44,246 nt of DNA from an uncultured Candidatus Marinamargulisbacteria bacterium (GTDB lineage Bacteria > Margulisbacteria > Riflemargulisbacteria > GWF2-35-9): contig CAIWAN010000082.1 in the NCBI GenBank assembly GCA_903910705.1, positions 1 through 44,246 of the forward strand. The letters are read 5' to 3'. Shown piece by piece: positions 1-44,246 of this stretch. Position numbers and translations under genes: made by a program. Positions within the stretch are counted from its first letter, which is position 1, and each line of letters begins with the position of its first letter. The notes below the pieces were generated by a model, which did not search any database, was not told where the DNA came from, and worked only from the letters and a program-made list of their open reading frames with translations.

Positions 1-81
1 AGCCGTTCCTGATTTTGAAAGCCGCTCGATCTCGGTTCGTTCTTCTGTCGACAAGACAACTGCCATTGCTTTTCTGGACAT
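1..81 (-). CDS. IS630-like transposase, N-terminal fragment (runs off window)
   Basis: Reading the minus strand from an ATG at 81-79 gives 27 residues beginning MSRKAMAVVLSTEERTEIER, still open at the window edge. This resembles the opening of IS630/Tc1-type transposases, where a basic start is followed by a 'L-S-x-E-E-R-x-E-[IL]-E-R-L' helix leading into the helix-turn-helix domain. A G-rich stretch (AGGGGGGG on the minus strand, about 9 nt before the ATG) can serve as ribosome binding site, which supports this start. Only the first helix is visible, so catalytic residues and intactness cannot be judged. A HTH regulator with a similar N-terminus is an alternative. Confidence 0.5.
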   Translation of the reverse strand, partial: MSRKAMAVVLSTEERTEIERLSKSGTA

Positions 82-134
82 AGGCGCACCCCCCCTACAT
101 CCATTATATTTATTTTGCTAAATATTGCAATTAG

Positions 135-386
135 ACACTAGCAGAACCATGGTGTTTTGATTCTATAATCACCAATACTTCAAAAATCGTAGCCTTAACA
201 GTCCTTGTAAAAAGTTATTATGGACTAGCGGAGGCATCCAAAGGTTCGAAATCTTTCGAGGATGCTCGCATTTATAATAATTCAGTTCACTCGATATACG
301 TTGCAATTCTAGAGCTAAACCCTGATTATCCTTTCTCTGAGGAAGACAAAAAAATCATGGCCGCATTAGAAATCAATCTCCCCTGA
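135..386 (+). pseudogene. Decayed coding remnant, start lost
   Basis: An open frame of 83 codons ends at TGA 384-386 and is bounded upstream by TAG 132-134. It has no ATG near its start; the only in-frame ATG (M after IMAAL context) lies close to the stop. The C-terminal part reads like real protein (SKSFEDARIYNNSVHSIYVA, then LNPDYPFSEEDKKIMAALEI). I do not recognise the family. The simplest reading is the 3' end of a gene whose 5' part was lost, perhaps through the insertion element at the window edge. It could also be chance, because the frame is short. Confidence 0.3.
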
Positions 387-405
387 ATAAACGAGATGCT
401 CCCCG

Positions 406-434
406 TTTACACATCGCCCTAAATCCTCGATAAT
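406..434 (+). promoter_or_regulatory. Promoter of ileS (predicted leaderless)
   Basis: A -35 box TTTACA (406-411) and a -10 box GATAAT (429-434) are separated by 17 bp. The ileS ATG begins at 442, only 7 nt after the -10 box, so transcription should begin at or next to the start codon. There is no convincing Shine-Dalgarno sequence; GGGG at 437-440 is too close to the ATG. Confidence 0.6.
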
Positions 435-441
435 ACGGGGC

Positions 442-3147
442 ATGGACGCGAACACCTTCAAAGACACCGTTAATCTACCTATTACCGACATGCCGATGAA
501 GGCAGGGCTTATCAATATTGAGCCTAACATCCTGTCCAACTGGACCGAGCAAAAGATCTATCAGACGCGCCAAAAGGCCAATGCCGGCAATACGCCTTTC
601 ATCCTCCATGATGGCCCGCCGTATCCCAATGGCAACATCCATCTCGGCCATGCGCTTAACAAGATCCTGAAGGACATTATCATTAAATATCACCTTATCA
701 AAGGCCACGATACCCCGTATGTTCCGGGATGGGACTGCCATGGATTACCTATCGAGACCCAGCTCTTAAAAGACCTCAAAAAGAAAGAAGTCCTCGACGA
801 CGAGGTGCATAGTTTTCGCGAGCAGTGCCGTGATTATGCCCTGAAGTTCGTCGATCTACAGAAATCTCAATTCGATCGACTCGGAATTTGGGGCGATTTC
901 GAACACCCTTACTTAACCCTAACGCCAGAGTATGAAAAGGCCGTCATCGAGCTGTTCGGCAAGATGGCTGATGCGGGGCTTGTTTATCAAGGCAAAAAAC
1001 CCATTCACTGGTGCGGACATTGCAAAACGGCCTTGGCCGAAGCCGAGATCGAATACAGCGACGAACGATCGTCATCGGTTTATGTTCGATTTCCTTTAGT
1101 TGACGCCGTTAAAGGACACAAAAAGGTTTCGCTCATCGTTTGGACAACCACGCCTTGGACGTTGCCCGCTAATGTGGCCGTGGCGGTTCACCCTGATTTT
1201 GATTATGTCGTGGTGGACGTGGCCGGTGAAACGTTCCTCGCGGTAGAGGCCTTGATCCCCAAATTGACAGAAAAACTAGGCTGGGGCGAGGTCAAGACCC
1301 TTGATCGAATAACCGGCAAACAACTCGAAGGCCAGACCTATACGCATCCCTTTATCAACCGCGTGAGTCCGGTGGTTTGTGCCCATTATGTGTCAAGTGA
1401 AGATGGTTCGGGTCTTGTCCATATCGCGCCAGGACATGGCTACGAAGACTTTATGGTGGGCCAAGCGTATAAACTGCCGACCATCATGCCAGTCGATGAA
1501 AAGGGCGTCTTTACCGACGAAGCCGGAAAATATGCCGGTCTTGCCGTTCGGGATGCCAATAAAGTGATCATTGCTGATCTCGAAGAACTGGGGAAACTCC
1601 TTAAACTCGAATATATTCAACACAGTTATCCGCATTGCTGGCGTTGTGGCGAGCCGGTCATTTTCCGTGCGACCGAGCAATGGTTTATCGCGATGGATAG
1701 CGACGCGCAGCTACGCAACAAAGCGTTGGCCGCCATCAAAGACGTCAAATGGTATCCCGATTGGGGACAGAAACGCATCACGAGTATGGTCGACGGTCGA
1801 CCCGATTGGTGTATTTCGCGTCAACGCTTTTGGGGGATCCCGATCCCTGTTTTTTATTGCGAAAAATGTAAAGAGCCGCATTTCACAGGGCCGTTCAACA
1901 AAGCGGTCGTCGAAATGGTCGCCAAACACGGCACGAACGGTTGGTTTTCTCAAACGGCTGCCCAAATTTTACCCAAGACCCTGTCCTGTTCAAAATGCGG
2001 ACATGGCGTCTTCGAAAAAGACAAAAATATCATGGATGTGTGGCTTGAATCAGGGGCTTCTCACCATGCGGTCCTCGATCAAACAAAAGGGTTACATTAC
2101 CCCGCCGATCTTTACCTCGAAGGCAGCGACCAACATCGCGGTTGGTTCCAAAGTTCACTCTTAACAGCCGTCGGGGCGAATGGCTCGGCGCCCTATAAGG
2201 CGGTGCTTACCCACGGGTTCACTATCGACGAAAAAGGCCAAAAGATGAGCAAATCCAAGGGCAACGTCATCGATCCGTTAAAGGTCATTAGCATTCACGG
2301 CGCGGACATTCTGCGTTTATGGGTTGGGTCCACCGATTTTACCAATGATGTCATCTTGTCAGAAAATATAGTGGGTCAGGTCAAGGACGCGTTTACCAAG
2401 ATCCGCAATACCCTGCGGTTTTTAATGAGCAATATCCATGATTTTGATGAGAACAAAGATAGCGTCAAGATCGATAGTCTGCTTGATGTCGACCAATGGA
2501 TTTTGGCAAAATTGAATCTCTTGATCGACAAGGTCGACGGCTTCTATCAAGAATACGAGCTTCATCAAATCTATCATTCGATCTATAACTTTTGCGTGAT
2601 CGAGCTGAGCGCGTTTTATCTCGATATCCAAAAGGACAATCTTTATTGCAACGGCGTCAATAGTCCGGCTCGCCGTTCATGTCAAACCGCTTTGAGCATG
2701 ATAAGTCGATCCTTGATCGTCATGTTGTCGCCGATTTTGGCCTTTTCGATGGAAGACGTTTACCGATATTTACCCGGCCAAAAGAAAACGTCGGTGTTCC
2801 TAGAGACCTATCCCAGTGCCGTCAAGATTAAAGATCAATCCGAGGTCTTGCAACGATTTGAAGCGCTTCTGCAAATTAGGGTGGCGGTGAATGCCGAGCT
2901 AGAAAAGCTCCGTCAGACGAAGGTCATCGGTAGCTCGTTAGAAGCGGCCATTGTCGTCACAACCCCCAGTGCCTTAACGGTTCAAGAGCTGGAAAAGGTG
3001 CTCGTCGTCAGTCGGATTACCATTCAGAAGGGCGAGACCTTCTCCGTGACCGTCTCCAAGGCTGAGGGCGAAAAATGTCTTCGTTGTTGGAAGTACGCCG
3101 ACCTGACCCCCGAAGGGCTCTGTCCTCGATGTCATGGTGTCTTATGA
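442..3147 (+). CDS. ileS: Isoleucyl-tRNA synthetase
   Basis: This class I aminoacyl-tRNA synthetase charges tRNA-Ile with isoleucine in the cytosol. At 901 residues it is slightly shorter than the ~938 of E. coli IleRS. The N-terminus (KDTVNLPITDMPMKAGL) matches the family start. The HIGH-type signature is GNIHLGHA (H67-H70) and the KMSKS loop is intact (residues 601-605). The CP1 editing domain lies between them, with the WTTTPWTLPAN motif. The C-terminus ends in a zinc finger with C879, C882, C894 and C897, typical of bacterial type IleRS. The last 14 bases overlap the start of the ketoacyl-synthase gene, so the two are probably co-transcribed. No T-box leader is visible; a promoter sits directly against the start codon. 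Confidence 0.98.
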   Translation: MDANTFKDTVNLPITDMPMKAGLINIEPNILSNWTEQKIYQTRQKANAGNTPFILHDGPPYPNGNIHLGHALNKILKDIIIKYHLIKGHDTPYVPGWDCHGLPIETQLLKDLKKKEVLDDEVHSFREQCRDYALKFVDLQKSQFDRLGIWGDFEHPYLTLTPEYEKAVIELFGKMADAGLVYQGKKPIHWCGHCKTALAEAEIEYSDERSSSVYVRFPLVDAVKGHKKVSLIVWTTTPWTLPANVAVAVHPDFDYVVVDVAGETFLAVEALIPKLTEKLGWGEVKTLDRITGKQLEGQTYTHPFINRVSPVVCAHYVSSEDGSGLVHIAPGHGYEDFMVGQAYKLPTIMPVDEKGVFTDEAGKYAGLAVRDANKVIIADLEELGKLLKLEYIQHSYPHCWRCGEPVIFRATEQWFIAMDSDAQLRNKALAAIKDVKWYPDWGQKRITSMVDGRPDWCISRQRFWGIPIPVFYCEKCKEPHFTGPFNKAVVEMVAKHGTNGWFSQTAAQILPKTLSCSKCGHGVFEKDKNIMDVWLESGASHHAVLDQTKGLHYPADLYLEGSDQHRGWFQSSLLTAVGANGSAPYKAVLTHGFTIDEKGQKMSKSKGNVIDPLKVISIHGADILRLWVGSTDFTNDVILSENIVGQVKDAFTKIRNTLRFLMSNIHDFDENKDSVKIDSLLDVDQWILAKLNLLIDKVDGFYQEYELHQIYHSIYNFCVIELSAFYLDIQKDNLYCNGVNSPARRSCQTALSMISRSLIVMLSPILAFSMEDVYRYLPGQKKTSVFLETYPSAVKIKDQSEVLQRFEALLQIRVAVNAELEKLRQTKVIGSSLEAAIVVTTPSALTVQELEKVLVVSRITIQKGETFSVTVSKAEGEKCLRCWKYADLTPEGLCPRCHGVL

Positions 3148-4141
3148 CATCCTCGATTTTAGTGTAATCAGCCCCTTAGGTGAGGGGAAAACAACCCACA
3201 TTGAGGCCTTAGAGACCGCTCGAATTGCCTCGCAGTATGCGATCGGCCGTGACGAAGTTGACTTGCTCCGTGATCTTTGGGAACCCCTTAAACACCACGT
3301 GGCGGGTGTTCCGTCGCATCGCATCGGGGTTGTCGTCAGTAATAGCAAATATCAGTTCCGAAGTCAGTCATTTTCTCATGAGTCCTCGCAATTACTGGCT
3401 TCGTGGATAGGGCCAAACGCCATCCCGTATAATATTACAGCCGCCTGTGCCACGGGGCTGGTATCGGTGATGACCGGCGTGCAATGGTTGCGTCGTGGCT
3501 GGGTCGATGTGGTGATCGCGGGGAGCCTCGAGACCTCTAAGGTCCCGTTGGTCGAGGCCGCTTTCTCACAAATGGGCGTGTTGTCGAAGCAGGGCGTTTG
3601 TCGTCCGTTTACAGAAGACCGAGATGGGTTTGTGATCGGCGAAGGGGGGGCGCTCTTTGTCCTAACGCGCGCCAATGAAAGGGGAACGCCACTTGCCCAG
3701 ATCGAGAAGGGAACGATGATGGCCGACCCAACCGATCTCTTGTCGGTTGATCCCTCGGGCAACAGTATCGCTAGCCTGATCCGGCAAACCATCGGCACCT
3801 CAAGGATTGACTATATCAACGCCCATGGTACGGGGACCCGTCTAAACGATGCGGCCGAACTCGCGGCGTTTGAGCAAGTCTTTCAAGCAGACAAGCCCCT
3901 CATTTCTTCGACAAAAGCGCAGACGGGGCACTTGCTCGGGGCGACAGGGTCGGTCGAGCTCGCGCTTTGTGTCCTGATGCTGTCGGAGCAAGTCGCGGTT
4001 CCGGTGCTGCCTGACACGTCCGCTTCGCTGATGCAAGGCATGGCCGCCTTTCAAAACATCCCCGCAAGCCTCAATAGAATATTAACTCTAAATTATGGCT
4101 TTGGTGGACACTTGGCTGCCTTGATGATAGCCACGCCTTAG
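3134..4141 (+). CDS. Short beta-ketoacyl-ACP synthase-like protein
   Basis: This is a thiolase-fold condensing enzyme homologue of the KAS I/II (FabB/FabF) type. The catalytic Cys-His-His set is present: Cys105 in NITAACATG, His231 in NAHGTGTRLND, and His266 in KAQTGHLLGATG, with Lys261 just before. At 335 residues it is well below the ~410 of FabF, with the N-terminal half shortened. No acyl carrier protein, malonyl transferase or other fatty-acid gene lies nearby. It overlaps ileS by 14 nt and ends just before the LCP gene. The motifs suggest a working condensing enzyme with an unknown acyl substrate, possibly in a secondary lipid or polyketide pathway; that last step is inference. Confidence 0.8.
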   Translation: MVSYDILDFSVISPLGEGKTTHIEALETARIASQYAIGRDEVDLLRDLWEPLKHHVAGVPSHRIGVVVSNSKYQFRSQSFSHESSQLLASWIGPNAIPYNITAACATGLVSVMTGVQWLRRGWVDVVIAGSLETSKVPLVEAAFSQMGVLSKQGVCRPFTEDRDGFVIGEGGALFVLTRANERGTPLAQIEKGTMMADPTDLLSVDPSGNSIASLIRQTIGTSRIDYINAHGTGTRLNDAAELAAFEQVFQADKPLISSTKAQTGHLLGATGSVELALCVLMLSEQVAVPVLPDTSASLMQGMAAFQNIPASLNRILTLNYGFGGHLAALMIATP

Positions 4142-4149
4142 CCTATAAT
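4121..4149 (+). promoter_or_regulatory. Promoter of LCP gene (nearly leaderless)
   Basis: TTGATG (4121-4126) and a consensus TATAAT (4144-4149) are spaced by 17 bp, with the -35 box inside the end of the preceding gene. The ATG at 4159 is 9 nt after the -10 box, so the transcript should begin only a few bases before it. GAGG at 4151-4154 would lie mostly upstream of the expected start site. Confidence 0.65.
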
Positions 4150-4158
4150 AGAGGTCGC

Positions 4159-5994
4159 ATGTACCGACGACCCAACAAGGGCTCTCGCCCGTTCCAATTT
4201 CTCCCTCTTTTTCTGACGTCAGTCATTGTTACTGTCGCCGCTATTTTGGTTGGCCTCACGATCGGGGCCATGATGAGCGAGTGGAAGTTGGTCACCTTGC
4301 TCACCAATCTCTTACCCCAGAATCGACTCGAGCAAAGCCAAAATATTTTGGTCTTGGGTGTCGATGATGTCGGGGGGAGTAAACGCTCGGACACTATTAT
4401 CGTGCTTAACCTCAATAAATCGAGGGATCGTATCGGTGTCCTCTCTATTCCGCGGGATACCTATATCGAGTTGCCCAAGTTCGGCTATACCAAGATCAAT
4501 GCCGCTTATGCTCTGGGGGGGGTCGCTTTGACAAAGGAAACCGTTGCACGTTTCCTCGAGATCCCGATCGATCACTATATCGTGCTGAACATGGAAGGCG
4601 TTCGTCAGATGGTGGATCGCATCGGGGGCATCGAGATCGATGTCAAAAAACGGATGTATTATGTCGACCATGCGGGGGACCTTTATATCGATTTTAAACC
4701 TGGACGTCAAAAAGTCGACGGCAAACAAGCGATCGCCTATTTGCGATATCGCCATGACATTGGGTCTGATTTTGGACGCATCCAACGCCAACAAGAATTT
4801 GTCAGTGCTGTCGCCTCTAAAATGATCTCGCCGCTCTATCTTTTCCGCTTGCCACAGGTGATCCGCGATCTCATCCAATTTGTGGATACCGATCTCACCA
4901 CTGGGCAAATGTTCGCCATGACCATGGAAATGAAAGACGCCTTCAAAAAGAATCATGTCCAGTCGAGTACCTTGCCGGGACGAGATTTGATGGTCAGAGG
5001 CGTGTCCTATATTCAGGTTGATCTGCTTGAAGCCGCGAAAGTGATACAGGATACCTTGTGGGGGATCGGGACAAAGGACATCACACTTTCGCCTCGAATC
5101 ACAACCGCTTATAACGGTCAAACCGAAGAAGACCTTCAACGTCAGTCCCAACTTGAAAAAGATTATCTCCAATCCAAGCGGGTCGAGATCGACAAAACGG
5201 TTCGTCAGGAGCTAGAGAAGCGATATCAAGAAGATATTCTTCGACGAGATCGGGCGTGGCAAGACAAGCTCACCGTCTTAGCGCGAGATGAAGAAGCCAA
5301 ACGTCGCACCCTTGAGCAGCAAGTCGCCGAGGTCAAAACACTTCAAGTCCGGCTCGAAAGTGATCTGTCTAAAAAAGAGACGTCTTTGACCGATCTTCAA
5401 CGTCGCTATGAGAAAGTAAGTGCGGCACATGATAAACCGGCGTCTCGAGCGCCTTCCGCCAAAGAGGTCGAGCAACGGCTTCGCGATTCGATGAATCGAG
5501 AATTCGAAACCCGCCTGATCGCCGAAAAGGGTAAATGGGAGAAGGAACACCCCGTTGCACCCGTGGCGCCAAAGGTGTCTGAAAAAGAACGGCTCTCGAT
5601 GCTGGCGCAAGAGCGGGCGATCAAAGAACTCCAAGCCAAGTTAGCTGCGGCTGAAAAAGTGAAACAGCGAACCAGCAACAAGAGTCCTGTTTTTGACGCG
5701 GATACCCATCTGACAGTCGAGGTCTTGAACGGCAACGGTCAAGTGGGACTTGCCGGAACCGTGGGTGTCGAGCTTCGGAATCGAGGGGTTGTCGTGCCTC
5801 GCACCGGAGAGGCCGCGCATCACAATTATCAGAATACCGTCATCGTCGACTGGAAGGGTAACAGCCAAGAGGCGCTCCGTCTGGCGCAATCCCTTGGGAT
5901 CAGCCCTGGTAATATCGTCACCTACTATCTTCCCAAGAAAACCCTCGACCTGACCATCGTCATCGGCAAAGACTGGAATAGCTTAACTCCGTAA
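4159..5994 (+). CDS. LytR-CpsA-Psr (LCP) family protein with coiled coil and LytR_C domain
   Basis: LCP proteins transfer polyprenyl-linked glycopolymers onto peptidoglycan at the outer face of the inner membrane. This one has a short basic N-terminus, one membrane segment (about 14-38), then the LCP domain: NILVLGVDD (62-70) with Asp69/70 and Arg76/Asp78, VLSIPRDTYIELP with Arg99/Asp100, KINAAYALGG, GGIEIDV, and YLRYRHD...DFGRIQRQQ carrying the phosphate-binding arginines (196, 198, 207, 210). Residues about 328-510 form a highly charged coiled coil rich in Glu, Lys, Arg and Gln. Residues about 516-605 are a LytR_C domain (VEVLNGNG...). The 611 residues are long for the family because of the coiled coil. 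The stop codon is one base from the stop of the convergent gene at 5996. Confidence 0.9.
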   Translation: MYRRPNKGSRPFQFLPLFLTSVIVTVAAILVGLTIGAMMSEWKLVTLLTNLLPQNRLEQSQNILVLGVDDVGGSKRSDTIIVLNLNKSRDRIGVLSIPRDTYIELPKFGYTKINAAYALGGVALTKETVARFLEIPIDHYIVLNMEGVRQMVDRIGGIEIDVKKRMYYVDHAGDLYIDFKPGRQKVDGKQAIAYLRYRHDIGSDFGRIQRQQEFVSAVASKMISPLYLFRLPQVIRDLIQFVDTDLTTGQMFAMTMEMKDAFKKNHVQSSTLPGRDLMVRGVSYIQVDLLEAAKVIQDTLWGIGTKDITLSPRITTAYNGQTEEDLQRQSQLEKDYLQSKRVEIDKTVRQELEKRYQEDILRRDRAWQDKLTVLARDEEAKRRTLEQQVAEVKTLQVRLESDLSKKETSLTDLQRRYEKVSAAHDKPASRAPSAKEVEQRLRDSMNREFETRLIAEKGKWEKEHPVAPVAPKVSEKERLSMLAQERAIKELQAKLAAAEKVKQRTSNKSPVFDADTHLTVEVLNGNGQVGLAGTVGVELRNRGVVVPRTGEAAHHNYQNTVIVDWKGNSQEALRLAQSLGISPGNIVTYYLPKKTLDLTIVIGKDWNSLTP

Positions 5995-5995
5995 T

Positions 5996-6991
5996 TTACT
6001 GTTTACCTAGCGCCTCGATCAACTCAAAAACAATGCGGTCTTCCCAATGTTCATGATGAAGCGCGATTGGGTTGATAAGGGATATCCATAAACGCGTTAC
6101 CCGATGGATAAAGGCCGTGTCGGCGTTTCGGTCGAGTCGAGTAATGACCTCTTCCCAAACCGAGTTGATCTTTTGAAAATGACTCAAGTTAAGCGGAAAT
6201 TTCATCGCGAACCCCGCTTCAGAAAGATGAAAATATTCCTCTAGGAATGCTCGCTCGTTTTTTTCGGCAAGGGTTTGTTTGATATTCTTTTCGGCATCGA
6301 ATTCCGATAACAGATAAAGGATGACTTGGGAGTATACGTCAAAGTTTGGATCGAGCCTTAGTCGTTTGGCGCGATAATTTAAGGCGCTTTCCCAGTGATC
6401 GAGTGCCTCAAAGGAGATCTCATCCAAAACGATTCGATAGATATGGCGCATATCAAACCCATATTTCGAGAGGAAAAACAGATGACTGGCAAACCGATCG
6501 ACATTTTGGTCGACAACACATTTTCGCAGAAGTTTTATTGAGCGATCAAAATAGCTTAACCAATAATGAGCCATATTCTGATAGAAAACCGGCTCAAGAT
6601 GGATTTGAAAGATCGTGTGTTCAATGATCCGTTGCCAGTCGCTAGCGATATTCTGCATGTCAAAGGTGACGGGGAATTCAATGTAAAGGCCTTGATTGGC
6701 CAAGCGCCGAAAATGCCGTAAGGTCTCGTACGCCGAACCTTTTTGCATCGCTTCGATCGCCGGTTTGTAAACGCTTTGGGGGCACCACCTGATCCGCCCC
6801 GCGCCCATCCATAAGAGCGTGAGTTCTTTATAGAACGCTTCGGTTTGCTCTAGCCCCAGACTTTGCCCAATGAGCCGCCAGTGATCGAACACCACCTTCG
6901 CCTCGTTAGCTTTGGGATAGAGTTTAGATGTTTCTGTTTCTTCAGGGCTTAGATAGTGCCTCAAAAAATCGCTCGCCGAAAGACTATTCAC
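5996..6991 (-). CDS. Uncharacterised helical protein with four ~80-residue repeats
   Basis: I do not recognise this 331-residue protein. It has no signal peptide or membrane segment. It does contain a regular internal repeat: tryptophans at 38, 119, 200 and 279 (spacing 81, 81, 79), each followed about 24 residues later by an aromatic in a helix (W61, W144, Y226, W302), with F-Y or F-I pairs between. Between units comes a second shared motif, seen as LRHFRRLANQGLYIEFP, SHLFFLSKYGFDMRHI and LEEYFHLSEAGFAMKFP. The start is GTG at 6991, 7 nt after the amj stop, so it is the third gene of the queD-amj unit. An alpha-solenoid or scaffold-like protein is likely. A link to the lipid II flippase is suggested only by position. 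Confidence 0.7.
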   Translation of the reverse strand: MNSLSASDFLRHYLSPEETETSKLYPKANEAKVVFDHWRLIGQSLGLEQTEAFYKELTLLWMGAGRIRWCPQSVYKPAIEAMQKGSAYETLRHFRRLANQGLYIEFPVTFDMQNIASDWQRIIEHTIFQIHLEPVFYQNMAHYWLSYFDRSIKLLRKCVVDQNVDRFASHLFFLSKYGFDMRHIYRIVLDEISFEALDHWESALNYRAKRLRLDPNFDVYSQVILYLLSEFDAEKNIKQTLAEKNERAFLEEYFHLSEAGFAMKFPLNLSHFQKINSVWEEVITRLDRNADTAFIHRVTRLWISLINPIALHHEHWEDRIVFELIEALGKQ

Positions 6992-6998
6992 GGGGCAA

Positions 6999-7820
6999 CT
7001 ATATCAGCTTGGTGATCGCCATGATGTAATTCGCCGCTGGCGTTAAAATAATCTGCGCGATCAGCAACAACCCGATCATCCGCGAGACCATCAAATAGAC
7101 CACTACACTTTTGACATCCTCGGCAGGCCTTGTGCCATGGACCGCTTGATCGGTGATCCGAGCGCCCGTTGGGTCGACCATGAGGGTAAACAAGATCGTG
7201 GCGACCCCATTGACGATGCCGGATAGTTGGATCGCGGTTGCGCGCATGTCGGGAAGAAACGCACCGGCTAGCAGCGAAGCCAGAACCCCGATCGAATAGA
7301 TCGAGGCGACGATGCCGTTCAGGATCAGAAATTTCTTGGGAATCCGTTTGAGCGAAATATTCTTAAGCATCGACAGTCTTGGCAGCGTGAAGCAGGCGAT
7401 TAATTTAGCCCAACGCCGTGGTGAAAAGATCAGCATTCCCGCCATGCGAGGCAACGAGCCGATTCGCAAAAAACTATGGATCGATAGTTCAAAGGTTTTA
7501 ACCATCGTGGGCGTGAGCAGAGCCGCCGCCAGAACCCCCAAGAACCCGCCTATGAGAACCATCCGAAACGTAAATTCAAGATGGGCAAGGGCGGCAGGGT
7601 TCCCGACTCGGATCGTGTCATCGACCATTTTTCCGAGAAGAGGTGCTTGGAACATATTGCTGAGCCGCGAAACCAGCAGGGTACTTGTGACAAACGACAT
7701 CGAGATGGCGATCTGCTTTGATTTAAGCCCTGCATACCGCATCGAGTAAGCAAGGGTTTCCGTTAGATTGATCATGAACGTAAAAAACGCGACAACGAGA
7801 ATGATCGTCCAGCTACTCAT
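6999..7820 (-). CDS. amj: Amj-type lipid II flippase (DUF2837 family)
   Basis: Amj flips undecaprenyl-linked lipid II across the inner membrane and can replace MurJ in Bacillus subtilis. The protein opens with MSSWTIILVVAFFTFMINLT and the family hallmark ETLAYSMRYAG, followed by SKQIAISMSFV and LVSRLSNMFQAPLLG, and then further hydrophobic segments to the C-terminus. I place the start at ATG 7820, which overlaps the queD stop by 8 nt; an upstream ATG at 7850 would add ten polar residues and overlap queD more deeply. Length is 273 residues, as expected for Amj (~270). It sits with an LCP ligase convergent downstream, so this stretch is enriched in envelope functions. Confidence 0.85.
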   Translation of the reverse strand: MSSWTIILVVAFFTFMINLTETLAYSMRYAGLKSKQIAISMSFVTSTLLVSRLSNMFQAPLLGKMVDDTIRVGNPAALAHLEFTFRMVLIGGFLGVLAAALLTPTMVKTFELSIHSFLRIGSLPRMAGMLIFSPRRWAKLIACFTLPRLSMLKNISLKRIPKKFLILNGIVASIYSIGVLASLLAGAFLPDMRATAIQLSGIVNGVATILFTLMVDPTGARITDQAVHGTRPAEDVKSVVVYLMVSRMIGLLLIAQIILTPAANYIMAITKLI

Positions 7821-8169
7821 AGTAGGTTGCCGACGCCGTTTCAGACTCAAAAACAGTCGCCTTTACGAGTCGCACGCCTTTAGGTAGCTGCGTTTTGATC
7901 GTATGATAAACGTATTCGGCCAATCGCTCTGACGTGGGTGAAAAGGGCAATATATCATTAAGGAACTTGTGGTCGAACTCATCATGGATCTGTTTGATCG
8001 TTTTTTTAAGAATATGAAAATCGACGAGCATTCCGATATCGTCTAAGGTCTCGCCTTCGACGGTCACTTGCAGCTTGAACGTGTGCCCGTGTAGGTTCTC
8101 GCAGGGGCCGTCATAATTGACAAGCTGATGGGCGGCAGAAAAGTGATCTTCAACTCTAAGGCGAAACAT
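7813..8169 (-). CDS. queD: 6-carboxy-tetrahydropterin synthase (QueD/PTPS family)
   Basis: QueD converts dihydroneopterin triphosphate to 6-carboxy-tetrahydropterin in the preQ0/queuosine pathway. The 118-residue protein from ATG 8169 has the zinc histidines in FSAAHQL and NLHGHTFKL, the conserved MLVDFHILK segment, DHKFLND, PTSERLAEYVY, and the C-terminal glutamate in VFESETASATYYE. The frame extends upstream to 8241, but those 24 residues are not family-like, and a -10 box lies just before 8169. Another queuosine gene, queH, is at 21503; the other pathway genes are not in the window. Confidence 0.92.
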   Translation of the reverse strand: MFRLRVEDHFSAAHQLVNYDGPCENLHGHTFKLQVTVEGETLDDIGMLVDFHILKKTIKQIHDEFDHKFLNDILPFSPTSERLAEYVYHTIKTQLPKGVRLVKATVFESETASATYYE

Positions 8170-8178
8170 AATAAGCAT

Positions 8179-8184
8179 AGTATA
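8179..8184 (-). promoter_or_regulatory. -10 box of queD (predicted leaderless)
   Basis: On the minus strand TATACT lies 9 nt before the chosen queD ATG (8169), with no ribosome binding site between. A good -35 box is not obvious at 17 bp (TGCAAA). The box supports the shorter queD start over the upstream ATG. Confidence 0.45.
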
Positions 8185-8267
8185 ACTTGAATAGGTCAGT
8201 ATTTGCATAATATCTTGATTAATTTTTGAAACCATAGACAATGTAAAGAATATATATTGCCTATGTA

Positions 8268-11111
8268 ATGAAAGTGGGGGGCCTTGTGACGATTAAAGCC
8301 AAATTATCGATGAATGTAGTAGTTGTTGTGGTGGCGATGATCATTGTTGTCCTTACCGCGGTTGTTGGGTTAAGGGTTATCCGTCTCAATATTGATAAAT
8401 TAACCCGTCAAACCACCCCCTATCAAATCAAAGCGCTTAATCAACAACGCGTATTGCAGCTGCATGCGACCAATCTATTGAGTATATCCTCGACCACAAC
8501 CCTCGTTGATTATCAGCGGATAACGCCGCTTGTACAACAATCCCTTGAGGAGATCTCCAAGGCGAACGAGGCGTTGGCCAAAATATCGGGCAAGAAAAAT
8601 GACAGCGGTGAGGTGATCTCTGATATTTCGAGCAAGATCATTACCAGCACAGGGAAACGCCTTCAAAGTGAGGTCGAAGTCGCTGCCGCCGCGAGGACGA
8701 TATTACAAACCCTTCGGGTTGCCTCGGTTCGGGTTCAAGCCTTAGACTCCTTGATCCGGAAAGTTCAAGGAACCGCTAATACAAATATGATCGGAAATGT
8801 TGATTCTTTGGTTGGCGCCAATCAAAGCAATGCGGCCAGTATTTTGCTTCGTGATTCGGTTGCCGAATATATCGAACAAATCCAAAAACTTCAAACCGCC
8901 ACGACAAGGGTTCAAATCGATACGGATAAAGAAGCCATAGAGTCGGCGTATGATGATATTAGTGACGCTTTGAAGGATATTAGTGCCGATGATGTTCGAA
9001 CCGACATCTCAAAACGACTAGCAAACCTAAACAAGAAAACCATCGAATCTACAGGGCTTTTTGATCTCCAAGAAGCGGTTCTTGATGCTGAAAAAGAGGG
9101 GGCTTCGGCTATAGATGAATTAGCCGATCTTCAAAATGTGCAGATCCCCAAAAAGATCCGAGAGATACAAGAAGGTATAAAGGGTGTCAATTTGTTGGTG
9201 AATAAACAAATTACAAAATCAAACGCCTTGCTGCGAAACAATGCCGATTCATTGTCGAGAGAAGTCAATGAATTCTCCAATACCAATACCGTGCTCATGT
9301 TAGCGTCGACGTTGTCCTTGCTTAATAAAACCATCGAATCGCAAATAAATTATTGTATCGGGGTTCAGTCTATCCCCGAGTTCAATCAATCTCGTTTAGC
9401 TTTGCAAAATGCATTTTCGCTTTCGTTTGCCACCGAAGAGAAGCTTCGACAATTGCTTCGTACTCGTAATTTTGCCGATGAGCTTAATCTCCTGAATGCC
9501 TATCAATCCATGATCCTTACGGTTCGAGGACAATTCTTCGGATCGGGTGGCGGTGCAGATAAACTCGTGAGCAATCTTCAGTTGAAGGCGGATATCGTTC
9601 GTCTCAATGCTGACATGAAACAGGTGGTGGATGAACAGCAATCAGAGAGTAATCAAGAAGTCGTCAAGGCCGGTTCAACCCAAGAGGATTCGATTATTGA
9701 GGTTTATCGAGTGTCTAATCTGACTACGGCGACCGTTGCATTGATCGGCCTTCTGGCGACGATCATTCTTGTTGTCTTAGGGCGTCGAATTATCATCTCG
9801 ATCACAAAGCCTCTCAGTGTCCTTGTTGACACGGTGCAAAAAGTGGAGAAAACAGGGGAGTTCTCTCATCGAATAGAAGTGACCAGCAACGACGAGGTGG
9901 GGCAGGCAGCCAAAGCGTTTAATACATTGCTAGCGACGTTGCAGGGTGCAATAGGTGAAATTAATCAAGTCATGAATGGCGTTTCAGAGGGTGATTTCTC
10001 GGGACAAGTTGAGTCTGATCTTAAGGGGGATCTCTTTATCTTGCAGAGCGCGATCAACAATACGGTTTTGCAGCTAAAGCAAACGATGGGCGTGCTCAAT
10101 GAAGTCTTGCAAGCGTTGGTCGAAGGTCGTTTCGACCATCAAGTGTCGGCCGATGTTCAAGGCGAGTTTAAGGAAAGTGTCGATAAAGCCCAAAATTCGA
10201 TGGAGGCCTTAAATCAGATCATTTCATCGATAAATGATGTGATGGAAGCGGTTGTTAAGGGCGACCTGTCGCGTCGAGTGGATATCGATGCCAGTGGCCA
10301 GCTTGATATGCTTAAAAGGAATATAAATGGATCGATGGCTGCTTTAGCTGACACCATTTCGATGACGAAAGATCTGGTCAATAATGTGGCCTTAGCTGGG
10401 GTAAGTGCAACGGATGCGGTTGGGTTGGTTTATGAAGGGTCTCAGTCACAACTTGAATCCATGAATACCATTAGTCAGGTCATTGGACAGACGGTTGATT
10501 CCGTTATTCATGTCACCGAGAACACCGACAAAGCGAGCGATAATTCGCGAAAATCGAGTGCGATGGTTAGAGAGAGCCGAGAAGGAATGGAGACCCTGCG
10601 AACAGTCATGGTCAGCATTGCCGAAAGCAGCAAAGAGATCAATAAAATTACCGACGTTATTGCAGAGATCGCCAATCAGACCAACTTACTGTCGTTAAAT
10701 GCCGCGATCGAGGCAGCGCGAGCGGGTGAACACGGGAAAGGCTTCGCGGTTGTCGCCGATGAAGTGCGTAAATTGGCGGATCATTCTGCGGATTCCGTTA
10801 AAGAAATAACAGAGAAATTAGCCTTGGCGGTCAAGCAAACCAAAGAGGGGGTTGAAACCTCCGAATTGGTCTCAAAGAATATGGACATGGTTGCCAAGCA
10901 GGTCCAAAATACCGATGAAATGCTGACAAATATTGCGGCAACGATGGAGCAAACCTCCGCCTCGATGGAGCAAGTCAATGCCAGCGTGTCCGAGCTTCGT
11001 CATGCGAGCGAGACCAACTTTACGGCCGCTGAGCTTATTTCAAGAAGTGTGACCGAATTATCCGGTCTTGCTGATGATAGTCAACGGCAATTATCAAAGT
11101 TCTCAACGTAA
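8268..11111 (+). CDS. Methyl-accepting chemotaxis protein with poly-HAMP array
   Basis: This is a membrane chemoreceptor signalling through CheA/CheW. A membrane segment at about 18-38 is followed by a large, mostly helical extracytoplasmic sensor region (about 40-480) and a second membrane segment at about 484-505. A HAMP domain follows ([17 protein letters not shown]..., about 507-560). Further HAMP-like units come next, marked by repeated E-G-x-F/D-L-S motifs ([34 protein letters not shown]), up to about residue 700. The signalling tip is canonical: [20 protein letters not shown], then [15 protein letters not shown] (about 802-840). Total 947 residues. The start is uncertain: GTG 8286 ([10 protein letters not shown]) has a G-run just upstream and looks more like MCP starts than ATG 8268. 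No che genes are adjacent. Confidence 0.93.
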
Positions 11112-11126
11112 GGGAGATATTCGTCG

Positions 11127-11855
11127 ATGCATTTGTCTATCGTTATTCCCACCTATAAGGAACATGATAATTTGAAAGAGTTGATCCCCAAGATCGACTC
11201 GCTATTAACGAGTAGACATGTTTTGTATAATATTTTGATCGTTGATGATGCGTCCGATGATGGTTCAGAGGAGCTCATCTCCTCGCTGTCGAAGATAATG
11301 CCTGTTGCAATCAATGTCCGTCGAGGTGTCCGTGGATTATCATCGGCTGTTTTTGATGGAATAGTCGCAACCGAAGGGGATGTGATTTGCTTTATGGATG
11401 CCGATCTTTCTCATCCCCCCGAGGCCTTGTCTGGTATGTTCGACTTAATCCTCCATAATACGGCCGACCTTGTTGTTGGGTCTCGTTTGGTTAAAGGTGG
11501 CGGAATGGGGCAGTGGCCATGGTATCGTCGATTTACGTCTTGGGGGGCTCGAATGCTGGCTCGTCCATTAACCTCTATTAAGGATGTTACATCAGGATTC
11601 TTTATGTTTAAGCGCAGTGCTTTTCCTCAAGGCACGCTTAATTTAGAGGGATTTAAACTTGGCCTTGAAATTTTAGTTAAGGGCAACTATAAAAGGGCCC
11701 ACGAATACCCGATTGTTTTTCATGATCGAGTTCATGGTCAAAGCAAACTCTCAGGAAAGGTCATGACCGAATACTTGAAACAGCTTGCTCAGTTGTATCG
11801 GTATAAGTTGTTTAAATCAACCCCTGACAAACCTTCGAATCGCGTGTTACAATAA
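11127..11855 (+). CDS. Family 2 glycosyltransferase, polyprenol-phosphate mannose synthase-like
   Basis: The protein resembles DPM1-type GT2 enzymes, which transfer a sugar (often mannose or glucose) from a nucleotide donor to polyprenyl phosphate on the cytoplasmic face. Motifs visible: SIVIPTYKEHDNL at the N-terminus, VDDASDDGS (40-47), the catalytic DxD as FMDADLSHPPEAL (Asp91/Asp93), and VVGSRLVKGGGMGQWPWYRR followed by SGFFMFKR. It is 242 residues with no C-terminal membrane segments, the short soluble form. It begins 15 nt after the chemoreceptor stop; AAGGGAG (11110-11116) can serve as its ribosome binding site. The sugar is not determinable. A link to the LCP pathway is possible but only inferred. 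Confidence 0.85.
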   Translation: MHLSIVIPTYKEHDNLKELIPKIDSLLTSRHVLYNILIVDDASDDGSEELISSLSKIMPVAINVRRGVRGLSSAVFDGIVATEGDVICFMDADLSHPPEALSGMFDLILHNTADLVVGSRLVKGGGMGQWPWYRRFTSWGARMLARPLTSIKDVTSGFFMFKRSAFPQGTLNLEGFKLGLEILVKGNYKRAHEYPIVFHDRVHGQSKLSGKVMTEYLKQLAQLYRYKLFKSTPDKPSNRVLQ

Positions 11856-11880
11856 TCGCTAAGTAAAAAAGAAGTCATCA

Positions 11881-11887
11881 GGAGGTG
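11881..11887 (+). promoter_or_regulatory. Strong ribosome binding site deciding GTG start of rpsO
   Basis: GGAGGTG stands 6 nt before GTG 11893 (AGGAGGTGGACACGTG). It is one of the strongest Shine-Dalgarno matches in the window and supports the non-ATG start of rpsO. Confidence 0.75.
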
Positions 11888-11892
11888 GACAC

Positions 11893-12162
11893 GTGAGTTT
11901 AGTTGATGCCCAAAAGGCCACAATTATTGCAGAGTATCAATCCCATTCTACAGATACTGGCTCGCCTGAGGTTCAGGTAGCCATTCTTACGAAACGGATC
12001 AATCATTTAGTCGAACATTTAAAGTTCCATAAGAAAGATAATCATTCGCGTCGTGGGTTGTTGTTAATGGTTGGGCAGCGCAAGCGTTTGCTCAATTATG
12101 TCTCCAAAAAAGACCCCAAGCGTTACCAAACCATCGTCGAAAAACTCGCCCTGCGCAAGTAA
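11893..12162 (+). CDS. rpsO: 30S ribosomal protein S15
   Basis: S15 is a primary 16S rRNA-binding protein of the small subunit platform. The 89-residue product (usual length 89) has the family core [32 protein letters not shown] and the basic [10 protein letters not shown] helix, with [17 protein letters not shown] at the end. The start is GTG with a strong Shine-Dalgarno sequence. It is followed after 41 nt by pnp, the same rpsO-pnp pairing found across most bacteria, where S15 represses its own mRNA and RNase processing of the leader controls pnp. Whether that control exists here cannot be seen. Confidence 0.98.
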
Positions 12163-12203
12163 TTCACGCGCATTCTGATTCATACTAGTAAGGGAGTTAT
12201 CAC

Positions 12204-14288
12204 ATGGAAAAAAAGACCGTAAAAACACTCATTGATGGAGTGGAGTTTTCGCTTGAGACGGGCTGGGTAGCACGTCAAGCTGATGGAGCTGTTTGGTGTC
12301 GTTATGGCGATACGATCGTTTTAGCAACGGCCGTGGGTCGTCGTGAACCGAAAGAAGGCCAAGACTTCTTCCCGTTAACCGTCGATTACAATGAAAAAAT
12401 GTACGCTGCCGGTAAGATTCCGGGTAGTTTCTTTAAACGTGAAGCGCGTCCCTCCAATGAGGCCACGTTGATCGCTCGTATGATCGATCGTCCACTTCGT
12501 CCACTATTTCCCGAAGGCTATATCAGCGATGTCCATGTGACGGTCAATGTGCTCAGCTATGATGGTATTCATCACCCTGAGGTTCTCGCCACCGTGGCAG
12601 CGTCTGCCGCATTAGGCATTTCGCCGATCCCCTTTCTTGGGCCGGTCGCTTCCGTGGTAGTTGGGCTTATTGCCGGCGTTTTCGTGGTCAACCCTTCAAC
12701 CGAACAGCTCGAAACGAGTGATCTTCACCTCTCTATCGCAGGGACAAAAGATGCCATTATGATGGTAGAGGCCGGTGCCAATATCATTTCCGAAGACCAA
12801 ATGCTCAAAGCCCTTAAGCTGGGTCATGAAGCGATCCAAAAGCTCGTTGCTCTTCAAGACGATTTCAATAAAGTCGCGGGCAAAGCAAAATGGGACGTTC
12901 CTCTCTTGCAGATCAATAAAGAGCTGCTTGCACAGATCGAACCCACGTTTGTTCCTTTAATGAAAAAGGCCTTGGCCACTCCCGGCAAACTCGAAAAGTA
13001 CGCGGCGATCGACGCTGTTAAAGCCGGTGTTCTTGAGACAGGCAAATCCATTTTGGGCGATGCCTACGAATCCAAGCTCTCAGACCTCAACATAATCTTC
13101 GAACACATCGAGTCAAAAGTAGTCCGTGAGGCGATCGTTAACGACAAGCTACGCGCTGATGGTCGTTCCTTGACCGAGATCCGTCCGCTTCGTGTAGAAG
13201 TCGGCGTTCTTCCTCGTGCTCATGGGTCTGCTGTGTTTACTCGTGGCGAAACGCAGAGCCTCGGAACCGTTACCTTAGGCGTCGGCAAAGACGAAGTCAT
13301 GGTGGATGGTTTAGATGACACCTTCCGTAAGCGTTTTTATTTGCACTATAATTTCCCCTCCTTCAGCGTCAATGAGGTGGGTGGTCGCCCAGGTCCAGGT
13401 CGTCGTGAGATCGGTCATGGCGCCCTTGCCGAACGTGCGGTTTCTTATGTGATCCCCAGTCAAGATGATTTCCCTTATGTTGTTCGTGTTGTGTCTGACA
13501 TTCTTGAATCCAATGGGTCTTCGTCGATGGCTACGGTGTGTAGCGCAACCCTATCCTTGATGGACGCAGGGGTTCCGATCATTGCGCCGGTTGCGGGTAT
13601 TGCGATGGGACTCGTGATGGTGGATGGAAAATATCAGATCCTGACCGATATCGCCGGACTTGAAGATCATTTGGGCGATATGGACTTTAAAGTAGCCGGT
13701 ACAACAGACGGCATTACTGCCCTTCAAATGGATATCAAAATCACGGGTATTTCCTTCGAGATTATCGAAAAGGCGTTAGCTCAGGCTAAAGCGGCCCGTC
13801 TCGAAATTTTACAAAAAATGAGCACGGTTCAGAATGCTTCGAATGCGGATCTTTCCGAATATGCACCCCGACTCGAGATCATTACGATTCCCGAGGACAA
13901 AGTGGGCGAGCTTATTGGACCAGGTGGCAAGAATATTCGTGCGATCATTGAGCGTACTGGTGCAACCATCGATATTCAAGACGGGGGCAGAGTCTATATC
14001 GCTTCAGCTGATAAAAAGTCTCTAGAGGCCGCTCGCTTCGAGATCAGTGGCTACGCCAAGGTCTTAATGCCCGGCGAACAATACACCGGAACGGTTAAAC
14101 GCATCATGAACTTTGGAATGTTCCTCGAAGTGCTTCCAGGTAAAGAGGGGCTTCTTCATATTTCTAAAGCAGGTACCGGTGAATATATCAAAAATCTCGA
14201 AGATCACTTCAAAGAAGGCGATCAGATCGAGGTTGTTATCGACGAGATCGACTCTAAAGGACGGGTCAATTTCGTAAGAGCAAAGTAA
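12204..14288 (+). CDS. pnp: Polyribonucleotide nucleotidyltransferase (PNPase)
   Basis: PNPase degrades RNA 3' to 5' by phosphorolysis as a trimer. Two RNase PH-like cores are present: the N-terminal one (about 10-145) and the catalytic second one (about 320-545), with [17 protein letters not shown] and the metal-binding [17 protein letters not shown] domain follows at about 555-615 ([15 protein letters not shown]), then an S1 domain at about 627-694 ([20 protein letters not shown]). Length 694 is normal. The S1 domain ends at the last residue, with no acidic tail. AAGGGAG precedes the ATG by 7-8 nt. The next gene begins 5 nt after the stop. Confidence 0.98.
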
Positions 14289-14293
14289 CTCGA

Positions 14294-15547
14294 TTGTATC
14301 GAAAACTTAAGTTACCGAACGGCATTACCTTAATATTAGAACCCATTGCTTCACTGAAAAGTGTGGCGATGGGTTTCTTTATTGGGACAGGATCGGCTCA
14401 AGAGCAATTGTCTGAAAACGGAACAGCTCACTTTATTGAGCACATGAACTTCAAAGGGACCGCCCGTCGCACCGCCCGTGAGATTGCCGAGACCCTTGAT
14501 CTGGTGGGGGGCAAGCTGAATGCCTACACCAGTAAAGAACATACGTGTTATTACACAACGGTGTTAGATGAACATATCGATACCTCGCTCGACCTTTTGA
14601 CTGATATTTGCTTTCACTCCACGTATGATGAAAAAGATATCGAGATGGAAAAAAAGGTTGTCCTTGAAGAGATCAAAATGTACGAAGACAGCCCCGACGA
14701 GATCGTTCATGATCTCTTTGTTCGACAGATCTGGCCTGACTTTAATTTAGGTCAACCGGTCATTGGGAGTGCGGCGGTCATTTCGGCCTTAACACGAAAA
14801 GATTGTCTCGCCTATCGCAAAACCCATTATGTCCCTGAGAATATGATCGTTTCTGTTGCCGGAAAGTTCAAGATCGATGAGATGATCGCTCGGATCACGG
14901 CTGTATTAGGGAAGATCAAGTCGAATGGCTATTCCTTCCTCGATCAAAAATTGCCGGTCTACAAATCAGGGATACGCTTGATCGAAAAAGACACCGAGCA
15001 AGTCCATTTTTGTTTGGGAACGCGGGGCCTGTCCTATCACGACAAGCGACGTTATCCGCTCATGGTGCTGTCCAGTATTTTGGGTGGGTCGATGAGCAGT
15101 TTGCTCTTCCAAGAGATCCGAGAAAAACGAGGGCTTGTCTACTCGATATATTCCTATCCGCTCTCCTTTAAAAGCTGTGGGCTCTTTATGACCTATGCCG
15201 GCACCAGCCTTAAGAATGCTAGACAAGTCGCTGATCTGATCTTGGAGTCGATCGAAAAACTCCGCAAAGATATCCCCGACAAAATGATCGAAACTGCGAA
15301 ACAACAGATCAAGGGCAGTTTATTGCTGGGACTCGAAACATCGAGCAGTCGTATGTCATGGAATGGGAAGAGTTTGTTTTATTATAACCGGATCAACGAA
15401 CCGCGCGAGATCATCGAGATCATCAACCGGATCGATAAAGCCGAGCTAGAGCATCTTATCGATTATTGCTTTAACCCGAGTTATTACGCGCTAACGGCTA
15501 TTGGCCCCTTCAAGGACGACATCTTTAAAGGGGTTTTTGACTTATGA
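14294..15547 (+). CDS. M16 family zinc peptidase (MlpA/YmxG-like)
   Basis: This is a pitrilysin-family peptidase with the inverted zinc motif HFIEH (H46, E49, H50). The third ligand Glu lies 76 residues on, in KKVVLEEIKMYEDSPDEIVHD (E125/E126). The C-terminal inactive half contains the usual EIREKRGLVYSIYS...FMTYAGTS segment. At 417 residues it matches the single-chain bacterial processing-peptidase-like group whose gene follows pnp in Bacillota. The start is TTG at 14294, 5 nt after pnp, without a clear ribosome binding site, so translation is probably coupled to pnp. It overlaps dut by 4 nt. The natural substrate is unknown. Confidence 0.9.
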   Translation: MYRKLKLPNGITLILEPIASLKSVAMGFFIGTGSAQEQLSENGTAHFIEHMNFKGTARRTAREIAETLDLVGGKLNAYTSKEHTCYYTTVLDEHIDTSLDLLTDICFHSTYDEKDIEMEKKVVLEEIKMYEDSPDEIVHDLFVRQIWPDFNLGQPVIGSAAVISALTRKDCLAYRKTHYVPENMIVSVAGKFKIDEMIARITAVLGKIKSNGYSFLDQKLPVYKSGIRLIEKDTEQVHFCLGTRGLSYHDKRRYPLMVLSSILGGSMSSLLFQEIREKRGLVYSIYSYPLSFKSCGLFMTYAGTSLKNARQVADLILESIEKLRKDIPDKMIETAKQQIKGSLLLGLETSSSRMSWNGKSLFYYNRINEPREIIEIINRIDKAELEHLIDYCFNPSYYALTAIGPFKDDIFKGVFDL

Positions 15548-16005
15548 GGCCTCAGCCCCAAATAGTGAGCGTAAGTGTACCCGTGGAGGTATTGGCTCAT
15601 TTTGACGGGTTGTCATTGCCGGCGCATCAGACCGAACATGCCTCGGGGGTTGATCTGTCGGCTGCAGAAGAAATTTTTCTAGCTGCAGGAGAGCGACGTC
15701 TTGTCTCAACAGGGATTAAAGTTGCGATACCCGTCGGGTACGAAGGGCAAATTCGCCCGCGCAGCGGCATGGCACTCAAGAGTGGGGTCATTATCCCCAA
15801 TTCTCCGGGGACGATCGATGCCGATTATCGCGGTGAGATCAAAGTGATCCTCTGGAATTTATCCAACACCGATTATCCGATCAATAAAGGCGACCGCATC
15901 GCCCAAATGGTTCTTGTTCCCGTTGTTCAGATCAACTGGCAGCCTGTCGCCTCCCTCGATGACACCGCTCGTGGCGCCGGAGGCTTTGGACATACTGGGA
16001 GTTAG
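15544..16005 (+). CDS. dut: Deoxyuridine 5'-triphosphate nucleotidohydrolase (dUTPase)
   Basis: dUTPase hydrolyses dUTP to dUMP, keeping uracil out of DNA and feeding dTMP synthesis. All five trimeric dUTPase motifs are seen: ASGVDLSA, RPRSGMALK, PGTIDADYRGEIKVILWN with the catalytic Asp, KGDRIAQMVL, and the C-terminal RGAGGFGHTGS arm. In the last, His replaces the common Ser. Length 153 is normal. The ATG overlaps the peptidase stop (ATGA), as in several Bacillota where dut follows the pnp-peptidase pair. A toxin-antitoxin cassette follows at once. Confidence 0.96.
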   Translation: MRPQPQIVSVSVPVEVLAHFDGLSLPAHQTEHASGVDLSAAEEIFLAAGERRLVSTGIKVAIPVGYEGQIRPRSGMALKSGVIIPNSPGTIDADYRGEIKVILWNLSNTDYPINKGDRIAQMVLVPVVQINWQPVASLDDTARGAGGFGHTGS

Positions 16006-16024
16006 TTCCCCGTTGCGCTGATTT

Positions 16025-16052
16025 TTGGAAAGCGGTAGAGTATAACTATACA
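16025..16052 (+). promoter_or_regulatory. Possible promoter of the toxin-antitoxin pair
   Basis: TTGGAA (16025-16030) and TATACA (16047-16052) are spaced by 16 bp, overlapping a repeated TATA-rich stretch. GAGGTG at 16058-16063 is a good ribosome binding site for ATG 16070. This would give the inserted cassette its own expression, independent of dut. Confidence 0.35.
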
Positions 16053-16069
16053 GCCTTGAGGTGAATGTG

Positions 16070-16303
16070 ATGTTAAAAAGTCAGCTATTGGAATTAGAGG
16101 GAATCTTAACAAACATTCCCTCCGAGAAGTTTCCGATGATAAAAAACTTTATACTTTGGTTGCAGTCAACCAAAGAGGTTATGCCAGAGCTAGACGAGAT
16201 CGTTGAATCGGAAGAAGATAAACAAGCGTACGCAAAAGCGATAAAGGATCTGAAATCGGGGAATGTTGTGACACTTGAGGAATTAAAAAGAAAATATTTG
16301 TAA
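16070..16303 (+). CDS. Putative antitoxin of RelE-type pair
   Basis: This is a small acidic protein of 77 residues (MLKSQLLELEGILTNIPSEK... ending LKSGNVVTLEELKRKYL). The C-terminal 'DLKSGNVVTLEELK' resembles the short linear region by which many RelB/Phd-like antitoxins bind their toxin. A GTG at 16061 is in frame, but GAGGTG fits ATG 16070 with normal spacing, so I choose that start. The stop overlaps the toxin ATG by one base, a usual arrangement for coupled antitoxin-toxin expression. The family of the N-terminal part is not recognised. The role as antitoxin is inferred mainly from its partner. Confidence 0.65.
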   Translation: MLKSQLLELEGILTNIPSEKFPMIKNFILWLQSTKEVMPELDEIVESEEDKQAYAKAIKDLKSGNVVTLEELKRKYL

Positions 16304-16566
16304 TGTATCGGGTTGTAACAACCAAAGAGGTTGATAAGTTTCTTGAAAAACAGACCGCAACATTTCGAGGGAAATGTCTTCAGTTGTTTGATGTTCTTTC
16401 ACGAGATCCGATGGATAAGACATTAAATATTAAACCTCTATCAGGTTTGAAAAATAAATATCGACTACGTGTTAGTAAATATCGTTTTTTATACGAAGTT
16501 AGACGAACGGACGTTTTGATATATATTTATAAGGCTGATTCTCGTGGGGATGTTTACAAAGCGTAG
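16303..16566 (+). CDS. RelE/ParE superfamily toxin
   Basis: The 87-residue basic protein has the RelE-fold pattern: an N-terminal strand and helix (MYRVVTTKEVDKFLEKQ), then PLSGLKNKYRLRVSKYRFLY and a final strand pair IYIYKADSRGDVYK. The 'PL.G.K..YR.RV..YR..Y' block and terminal Y are typical of RelE/YafQ-like mRNA interferases and of ParE relatives. RelE-type cleavage of ribosome-bound mRNA versus gyrase inhibition cannot be separated by eye. It lies 9 nt before dapB, so the pair has landed within an essential biosynthetic run without an obvious terminator. Confidence 0.8.
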   Translation: MYRVVTTKEVDKFLEKQTATFRGKCLQLFDVLSRDPMDKTLNIKPLSGLKNKYRLRVSKYRFLYEVRRTDVLIYIYKADSRGDVYKA

Positions 16567-16575
16567 GAGGAAAAT

Positions 16576-17319
16576 ATGATTAAAGTTGTTGTTAATGGCG
16601 CGTTAGGAAAAATGGGGCGGCAAGTGGTTGAGGCGATCACCTCAACGACGGATCTATATTTAGATAAAGAAATGGATGCCCATAACGATCTTAACGCCTA
16701 CTTAAAAGATAATAAGGTGGATGTTGTCGTTGATTTCACGCACCCCGAAGTTCGGATGTCAACGATTCGTGCGATCCTGAATAATGGCGCATGCGCTGTT
16801 GTTGGCACAACAGGCTTTACGCCTGAGGATTTAATGGAAGTGGATGAGCTTGTCAAGAAAAATGGCGTAGGCGCGATTATCGCTCCTAATTTTGCCATCG
16901 GCAGTATTTTGCAAATGCATTTTGCCAAATTAGCGGCCAAATATTTTGATACCGCCGAGATCATCGAATATCATCACAATCAAAAAGCCGACTCCCCTTC
17001 AGGGACCGCGATCAAAACAGCCGAGCTCATGATCGAGGCCGCGCCTGATAAAAAGTTCAATCAAGAGCTGGGTGATAAAGTCGAAAATTTAGCCGGTTGT
17101 CGGGGTGGCCAAATGAATGGCATTCGCATCCATAGCGTTCGACTTCCCGGAATGATCGCGCATCAAGAGGTGATCTTTGGTGAAAAGGGTCAATACTTAA
17201 CCCTTCGCCATGATGCCATTTCTCGAGAATCCTATATGCCAGGCGTCTTGCTTGCCATTCGTGAAGTGCTGAAACGTAAAGATTTGGTGTATGGATTAGA
17301 ACATATTTTAGGAATATAG
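16576..17319 (+). CDS. dapB: 4-hydroxy-tetrahydrodipicolinate reductase
   Basis: DapB reduces the DapA product with NAD(P)H in the diaminopimelate/lysine pathway. The N-terminal Rossmann motif is VNGALGKMGRQV, and GTTGFT follows the DFTHPE segment. The catalytic His133-His134 and Lys137 occur in EYHHNQKADSPSGTA. The substrate-binding GCRGGQMNGIRIHSVRLPG and FGEKGQYLTLRHDAISR segments are intact. Length 247 is typical of the shorter Gram-positive-type enzymes. AGGAGG stands before the ATG. It forms a run with asd and dapA, so three consecutive-pathway enzymes are encoded together. Confidence 0.97.
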   Translation: MIKVVVNGALGKMGRQVVEAITSTTDLYLDKEMDAHNDLNAYLKDNKVDVVVDFTHPEVRMSTIRAILNNGACAVVGTTGFTPEDLMEVDELVKKNGVGAIIAPNFAIGSILQMHFAKLAAKYFDTAEIIEYHHNQKADSPSGTAIKTAELMIEAAPDKKFNQELGDKVENLAGCRGGQMNGIRIHSVRLPGMIAHQEVIFGEKGQYLTLRHDAISRESYMPGVLLAIREVLKRKDLVYGLEHILGI

Positions 17320-17332
17320 GAAGGGTGGAATT

Positions 17333-18352
17333 ATGAAACAGTTCGTCGTAGCGGTAGTCGGAGCCACAGGAGTTGTCGGAACTGAAATGATCAAAATGTT
17401 AGAGGAATTGAAGTTTCCCGTCAGTGAGTTGATCCCTTTAGCCTCTGAAAAGTCAGCCGGTAAAGTCATCGAATTCAATAAAAAGAACGTCAAAGTAAAG
17501 GTCTTAAACGAAGACTCCTTCAAAGGGGTTCAAGTGGCTCTGTTCAGCGCAGGATCAAGTATTAGTGAAACGTATGCGCCACTTGCTGTTAAAGCCGGTG
17601 CTATCGTCATCGATAATACCAGTTTTTATCGAATGGATAAGGATGTTCCTTTGGTCGTCCCCGAGGTGAATGCTGCGGATGTTAAAAAACACAAAGGGAT
17701 CATCGCCAACCCGAATTGCTCAACGGCTCAAATGGTCTTGGCTTTAAAGCCTCTTTATGATAAATGGGGGATCAGCCGTGTGGTCGTGTCTACCTATCAA
17801 GCGACAGCCGGTGCTGGAAAAGAAGCGATGGACGAGCTCGCCCTTCAAACCGCAAGCATCATGAATGGCAAGGGGCCAGGCGTTCCTCGTAAGTTCTCCA
17901 AGCAGATCGCTTTTAACGTCATTCCTCAAATCGATACCTTTCTTGAGAATGGGTTTACCAAAGAAGAAATGAAGATGACCAATGAAACCAAAAAGATTTT
18001 TGGTGATGATTCACTCGACGTCGTCGCAACATGTGTTCGTGTCCCAGTTTTTATTGGACATAGCGAGTCGCTAAATATCGAGCTCAAAAAACCCTTTAAA
18101 GATATTGCCGAGATCCGTGAGGCGCTACGAACCGTCCCCAATTTAGTGATCGTTGATGAACCAGAGAAAAAAGGGTATCCCACCCCGATAGAGACAGCCG
18201 ATCAGAATGATACTTATGTCGGTCGTATTCGTCGCGATTTCTCGGTTCCCAGTGGCGTTGCGCTCTGGAATGTCTCCAATAATCTTCGAAAGGGTGCGGC
18301 GTTTAATGCCGTTCAAATCGCTTGGGAATTGGTTAATCAAAAACTGATTTGA
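17333..18352 (+). CDS. asd: Aspartate-semialdehyde dehydrogenase
   Basis: Asd reduces aspartyl phosphate to aspartate semialdehyde, the branch point to lysine, threonine and methionine. The NADP-binding VVGATGVVGTEM is at the N-terminus. The catalytic Cys129 lies in ANPNCSTAQM, and the substrate loop near VPVFIGHSESLNIE is present. The C-terminal half includes GRIRRDFS and NNLRKGAAFNAVQIA. Length 339 is normal. GGAAGGGTGG precedes the ATG. Aspartokinase, the preceding step, is not in the window. Confidence 0.97.
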   Translation: MKQFVVAVVGATGVVGTEMIKMLEELKFPVSELIPLASEKSAGKVIEFNKKNVKVKVLNEDSFKGVQVALFSAGSSISETYAPLAVKAGAIVIDNTSFYRMDKDVPLVVPEVNAADVKKHKGIIANPNCSTAQMVLALKPLYDKWGISRVVVSTYQATAGAGKEAMDELALQTASIMNGKGPGVPRKFSKQIAFNVIPQIDTFLENGFTKEEMKMTNETKKIFGDDSLDVVATCVRVPVFIGHSESLNIELKKPFKDIAEIREALRTVPNLVIVDEPEKKGYPTPIETADQNDTYVGRIRRDFSVPSGVALWNVSNNLRKGAAFNAVQIAWELVNQKLI

Positions 18353-18368
18353 TCGTGTTAATTATTGT

Positions 18369-18968
18369 ATGAACCCTGAAGATCAGAAAATAGTCCGATT
18401 CTTTGATTCGACCCTTCGCGATCACCCCGCTAGCAGTCCGGCTGTGGTAGGGTGGAGTACCGTCGAAACGCAAGCCCTTCGATTTGAAGTCTTGACTCAG
18501 ATCGGCGATCTAGGCGGATCACGTGTTTTGGATGTGGGGTGTGGGGTTGGTGATTTATTGGGGTATCTACAAGCGAACCTCAAGAATGTCGAGTATGTCG
18601 GCATCGATGTGCATCCCCAGATGATCGCCCATGCCATTCGAAAATTTCCCAAAGGAACGTTCGTTCACCAATCGCTAGATCAGGTTCAGGAGCTATCGGA
18701 TTTCGTTTTGGTGTCGGGTGCCTTTAATCTGAGGGTGTCGGATAACGAACACTATTTACAGCGAATGATCAAGTCGGCCTATTCGCTCGCCAAAAAAGGG
18801 GTTGCATTTAACCTTCTCAGTCGTTATGCTCCCTATGAATTGGTTTACTCTGATCTCTATTATTATGATCCAGGCATTGTGTTCGCCTATTGTAAAAAAT
18901 TAGCCAGTCGAGTCACGCTTCGACACGATTATTTGTCGAATGATTTTTCGATATATATGTATAAATGA
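18369..18968 (+). CDS. Class I SAM-dependent methyltransferase
   Basis: The 199-residue protein has the SAM-binding motif I VLDVGCGVGDLLGYL, an acidic motif II (YVGIDVHPQMI), and a later VLVSGAFNLR segment replacing the usual motif IV. It belongs to the Methyltransf_25/11-like group; the substrate cannot be told. It lies between asd and dapA, 16 nt after asd, in the same direction. Only 6 bp separate the asd stop from a weak TTAATT element, and no ribosome binding site is clear. Its place between two lysine-pathway genes is unexplained. Confidence 0.8.
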   Translation: MNPEDQKIVRFFDSTLRDHPASSPAVVGWSTVETQALRFEVLTQIGDLGGSRVLDVGCGVGDLLGYLQANLKNVEYVGIDVHPQMIAHAIRKFPKGTFVHQSLDQVQELSDFVLVSGAFNLRVSDNEHYLQRMIKSAYSLAKKGVAFNLLSRYAPYELVYSDLYYYDPGIVFAYCKKLASRVTLRHDYLSNDFSIYMYK

Positions 18969-19003
18969 TAATAAAATATAAAACATTATGGAGGTAGTTT
19001 AAT

Positions 19004-19897
19004 ATGACAGTATTTGGCAGAGTAGTTACAGCAATGGTCACCCCTTTTGACGCACACGGTGAGATCAATTTTAAGGCCGTCAAACAACTCGTTCGAAATT
19101 TAGCCGATAGCGGCTCGGATGCTATCGTGGTTACCGGGACAACCGGAGAGAGCCCCACTCTTTCCCATGAGGAAGATCTTCTTTTATATGCCAAGGTTTT
19201 AGATGAAGTGGGTGATCGGGTCAAAGTGATCGCGGGCACAGGAAATAATTCAACCAAAACAACGATTCGATATACCCAGTTAGCTGAGAGTATCGGTTGT
19301 CATGGGGCGATGATCGTGGTGCCTTATTATAATAAACCCTCCCAAGAAGGCCTGTTTCAACATTTCAGTGCGGTCGCAAACGAAACGGAGCTTCCCTTGA
19401 TGATGTACAACATTCCGGGTCGCACGGGTATCAATATGCTACCAGAAACGGTTGTTCGCATTACAGAGCGCAATCAAAATATTGTGGCCATCAAAGAAGC
19501 CTCGGGCAACTTGGAGCAGATGAAACAAATCATCACGCTTAATAAACGCAACGATTTTTTTCTTTATAGTGGTGATGATAATTTGACTCTCGATGTACTT
19601 AAGCTCGGTGGCGTTGGCGTTGTCAGTGTGGCCGCTCATCTTGTTGGACGTCAAATGCAGTCGATGATCAAGGCCTATCTGGATGGGAACGTGGCCGAAG
19701 CCGACAAAATGAATGAACGCCTTGCCGAGTTCTTTAAAGTCATATTCATCACCTCGAATCCATCACCGATCAAAGCGGCATTGACCTTATCTGGGCTTGA
19801 TGTTGGTGGCACCCGCTTGCCCCTTGTCCCCGTCAATTCTGTCGAGTTGGAGTCGATTAAAAAGGTGATGAAAGAGTTGGGGTTATTAAATGCTTAA
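19004..19897 (+). CDS. dapA: 4-hydroxy-tetrahydrodipicolinate synthase
   Basis: DapA condenses pyruvate and aspartate semialdehyde, the first committed step to diaminopimelate and lysine. The class I aldolase-type features are present: GTTGESPTLS, PYYNKPSQEGL, YNIPGRTGINM with the catalytic Tyr, and the Schiff-base Lys164 in VAIKEASGN. The C-terminal SNPSPIKAAL motif also fits. Length 297 is normal. GGAGGT lies 11 nt before the ATG. The end overlaps the RNase J start by 8 nt. Confidence 0.97.
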   Translation: MTVFGRVVTAMVTPFDAHGEINFKAVKQLVRNLADSGSDAIVVTGTTGESPTLSHEEDLLLYAKVLDEVGDRVKVIAGTGNNSTKTTIRYTQLAESIGCHGAMIVVPYYNKPSQEGLFQHFSAVANETELPLMMYNIPGRTGINMLPETVVRITERNQNIVAIKEASGNLEQMKQIITLNKRNDFFLYSGDDNLTLDVLKLGGVGVVSVAAHLVGRQMQSMIKAYLDGNVAEADKMNERLAEFFKVIFITSNPSPIKAALTLSGLDVGGTRLPLVPVNSVELESIKKVMKELGLLNA

Positions 19898-21506
19898 GTT
19901 AATTATTTTAGGTGGTTTAGATGGCATCGGAAAAAACATGATGGCCATCGAGTATAAAGATGAGATTCTCATTATCGATGTGGGGATCATGTTCCCTGAT
20001 GATGATATGTATGGGGTGAACAAAGTATTGCCCGACTTTACTTACCTTATTCAAAACAAGAAAAAAGTGAAGGGCATTATTTTGACCCACGGTCACGAAG
20101 ATCATATCGGAGCGATTGGGTATTTACTCGAGCGCATGAACATACCGGTTTACGGTACGCGTTTAACCTTGGGACTTGTCGAACATAAGTTGAGTGAAAA
20201 GGGCATTGTCGGTACCGAGCTTAAAGTTGTGGATGAAAAATCACATATTAAGTTCCGTCACTTCCAAATGCGTTTCTTGCGAGTCAATCATTCCATACCG
20301 GATGGCGTGATGACCGTCATTGACACCCCCGAAGGCATCATCGTTCACTCGGGCGATTTTAAGATCGATTATACACCGGTTGACGACATTATCCTTGATA
20401 CGAAGCGCTTAGCCGATATCGGCCAAAAAGGCGTGTTGCTACTATTGTCTGACAGCACGAATGCGGTCAAACGCGGACATACACTCTCCGAGAGTCAGGT
20501 CGGCGAATCCTTCGATCGAGCGTTTCGTCGGATCAAAGGTCGTATTCTTGTTGCCACCTTTTCAAGTAACATTCACCGCGTACAACAAGCGATCGATATG
20601 GGTAAAAAATATGGCCGCAAGATCAGTTTTGCCGGATTATCCATGGAAAACACCTCAAAGATCGCCCGCCGCTTAGGGTATTTAAATTATCAAGACGCGG
20701 ATCTGGTCTTCATCGGCGATGTCGATAAATACCCCGACGATGAGATTCTCATTTTGACAACAGGAAGCCAAGGGGAGCCTATGGCCGCGCTAACCCGTAT
20801 CGCAAAAGATGAGTACCGACTGTTCCAAATAAAGAAGGGCGATACCGTTATTATCTCCGCTTTGCCTATCCCCGGTAACGAAAAGAGTGTCTATGCCACG
20901 ATCGATAAACTCGGTCGAAAAGGGATCGATGTCATTTATGAAGAGGCCTCAAAGATGCATGTTTCAGGCCATGCGTACCAAGAAGAGTTGAAAGTTTTGG
21001 CGACGTTACTGCGGCCCAAGTGCTTCATTCCGATTCATGGTGAGTTTCGTCACATCAAGGCTCATACCGAGCTCGTCAGAGATCTTGGGCTAACCCCTCA
21101 TATTATGATCGCCGAGAATGGCGATGTCATCGGGATCAGTAAAAAGAACGGCCTCCAAAAGGTCGACCGCGTGCCCGTTAGACTGTTTTATTTAGACAGT
21201 AATGACGCGTGGCTTGAGGATGATAAATTGATCGGTGAACGGCAACAAATGGCGCATGATGGGGTGGTGGTCGTTGATTTTCGTGAAAACGAAGTTCGAG
21301 TTGACTCTCGGGGCGTTTCGCCGGATCCAGATGATTTCACCAAAGGTCTTCGCGACAGTATTATCGATCAATATCGCTATGCGCTTCAAGAACGCCGGAT
21401 GAGTAAAGATGAACTTATTAGCGAATTAGAGCAAATTACGCGAAAATATATGACAAAAAGAACCGGCAAGTCACCCGCGGTGATCGTTCTCGTCTCTGGG
21501 CGATGA
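19890..21506 (+). CDS. rnj: Ribonuclease J
   Basis: RNase J is a metallo-beta-lactamase/beta-CASP enzyme with endo- and 5'-exonuclease activity, central to mRNA decay in Gram-positive bacteria and several diderm lines. The zinc motif is THGHEDHIGA (H67, H69, D71, H72). Further beta-lactamase and beta-CASP motifs are SGDFKID, LLSDSTNA, MHVSGHAYQEEL and CFIPIHGEFRH. The C-terminal domain is present (538 residues, usual 550-560). The N-terminus is short, beginning right at the first strand (LKLIILGGLDGIGKNM), and overlaps dapA by 8 nt. The dapA-rnj adjacency matches Bacillus subtilis, where rnjB follows dapA. Confidence 0.95.
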   Translation: MLKLIILGGLDGIGKNMMAIEYKDEILIIDVGIMFPDDDMYGVNKVLPDFTYLIQNKKKVKGIILTHGHEDHIGAIGYLLERMNIPVYGTRLTLGLVEHKLSEKGIVGTELKVVDEKSHIKFRHFQMRFLRVNHSIPDGVMTVIDTPEGIIVHSGDFKIDYTPVDDIILDTKRLADIGQKGVLLLLSDSTNAVKRGHTLSESQVGESFDRAFRRIKGRILVATFSSNIHRVQQAIDMGKKYGRKISFAGLSMENTSKIARRLGYLNYQDADLVFIGDVDKYPDDEILILTTGSQGEPMAALTRIAKDEYRLFQIKKGDTVIISALPIPGNEKSVYATIDKLGRKGIDVIYEEASKMHVSGHAYQEELKVLATLLRPKCFIPIHGEFRHIKAHTELVRDLGLTPHIMIAENGDVIGISKKNGLQKVDRVPVRLFYLDSNDAWLEDDKLIGERQQMAHDGVVVVDFRENEVRVDSRGVSPDPDDFTKGLRDSIIDQYRYALQERRMSKDELISELEQITRKYMTKRTGKSPAVIVLVSGR

Positions 21507-22081
21507 AAACCCTTTTGTTGCACACGTGCTGCGCGCCGTGTTCGACAGCCGTCATCGAGAGGCTTCAGTATTCAAAAGCGTATGTAGTGACGGCTTTTTT
21601 CTTCAACCCGAATATTCATCCCGTTGCGGAATATGAACGTCGAAAAGCAGAGCTTAAAGTCTACTTGCAGAAACAAAACATTCCCTATCAGGATCGCGAT
21701 GACGAGACGGCGTGGCGAGATCAGGTAAAGGCGTGGTTTACTGACGTCAAAGGTGTCGAGTGGGCAAGCGAGAAAAGCCGACAACGTTGCGAGCCGTGTA
21801 TTCGACTCCGACTTCAAGCAACTGCCCGACAGGCCAAACAAGATGACTTTGACTCCTTTGCCACGACCCTGACCATCAGCCCACACAAAGACGCTGAACA
21901 GATCAATCGATTGGGCTTAGCCATCGCCGAGGCCAACGATATTTCCTTTGTTGAGGCCGATTTTAAACAAGACGGCGGTTTTGCGCGTTCAATCGCCCTC
22001 AGTCGACAAGAGAAAATGTACCGCCAAAACTATTGCGGCTGTGTCTTTAGTCGACTCGAACGAAAGACACGCCCCCTCTAA
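21503..22081 (+). CDS. queH: Epoxyqueuosine reductase QueH
   Basis: QueH (former DUF208) reduces epoxyqueuosine to queuosine in tRNA, replacing the cobalamin-dependent QueG. The cysteines that hold the Fe-S cluster and metal are in HTCCAPCS (C9, C10, C13), RCEPCIRLR and NYCGCVFS near the end. FFFNPNIHPVAEYERRK and TISPHKDAEQIN are family signatures. At 192 residues it is the compact form. The ATG overlaps the rnj stop (ATGA), so translation is likely coupled. It is the last gene of the long plus-strand run. Confidence 0.93.
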   Translation: MKTLLLHTCCAPCSTAVIERLQYSKAYVVTAFFFNPNIHPVAEYERRKAELKVYLQKQNIPYQDRDDETAWRDQVKAWFTDVKGVEWASEKSRQRCEPCIRLRLQATARQAKQDDFDSFATTLTISPHKDAEQINRLGLAIAEANDISFVEADFKQDGGFARSIALSRQEKMYRQNYCGCVFSRLERKTRPL

Positions 22082-22172
22082 TTCTCCACTAACCCCTCTC
22101 TTTCAACACCCCTGTCACTATTGGGACATCCACACATTAAGGGAATTCTGAAACATTTATCCATGAGTCCCC

Positions 22173-22216
22173 GTCAGCGAACAATGATCGAAACGAAGTA
22201 AGCCTCGTTCGCTGAC
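22173..22216 (+). terminator. Stem-loop after queH
   Basis: A perfect 10-bp inverted repeat, GTCAGCGAAC (22173-22182) and GTTCGCTGAC (22207-22216), spans a 24-nt loop, followed by a T-rich stretch (TTGATCTTTT). It lies 92 nt after the queH stop and is the only strong hairpin after the rpsO-to-queH run, so it may terminate that transcript. The long loop and imperfect T-tract make this moderate. Confidence 0.45.
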
Positions 22217-22224
22217 TTGATCTT

Positions 22225-22260
22225 TTGATCCTTTTGGATCAAGCCAAAAGGATATATAAT
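22225..22260 (+). promoter_or_regulatory. Overlapping hairpins and -10 box before the Rpn-like gene
   Basis: Two mutually exclusive inverted repeats overlap: TTGATCC/GGATCAA (22225-22231 with 22236-22242) and ATCCTTTTGG/CCAAAAGGAT (22228-22237 with 22244-22253). A consensus TATAAT (22255-22260) follows directly, and the ATG is 9 nt later at 22270. The repeats cover where the -35 region should be, so they could be operator sites for a dimeric regulator. Confidence 0.5.
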
Positions 22261-22269
22261 TAAACTATC

Positions 22270-23127
22270 ATGAAACACCTGATCCGATTTGACTGGGCGA
22301 TTAAGAAGCTGCTTCGCAGCAAAGCGAACTTTGGCATCCTTGAGGGGTTCCTGAGTGTGTTGCTCAAGGAGCAAATCAAAATCCACAAGATCCTTGAGAG
22401 CGAAGGCAACAAAGAAACAGTGAACGACAAGTTCAATCGGCTCGATATTTTGGTTGAAGACGAGAAGGGTGAGCTGATCATTATCGAAGTGCAAGTCGAT
22501 GATCAAATGGACTACCTGCATCGGATGCTCTACGGCACCGCCAAGCTGATTACCGAGTATATGCACGAGTCCGAGTCTTACAAGAACGTTAAAAAAGTGA
22601 TCTCGGTCAACATCCTCTTTTTTGATCTGGGTCTAGGGAAAGATTATGTATACCACGGAACCACCCGACTTCTGGGTATTCATGAACATGACGAACTCGC
22701 GTTAAGCAGAAAGCAAAAGAAAGCGTTCAACAAATCCGAAACCTACGAGATCTTCCCAGAGTATTACCTCATCAAGGTCAATGAGTTCAACGATTTAGCC
22801 AAGGATAGCCTTGATGAATGGATCTATTTCTTGAAGAACGAAGAGATCACCGATCGATTTTCGGCTCAAGGGCTAAAAGAAGCCAAGGACAAACTGATGG
22901 TGATGAAGTTGAGCGAACCTGAGCAAAAGGCGTACAACTATTATCTCGAATCGCTCCATGACCGCGCGAGCTATTACGACTCAACCTTTGGCCGAGGCCT
23001 CAGTGAAGGGCTTGAAAAGGGTCGCCAAGAAGGCCGCCAAGAAGGGCTAATGGAAGCTTATAATAAGTTAATGGTTGGTGGGATGGAGGCTGAGCAGGCC
23101 AAGAAGCTGCTTGGGATGGGCAACTAG
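22270..23127 (+). CDS. Rpn-family PD-(D/E)XK nuclease/transposase-like protein
   Basis: The 285-residue protein matches the Rpn/PDDEXK_2 family (often labelled 'putative transposase/invertase'), whose studied members are DNA endonucleases promoting RecA-independent recombination. The catalytic core is at FNRLDILVED...LIIIEVQV, with Asp59, Glu73 and Gln75. The preceding FDWAIKKLLRSKANFGILEG and later YGTAKLITEYM segments are characteristic. The C-terminus has the usual charged repeat GLEKGRQEGRQEGLMEAYN followed by a small helix (GMEAEQAKKLLGM). It has its own promoter and ends 7 nt before mlaE. A role with the Mla genes is not expected; such genes are scattered and multicopy in many genomes. 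Confidence 0.88.
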   Translation: MKHLIRFDWAIKKLLRSKANFGILEGFLSVLLKEQIKIHKILESEGNKETVNDKFNRLDILVEDEKGELIIIEVQVDDQMDYLHRMLYGTAKLITEYMHESESYKNVKKVISVNILFFDLGLGKDYVYHGTTRLLGIHEHDELALSRKQKKAFNKSETYEIFPEYYLIKVNEFNDLAKDSLDEWIYFLKNEEITDRFSAQGLKEAKDKLMVMKLSEPEQKAYNYYLESLHDRASYYDSTFGRGLSEGLEKGRQEGRQEGLMEAYNKLMVGGMEAEQAKKLLGMGN

Positions 23128-23134
23128 CAACACC

Positions 23135-23914
23135 ATGACACGCCCCGACATCGCGACCCGTCTCGGCACCTCGATCTTTGATTCACTCAGCTGGATGGGG
23201 CGATACGCCCTCCATACATGGGAAGTGATCCGATGTTTGTGGTCCCAAAAGATCCGCTTCCGCCATATTTTTGAACAGATGTATAAGATAGGGCTTTTAT
23301 CCCTTCCCATTGTTTTCACCACCCTAATGTTTGTGGGGATGGTTTTTGCCAGCCAAGTTTCAAAAGAATTCATTAAAGTCGGTGCTGGTAAAATAATCGG
23401 CGCTATCGTTGGATTCGCTATTTGGCGAGAGCTAGGTCCCTTGTTTACAGGTGTTGTTGTCGCGGCGAGGGTAGGGGCGGCGATCTCAACCGAAATCGCA
23501 GCCATGAAGGTGACCGAGCAGCTCGATGCTTTACGTTCGATGGCCATTAGCCCCTTTAGTAATCTATATTTACCTCGGTTGATCGCTCTCATTTTAATGA
23601 TGCCGATCCTTATTGTTTTTGCTGATGGGGTCGGGTTCTTTTCTGGGATGTTTATCTATAAATTCCTTTTTCACGGAAATATCAATGCTTATATGAATTC
23701 CGCTCTCCACCTACTAAATTCCTTAGATATTTATGCGGGGGTTGTATATAAGGGGCCCGTATTTGGGTTTATTATTGGATCACTAGCGACGTTTATCGGT
23801 GCCAATACGAAGGCGGGTGCGAGTGGCATCGGATGGTCGGCGACCACGACGGTTGTGAGTATTTTGCTCACCATCTTTATTGTGAACTTTTTCTTATCCT
23901 ATATCATCTTCTAA
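23135..23914 (+). CDS. mlaE: Mla-type lipid ABC transporter permease (MlaE family)
   Basis: MlaE is the inner-membrane permease of the complex that moves phospholipids between inner and outer membranes. The hallmark is RELGPLFTGVVVAARVGAAI followed by STEIAAMKVTEQLDALRSM (around residues 90-135 of the chosen frame). Several membrane segments are visible. I start at ATG 23135 (259 residues, family-typical ~260), 7 nt after the nuclease stop; the frame is open back to 23075, but that would overlap the nuclease. No clear ribosome binding site is present. The next gene begins 2 nt after the stop, so mlaE-mlaF-mlaD form one unit. Confidence 0.93.
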   Translation: MTRPDIATRLGTSIFDSLSWMGRYALHTWEVIRCLWSQKIRFRHIFEQMYKIGLLSLPIVFTTLMFVGMVFASQVSKEFIKVGAGKIIGAIVGFAIWRELGPLFTGVVVAARVGAAISTEIAAMKVTEQLDALRSMAISPFSNLYLPRLIALILMMPILIVFADGVGFFSGMFIYKFLFHGNINAYMNSALHLLNSLDIYAGVVYKGPVFGFIIGSLATFIGANTKAGASGIGWSATTTVVSILLTIFIVNFFLSYIIF

Positions 23915-23916
23915 TT

Positions 23917-24648
23917 ATGATCGATATCGAGAACCTTTTTAAAGAATATAACGGCCAACCGGTGTTGAAGGGGGTCAATATTCGTATTAAAGAAGGGCGA
24001 AAAACGACCATTATCGGTTCCAGTGGATGTGGAAAGAGTACCCTTCTTCGATTGATCCTCGGGCTAGAGCCCTATACGAGCGGAGAGATCCGCATCGACG
24101 ATCAACCGCTACATCGGATGAGTGAAACGCAACTCAATCAAGTTCGTCTAAAATTCGGTATGGTTTTTCAGTCCTCTGCACTCTTTGACTCCATGACTGT
24201 GGGTGAGAATATTGCCCTTGTATTGAAAGAACACACCAAATTAACCGATGGTGTCATCAAAACAAAGGTACTCGAGGCCCTAAATCTTGTTGAGTTGAGA
24301 GACACCTATTATCTATTACCATCAGAGCTATCTGGGGGAATGAAGAAACGGGTTGCTTTTGCTCGCGCGATCATTGGTGACCCTAAAATTCTATTATTCG
24401 ACGAACCAACGACGGGACTGGACCCTATCACCTCAACCACCATTGAAGATCTTATAAATACTGTAACTCAAAAAGTGGGCGCAACAACCGTTGTGGTGAC
24501 CCATCAGATCAGTACGATTCTGCGCACGTCAGAAAAGATCATTATGATCCAAGATGGCACCGCGATGAAGACCGAAGGCCCCAAGAAGATCATGAAAAGC
24601 AAGAATCCACTGGTATATCGTTTTGTGAATGGGCTTGTCGAGGTATAA
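23917..24648 (+). CDS. mlaF: Mla-type lipid ABC transporter ATP-binding protein (MlaF family)
   Basis: The ATPase subunit has Walker A GSSGCGKST, Q-loop region FGMVFQSSALFDSMTVGENI, signature LSGGMKKRVAFARAI, and Walker B ILLFDEPTTGLDPITS. The switch His is in VVTHQ. The VFQSSALFDSMTV segment is characteristic of the MlaF/Ttg2A group. From ATG 23917, 2 nt after mlaE, it is 243 residues (usual 240-270); the frame extends upstream inside mlaE but without homology. Confidence 0.95.
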   Translation: MIDIENLFKEYNGQPVLKGVNIRIKEGRKTTIIGSSGCGKSTLLRLILGLEPYTSGEIRIDDQPLHRMSETQLNQVRLKFGMVFQSSALFDSMTVGENIALVLKEHTKLTDGVIKTKVLEALNLVELRDTYYLLPSELSGGMKKRVAFARAIIGDPKILLFDEPTTGLDPITSTTIEDLINTVTQKVGATTVVVTHQISTILRTSEKIIMIQDGTAMKTEGPKKIMKSKNPLVYRFVNGLVEV

Positions 24649-24655
24649 TGCAATA

Positions 24656-25891
24656 ATGAAGCTCGAAACCCGCGTCGGATTATTTGTTCTAGTCGGGCTC
24701 ATTATCCTCTTTATCGGTATTATCTGGAAAAGCAATCTCGTCATGCGTGCCCAGGGGTTTCTTGTCATCGGGTCGTTTAAGACGGTCAGCGGCTTATTAG
24801 GTGGTGGCGAAGTTCGTTATCGAGGCTATGTTGTTGGGGCTGTCTATCAAGTCGTGCCGGGCCCTCGAAATGTCTTGGTGTATATGTACATCCATGATGG
24901 TATCCGCATCCCTAAGGGCTCGAAAGTCCGCATTGACTTTGATGGTCTCATCGGGGAGAAGTTTGTCAATGTTATTCCTAAAATGAATGAAAAGGACAAT
25001 GTCGCGCCAGGCACGGTTTTGGAGGGCTATGCCGCGTCGGGGTTGGTCGATTTTATTGATGCAGGTACCCAAAATTTAATGGAAACTAAAGAGATCTTAA
25101 CGGTTCTACGAAAGATCTTGACCAGCGATCAAAGTCAAAACTCTTTGCAAGGGATCATCGTCAATATGAATCGGATCAGTGAAAAACTCGATTCGGTCAT
25201 GACAAAGGTGGATACCATGTTTACCCAAAAAAGCGCAAAGAACATGGGCCAGAATATCGACTCTATTTTTATCAATTTAAATCAGACCGTTAAGCACCTT
25301 AATAGCCTCATCCAAGGCTTGGATACCAATGTAAAAGGCCAAGATGTCAAAGAGATCGTCGGTAACTTGAAACTGACAACGCAACGTCTTAGTGTCTTAA
25401 GTGAATCCCTTTCCAAGGATAAAGACAAACTCCTTTTGGATATTGCCCCCTTGATCAAAGATACACGCGAGGTCATGGGGAATGCCAAATCATTGATCGT
25501 AAGCACCAATATCGGTGTGGGTGCGAATGTGTATAATAACAATGCTTACGATATCGGTGGGAAAGTTCAAGTAGGTGGAAGTGAAGTCGCGCTCAATGTC
25601 GGATCTCAGTCGGGTGGGGTTCAGGCAAAAGACCTGACGTACGGCAGAAAGATCATGAAAGACGTTGATGCGTCGGTGGGATTGGTTAACTATCAGCCGG
25701 GCCTCAAAATTCAACATCCTGTTGTTGATCAAGTATCCCTAGAGCATTCTGTCTATAATCCCAGCAATCTGACCTATCTATTGAAGATGAATGTTAAGCT
25801 TCTCCCCCATATCAAAGCCCTCTTTGGGTTCGAGACCAACGCCACCGCTCATGATTGGTCATGGGGCTTGGGCATAAATTCTTCAAACTGA
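24656..25891 (+). CDS. mlaD: MCE-domain lipid-binding protein (MlaD family)
   Basis: MlaD proteins are anchored in the inner membrane and form a hexameric MCE ring that channels lipids. The protein begins MKLETRVGLFVLVGLIILFI, a signal-anchor segment, followed by the MCE domain at about 30-110 (VSGLLGGGEVRYRGYVVGAV ... GEKFVNVIP). Residues about 130-290 are a helical, coiled-coil-like stalk (VMTKVDTMFTQKSAKNMGQN). The C-terminal ~110 residues are beta-rich with alternating polar and hydrophobic positions (VGASV...-type strands), longer than in E. coli MlaD (183). I start at ATG 24656, 7 nt after the mlaF stop. No MlaC or MlaB gene follows, as is common outside Proteobacteria. Confidence 0.88.
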   Translation: MKLETRVGLFVLVGLIILFIGIIWKSNLVMRAQGFLVIGSFKTVSGLLGGGEVRYRGYVVGAVYQVVPGPRNVLVYMYIHDGIRIPKGSKVRIDFDGLIGEKFVNVIPKMNEKDNVAPGTVLEGYAASGLVDFIDAGTQNLMETKEILTVLRKILTSDQSQNSLQGIIVNMNRISEKLDSVMTKVDTMFTQKSAKNMGQNIDSIFINLNQTVKHLNSLIQGLDTNVKGQDVKEIVGNLKLTTQRLSVLSESLSKDKDKLLLDIAPLIKDTREVMGNAKSLIVSTNIGVGANVYNNNAYDIGGKVQVGGSEVALNVGSQSGGVQAKDLTYGRKIMKDVDASVGLVNYQPGLKIQHPVVDQVSLEHSVYNPSNLTYLLKMNVKLLPHIKALFGFETNATAHDWSWGLGINSSN

Positions 25892-25950
25892 TTTTCTGGT
25901 AAATTATTTACTTTCTTTTAGTCCCAATGATACGCTGAAAGTATTAATTT

Positions 25951-25966
25951 AAGGACAAACGTCCTT
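25951..25966 (+). promoter_or_regulatory. Hairpin in leader of the 96-residue gene
   Basis: AAGGAC and GTCCTT (6-bp perfect stem, loop AAAC) lie just before GAGAGGGG, the ribosome binding site of the gene at 25981. The hairpin would sit in the 5' UTR directly against the Shine-Dalgarno sequence. No regulator is identified. Confidence 0.35.
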
Positions 25967-25980
25967 GAGAGGGGTAGAAA

Positions 25981-26271
25981 ATGGGAATAAATGATTTATT
26001 GGTTGAGATTAATTATCTAGCGGAGCGTATCAATGAGGCTGTAACGATCTTGATCCCCATAAATGAGTACATCATAAAGGTAGAGAAAAACATCAACGAC
26101 AATGCAGACTTTGATCTTTTCCCACTCGAAGATGCCCTCAATCGGGAGTATGGTATTGATCTTTTTGTGGTCAACCTAGAGAACAAAGTTCAATTTATCC
26201 TTGATCAACCCCGAATTGCGAAATTATTGGTTCAATTATCGGAAGATATCGAAAAAATCCGGATCGATTAA
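25981..26271 (+). CDS. Unrecognised small acidic protein
   Basis: The 96-residue product (MGINDLLVEINYLAERINEA ... LVQLSEDIEKIRID) is acidic, soluble and predicted mostly helical with a short strand near YGIDLFVVNLENKV. I do not recognise the family. GAGAGGGG lies 6 nt before the ATG, a good ribosome binding site, and the gene has normal codon use, so it is probably real. It is separate from mlaD by 89 bp holding the hairpin noted above. Its stop is one base from the stop of convergent trpA. Confidence 0.65.
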   Translation: MGINDLLVEINYLAERINEAVTILIPINEYIIKVEKNINDNADFDLFPLEDALNREYGIDLFVVNLENKVQFILDQPRIAKLLVQLSEDIEKIRID

Positions 26272-26272
26272 G

Positions 26273-27022
26273 TTAAGAGGCGTTATCCGACAAAGTTTTG
26301 AGTAGATCACAAGCTTTGTCGGTGCCTTCGTTGAGTCGGGTGATGATCTGCGTTCCAATGATCGCCCCATCCGCAAATTTTAAAATGTTTTCTGCATCAG
26401 CCTTTGATCGAATCCCAAAGCCGACAGCAACGTCAATATCTTTGATGGCCTTAACTTTATGAATGACTGTTTTTAGTGTTTCCGTACTGTCAACGGACTT
26501 TCCGGTGGTTCCTAAATAAGATACGAGATATAAATAATAATGACTATGCTTAACAATGGTTGATAATTCTTTGTCCGAAAGGTTTTCGCTGATCATCCAT
26601 ACGTTCTGAATGGGTGGCTTCTCTTTGAAAAGGCTATCAATAAAATGACGTTCTTCAAAAGGGATATCGGGGATAAGCAGACCTTTTACGCCCACCTCAC
26701 TGTAGCGTTTTAGTGTATTTTCTGCCCCCGAAACAAAGAGCGGGTTCGCATAGGTCATCATGGTGAATTCAAAACGCAGTCCTTCACTTTTGAGCTGTTT
26801 AAGCAGTTGATATAAAGTCGTAAAATCAAACGATCGACTCGCAATGGAAGCCGCCGCTTGGATAACCGGTCCATCGGCAGACGGGTCGGAAAAGGGGATG
26901 CCCAACTCAATAAAGGTGAGGCCCAATGCGTGACAGTGTCGAAGCAAGGTTTGCGTTGTTTTGAGATTGGGATATCCTGCAAGGATATAGGGAATAACTT
27001 TCTTATTGATAAAGGTGCTCAT
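26273..27022 (-). CDS. trpA: Tryptophan synthase alpha chain
   Basis: TrpA cleaves indole-3-glycerol phosphate to indole and glyceraldehyde 3-phosphate, passing indole to TrpB through a tunnel. The catalytic residues are Glu39 in TFIELGIPFSDPSADGP and Asp50 in the same block. LLIPDIPFEE and GFGIRSKADAENI and the phosphate-binding GAIIGTQII follow. I start at ATG 27022, 4 nt after the trpB stop with GGGGGC upstream; a frame extension to 27061 overlaps trpB. Length 249 is slightly shorter than E. coli (268). Confidence 0.95.
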   Translation of the reverse strand: MSTFINKKVIPYILAGYPNLKTTQTLLRHCHALGLTFIELGIPFSDPSADGPVIQAAASIASRSFDFTTLYQLLKQLKSEGLRFEFTMMTYANPLFVSGAENTLKRYSEVGVKGLLIPDIPFEERHFIDSLFKEKPPIQNVWMISENLSDKELSTIVKHSHYYLYLVSYLGTTGKSVDSTETLKTVIHKVKAIKDIDVAVGFGIRSKADAENILKFADGAIIGTQIITRLNEGTDKACDLLKTLSDNAS

Positions 27023-27026
27023 CGGT

Positions 27027-28199
27027 TTATGCCCCCAATCCTGCCGCAAGGACGATCCCAAGGTCTTTATCGCCGCGTCCCGATAGATTCACAACTATGA
27101 TTTGATCGGGGGGGAGCGTCGGGGCGATTTTGATCAAATGAGCGACAGCGTGGCTGCTTTCAAGGGCGGGCAATATGCCCTCGCTTCGACAAAGCGTTTG
27201 AAAGGCGTTCAGTACGTCCTCATCGGTGACGGAAACATACTCCGCTCGGCCTAAGTCTTTTAACCAACTATGCTCAGGCCCCACACCGGGATAATCAAGC
27301 CCCGCTGAGATCGAATGGGTATCGGCAATTTGACCACTTGGGCTAGACAACAAATAGGAATAAGAACCTTGGAAAATACCAGGGCTGCCTTTTGCAAGGG
27401 TAGAACAATGGTCGCCGAGCTTAGTGCCACGGCCACCGGCTTCGACCCCGATCAGCCGAACGGACAGATCCTTGCGAAACGGAGCGAACATCCCGATCGC
27501 GTTGCTGCCTCCGCCGACACAGGCCAACACGAGGTCAGGGAGCTGACCCTCTGCAGCCCGAATTTGGCGCCGAGTTTCTTGGCCAATGATCTGTTGGAAA
27601 TGGCGGACAATATCGGGGTAAGGGTAGGGCCCCATCGCCGAACCGAGCAGATAATAGGTGGTCGATAGGTTAGAGAGCCAATCTTTAAAGGTTTCAGTCA
27701 CGGCTTCTTTAAGGGTTCGGCTGCCGGTTTCAACGGCGATGACGGTTGCCCCCAATAGTTTCATTCGCTCGACATTGGGGCGTTGACGATCAACGTCCTC
27801 GGCGCCCATATAGACCACGCATTCCAGTCCCATGAGGGCTGCAGCCGTGGCCGTCGCCACGCCGTGTTGGCCGGCTCCCGTTTCAGCGATAATGCGTTTT
27901 TTGCCCATGTATCTAGCCAGAAGGATTTGTCCGAGCGTGTTGTTGATCTTATGGGAACCCGTATGGTTGAGATCCTCACGTTTCAGATAGACGCGATGAC
28001 CAAGTTTAGCCGAGAGATTTCGAGAAAAATAGATTGGGGATGGGCGTCCAACATAGTGCTTGAGCAAATCCTTTAATTCAGCTTGAACGGTTTTATCTTT
28101 TTTAAAAGCGGTGAAGGCGAGTTCTAATTCTTTGAGTGCGGGCATCAACGTTTGGGGAACAAATTGTCCGCCAAATTGGCCAAAATATCCTTTTTTCAT
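27027..28199 (-). CDS. trpB: Tryptophan synthase beta chain
   Basis: TrpB makes tryptophan from indole and serine with pyridoxal phosphate. The cofactor Lys84 is in [20 protein letters not shown], the phosphate loop is [12 protein letters not shown], and [17 protein letters not shown] is intact. N-terminal [17 protein letters not shown] is the TrpB1 signature. Length 390 is normal. The gene pair trpB-trpA stands alone; the other trp genes are not in the window. The promoter overlaps that of the divergent response regulator. Confidence 0.97.
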
Positions 28200-28210
28200 T
28201 CATATAGTTT

Positions 28211-28240
28211 ATCATATATAGACTTTTTTCGCATAATCAA
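28211..28240 (-). promoter_or_regulatory. Promoter of trpB-trpA (nearly leaderless)
   Basis: On the minus strand TTGATT (28240-28235) and TATGAT (28216-28211) are spaced by 18 bp. The trpB ATG (28199) is 11 nt after the -10 box, with no Shine-Dalgarno sequence between. No trp attenuator, T-box or TRAP-like leader can fit, so attenuation control is not seen here. Confidence 0.55.
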
Positions 28241-28248
28241 AGTAAAAT
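28219..28248 (+). promoter_or_regulatory. Promoter of response regulator (predicted leaderless)
   Basis: TAGACT (28219-28224) and TAAAAT (28243-28248) are spaced by 18 bp. The ATG at 28256 follows 7 nt after the -10 box. The element overlaps the divergent trpB promoter, so the two cannot easily be occupied at once. Confidence 0.5.
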
Positions 28249-28255
28249 AGGGTTG

Positions 28256-28612
28256 ATGTCAAAAATTCTGATTGTTGATGATGCGTTCTTTGTCCGAGTT
28301 AAGATCCGCAATTTCCTTGAAGGGTTAGGTCATGAGGTGTTTGATGCTTCAGATGGTGCCCTTGGTCTTGGTGTTTATGAAGAAATAAATCCTGATCTTG
28401 TTTTTTGTGATGTAACCATGCCTGAAATGGACGGTTTGACCTTCCTAAAGGCTCTTATCGCCAAGCACCCCGATGCGGTCGTCGTCATGTTGACGAGTGC
28501 GAGCGAGCAGTCCGTTATTATGGAGGCGCTCACGCTTGGGGCTCGAAACTTCCTCGTTAAACCCTTTGATGAAGATAAAGCGATCGAAGTGATTCAAACC
28601 CTTCTGGGTTAG
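28256..28612 (+). CDS. CheY-like single-domain response regulator
   Basis: The 118-residue protein is a stand-alone receiver domain. The acidic pocket is Asp8/Asp9 (LIVDDA), the phosphorylation site is Asp52 in VFCDVTMPEMDG, the conserved Thr is in VVMLTSAS, and Lys is in NFLVKPFDED. No output domain follows, so it works by protein contact, as CheY or Spo0F do. No histidine kinase is nearby; a link with the chemoreceptor at 8268 is possible but unproven. A TTG three bases upstream (28253) is in frame, but ATG 28256 fits better. Confidence 0.92.
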   Translation: MSKILIVDDAFFVRVKIRNFLEGLGHEVFDASDGALGLGVYEEINPDLVFCDVTMPEMDGLTFLKALIAKHPDAVVVMLTSASEQSVIMEALTLGARNFLVKPFDEDKAIEVIQTLLG

Positions 28613-28657
28613 TCAAAAGATTTCTGGGATAAATTCGTTCCTTGTTCGATATATTAT

Positions 28658-28676
28658 TATACTATTGAAAAGGGGG
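28658..28676 (+). promoter_or_regulatory. -10 box and ribosome binding site of the 183-residue gene
   Basis: TATACT (28658-28663) is followed by AGGGGG (28671-28676) and ATG 28682. The leader would be only about 12 nt but would keep a Shine-Dalgarno sequence, unlike neighbouring genes. The -35 region is weak. Confidence 0.4.
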
Positions 28677-28681
28677 CTGTC

Positions 28682-29233
28682 ATGATTGAAACTCAAGAGA
28701 TCGTTAAAACATCCGCAAAGGTTATATTTAGACCCGAGCCCGCTCGAATATTGCATTGGGACAAAGCCATTTTTGTTCGTCGGGACAGTTTTCTAAAAAT
28801 TCCTCGCGATGAAACATTGATCGCGCAAGCCAAAATTAGCATCACTACGAATTCAGTCGTCGAATCGATTCTTGCAGAACGCATCCTCGACAAAATGGTC
28901 TATTATTATTTCCACTTTCTGGTCAGTAGCCAACGCGACGCGAAGAGTCATTATTACAATGCGTATTTTTCGCTTTCTTCGGCTATGGCCAAGATGGGCT
29001 GTCCTCAAGCGCATTATAAAGAGATTAAGTCCATTGCGATGGAAAAAAAGAAAAAAGTCGATAAGATCGTTAAGGGTATAAGAATTCGAAAAGACGATGT
29101 TCCCGCCCTTTTGAGTTTTCGCGATCTTAGCAAACAATATGAACAATTCAAGACCGACAACACCGTTTACGGCGAGAATGTGCCATTGATCCTGAGCGAG
29201 TTGGTTAAGTTATGGAGTGTCGAGTTCTACTAA
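28682..29233 (+). CDS. Unrecognised soluble protein, 183 residues
   Basis: I do not recognise this protein. It is soluble and basic in the middle (AMEKKKKVDKIVKGIRIRKD) with a helical region rich in Tyr and Phe before it (KMVYYYFHFLVSSQRDAKSH). The N-terminus (KVIFRPEPARILHWDKAIFV) looks beta-rich. It has a good ribosome binding site. It follows the response regulator by 69 bp in the same direction, so a joint role is possible. Its last 24 bases overlap the end of rsmA on the other strand. Confidence 0.65.
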   Translation: MIETQEIVKTSAKVIFRPEPARILHWDKAIFVRRDSFLKIPRDETLIAQAKISITTNSVVESILAERILDKMVYYYFHFLVSSQRDAKSHYYNAYFSLSSAMAKMGCPQAHYKEIKSIAMEKKKKVDKIVKGIRIRKDDVPALLSFRDLSKQYEQFKTDNTVYGENVPLILSELVKLWSVEFY

Positions 29234-29995
29234 ACGATTCGCGATCTGGATATAATCCGCGACCGAAAGCATTTCACCTCTGAGTTGAGGATCGATCCCA
29301 CTGGTTTGCAAGATCAATTTTGCCTTTATTGACCCTAAGGCTAAATAGGGTGATCGACTTAGACAACTTGCGATCGTCTTTCTTTTCCCCCAAAAAGCAC
29401 TATGAACGATCTTGTCATAAGTCTCGATGTCATGGATTTGATCGGTCCATCTCGTCGTGGGTATCAGTTCAATAAAAGCCGAATCGACTCGAGGTGGCGG
29501 GAAGAAGCAGTGCCGAGAGACAGGAAAACATTTTTTAACAACCGATCGGGTTTGGCAAAAAACAGAAAAACTACTGTAATCTTTTTCCCCCGGTTTGGCG
29601 GCCATTCGATTCGCGATCTCTTTTTGAACCATGATATAGATCCCCCGAACCCACGGGTTGGCTAAACATTTTTCGACGATTGGTGAGGTGATGTAATACG
29701 GAATATTGGCGATGACAACGAAGGGTTCAAGGAAAGGGATGTCAACGCTTAAGAAATCCGCATGGATGAGTTGAATATGGCTAAACAGGGCTAATTGTTT
29801 GGTCGCTTCTTCATGGGTGGCTCGGTCGATCTCATAGCTGATGATCGGCAGCGTGATGGCCTCCGCCAGCCCCTTCGTTAGAATGCCGCTACCGGTTCCG
29901 ATCTCAAGAACGGGCAGGGTTTTAGGGGCGACATCGATGATCTTTCGTAAAATATTGGCATCTCCGAGAAAGTTTTGCCCCAGAGATTTCTTCAT
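29210..29995 (-). CDS. rsmA: 16S rRNA (adenine1518-N6/adenine1519-N6)-dimethyltransferase
   Basis: RsmA (KsgA) dimethylates two adenines in the helix 45 loop of 16S rRNA during 30S maturation. The start MKKSLGQNFLGDANILRKI is diagnostic. SAM motif I is LEIGTGSGILTKGL, and the catalytic motif IV is ANIPYYITSPIVEK. The FFPPPRVDSAFIEL segment follows. Length 261 is normal. It overlaps the upstream pdxA by 4 nt and the convergent 183-residue gene by 24 nt. Adjacent pdxA and rsmA are common also in Proteobacteria (pdxA-ksgA). Confidence 0.97.
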   Translation of the reverse strand: MKKSLGQNFLGDANILRKIIDVAPKTLPVLEIGTGSGILTKGLAEAITLPIISYEIDRATHEEATKQLALFSHIQLIHADFLSVDIPFLEPFVVIANIPYYITSPIVEKCLANPWVRGIYIMVQKEIANRMAAKPGEKDYSSFSVFCQTRSVVKKCFPVSRHCFFPPPRVDSAFIELIPTTRWTDQIHDIETYDKIVHSAFWGKRKTIASCLSRSPYLALGSIKAKLILQTSGIDPQLRGEMLSVADYIQIANRLVELDTP

Positions 29996-30894
29996 GAGCC
30001 GGCCATTTGAATAGCCAGACGCATCGCCATAAGCATACTAGAAGGGTTCGCCGTCCCTTTTCCGACAAGGTCAAAGGCGGTTCCATGGTCTGGCGACGTC
30101 CGAATAAACGGAAGCCCCACCGTTAGGTTAACGGCTTCGTGGAAGGCGATCAATTTAAGCGGTGCGAGCCCTTGATCATGGTACATGGCGAGGACAATAT
30201 CAACGTGATGTTCATTCGCAGCTAAATGAAAAAGGGTGTCAGCGGGGTACGGCCCCGAGACATGGATCCCTGCCTGTTGAGCCTTGAGGATCGTTGGTTT
30301 GATGATCGTTAGGTCTTCCGCTCCGATATGTCCCGATTCGCCGGCATGGGGGTTAAGTCCGGCGACACCGATGCGAGGATGTGAGTACCCCAAGGAGAGT
30401 CCGAATTCATGAGCCAATTGGATCTTTTCAAAAAGACGTTCAGGGGTAATGTGCTGCGAAACCAATGAAAGGGGAATATGAATGGTTGCCAGCATAACGT
30501 TGAGTTGAGGCGAGGCAAAAGCCATCGCATAGCGTGTCGTGTCCGATAATGAAGCCAACATCTCGGTGTGTCCGCTAAAGGGTTTCTTGGCCCGTATCCA
30601 TGCTTCTTTGCAAATGGGGGCCGTCACCATGCCGACAACGTCATGGTTAAGGGCGAGCGCAGCGGCCGTTTCGACATAGGCATACGAGCAAGTACCCGCA
30701 TCGGTTTGGTCAGGGCAGGGATCGAGTCGTGTGAGATGGGCATGTGCGGGTAAGCTTGAGAGCCACGCGGTTGGGCCGATCGCCGTCCACAAGGCTTGAT
30801 CGAGAAGTTCGGGCTTGATCATGAGGGCCTTAAGGATAATTTCAGGGCCGATACCGGTGGGGTCTCCAGCTGTGATGGCAAGTTTAGGGGTCAT
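29992..30894 (-). CDS. pdxA: 4-hydroxythreonine-4-phosphate dehydrogenase
   Basis: PdxA oxidises 4-phosphohydroxythreonine in the DXP-dependent route to pyridoxal phosphate. Motifs: AITAGDPTGIGPEIILKAL at the N-terminus, PFSGHTEMLA with a metal His, AGLNPHAGESG, VLAMYHDQGLAPLK with the second His, and GLPFIRTSPDHGTAFDLVGKG at the C-terminus. Length 300 is slightly below E. coli (329). Other pdx genes are not seen in the window; trpB is a nearby PLP user by coincidence. Confidence 0.96.
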   Translation of the reverse strand: MTPKLAITAGDPTGIGPEIILKALMIKPELLDQALWTAIGPTAWLSSLPAHAHLTRLDPCPDQTDAGTCSYAYVETAAALALNHDVVGMVTAPICKEAWIRAKKPFSGHTEMLASLSDTTRYAMAFASPQLNVMLATIHIPLSLVSQHITPERLFEKIQLAHEFGLSLGYSHPRIGVAGLNPHAGESGHIGAEDLTIIKPTILKAQQAGIHVSGPYPADTLFHLAANEHHVDIVLAMYHDQGLAPLKLIAFHEAVNLTVGLPFIRTSPDHGTAFDLVGKGTANPSSMLMAMRLAIQMAGS

Positions 30895-30895
30895 C

Positions 30896-30924
30896 TGGAT
30901 ATTGTAGCCGGCATCGGATAGAAT
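30896..30924 (+). promoter_or_regulatory. Promoter of the MORN-like gene (predicted leaderless)
   Basis: TGGATA (30896-30901) and TAGAAT (30919-30924) are spaced by 17 bp, with ATG 30931 only 6 nt later. It lies in a 36-bp gap that also holds the divergent pdxA promoter. Confidence 0.45.
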
Positions 30925-30929
30925 GAGAA
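30901..30929 (-). promoter_or_regulatory. Promoter of pdxA-rsmA (predicted leaderless)
   Basis: On the minus strand TTCTCA (30929-30924) and TACAAT (30906-30901) are spaced by 17 bp, and the pdxA ATG (30894) is 6 nt beyond. No ribosome binding site fits. It is almost fully superimposed on the opposite-strand promoter. Confidence 0.5.
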
Positions 30930-30930
30930 C

Positions 30931-31455
30931 ATGAAAAAGGGGTTCATTCTTCTCGTATTTCTTTCTTCGATCCTCTATGCAGCGGGGCTAACTTTCCAAC
31001 CATTAGATGGAGACGAGGACTCGCAAAGTTATCAATTCTATCTAAACAATAAGCCGGTGGCCGTGATCAAAGTTAATGACTCAGGGTGGGTGACCTATGT
31101 CAAGGGACGTATCCCTAACGGGAAAGCCCTCTACGCCAATGATAAAGGCCTAAAGGTCGCGGTCTGGCCGTTCAGTTCGGGCTTAGCCAATGGGGCCTAT
31201 CAAGAGTATTCGGTAGAGGGCGATGTGACCAAGATCATTAATTACCAAGCGGGTCAACGACAGGGTGTGTATAAAGAATTTTGGGAAGAGGGGGTTCCTC
31301 ATATTGTGGCGAACTATTCCAAGGGGCGCCTGCACGGTCGTTACAAAGAGTATGATGAAGAGGGAAAGCGTATTCGTGAAGACGAGTATGTTAATGGGGT
31401 CGTTCATCAAAATCTCTATTTTTTGAAAAACTTATACAAGGAAAACCAAGAATAG
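30931..31455 (+). CDS. Secreted MORN-variant repeat protein
   Basis: The 174-residue protein has a signal peptide (MKKGFILLVFLSSILYAAG) and then MORN-like beta-hairpin repeats of the YwqK type: ANGAYQEYSVEGDVTKIINY, GQRQGVYKEFWEEGVPHIVA, GRLHGRYKEYDEEGKRIRED and a final YVNGVVHQNLYF. Each unit has the G-x-Y-x-E/F-Y/W pattern. It has no Cys for lipidation, so it is probably periplasmic. Such proteins are sometimes labelled 'toxin-antitoxin YwqK', but there is no evidence for that here. Function unknown; a structural or protein-binding role fits the fold. Confidence 0.75.
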   Translation: MKKGFILLVFLSSILYAAGLTFQPLDGDEDSQSYQFYLNNKPVAVIKVNDSGWVTYVKGRIPNGKALYANDKGLKVAVWPFSSGLANGAYQEYSVEGDVTKIINYQAGQRQGVYKEFWEEGVPHIVANYSKGRLHGRYKEYDEEGKRIREDEYVNGVVHQNLYFLKNLYKENQE

Positions 31456-31463
31456 ATTTGGCA

Positions 31464-31494
31464 TGCTATAATTCACCCTATCAATAACAGGAGG
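31464..31494 (+). promoter_or_regulatory. Extended -10 promoter and ribosome binding site of SWIB gene
   Basis: TG-C-TATAAT (31464-31472) is an extended -10 element, which can work without a good -35 box. AGGAGG (31489-31494) lies 8 nt before ATG 31503. Unlike the leaderless genes, this one has a normal ~25-nt leader. Confidence 0.6.
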
Positions 31495-31502
31495 AATCGA
31501 AC

Positions 31503-31829
31503 ATGACCGAACAAGGATTAAACAAGCCCGTTAAGTTAAAAGCAGATCTCGCAGCATTTTGTGGTGCAGCAGAATTGCCAAGAACCGCGATCACTCAAAA
31601 GTTTTGGGATTATATCAAAGCACAAAAACTTCAAGCAAAGACAGAGAATGGTAAAGCAGAAGGCGCCGGAAAGTTTATCGTTGCCGATGCTACACTTATA
31701 AAACTGTTTAATGCGACAAAAGTTACGAGCAAATCAAGTGGTAAGGTAACAGACTTTACAGGGCTTAAAGTGGGACAGACAATCAATATGCTTCAACTCG
31801 CTTCTGTTGTTGGGGCTAATATCGAATAG
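31503..31829 (+). CDS. SWIB/MDM2 domain protein
   Basis: The 108-residue protein is a single SWIB domain: KPVKLKADLAAFCGAAELPR, then TAITQKFWDYIKAQKLQ, a FIVADATLIKLFNA segment, and a C-terminal helix ending TINMLQLASVVGANIE. In eukaryotes the fold is found in chromatin remodellers and p53-binding MDM2. In bacteria it occurs in Chlamydiae and scattered other groups, in some cases next to topoisomerase. Here it is free-standing with a strong ribosome binding site, suggesting good expression. An insert of Lys/Gly/Ser residues interrupts the domain (VTSKSSGKVTDFTG). A nucleoid or DNA-associated role is plausible but inferred. Confidence 0.8.
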   Translation: MTEQGLNKPVKLKADLAAFCGAAELPRTAITQKFWDYIKAQKLQAKTENGKAEGAGKFIVADATLIKLFNATKVTSKSSGKVTDFTGLKVGQTINMLQLASVVGANIE

Positions 31830-31838
31830 AAACGTTTT

Positions 31839-31876
31839 TTACAGGTTGCCATTGTTTAATCAGTGGCAACCTGTAA
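31839..31876 (+). terminator. Strong stem-loop after SWIB gene
   Basis: TTACAGGTTGCCATTG (31839-31854) pairs with CAGTGGCAACCTGTAA (31861-31876) over 16 bp with one G-U pair and a 6-nt loop. It lies 9 nt after the SWIB stop. The T-tract downstream is interrupted (CTTCTTTATTT), so termination efficiency is uncertain, but the placement fits a terminator. Confidence 0.6.
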
Positions 31877-32039
31877 CTTCTTTATTTATGTTTTCAATAG
31901 ATTTTCTTTTATATTCCTCATTGATCGCCTCCAAATAGTTCAAGTGATCCTATTGGATAAGATTGGAGATCCAAATGATTTGCATAAATAAAGGAATCCA
32001 TCATTATTCAGCTGAAGTGTGTTAATACGATGCCCATGC
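31877..32039. other. Intergenic stretch without a clear gene
   Basis: The stretch between the SWIB terminator and the end of the HigA-like gene holds no convincing gene. On the minus strand a tiny frame (ATG 31921 to TAA 31886, 11 codons) follows GGAGG at a normal distance, which is curious but too short to claim. The rest is AT-rich and without strong repeats. Confidence 0.4.
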
Positions 32040-32333
32040 TCAACGAGATGCGGTAAAGCTAATACTAAGTTCTCGTCCTAATCCGTGAGCAATTTTATTT
32101 AACAACTTTAGTGATGGCGTTCGTCGATCCGTTCCTTTTTCGAGTCTTGCAATAACTGGTTGTGTTGTATGTGCAATATTCGCTAGTTGTCCTTGGGTAA
32201 CGCCTTCGGATCTGCGCAACTCAATAATCGCTTCTGCAATTTTGTTTTTTATTTGTTCCTCTTCGTAGTACATTTTAAACTCGTCGTCTTTAAGTTCTCT
32301 AGCGATAACTTCATTTAGTGTAATCGGTTTCAT
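32040..32333 (-). CDS. HigA-like XRE-family antitoxin
   Basis: The 97-residue protein carries an N-terminal helical extension (MKPITLNEVIARELKDDEFK) and a Cro/C1-type helix-turn-helix at about 38-90: RSEGVTQGQLANIAHTTQPV then IARLEKG, with LKLLNKIAHGLGREL after it. Antitoxins of this kind bind the toxin and repress the joint promoter. The gene overlaps the toxin gene by 23 nt, and it lies second, the toxin-first order usual for HigBA. Confidence 0.85.
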   Translation of the reverse strand: MKPITLNEVIARELKDDEFKMYYEEEQIKNKIAEAIIELRRSEGVTQGQLANIAHTTQPVIARLEKGTDRRTPSLKLLNKIAHGLGRELSISFTASR

Positions 32334-32664
32334 TGCTCATGACCTCCTTCAGTCTTTTAGTCGCTATTTCCATTTCTTTTGTTGGAGCCTTTTGGGTTTG
32401 TTTTTTATAGGCATGCAACAAAACCAATAGGTCGGTTTTTAGGTACACATAAAACAACCTAAATCCGCCACCTTTGGTTTTAATTTTAATTTCCCAAAGT
32501 TTCCCATCTATTTGCCTGAACTCAACCATTGGAGAATTGAGCCCAAGTTTCTGAACATTCTCAAGACAGCTCAAGATCTTTGCCCTTACTTGTTTATCAA
32601 GGCCAGAGATAAAATCATCCACAGGAGCCCTACCAGAATCTGTGGTGTAAAATTTAAGCTCCAT
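32311..32664 (-). CDS. HigB/RelE-type toxin (phage Gp49-like family)
   Basis: The 117-residue protein follows the Gp49/HigB pattern of the RelE superfamily: MELKFYTTDSGRAPVDDFIS, then FRQIDGKLWEIKIKTKGGGF, RLFYVYLKTDLLVLLHAYKK and a basic helix TPTKEMEIATKRLKE-type at the end (here APTKEMEIATKRL). Members are ribosome-dependent mRNA interferases. Its promoter is directly upstream. The pair is on the opposite strand from the SWIB gene and tRNA and sits at the edge of the mobile island. Confidence 0.87.
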   Translation of the reverse strand: MELKFYTTDSGRAPVDDFISGLDKQVRAKILSCLENVQKLGLNSPMVEFRQIDGKLWEIKIKTKGGGFRLFYVYLKTDLLVLLHAYKKQTQKAPTKEMEIATKRLKEVMSNETDYTK

Positions 32665-32675
32665 GGTTATTGTGT

Positions 32676-32704
32676 ATTATATACCCATTTGGATATTTTA
32701 TTAA
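32676..32704 (-). promoter_or_regulatory. Promoter of the HigBA-type pair
   Basis: On the minus strand TTAATA (32704-32699) and TATAAT (32681-32676) are spaced by 17 bp. The toxin ATG (32664) is 11 nt after the -10 box and has no Shine-Dalgarno sequence. Confidence 0.5.
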
Positions 32705-32884
32705 ACATGTATTTTATTGCTCTTTTTGATGTCGAGAATTCTCCATTTCTCGAACCAAAAAGCCATGATATAATTGACCCCGAACAATAACGTGGGGCTG
32801 TAGCGCCCGCCCGAGGCGGACAAGGCGTAAGTCGCTGATGTTGTTGATAGGTGGCAATGGTTCGGGTTTGTGTGCGTTTAAATA
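32705..32884 (+). promoter_or_regulatory. Leader and promoter region of tRNA-Ala with partial tRNA copy
   Basis: An extended -10 element TG-A-TATAAT (32766-32774) lies about 110 bp before the tRNA. Between them, GGGGCTGTAGCGC (32794-32806) is an exact 13-nt copy of the tRNA 5' end, followed by a GC-rich stretch not matching the tRNA. Upstream, TCGAGAA/TTCTCGA (32732-32738, 32747-32753) forms an inverted repeat flanked by TTTTTG and CAAAAA. No protein gene is supported in this interval. Confidence 0.45.
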
Positions 32885-32960
32885 GGGGCTGTAGCGCAGT
32901 TGGTAGCGCATTTGCATGGCATGCAAAGGGTCAGGGGTTCGATTCCCCTCAGCTCCACCA
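32885..32960 (+). tRNA. tRNA-Ala (anticodon GGC)
   Basis: A complete 76-nt cloverleaf: acceptor stem GGGGCTG/CAGCTCC, D-arm GCGC/GCGC with AGTTGGTA loop, anticodon stem TTTGC/GCAAA with loop ATGGCAT giving anticodon GGC, and T-arm AGGGG/CCCCT with TTCGATT. The CCA end is encoded. It reads Ala codons GCC and GCT. A T-rich stretch after CCGCTC/GAGCGG (32966-32971, 33000-33005) may end the transcript. It borders the serine recombinase, suggesting the site where a mobile island joins the chromosome. Confidence 0.97.
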
Positions 32961-33023
32961 AAATTCCGCTCTACACCAATCATTTCTAGGCGTCTAGCGG
33001 AGCGGTTGTTCGATATTTTTTGA

Positions 33024-34571
33024 TTATTTTTCGTTCGGAATGTCGAACACCTCTTTTCTTGGAACATCATGAAACCGAATATGAAGCTTGTCTTTTTCGC
33101 AGTCGATCCGGTCGATGATTTTGCTTAGCCGGATGCGATGCGTTGAGATGTCGGCAAACGGGTAATCCGCACGATATTCGATGAATCGCTTCTTGATCTC
33201 GGCAATATTGATCAAGTCTTCGCGGGTCTGACTGACGGTGATCTGTTGCTTGGTGATCGTTGTCTTGATTGTTTTCTCTTCGGTTTCCAGTTCGGACAGT
33301 TTTTCTCGGATCAATTCCCGCTCTTTGCTCAGGAACTGATTAGTCAGCAAGCTGTCGAGATACGTGTCCTTCTTTGTTTTTAGCTGACTTCGCATGCTTT
33401 CGAGGTGCTGAAGGGTTTGGGCTTGCTCAGCCATTCGCTCGCTGATCTTTTCATTGTGTTTGAGCAGTTGGTTTTCAATCGAGGCGAAGGCCTTTTCTTC
33501 TGACAGGGTTAGCAATATGTCGGTCACTTGCGGGTCGAGTTGTGAAACGCTGAAATGGTGGTTGTGACATTTTCTTTCACGCTGCTTGGAGCCGGTACAT
33601 CGATAATAGAGATACTTTTTCTTGTTGCGATTGATGGTGTGACTGGGAGCTAACGGGGAGCCACAGGAGCCACAATATACCTTCTTGGCTAACAAGATAT
33701 CGCTCGTGTAGGTGTTCTTGGTATAGGCTTTTTGCCGGATGATTTCCTGAACCTTCTCAAACGTGGCAAGGCTAATAATGGACTGATGGACGCCTTCGTA
33801 GCGTTTGCCGCTCCACGTCATCTTGCCGATGTAGGCTTCCTGTTGGAGCATTTTCAGGATTTGTCGAATATCCCATTGTTTCCCGTCCCGATACTTGTAG
33901 CCGTTCTCGGTGAGATATTTGGCCACTTCATGGGTGGAGCGGGTTTCAAGGAACTTGGCAAAGATGATCTCAACGATCTGTTTTTCCTTGGGATACGGAA
34001 CAAGTTCTTTCTCGACAATGGAATACCCGAAGAGTCGCCGGCCACCATTGAAAAGCCCTTGGCTTGCTCGATGTCCCATAACGTCCGCGATCCGCTCCGA
34101 GGTTTGTTCGCGTTCGAGCTGAGCAAAGACCAGAGCCACGCGAAGCATGGCTTTGCCCATCGCGGTTGTGGTATCAAAGTTTTCTTTGATGCTGATGAAT
34201 TCGACGTCGTTTTCGTTCATCAAATTCATGAGGTTTTCGAAATCAAGTAGGGATCGACTGAGTCGATCCAATTTCTTGACCACCACAGCATTAATTTTGC
34301 GTTTCTGAATGTCTTTGACAAGCTTTTGATATTCGGGACGGTTGGTGTTGCCACCGGACTTTCCCCGTTCGATATAGATTTGGTGAATGCTGAACTGCCG
34401 GAAGTCGCAATACTTCTTGAGTTCGGTTTCTTGTTCTTCGAGCGAATCGCCCTCGTTGGCTTGGCGTTCGGTTGAGACACGGATATAGAGGGCGACACGG
34501 AACCCCTCCGCCTTCGGCACCTCCCCTGAATGAGGGGAGGCTTTTTTCGTTTTGGTAAGAGAGGCTTTCAT
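33024..34571 (-). CDS. Large serine site-specific recombinase
   Basis: This 515-residue enzyme has a resolvase/invertase catalytic domain: ALYIRVSTERQANEGDSLEE with nucleophile Ser33, VVVKKLDRLSRS, and FAQLEREQTSERIADVMGHR. A 'recombinase' DNA-binding domain follows (about 180-300), then a zinc ribbon with VYCGSCGSPLAPSHTI and RCTGSKQRERKCHNHHF, and a C-terminal coiled coil. This is the architecture of phage and ICE integrases and Tn5397/TnpX-type enzymes. The N-terminal extension (ASPHSGEVPKAEGF) is encoded by a palindromic repeat. AAAGGA before ATG 34571 supports that start. Confidence 0.94.
   Translation of the reverse strand: MKASLTKTKKASPHSGEVPKAEGFRVALYIRVSTERQANEGDSLEEQETELKKYCDFRQFSIHQIYIERGKSGGNTNRPEYQKLVKDIQKRKINAVVVKKLDRLSRSLLDFENLMNLMNENDVEFISIKENFDTTTAMGKAMLRVALVFAQLEREQTSERIADVMGHRASQGLFNGGRRLFGYSIVEKELVPYPKEKQIVEIIFAKFLETRSTHEVAKYLTENGYKYRDGKQWDIRQILKMLQQEAYIGKMTWSGKRYEGVHQSIISLATFEKVQEIIRQKAYTKNTYTSDILLAKKVYCGSCGSPLAPSHTINRNKKKYLYYRCTGSKQRERKCHNHHFSVSQLDPQVTDILLTLSEEKAFASIENQLLKHNEKISERMAEQAQTLQHLESMRSQLKTKKDTYLDSLLTNQFLSKERELIREKLSELETEEKTIKTTITKQQITVSQTREDLINIAEIKKRFIEYRADYPFADISTHRIRLSKIIDRIDCEKDKLHIRFHDVPRKEVFDIPNEK
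34502..34549 (+). repeat. Palindromic repeat inside the recombinase 5' end
   Basis: CCTCCCCT (34520-34527) pairs with AGGGGAGG (34533-34540) over 8 bp with loop GAATG, followed by CTTTTTT. Just before it is ACCCCTCCGCCTTCGGCA with a small GCC-TTC-GGC hairpin. The 'CCTCCGCCTTCGGCACCTCCCC' type of sequence looks like a dispersed intergenic palindromic element. Here it is read in frame as residues about 11-24 of the recombinase. Confidence 0.5.
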
Positions 34572-34701
34572 ACTAGTTCCTTTCTGAACGGTTGGTTGTT
34601 GCCAGCAACAGGACGTTGCTGGCGTGGGATCGGGGGCGTGATTGGGCTTTGTTCCGGCATCGCCATCGTGGCTCCGGCGTCATGAACAGCGGTTGAACGT
34701 C
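34572..34701. other. Intergenic stretch with a 9-bp hairpin
   Basis: The stretch holds a perfect inverted repeat GCCAGCAAC/GTTGCTGGC (34601-34609 and 34615-34623, 5-nt loop). It lies between the SLOG-like gene and the recombinase it precedes. No T-tract follows in either direction, so it may be a recombinase binding site or an operator rather than a terminator. Confidence 0.35.
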
Positions 34702-35319
34702 TCATTTTAAATACAGTGCTTTATAGGCACCGTCCCAACAGCCGCCGCAGATAAGGGGCTTCCACTTGATATTGGGGAACTCGGGCAACGGGCGATCGAT
34801 GCAAAAGATGACCACCGGCAAATGGGCGCCCAAGGCCTTGCGTAGCGTAAACAATGTCCCGCGACTCTCGCCAAAGAGAAACGCGACAATACCCGTGACG
34901 GCATCGATAAGCCGCATATTGCGTTGAAGCAACGCCGTCCGCACGACGCTGTATTCTTCTTGACCGCGAACCGTGCCCCAAATGATCGACCCGCCAAAAT
35001 CCTTGAACTGACGTGTCAGCGAACGCACCTTGACGGGGAAACCCTCATACGTGCTCCACGGGCTGTATAACGTGCCACGGGCACTCTCGCCGATATGGAC
35101 GAGATGCGACAAAACAAACTCATCCGTGCCCACCGCACCGCCACTGGCGATCTGGCATCCCCGACCGAGTAGATCCTCGGTGACGGTGCCGACCCGCTCT
35201 GCCCACTCAAGCGGGAGCGAGCGGGAACCAATAACACCGATAAACTTTTGCGTCACGGACGACGCCACTGCCACACACGCACTGCTTTTTGCTCGTAGTG
35301 AGCCTGCCGAACTATTCAT
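34702..35319 (-). CDS. DprA/SLOG-like nucleotide-binding protein
   Basis: The 205-residue protein has a Rossmann-like core of the DprA/LOG (SLOG) type: KFIGVIGSRSLPLEWAERVG, then LLGRGCQIASGGAVGTDEFV (residues 26-70) with the GG-x-x-G-T-D loop, and later VTGIVAFLFGESRGTLFTLR. DprA proteins load RecA on incoming ssDNA; other SLOG proteins bind nucleotide-derived ligands. No DprA C-terminal winged helix is present. AAAGGGTG precedes ATG 35319. The gene is clearly richer in GC than the defence operon next to it. Genes of this type often accompany recombinases on mobile elements. Confidence 0.75.
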   Translation of the reverse strand: MNSSAGSLRAKSSACVAVASSVTQKFIGVIGSRSLPLEWAERVGTVTEDLLGRGCQIASGGAVGTDEFVLSHLVHIGESARGTLYSPWSTYEGFPVKVRSLTRQFKDFGGSIIWGTVRGQEEYSVVRTALLQRNMRLIDAVTGIVAFLFGESRGTLFTLRKALGAHLPVVIFCIDRPLPEFPNIKWKPLICGGCWDGAYKALYLK

Positions 35320-35333
35320 AATGCACCCTTTCT

Positions 35334-35360
35334 GGATAGGCCTTCCGGCCTATCCCTTTT
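35334..35360 (+). terminator. Stem-loop with short T-tract between divergent genes
   Basis: GGATAGGCC (35334-35342) pairs with GGCCTATCC (35347-35355) over 9 bp, loop TTCC, followed by CTTTT. It has terminator form on the plus strand but there is no plus-strand gene just before it. On the minus strand it lies in the leader of the SLOG-like gene, just upstream of its ribosome binding site, so it may have a regulatory role there. Confidence 0.4.
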
Positions 35361-35483
35361 GTGAAATATGAAGCGACACACCAGAAAAACCGAGAGCCTG
35401 TCTAGCGAGAAAACATGTATTTTTTTGAATATGCGCGACAATTAACAGTCGTATACTAATTTAGTTTACTCGTTGTCGAGCCA

Positions 35484-35512
35484 TTGCATAAATGGGCGCA
35501 TGTAAATATACT
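35484..35512 (+). promoter_or_regulatory. Promoter of the CARF-regulator defence operon (predicted leaderless)
   Basis: TTGCAT (35484-35489) and TATACT (35507-35512) are spaced by 17 bp. ATG 35521 is 8 nt after the -10 box, without a Shine-Dalgarno sequence. This is the only promoter-like element seen before the five-gene run. Confidence 0.45.
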
Positions 35513-35520
35513 ATCTATTG

Positions 35521-36120
35521 ATGACAAAAGTCTTATTATCCACGATCTATAACTGCTATTCTATTATTGCCTCGGCAAATCGTTTCTCTGTTGACCGAAT
35601 TATTCTCCTAGTTGATAAACGGCCTGATGACATAATGAAGGAAAGCATCAAACTGATCGAAGCATCCCTTGGTTCTGTCCTTAAAGTTGAGAAAGTTTCT
35701 ACTGAGATTTATGACATTGTGGGGATTGCGAAGCAACTTGTGGATTTGATTGATAGTATTCCCGAAAAAGACGAAATTATTGTGGATGTTACTTCGGGGC
35801 GCAAACCAAAGTCATTGGCGCTGTTATTCGCCGCTTATGCCAGATCAAAGCATATTAAAAAAATTGTCTATGTTACGGAGGATACGAAGCAAATTATTAC
35901 CCTTCCCAAAATGGCCTATACTTTGAATACTACTCAGACACATTGTTTAGAAATCATCAAAGCATCGAAGGCCGTTACGAATGTTCAGATTGCACAAAAG
36001 CTTGGCTATACCAAGGCAATCATTTATCGAAATACGAGAGAACTCCTCGAGATTGATGCGATTGAAAAGGTCGGGGAAGAACTTAGATTGACGGATTTTG
36101 GGGAAATTTTGCTGCTATGA
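35521..36120 (+). CDS. Csa3-like CARF-wHTH transcription regulator
   Basis: The 199-residue protein has the layout of Csa3-type regulators. An N-terminal CARF (Rossmann-like) domain begins MTKVLLSTIYNCYSI and carries the ligand-loop motif VDVTSGRKPKSLAL (89-102), equivalent to the 'TGG-x-K' loop that binds cyclic oligoadenylates. A C-terminal winged helix follows at about 138-199 (QTHCLEIIKASKAVTNVQIA, then LGYTKAIIYRNTRELLEIDA and TDFGEILLL). In CRISPR systems such proteins sense second messengers or regulate cas genes. Here no cas gene or array is visible; it stands first in a defence-like operon, 22 nt before the Mrr gene. TTG 35518 is in frame, but ATG 35521 is the natural start. Confidence 0.75.
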   Translation: MTKVLLSTIYNCYSIIASANRFSVDRIILLVDKRPDDIMKESIKLIEASLGSVLKVEKVSTEIYDIVGIAKQLVDLIDSIPEKDEIIVDVTSGRKPKSLALLFAAYARSKHIKKIVYVTEDTKQIITLPKMAYTLNTTQTHCLEIIKASKAVTNVQIAQKLGYTKAIIYRNTRELLEIDAIEKVGEELRLTDFGEILLL

Positions 36121-36142
36121 AAATGTTGAAAGGATAAAATAA

Positions 36143-37051
36143 ATGTCGATACCAGATTTCCAAGCTATCATGCTACCTCTTCTAAAGTATGCTTCAGATG
36201 AAAATGAACATACATTAAGAGATGCGATATCAAGCCTATCAATAATTTTCAAATTAAATGAAGAGGAGAAAAAAGAGCTTCTCCCTTCAGGTGTTCAGCG
36301 TATATTTGATAACCGTGTTGGCTGGGCTAGAACATATCTGGGTAAGGCTGGGCTCTTTGAGAATACAAGACGAGGCTATTTTGTCATTACAACAAGAGGC
36401 AAAACAGTTCTTTCTGAAAAGAATGAACGATTGTCGGTAGCATACCTCAATAAATTTGATGAGTTTCTAGCTTTTAGGACAGGTCATAAAAGTAAACAAA
36501 CGAATGATGTAATTGAACTTCTTTCAGTTGAAAGCAATCCAGAAGAACTACTTGAAAACTCATATAAACAACTTAGAGATGAACTGGCCACCGAATTATT
36601 AACTCAAGTAAAAGCAAACACTCCCGACTTTTTCGAAAAACTAGTTGTCGATGTCCTAATTGCTATGGGATATGGTGGATCGAGGCAAGAAGCAGGAAAA
36701 GCAATTGGCAAATCAGGCGATGAAGGCATAGACGGAATCATTAATGAGGACAGACTTGGGCTGGACACCATTTACATTCAAGCAAAAAGATGGGAAAACC
36801 CAGTAGGACGCCCAGAGATTCAAAAGTTTGTCGGTGCGCTCCAAGGAAAAAGAGCCAAGAAAGGTGTTTTTATAACGACATCTTCTTTCTCAAAAGAGGC
36901 GCACGACTATGTAAGAAATATAGACAACAAAGTAGTTCTGATTGATGGGGAGCAACTAGCACAATATATGATTGACTTTAATGTAGGAGCGTCCAAAATC
37001 GCTACTTATGAAGTGAAGAGAATTGATTCCGACTATTTTGAGGAAGGTTAA
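36143..37051 (+). CDS. Mrr-family type IV restriction endonuclease
   Basis: Mrr enzymes cut modified foreign DNA. The N-terminal ~100 residues form the Mrr_N winged helix (LPLLKYASDENEHTLRDAIS, GWARTYLGKAGLFENTRRGY). The C-terminal Mrr_cat PD-(D/E)XK domain starts near FFEKLVVDVLIAMGYGG (Glu165) and continues SGDEGIDGIINEDRLGLDTI with Asp197, then YIQAKRWENPVGRPEIQKFV with Gln213 and Lys215, and ends VLIDGEQLAQYMIDF. All catalytic positions are in place. Length 302 is usual. AAAGGAT precedes the ATG. Codon use is AT-rich like the two genes after it. Confidence 0.93.
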   Translation: MSIPDFQAIMLPLLKYASDENEHTLRDAISSLSIIFKLNEEEKKELLPSGVQRIFDNRVGWARTYLGKAGLFENTRRGYFVITTRGKTVLSEKNERLSVAYLNKFDEFLAFRTGHKSKQTNDVIELLSVESNPEELLENSYKQLRDELATELLTQVKANTPDFFEKLVVDVLIAMGYGGSRQEAGKAIGKSGDEGIDGIINEDRLGLDTIYIQAKRWENPVGRPEIQKFVGALQGKRAKKGVFITTSSFSKEAHDYVRNIDNKVVLIDGEQLAQYMIDFNVGASKIATYEVKRIDSDYFEEG

Positions 37052-37117
37052 CAATTAAGTTCTATAGAAGAAATTTCACCTAAATAGAATTGTTTATAGT
37101 AAAAGAGGAATAAATAT

Positions 37118-40100
37118 ATGACTTTGACTGAAGATTTAACTAAACACATCATAGAGAAGCTCTCAAACTGGAAAGGTAAGCTCATTGATCTAACTCGCAG
37201 AAATAATCTTCTGAATTTCCGGCCATTAAAAAGATATAGTCTTAGAATAGTTGACGAAATTCCTTCGGAAATTTTCAAACAGCTTGTTATTGACGGTGAT
37301 AAATTTCGATTTAAAGCTGTCCCCAAAAAGGCTATTAAATTGTCTGCAGAGGATTCAGATGCTTCCGAAATGGAAATATCTAATGATATTGATGGGGAGG
37401 AGTTTAATGTTAATCTTAATGATACCGTCTTTTCCGAATATGACAGAGATAGTCTAGACACAAAACACAAAGACTTATTCTTACAAACCAATCTATTAGA
37501 GGATGATCTCGAACGAAACTTAAAATATATAAGCAGAGAAGCTAAGCAAGTTATGGAAGAGCAAGGCTATAACGTGCTATTTCTTGCATTGGGTATTTTA
37601 AGGTGGTACGAATCGCCTGATTCAGATATTCCTTACAACTCACCAATTCTCATGGTTCCTGTTGAGATTATCAAGAAAAAGAGGAAAACAGAAGATGGAG
37701 GAAGTCAGAAAAATATAGCAAATGATTATGAGCTTAAAATTACCGATGAAGATGTTTTTGTGAACCTAGCACTAATTTTAAAATTAAAAATTGATTTTGG
37801 TCTTGAACTTGACGAAATCCCTGAAGATTTATCAACTTTTAATCCAATAGCTTATTACAAAAACCTGCAATCACTGATTATAAAAAAAGATCGATGGAAG
37901 GTTCTAAATACTGTTTATCTTGGTTTATTTTCATTTGCTAAATTTACAATGTATAAGGACATGGATAAATTTCAAAGCCTTTATTTGTCTAACAAAATAA
38001 TACAAGGTTTAGTTCAGCGGCATGTTTCAATTAATAAAGAAATTCAGGAAACTCCTGCTAACGAGTTAGATATTAGAACAACGCCTCATATGACATATCA
38101 GGTGCTTGATGCAGATTCATCACAACAGGAAGTCATAGAAGTGGTTAAAGCTGGATGTAGTTTAGTCATTCAGGGGCCACCGGGCACAGGTAAATCACAA
38201 ACAATTACTAACATTATTTCAGAGGCATTAGCACAAAACAAAACCATTCTTTTTGTCAGCGAAAAAATGGCTGCCCTTGACGTGGTGTACAGCCGACTTA
38301 AAGACGTTGGACTTGGTGACTATTGTTTAGAGGTTCACAGCCACAAGTCAGGTAAGTTGCACGTATTGGGACAAATCCAATCGGCCTTTGAATCTCAAGA
38401 CCCAGGAAATCCTCGAATGCCAGATACCATTAATTCCCTTTGTGAAATACGAGAACAACTCAATAGGTATCCAAAGGAATTACATGAACCGCATATGCCA
38501 TTAGATAAATCAGTATTTTGGGGTTTGGGAAAACTAGCATCACTGTCACAAACAGAATTGCTTTTATCGTACAGCTTTGAGAGGCATATTCAGATTTCTT
38601 CTACTGATTTAGATCGCAAAATTATGTTATTAAGCGAGCTTCAAGAGCGGGTAAACATTTTAGGGAATCCGAATGCCCATCCTTTTAAAGCCAGTGATTT
38701 AAGATATATTGACGTTTTATTAAAAGATAAGATCGAAAATAGCCTTAAATCTACGGCAAATCACTTACAGATTTCAGCTAATTTAGCGGATATTTTAAGC
38801 AAGGAAATAAATCAACCGGTAACATCTTTTAGTGATGCAATAAAATTGCATCAGATTATTCATCACCTTTCAACAAATCATTGTTTATCAAAAGAACTAT
38901 TCTTTAATGCCGATGACGAATTTTTTAATCAAGACTTTTCACAAATAGGTAGTTTCTTGGAGCTATTATCCGAAAAAACAAAATCTTTTCAATCTCAATA
39001 TCCAGATTTAGTTAACACTCAAATGATATCTAATCTGGAATCAGTTATCGATGAAGATACGTTTAAAAGACAAGCATTAGCTCTATCCCAACAAATTAAC
39101 TATATTCAAAATGCAAAAGCAGAACTGTCTAATGCTTTATTGCGTGAGTTCCCAAGTGAGACTAGCTTTGAATCGTTATTCGCAGCGATTATGACAGTTA
39201 ACGATAAAGAGGATTTTCGCAAAAAAATTCAAGTGCTTATCGAAAACATTTATGAATATTCAAAATGCTTAATGTCAGTTCAGAGTAGATATGATGCTTC
39301 AATATTTCAGGAAAATATTGAAGAAATTCTTTCATCACTAAAGCTAAAGTATGGCAGCTTAATAAGTAGATTTTCTTTCTCATATTTTGGTTTACTGAAG
39401 ATAATAAAAAAACATCTCAATAAAAAAGAAAAAACAACTTACGCAAGCATCATTTCAGACATTGAAACTGCCATAAGAACAAAGAATCTTTTGGAATCAA
39501 TTAATAAAACACCCTACATAATCTATACCCCATTAGGAATTTTATGGAAAAATGAAAAAACAAATATTCGTCTTGTTGATCAAGTTGTAAATGAGCTTTT
39601 TGATCTAGCAACAAGAACCCAACAAGTTGATAGTTATGCCCCAACCTTTATAAGTACGATTAAGGAAATTTGGTTTGGGGTAGACTCAAACAGCGAAAAA
39701 TTAATTGATGTACCTACTCAAGTATTTGAGATTAAATCCATTAAGACAGCAATTGATGAATTCGAAAAAAAGAATACTAAATACCTTGGCAATTTATGGC
39801 AAGGATATAAAACAGATTTGCCCTACATGCTATCTCAGATCAATTGGTTGAAAGAATATTGCGTTATCGCAAAAAATTGGGTTCCAAGTGATGTCGTTCT
39901 AGAATTTATTCTTGATTCAAACAAGATACCTAATCAACTGAGTAGTGATGTTTCAAAACTCCATACTGAATATGATGAGTTTATTAAAGGATTCCATGAT
40001 TTAGTTGATCAACTTAATATTAATATTGACGATTTGTTTGATTCTAATATTTTGGACTCACAGTTTGCATTTCTCTTTGCTTTGATTAGTTCTTGGTTTG

Positions 40101-42511
40101 ACAATCTATCCCTATTATCGGATTGGATTTCGTACAAAAAATCATATGAAAGATGCAAAAATGAGGAGCTTCAGGAATATATTGATTCCTTAATCGTATC
40201 CGATAGTCTGACCAACATCTCAAAAATATTTGAAAAAGGTGTGGTTTACTACTGGATTAGAAATATTCTACACGAAAAGCCTTCTCTACGTGAATTCGAG
40301 TCAATTTCACACGAAAAGCTTATTAGTGCCTTTAGAGAAATCGATACGCATCAAATTGATTTAGCTAAGGCACGATTGAAATACCTTCTATACAAAAACA
40401 AACCTGATACTAATTGGGAAGGAAGCAACACTTCCGAACTCGGATTTCTACAACGACAATTTAGATTAAAAAAGAGACACGCATCATTGAGAAGGATATT
40501 TTCAACTGCACCAAAGTATATTCAAAGCCTTACTCCTTGTTTTTTAATGAGTCCGTTATCTTTATCCCAATTTATCGACCCATCAATACTGCATTTTGAT
40601 ATAGTGATATTTGATGAAGCAAGCCAAATTAGCCCAGAAGATAGCTTGTGCGCATTAGTTCGTGGGGATCAGTTGGTTGTTGCTGGAGATAGCAATCAAA
40701 TGCCGCCATCGAATTATTTTAAATCTTCGTTAGGTGAAGATACGAATGAGGATGATGAGATAGAATATGAGGCTGGTGATTTAGAGAGCATACTTGATGA
40801 GCTGCTTTCTATCGGATTTAAGCAATCAACTTTAAGATGGCACTATCGCAGCAAAGATGAAACCCTAATTAATTTTTCAAATTATCACTTTTATAAAAAT
40901 CACTTAATTACATTCCCCAATTCATTTAGAGACGAAAGCTTAGGGATTCATATGAGATATATTCAAAATGGTGTCTATGACAGAGGCAAGAGCAAAACAA
41001 ATTTAAATGAAGCACGTGAAGTCGTGAAAGAAATTGTTAAGCACTATAAAACCAACTCTAGTAAGTCTTTAGGTGTCGCAGCTTTTAGCCAGAGTCAACA
41101 AAGATTAATTATGGATTTATTAGATGAGGAGTTGCGAGACAACCCAAAATATGAAGAGTGGTTTAACAAAGGTGAGGAAAAACTTTTTATTAAAAATTTA
41201 GAAACAATTCAAGGTGATGAGAGAGATGTAATCCTTATTAGCATTGGGTTCGGAAAAGATCATAACGGGAAGTTTAGCCTTCAATTTGGCCCTCTTAGTA
41301 GGGATGGCGGAGAGAGAAGGTTAAATGTTTTGATTACTCGGGCACGTTATAAGTTAGTCTTATTTTCTTCGGTACGAGCTGATGAATTTGACTTAACAAA
41401 AACGAATAGACTGGGCGTTACATTGCTCAAAAAATATCTAGAATACGCCGCGTCTGGAGACAAGTCTTTATATGATGATATTAGCTATGATCAAACAAAT
41501 ACCTTTGACGAAACGAATATTTTTGAAAAAAGTGTATATGATGATCTTTGTCAGAAAGGATATCAAGTAGTCCCTCAAGTTGGATGTTCAGGATATAAAA
41601 TTGACTTTGGAATTTTACACCCTGAAATTCCCTCAAAATTTGTTTTAGCTATCGAATGCGACGGTGCAACTTATCACTCTTCTTCTACGGCTAGAGATCG
41701 AGACAGACTTCGTCAGGCAGTATTGGAAAAACTTGGCTGGAAATTCCATCGCATTTGGTCTACTGATTGGTTCACAAATAAAGAAAGGGAGCTAAAAAAG
41801 TTAATAGCCTGTATTGATGAATCTATTAGAAATCACAACGATGAAAAACCAGTGAATATGGAGAAAGCTCCAACCATTGAAATAGCGTATTCCGCCGAAA
41901 TTGCATCATCTTCTACGGTAGAAGAAAGTTCCGCTGTAATCCCTTATAGAAGATTTGAAGTATCAAAAATAGCTAGTCAGGAGGATTTCTATGAGTTATA
42001 TCGAAATTATCCATCTTACTCAATAATAAATATTGTGTCTGAACTTATTGAACAAGTTATTGTAATTGAAGCGCCTATTCACATGAATGAATTAGCTTCT
42101 AGGGTTGCAGAATGTTTTGAGATATCGAAGGTTGGCTCTAAGGTATTAGGCGCTATAACAAAACTGGCACACTCATTGCATGTCCAAGGCAAAATATTGG
42201 TTAGAAAAAACTTTGTATATAAAGACGCACAAACGGTTAATCCTATTAGAAACCGATCAGCGGAAGGGTCGGTTATTGACCCTGATTATTTCCCTCCTGA
42301 TGAAATCGAACAAACAATCATCTTAACGCTAAATAAAGAGTTTTCAATAAATCAAGATGATCTAATTCAGAAGTCATCAAGACTTTTTGGGTTTCAGAGA
42401 TGTGGACCCAAATTATATAAAACAGTTGAGAAGGCAATAAATGGATTAGCTGAAGATAAGAATATATTCATCGAAAACGGTGTTTGTAGATTATGCTCAA
42501 CCTATTCTTGA
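37118..42511 (+). CDS. DUF4011-SF1 helicase-PD-(D/E)XK-DUF3320 defence protein (Hhe-like)
   Basis: This 1797-residue protein begins with a DUF4011 domain (WKGKLIDLTRRNNLLNFRPL). A superfamily 1 (COG1112/UPF1-like) helicase follows, with Walker A GPPGTGKS at 353-360 and Walker B IFDEASQISPED (Asp1166-Glu1167). Later motifs are LVVAGDSNQMPPSNYF, LRWHYRSKDE, IQGDERDVILISIGF and RRLNVLITRARYK. A helical insertion of about 600 residues separates the two motor halves. Residues about 1476-1570 are a Vsr/MTES_1575-like PD-(D/E)XK nuclease (YKIDFGILHP, FVLAIECDGATYHSS). The C-terminus has two winged-helix-like units of DUF3320 type. The domain order matches what I recall of the single-protein Hhe antiviral system. 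It is strongly AT-rich. Confidence 0.9.
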   Translation: MTLTEDLTKHIIEKLSNWKGKLIDLTRRNNLLNFRPLKRYSLRIVDEIPSEIFKQLVIDGDKFRFKAVPKKAIKLSAEDSDASEMEISNDIDGEEFNVNLNDTVFSEYDRDSLDTKHKDLFLQTNLLEDDLERNLKYISREAKQVMEEQGYNVLFLALGILRWYESPDSDIPYNSPILMVPVEIIKKKRKTEDGGSQKNIANDYELKITDEDVFVNLALILKLKIDFGLELDEIPEDLSTFNPIAYYKNLQSLIIKKDRWKVLNTVYLGLFSFAKFTMYKDMDKFQSLYLSNKIIQGLVQRHVSINKEIQETPANELDIRTTPHMTYQVLDADSSQQEVIEVVKAGCSLVIQGPPGTGKSQTITNIISEALAQNKTILFVSEKMAALDVVYSRLKDVGLGDYCLEVHSHKSGKLHVLGQIQSAFESQDPGNPRMPDTINSLCEIREQLNRYPKELHEPHMPLDKSVFWGLGKLASLSQTELLLSYSFERHIQISSTDLDRKIMLLSELQERVNILGNPNAHPFKASDLRYIDVLLKDKIENSLKSTANHLQISANLADILSKEINQPVTSFSDAIKLHQIIHHLSTNHCLSKELFFNADDEFFNQDFSQIGSFLELLSEKTKSFQSQYPDLVNTQMISNLESVIDEDTFKRQALALSQQINYIQNAKAELSNALLREFPSETSFESLFAAIMTVNDKEDFRKKIQVLIENIYEYSKCLMSVQSRYDASIFQENIEEILSSLKLKYGSLISRFSFSYFGLLKIIKKHLNKKEKTTYASIISDIETAIRTKNLLESINKTPYIIYTPLGILWKNEKTNIRLVDQVVNELFDLATRTQQVDSYAPTFISTIKEIWFGVDSNSEKLIDVPTQVFEIKSIKTAIDEFEKKNTKYLGNLWQGYKTDLPYMLSQINWLKEYCVIAKNWVPSDVVLEFILDSNKIPNQLSSDVSKLHTEYDEFIKGFHDLVDQLNINIDDLFDSNILDSQFAFLFALISSWFDNLSLLSDWISYKKSYERCKNEELQEYIDSLIVSDSLTNISKIFEKGVVYYWIRNILHEKPSLREFESISHEKLISAFREIDTHQIDLAKARLKYLLYKNKPDTNWEGSNTSELGFLQRQFRLKKRHASLRRIFSTAPKYIQSLTPCFLMSPLSLSQFIDPSILHFDIVIFDEASQISPEDSLCALVRGDQLVVAGDSNQMPPSNYFKSSLGEDTNEDDEIEYEAGDLESILDELLSIGFKQSTLRWHYRSKDETLINFSNYHFYKNHLITFPNSFRDESLGIHMRYIQNGVYDRGKSKTNLNEAREVVKEIVKHYKTNSSKSLGVAAFSQSQQRLIMDLLDEELRDNPKYEEWFNKGEEKLFIKNLETIQGDERDVILISIGFGKDHNGKFSLQFGPLSRDGGERRLNVLITRARYKLVLFSSVRADEFDLTKTNRLGVTLLKKYLEYAASGDKSLYDDISYDQTNTFDETNIFEKSVYDDLCQKGYQVVPQVGCSGYKIDFGILHPEIPSKFVLAIECDGATYHSSSTARDRDRLRQAVLEKLGWKFHRIWSTDWFTNKERELKKLIACIDESIRNHNDEKPVNMEKAPTIEIAYSAEIASSSTVEESSAVIPYRRFEVSKIASQEDFYELYRNYPSYSIINIVSELIEQVIVIEAPIHMNELASRVAECFEISKVGSKVLGAITKLAHSLHVQGKILVRKNFVYKDAQTVNPIRNRSAEGSVIDPDYFPPDEIEQTIILTLNKEFSINQDDLIQKSSRLFGFQRCGPKLYKTVEKAINGLAEDKNIFIENGVCRLCSTYS

Positions 42512-42529
42512 AAAGGAACTTAGTAAATA

Positions 42530-43510
42530 ATGGTGATACAAACAATCCAAGAGCTTGAAAATTCCATACGTAAATGCATAAACAACCCACGCAAGCAATA
42601 TATTCTGCTTCAGAATCACGCAACTTGGAATCAACTTTGTAGTAGCCTCGATATTATTGGTGATACAGATTACGCCCTGTCATCCTATATAAAAGACTCT
42701 GGACCTTCTGATATTGGAATGAATTACATATACATTTATGGGTTCCTTCAAGCTTTAATTCTTCAACAAGATGCTATTCGGTATTGTGCAAATGCTCTTG
42801 GTATTGTGGACGAGTTAGGAAGGAAATATAAAGGAAACCCCACATTGGAAATGGTAAGACAAATCCGTAATCGAAGTTCTGGTCATCCAATGAACTGTGA
42901 TCGGGACGCAGAAGGAGGGTCATACAATTTTATATCCCAAATTTCTATGAGCAAGTGGGGTTTTACTCTGCATTCCAGTAGACCAGAAAAGCGAACAACT
43001 GTCGAAGAGATTGATTTGCAGCGTTTATTGAAAGAACAAACAGAAATTACAACCGAAGCGTTGATCATTATTTTAGACAAGTTAACGGAGGAAGACATGA
43101 AACACAAAAAGGCCTTTGAGGGTGAAAATTTAATAGATAATATCCCTCCAACTTTGGGTTACTATTTTGAAAAAATGTACGCCGCAACATATGAAACTAA
43201 TCCTGGCCAGAAAACCTCTGCAATGCACTTGGGTAAAGTTCATTTTGATTCAGTTATGGCGGTCGTGGAAAAGATCAAAATAGAACTTACTAAGAGAGGC
43301 CTTTATCCGGCATATTCCAGTCTTAAGAATATTTTCGATGAAATCTCCTATCCATTGGCCGAATTAGAAAAATATTTTTCATCCAATAGTGGCGCAGTTA
43401 ACGACAAAACCGCGAACATATTCATTTTCTTTATTCAGCAACAAATAAATGAAGAGCTAATGGTCATGCTAAAAGAATTAGACGAAAAATATAAAGTTCA
43501 AGGAGAATGA
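42530..43510 (+). CDS. Putative HEPN-motif protein
   Basis: I do not recognise a named family. The helical first half contains IYIYGFLQALILQQDAIRYC followed by VRQIRNRSSGHPMNCD, in which Arg113-Asn114-x4-His119 fits the R-[NHD]-x(3-5)-H active-site motif of HEPN RNases, on a helix after a long helix as in that fold. The second half (about 200-326) is also helical and may be a regulatory or partner-binding region. AAAGGAAC precedes the ATG, 18 nt after the helicase stop. HEPN RNases act as toxins or effectors in many defence systems, so this may be the operon's RNA-cutting effector; that is inference from one motif and context. Confidence 0.6.
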   Translation: MVIQTIQELENSIRKCINNPRKQYILLQNHATWNQLCSSLDIIGDTDYALSSYIKDSGPSDIGMNYIYIYGFLQALILQQDAIRYCANALGIVDELGRKYKGNPTLEMVRQIRNRSSGHPMNCDRDAEGGSYNFISQISMSKWGFTLHSSRPEKRTTVEEIDLQRLLKEQTEITTEALIIILDKLTEEDMKHKKAFEGENLIDNIPPTLGYYFEKMYAATYETNPGQKTSAMHLGKVHFDSVMAVVEKIKIELTKRGLYPAYSSLKNIFDEISYPLAELEKYFSSNSGAVNDKTANIFIFFIQQQINEELMVMLKELDEKYKVQGE

Positions 43511-43517
43511 GATCACT

Positions 43518-44246
43518 ATGACCAAACCCACGCATACCCACGAAGCAGACTTTAACAAACTGGTTAGAGTGCTGGAGCAAACTCATTTTGAGTTGCAGAA
43601 GCAAGCCGCTAGATCAGTCGACATTGCCCTCGTTGTTCGCAACTGGCTCTTTGGCTGGTATATCGTCGAGTTTGAAAACGGTGGTGGCCAGCGAGAAGAT
43701 CTTTACGGGAAAAAACTAATAAGTCGCATTTCGGATGAGCTTAAACAACGAGGCATAAAGGGGTTGTCGGAAACAAATTTGCGAAAGTGCCGAGAGTTTT
43801 ATCAAGCATATTCAGAGATTCGGCAGACACTGTCTGTTAAATCTTTTTCCAGTTCGTTGATTGAACAATTGACCTCATATTTCAAGCTCGGTTGGTCGCA
43901 TTACGTAACACTAATCACGGTTAGTAATACTGAAGAGCGTCATTTCTACGAAATCGAATCTACCCAAAACAGTTGGAGCTTTCGTGAGTTGAAACGTCAA
44001 ATCGCCGCGTCCCTTTACGAGCGGTTGTCGCTGAGCCGCAACAAAGAAGAAATACGCCAGTTAGCCACTCAAGGTCTGGTCGTGGAAAAGGTCTCCGATA
44101 TTATTAAGAACCCCTACGTGCTTGAGTTCCTGAATTTGTCGGAGCAACACGCATATTCTGAGCATGAGCTAGAAACTGAGATTATCGATAAACTTGAACA
44201 CTTTCTTTTAGAATTGGGCAAAGGATTTTTATTTGAAGCACGGCAA
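43518..44246 (+). CDS. DUF1016 (YhcG-like) PD-(D/E)XK nuclease, partial
   Basis: The frame is open from ATG 43518 to the window end (243 codons, no stop). The product matches the DUF1016 N-terminal domain: ALVVRNWLFGWYIVEFENGG, then YGKKLISRISDELKQRG, LRKCREFYQAYSEIRQTL, LGWSHYVTLITVSNTEERHF and LSRNKEEIRQLATQG. The last visible residues (LEHFLLELGKGFLFEARQ) are where the C-terminal PD-(D/E)XK nuclease domain begins. Full-length members are about 340-370 residues. Such proteins are frequent in defence islands, often with type I restriction systems. It is 7 nt after the HEPN-like gene; AAGGAG lies 13 nt before the ATG. Confidence 0.88.
   Translation, partial: MTKPTHTHEADFNKLVRVLEQTHFELQKQAARSVDIALVVRNWLFGWYIVEFENGGGQREDLYGKKLISRISDELKQRGIKGLSETNLRKCREFYQAYSEIRQTLSVKSFSSSLIEQLTSYFKLGWSHYVTLITVSNTEERHFYEIESTQNSWSFRELKRQIAASLYERLSLSRNKEEIRQLATQGLVVEKVSDIIKNPYVLEFLNLSEQHAYSEHELETEIIDKLEHFLLELGKGFLFEARQ

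Follow-up and report, generated by a model that had tools for sequence, protein, structure and literature searches.

A four-module helical protein of Margulisbacteria and the gene-order link of its family to TerB and J-domain cochaperones

The gene and its repeats

The window, that is, the whole 44,246-nucleotide stretch of DNA analysed here, comes from an uncultured Candidatus Marinamargulisbacteria bacterium, and on its minus strand, at positions 5996-6991, it carries a gene for a four-module helical protein of 331 aa. The reading frame begins with a GTG start codon at 6991 and ends with a TAA stop codon at 5996-5998; the plus strand over the same positions contains many stops. Upstream and on the same strand, at a distance of 7 nt, lies amj (6999-7820; PF10997, E 4.4e-79), encoding the alternate lipid II flippase, which is in turn overlapped by 8 nt by queD (7813-8169; TIGR03367 and PF01242), encoding 6-carboxytetrahydropterin synthase. 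The protein is 79% identical to that of a genus-mate (dN 0.138, dS ~2 and saturated), and as judged from this sequence comparison the gene is under purifying selection; its nearest named relatives are found in Marinamargulisbacteria AM_bin-3330 (78% identity) and Margulisbacteria GWF2_35_9 (34%). Elsewhere in the window, at 3134-4141 and directly behind an ileS-like gene, a short beta-ketoacyl synthase-like protein of 335 aa is encoded, whose scores against the curated KAS models are far under cut-off.

A preliminary description of the locus proposed four repeats of ~80 residues, and this is borne out by three strong matches and one weak match to a profile that was built from the two-module relatives in other genomes, with the window sequence excluded. 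Module 1 (6794-6991, minus strand; aa 1-66) has a shortened N-terminus and is matched over residues 5-62 with 16.8 bits, module 2 (6542-6778, minus strand; aa 72-150) over residues 80-147 with 30.0 bits, module 3 (6302-6541, minus strand; aa 151-230) over residues 152-192 with 0.1 bits, and module 4 (5999-6301, minus strand; aa 231-331), the best conserved of the four, over residues 235-311 with 47.0 bits. A wider profile of 35 modules, from which the window's taxonomic family was left out entirely, gives 22.0, 25.3, 2.1 and 45.0 bits on the same repeats. Two domains above 10 bits were obtained in none of 2000 shuffles of the window protein. The repeat in the window protein is real.

The third repeat is degenerate, and its 0.1-2.1 bits in the context of the whole protein could be taken to mean that the four repeats are illusory and that the protein is simply helical, without repeats, and has a few Trp residues at intervals. 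We consider this very improbable in view of the three strong window-free matches and the result of the shuffles. When scored alone, repeat 3 reaches 6.2 bits (p = 0.001, 2000 shuffles), and hhalign to the family profile gives 85%; direct hhalign of repeat 3 with repeats 1, 2 and 4 found only common overlap columns. Its assignment rests on the family profile and on the helices predicted for it in the structural model.

The Trp residues at 38, 119, 200 and 279 stand exactly at the positions first reported. When nine Trp residues are placed at random, a chain of four at a spacing of 79-81 arises in 0.07% of trials; if any period from 40 to 100 is allowed, this rises to 3.5% of trials, and the Trp spacing is therefore weak evidence by itself, which is the other point in favor of illusory repeats. 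The aromatic residues described as following ~24 residues after each Trp are present as W61, W144 and W302 and missing from the third repeat, which has V/I/L at 223-225. The second motif, F-x-x-L-x-x-x-G-[LF], does not recur as it was written, being found once, at 94; with [FYL] at the first position it is found at 94, 171 and 253, with spacings of 77 and 82, and repeat 1 is without it. A self-comparison also gave a repeat signal beyond the Trp residues, the best ungapped self-diagonal lying at an offset of 82 with a score of 44, where 300 shuffles had their 95th percentile at 36 (p ~0.007).

AlphaFold2 predicts 16 helices for the window protein (pLDDT 80.9, pTM 0.56), an all-helical model that is compatible with the alpha-solenoid proposed for it. 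For a two-module relative, the prediction (pLDDT 80.5, pTM 0.46) comprises two five-helix modules, a linker and a C-terminal helix; in blocks of ten residues, the modules have pLDDT values of 71-97 and the linker ~40-47. The two models would be reconcilable if the last helix of each tandem repeat were common to the next repeat. Foldseek searches with both models against the PDB, and with that of the two-module relative against viral models, returned nothing at E 0.001 or better. In VIA-align, the window model gave weak PPR-design and BamD rows only, with a best listed Z of 6.1 over 70 residues, and the best Z for the relative was 3.7, values such as common helical arrangements give; a C-terminal, TetR-like resemblance seen for module 4 (Z up to 5.1) is attributed to chance. 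The lack of a significant fold match does not make the fold new.

A module family of Margulisbacteria

The protein had been called unrecognised, and it retains that status, with no convincing match in Pfam, NCBIfam, PHROG, PADLOC and PDB-sequence searches. In Pfam and NCBIfam nothing scored above cut-off; Pfam at E up to 1 returned only Cluap1 and DUF4852, both under cut-off, and a weak PDB profile match to glucokinase regulatory protein (E 0.64) is dismissed as chance. For 21 family members in Pfam (best 25 of 31 families), NCBIfam, PHROGs and PADLOC, there were only isolated weak matches among the matches listed; NepR, HamB, phrog_11473, Scm3 and others are likewise put down to chance, each being weak and limited to one or two members. 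The family module spans ~97 residues and five helices, with the consensus ..FLxxYLxL..G....P......IxxxWxxI......FLxxLxxxWxxL...G... The analysis defines a protein family outside the curated libraries searched and provides a seed alignment and domain limits for it.

With a nine-row module alignment, the family is found in 22 of the 74 Margulisbacteria genomes; with a 28-row alignment it is found in 21, G061 being lost. Across 383 genomes, of which the phylum makes up at most 74, matches were found in 21, all of them Margulisbacteria. Plasmids searched with the window protein, phages searched with one two-module relative and viral contigs searched with another gave no match. In a literature search combining Margulisbacteria with DnaJ, TerB and helical repeat, Margulisbacteria were absent among the matches listed.

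We examined 23 loci from the 22 genomes, and 17 of them encode complete two-module proteins. The four-repeat form is represented by three proteins (G000, the window genome, G001 and G004), all from one taxonomic family. The other three loci are L049, cut by a contig end, L063, with a single module of 97 aa, and L064, a second and incomplete copy in G047; the two loci of that genome lie at L049:3258-3856 and L064:40-525, the latter a divergent incomplete copy close to where another contig ends. Usually, the family protein has 230-330 aa and is composed of an N-type module, a disordered linker that contains a conserved S-x-x-Y, and a C-type module; the linker Ser and Tyr are invariant in all 17 aligned two-module proteins. 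A short basic/aromatic C-terminal tail is, by eye, present in ~11 of these 17 and missing in ~6. The window protein has neither the S-x-x-Y linker nor this tail, module 4 running to a C-terminus that reads ...ELIEALGKQ. A tree built from 46 modules places those of the N-type in a single group (87% support from 200 bootstrap trees); the modules of the window lineage fall with the C-type modules at only moderate support (85/92). The best explanation is that the window protein is a derived, tail-less member of the module family.

Gene neighbours of the family

The order queD-amj-gene, with its 8-nt overlap and 7-nt gap, is operon-like, as the preliminary description had it, and is kept in the genus-mate; for the family as a whole it is uninformative. 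Homologues do not always neighbour amj, which adjoins the family gene only in the window genome and in its genus-mate, 2 of the 22 family genomes; in G004 a DXS gene lies upstream instead. The amj/queD operon is a genus-level feature only. One could still imagine that the window protein is an accessory of Amj, a cytoplasmic scaffold that binds the flippase or connects it with the cell-wall machinery, and the conserved gene order and the presumed standing of Amj as the main flippase of the phylum would both fit. Amj is, however, encoded in 68 of the 74 Margulisbacteria genomes, far more than the two in which it adjoins the family gene, and the family genomes G012, G025 and G064 are without detected amj. 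We reject the accessory function as a family role on this ground, and for the window protein itself we regard it as quite unlikely; the tempting link to amj is not supported and is corrected here.

With regard to lipid II transport, MurJ was over cut-off in 11 of the 74 Margulisbacteria genomes and is present in 12 of 14 control genomes; the window genome gave no match. Four genomes of genus g7 (G008, G013, G021 and G023) have MurJ matches with one or two internal stops (TGA/TAA), which may reflect decay, an assembly error or recoding. In Margulisbacteria, lipid II may be flipped mainly by Amj. The need for Amj and MurJ in lipid II transport is debated, according to parts of PMC12096821, and Margulisbacteria are therefore a natural test case.

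An upstream gene is visible at 22 of the loci, and at 12 of these it lies directly before the family gene on the same strand and encodes a protein that combines a TerB domain with a J-domain (TerB-J). These junctions are tight, with nine overlaps of 4 nt and three gaps of 1-3 nt. All 12 upstream proteins match Pfam TerB and DnaJ; they have a hydrophobic segment at the N-terminus, then a TerB domain and, at the C-terminus, a J-domain, in which the HPD stretch (H243, P244, D245) is invariant. Where the family gene lies behind a TerB-J gene, it is probably translationally coupled to it.

TerB-J genes occur in 19 of the 74 genomes, namely in 14 of the 22 family genomes vs 5 of the 52 others (Fisher p 4e-6, relatedness ignored); counted by taxonomic family, 8 have both, 5 the module only, 2 TerB-J only and 15 neither (p 0.006). 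Eight of the 22 family genomes lack a TerB domain, including G007 at 100% completeness, so the TerB-J cochaperone is not strictly required. In G020, G028 and G034, all without TerB, an Iso_dh gene still adjoins the family gene, as it also does at several loci with TerB-J, which suggests that TerB-J was lost from an older block. Such a block is seen in part of the phylum, where it consists of genes for an aldo/keto reductase, a HAD hydrolase, TerB-J, the family protein, 5-FTHF cyclo-ligase and Iso_dh.

The window gene has amj as its upstream neighbour, and the TerB-J genes of the window genome lie on other contigs. There are two such membrane cochaperone genes (C73 and C25), located at L082:1363-2154 and L081:4706-5509, and neither adjoins a family member: the gene on L082 shares a 4-nt overlap with the gene of a multi-pass membrane protein, and that on L081 adjoins a gene for a PpiC-type prolyl isomerase. 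In G000 and G002-G006, a profile search beside the TerB-J genes found no hidden divergent members; G055 was left out, its contig stopping at the TerB-J gene.

It might be argued that the family is a general helical interaction scaffold with lineage-specific partners, and that adjacency to TerB-J is an old, partly decayed and functionally meaningless synteny. The eight genomes that keep the family gene without any TerB are in line with this, as is the membership of TerB-J in a six-gene block that part of the phylum inherits as a unit. Against it, the nine overlaps and three short gaps extend over seven taxonomic families in which the other neighbours vary, and such conserved tight junctions point to coupled expression of TerB-J and the family gene. 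We consider meaningless synteny somewhat unlikely.

Proposed role and comparison with known systems

We suggest, tentatively and with a little less than even confidence, that the family was ancestrally an adaptor or client of the membrane TerB-J cochaperone, and that the window protein is a derived four-module solenoid that has been uncoupled from it. We favor this because the genes are coupled, the HPD of the J-domain is intact, and AtcJ-AtcC and DjlA provide precedent. The two-module protein would be a cytoplasmic adaptor (or else a dedicated client or a regulator) that binds to the DjlA-like membrane cochaperone and recruits it, together with DnaK through the J-domain, to particular substrates in the envelope or near the membrane; the basic/aromatic tail might help to keep the protein at the membrane. 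In the window lineage, the protein would have turned into an uninterrupted array of four modules, with a boundary helix common to each neighbouring pair and a period of ~80, with the tail lost and the gene away from the TerB-J genes.

Several observations speak against an adaptor: the family genomes without TerB, the separation of the window genome's two TerB-J genes from its family gene, and the three TerB-J-less genomes that keep the family gene together with Iso_dh, where the gene outlives its supposed partner. Adjacency alone, moreover, does not prove contact. For the window protein itself, a solenoid-like protein-protein scaffold is the most likely function; it would be made together with QueD and Amj, though not necessarily as a partner of either. 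We can also speculate about a phylum-specific envelope chaperone system, in which pairs of a new five-helix module would serve as the dedicated TerB-J adaptor and the expanded four-module array of the window lineage would be co-expressed with Amj, in a phylum where lipid II appears to be flipped by Amj and not by MurJ, an extension that we think unlikely. The gene-order link of the family to DjlA-like cochaperones is a first testable clue to its function, and if the two-module members do bind TerB-J, they would offer a natural handle on the role of TerB in a membrane cochaperone.

With the TPR, PPR and HEAT alpha-solenoids, the window model has all-helical tandem units in common; its unit differs, having ~80 residues and about four helices, and at the sequence level the window protein is not placed in these families, there being no such Pfam match for it at E up to 1. 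E. coli DjlA is presented in the relevant passages of PMC11709261 as a membrane protein combining a TerB-like part with a J-domain, and it has the same layout as the upstream neighbour at the 12 loci, that is, a hydrophobic N-terminus, TerB and a J-domain. These passages leave the TerB domain of DjlA-like cochaperones with no settled function and, along with parts of PMC10754441, ascribe to DjlA a role in the envelope. The window protein differs from DjlA in having neither TerB nor a J-domain (Pfam, E up to 1). In Shewanella, the short AtcJ binds its operon partner AtcC through its C-terminal 21 residues, as set out in parts of PMC6715715; there, likewise, an otherwise unknown protein is encoded with a dedicated J-domain protein, a likeness of gene arrangement, and the J-protein found here differs in being membrane-anchored and carrying TerB. 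A further likeness, by description only, is to CbpA-CbpM, which excerpts of PMC4063869 describe as the pair of a J-domain protein and its small, dedicated regulator.

Follow-up and report, generated by a model that had tools for sequence, protein, structure and literature searches.

A CARF-winged-helix regulator gene at the head of exchangeable non-CRISPR defense operons in Candidatus Marinamargulisbacteria

What is known of CARF transcription factors comes mostly from CRISPR loci; the CARF-winged-helix (CARF-wHTH) gene studied here heads a non-CRISPR defense operon. The gene lies at 35521-36120 on the forward strand of a 44,246-nt stretch of DNA (hereafter the window) that is the whole of contig C82 of G000, a 2.2-Mb genome that is 97.7% complete. 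Our best reading of the combined analyses is that its product would be a local switch of the BrxR/CapW kind, built on a Csa3-type CARF sensor and borne on SLOG-serine-recombinase elements next to tRNA genes.

Family and fold of the CARF-wHTH protein

The reading frame as listed opens with a TTG at 35518; the start kept in relatives is the ATG at 35521, which yields a protein of 199 aa ending at 36120, with a CARF domain at about residues 1-130 and a wHTH domain at about residues 136-199 (numbered from this ATG). The protein contains the motif VDVTSGRKPKSLAL. By its profile match it is a member of the PADLOC CARF3 family PDLC01849 (E 3.2e-57; residues 2-199 of 200 against model positions 1-196 of 197), a family for which PADLOC lists no function or system and whose model also matches in M. 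jannaschii, H. volcanii and M. acetivorans. The Pfam models HFX_2341_N and CARF_Card1 scored above cut-off, and two models for Csa3 scored below theirs (Pfam Csa3_N, 20.5 bits against a cut-off of 27; NCBIfam TIGR01884, 55.3 bits against 60.2). No WYL domain was matched in Pfam, PADLOC or NCBIfam, and the 199 residues comprise CARF and wHTH only, with no AAA+ sigma54-activating ATPase domain.

An AF2 model made with three relatives (pLDDT 74.6, pTM 0.57) contains a Rossmann-like sheet, with strands alternating with helices, followed by a winged helix. Its top PDB matches in Foldseek were Csa3 (2wte, E 2.2e-10) and Csa3 with cA4 (6wxq, E 7.5e-10), both at a TM-score of about 0.5, a value at which the domains match those of Csa3 and their mutual arrangement is left unfixed by the model. 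As a profile-based PDB sequence search with the family retrieved only MarR-type wHTH chains and similar entries, the CARF call rests on the profiles and the fold. Between copies the gene has a dN/dS of about 0.02-0.09, indicating strong purifying selection and therefore far more than a chance reading frame. The initial annotation, made from the sequence of the window, had called the product a CARF-wHTH protein with a Csa3-like fold and proposed fold prediction as a check; the PADLOC and Pfam profiles, the CARF Rossmann-like sheet of the model and Csa3 as the best structural match all agree with that call.

The likeness to Csa3 of type I-A and type III systems (for example S. solfataricus Csa3a; PDB 2WTE, 6WXQ) extends to domain order, to fold and to loops at the cA4-binding positions that hold a conserved Gly and a basic residue. 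Csa3a contacts cA4 through motif 1 (T-h-G-F-N/D-E) and motif 2 (G-h-R) (PMC8699464). Residues T9, Y11, D90, S93, G94 and K96 (numbered from the TTG) are invariant in six homologues of our protein and fall at the places of these two cA4-holding motifs, as placed by motif rather than by structural superposition. Where Csa3 has T-h-G-F-(N/D)-E-X4-R and L-X2-G-h-R, this protein has T-I-Y-N (T-h-Y-N in motif form) and S-G-R-K, keeping the Thr, the Gly and a basic residue. Thus, of the pocket that had been proposed around residues 8-12 and 91-98, the location of the loops stands, whereas the residues within them differ from those of Csa3. Unlike Csa3, the protein scores below the curated Csa3 cut-offs, and its gene has no cas genes beside it and heads non-CRISPR defense operons; the cas genes of G000 occur only on a contig other than those bearing CARF genes, which places the gene outside the CRISPR-cas locus that defines a csa3 gene. 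Given the scores below cut-off and the differing motifs, we rejected a canonical Csa3 assignment.

Six loci with one regulator and different cargo

The CARF gene is the first gene of a same-strand defense operon. It is followed on the plus strand by a gene for an Mrr-type type IV restriction endonuclease (36143-37051, from profiles; its match to the sister species extends to the stop codon), a gene for a 1797-aa DUF4011 - SF1 helicase - MTES_1575 REase protein (37118-42511; PADLOC PDC-S37) that resembles NCBIfam ProA and Hhe below the cut-offs of both, a gene for a 326-aa protein (42530-43510) with no match in Pfam, PADLOC or NCBIfam, and a gene for a YhcG/DUF1016 PDDEXK nuclease (43518-44246, from profiles) that is open at the contig end. 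The 326-aa protein is predicted to be helical, and by eye its RNRSSGH would fit the RX4-6H motif of HEPN proteins, so that it is possibly a HEPN-type RNase; its AF2 model (pLDDT 41.5) was too poor for a fold reading. The initial annotation had described an orphan regulator in a non-CRISPR immune setting without cas genes in these 44 kb. The setting is as described, with non-CRISPR defense genes directly after the CARF gene and no cas gene among the reading frames of the window. The orphan reading had to be given up, as the gene is coupled to the operon at whose head it stands and is one of three copies in the genome.

Our sample of stand-alone copies comprises six genes from three genomes of one order, all of them MAGs, and the relatives examined were MAGs of Candidatus Marinamargulisbacteria and Candidatus Termititenax. 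Three copies are in G000 (C82, C97, C11), two in a sister species (G031) and one in a more distant genome of the same order (G028). All six have a defense gene directly downstream on the same strand, and the system differs at each locus. The C82 copy precedes mrr and the ProA-like gene, and the C97 copy, which is 95% identical to it, lies directly before a DrmD-like SNF2 helicase gene. The C11 copy (56%) immediately precedes a type 1 BREX operon (BrxA, BrxB, BrxC, PglX, PglZ, BrxL). In G031, the C107 copy precedes mrr, hsdM and hsdS (Mrr and type I R-M) and the C151 copy precedes a gene for an 1800-aa SF1 helicase-REase (helicase-nuclease) protein; in G028, the C24 copy (48%) precedes genes for RhuM and a PLD helicase. 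At every locus the gap to the next gene is 0-23 nt or is replaced by a 4-nt ATGA overlap, and no cas gene was found among the neighbors of the six genes. Within the BREX operon of C11, PglX is split and a Shedu gene is inserted in it, and no WYL gene was seen.

DNA comparisons placed the boundaries of homology between these loci. Between C82 and C97, a match of 87-95% begins inside the SLOG gene described below, runs through the promoter and gives way to divergence after 36125, five bases past the CARF stop codon. The match between C82 and C151 is confined to 35452-36121, which covers operator, promoter and CARF gene, and that between C82 and C107 ends at 37051, the last base of the mrr stop codon, past which C82 has the ProA-like gene and C107 has hsdM. 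With homology ending at either the CARF or the mrr stop codon, cargo has been swapped beneath a retained promoter-regulator unit. Parts have also been exchanged between loci, since the CARF gene of C107 is nearest to the C97 copy (dS 0.19), yet its mrr matches that of C82. In view of the low dN/dS, selection preserves the CARF protein even as its cargo is replaced. From these alignments, the unit is apparently a reusable promoter-plus-regulator cassette, which agrees with the initial suggestion of a transferred regulator insofar as the unit is transferable and its copies stand before different defense systems.

The block common to C82 and C151 begins with a candidate operator, TATACTAATTTAGTTTACTCGTTGT, an imperfect inverted repeat at 35452-35476 (plus strand). 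The element reads TATACT(n)TTTAAGTwTACTCrTTGT in C82, C97 and C151, just upstream of the promoter, and its inverted repeat is imperfect in C82 and C97 and perfect in C151 (TATACT-ATTTA-AGTATA). The candidate promoter, TTGCAT-N17-TATACT at 35484-35512 (plus strand), ends 8 nt before the ATG with spacing identical in these three copies (TTGCAT-N17-TATACT-N8-ATG); its -35 matches the consensus weakly, and it did not stand out from background in a simple promoter scan. If this promoter is used, the CARF mRNA would be leaderless, and an operator upstream of the -35 would suit an activator. The C11 copy keeps TATACT and lacks the -35 and the operator, and the G028 copy keeps neither the -35 nor the operator. 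Exact matches to the operator element in G000 and G031 occur only at CARF promoters, and a dispersed regulon with a common operator was rejected for these two genomes.

SLOG-serine-recombinase elements

Divergent from the CARF gene is a gene for a SLOG (DprA-like) protein (34702-35319, minus strand; from profiles), one of eight such matching places in the genome. It adjoins a gene for a large serine recombinase (33024-34571, minus strand; from profiles), with which it forms a multi-copy module, and the recombinase gene in turn adjoins a called tRNA-Ala(ggc) gene (32885-32960, plus strand), its likely integration target. G000 has 8 SLOG and 10 recombinase matches, and relatives have more; we saw the module at 33024-35355 of the window, at L080 1-16000, at L005 1-196 and 17348-17544, and in L075, L079 and L081-L084. 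Several recombinase copies adjoin tRNA genes for Ala-ggc, His/Arg, Leu-gag and Ser-gga (window 32885-32960; L080 15208-15283; L075 11988-12188; L084 5616-5701; L012 14736-14820; L083 1815-1904), which suggests integration at tRNA genes. The SLOG leader contains a perfect 9-bp hairpin (35334-35355) just upstream of the ribosome-binding site, and its counterparts in C11 and G028 (L005 111-130; L012 13576-13598) keep the pairing with different stem sequences.

A divergent SLOG gene lies beside four of the five CARF copies whose upstream flank can be read (C82, C97 as a remnant, C11 and G028). The exception is C151, where an ftsZ-like gene, divergent and unusual in its N-terminal stretch (L011 6702-7757), occupies the usual place of SLOG. 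Other SLOG elements carry defense cargo and no CARF gene, namely type I R-M on C80 and on C3 of G028, SspBCD on C19 of G033, and an HKD-Snf2 system on C51 of G030. On C19 of G033, the Ssp cargo lies, beside a tRNA-Ala gene, between long inverted repeats (94% and 85%) made up of two recombinase-SLOG units. At its ends the BREX contig C11 has the SLOG leader as a perfect inverted repeat, whose 141-nt arm is a lower bound on length, as it may equal an assembler k-mer. Both arrangements point to a likely composite mobile defense element. As SLOG elements often lack a CARF gene, the CARF cassette is one option within a wider mobile defense family.

A probable local switch, its possible ligands and its relatives

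We consider it likely that the CARF protein is a local, ligand-gated regulator of its own gene and of the defense genes downstream, a statement that leaves ligand and sign open. It would act as a one-component transcription regulator: on binding a nucleotide-type ligand, a CARF homodimer would shift its pair of wHTH domains on an operator that immediately precedes the promoter of the CARF gene. Tied into the operon by short gaps or overlaps, the gene would set expression not only of itself but also of the genes that follow, which at C82 are mrr, the DUF4011 helicase-nuclease gene, the family-less gene and yhcG. With the promoter-CARF unit retained and the cargo exchanged, it could serve as a general switch for defense islands on SLOG-serine-recombinase elements, acting as BrxR and CapW do, except that its sensor is a CARF domain of the Csa3 type where theirs is WYL. 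Observed for this switch are the gene and its fold, its operon position at six loci, the replacement of cargo from the CARF stop codon onward and the purifying selection. Against it, the CARF gene is missing from many cargo-bearing SLOG elements, so the regulator is dispensable for such cargo.

The nature of the ligand separates several explanations. Cyclic oligoadenylate may be bound where it is available, and G000 has possible sources of nucleotide signals, as a search for a nucleotide cyclase elsewhere in the genome, proposed at the outset, turned up both a Cas10 and CD-NTases. Contig C111 holds a type III-A CRISPR locus (L032 4464-15088) with a complete Csm1/Cas10 bearing GGDD (475 bits to TIGR02578), a CARF-RelE effector, Cas6, Cas1, Cas2 and repeats, so the initial statement that CRISPR is absent holds for the reading frames of the window but was rejected for the genome. 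With this locus, Cas10 could respond to phage RNA by making cyclic oligoadenylate, a signal that the three CARF regulators could relay in trans to turn on the BREX, DrmD-type and Mrr/ProA-like islands. Csa3, the nearest solved relative, binds cA4 (PMC8699464, PMC8844856), but cA4 is reported to leave specific DNA binding by Csa3 unchanged (PMC8844856). Genome content also speaks against this alarm: G028 (99% complete) has a CARF gene and neither a Cas10 nor a SMODS match, the CARF-bearing G031 (82% complete) has no Cas10 match, and G030 and G029 have Cas10 but no CARF gene of the PDLC01849 family. The counter-case of G028 makes a strict partnership with Cas10 unlikely, and strict dependence on it is not supported. 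Overall we regard a trans-acting CRISPR alarm as unlikely, and rather more doubtful is its fullest form, in which cyclic oligoadenylate sent out by the type III-A complex would reach several paralogous CARF regulators as an alarm across the whole genome and induce the three unrelated innate systems; if true, adaptive immunity would control innate immunity by transcription.

Another nucleotide ligand is a tentative possibility of some substance, be it a CD-NTase product, a piece of RNA that carries a 2',3'-cyclic phosphate terminus or a metabolite linked to the divergent SLOG protein. Contig C71 of G000 encodes two SMODS CD-NTases (L033 1619-4988), but no CD-NTase match was found in the CARF-bearing relatives. 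RNA ending in a 2',3'-cyclic phosphate has been proposed as the ligand of RtcR-like CARF regulators of CoCoNuT operons, and RtcR-type CARF genes head non-CRISPR defense superoperons (PMC11090510). The divergent SLOG gene at most readable copies would fit a linked metabolite, but the frequent occurrence of the SLOG-recombinase module without a CARF gene means that this link may be one of mobility alone. That same occurrence, and the intergenic region common to the CARF gene and the divergent SLOG gene, would also fit a private role for the regulator, for example autoregulation alone or control of SLOG-recombinase, with its defense neighbors reflecting insertion into defense islands. We judge this improbable, as at all six loci, despite their different cargo, the CARF gene comes first and is translationally coupled or close-set to the defense gene, and as C151, which has no adjoining SLOG gene, keeps both the promoter-CARF unit and the coupling.

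The proposed local switch has a functional parallel in the WYL regulators BrxR and CapW, which head BREX, CBASS, type IV restriction and other defense operons (PMC9122601). Common to both are the place directly upstream of, and co-directional with, varied defense systems and the layout of ligand sensor plus wHTH; the sensor here is CARF rather than WYL. The candidate inverted-repeat operator at the CARF promoter, a feature looked for by analogy with BrxR and CapW, is imperfect in C82 and C97, perfect in C151 and absent from C11 and G028. An RtcR-like CARF regulator gene likewise leads CoCoNuT superoperons from their 5' end, and these may include type I RM and BREX (PMC11090510), but RtcR is a CARF-AAA+-HTH protein that works with sigma54, whereas ours lacks the ATPase. 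CARF genes outside CRISPR, with RtcR-like ones near R-M systems, were described by Makarova et al. in 2014 (PMC4012209), and a 2026 BREX survey has CARF in its reference list only (PMC12839542). The literature searched, to which the 2020 CARF classification did not belong, described no Csa3-type CARF-wHTH protein as the repeated head of BREX, type I R-M, DrmD-like and Mrr/ProA-like operons. Here this sensor type heads at least five different non-CRISPR defense operons, and the switch would add a second sensor class beside WYL among regulators that travel with defense islands. The exchange boundary at the CARF stop codon makes it testable whether one nucleotide signal serves several unrelated anti-phage systems, with Cas10 as its source or not.

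Archaeal relatives differ in context. M. mazei MM_0565, also a CARF-wHTH protein, differs from ours in its place next to a type I-B CRISPR locus and in its global action (PMC7465815). The csa3 product of an M. hollandica plasmid (WP_015313864) is 30% identical over its full length and keeps the GRKP motif; on this plasmid, pMETHO01 (L021), the gene is divergent to helicase genes of GajB-like and DrmD-like type, and no cas gene is annotated within 10 kb of it. It was the one relative found in plasmids; none was found in viral contigs and phages, and a strict-pattern scan of genome contigs returned Margulisbacteria only.

Further features were seen around the signaling genes. The type III-A locus of C111 contains inserted Fic-like and Schlafen/AlbA-like genes, and its array of at least five repeats reaches the contig end. 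Each CD-NTase gene of C71 is followed by a gene for a membrane-like protein, and a transposase gene adjoins. On C57 of G033 (L013 13785-14966), a receiver domain is fused to CARF-wHTH in a different context, flanked to one side by genes for a sensor kinase and NRPS and to the other by one for a further receiver protein; this REC-CARF-wHTH protein is a case of a CARF domain within a two-component regulator.
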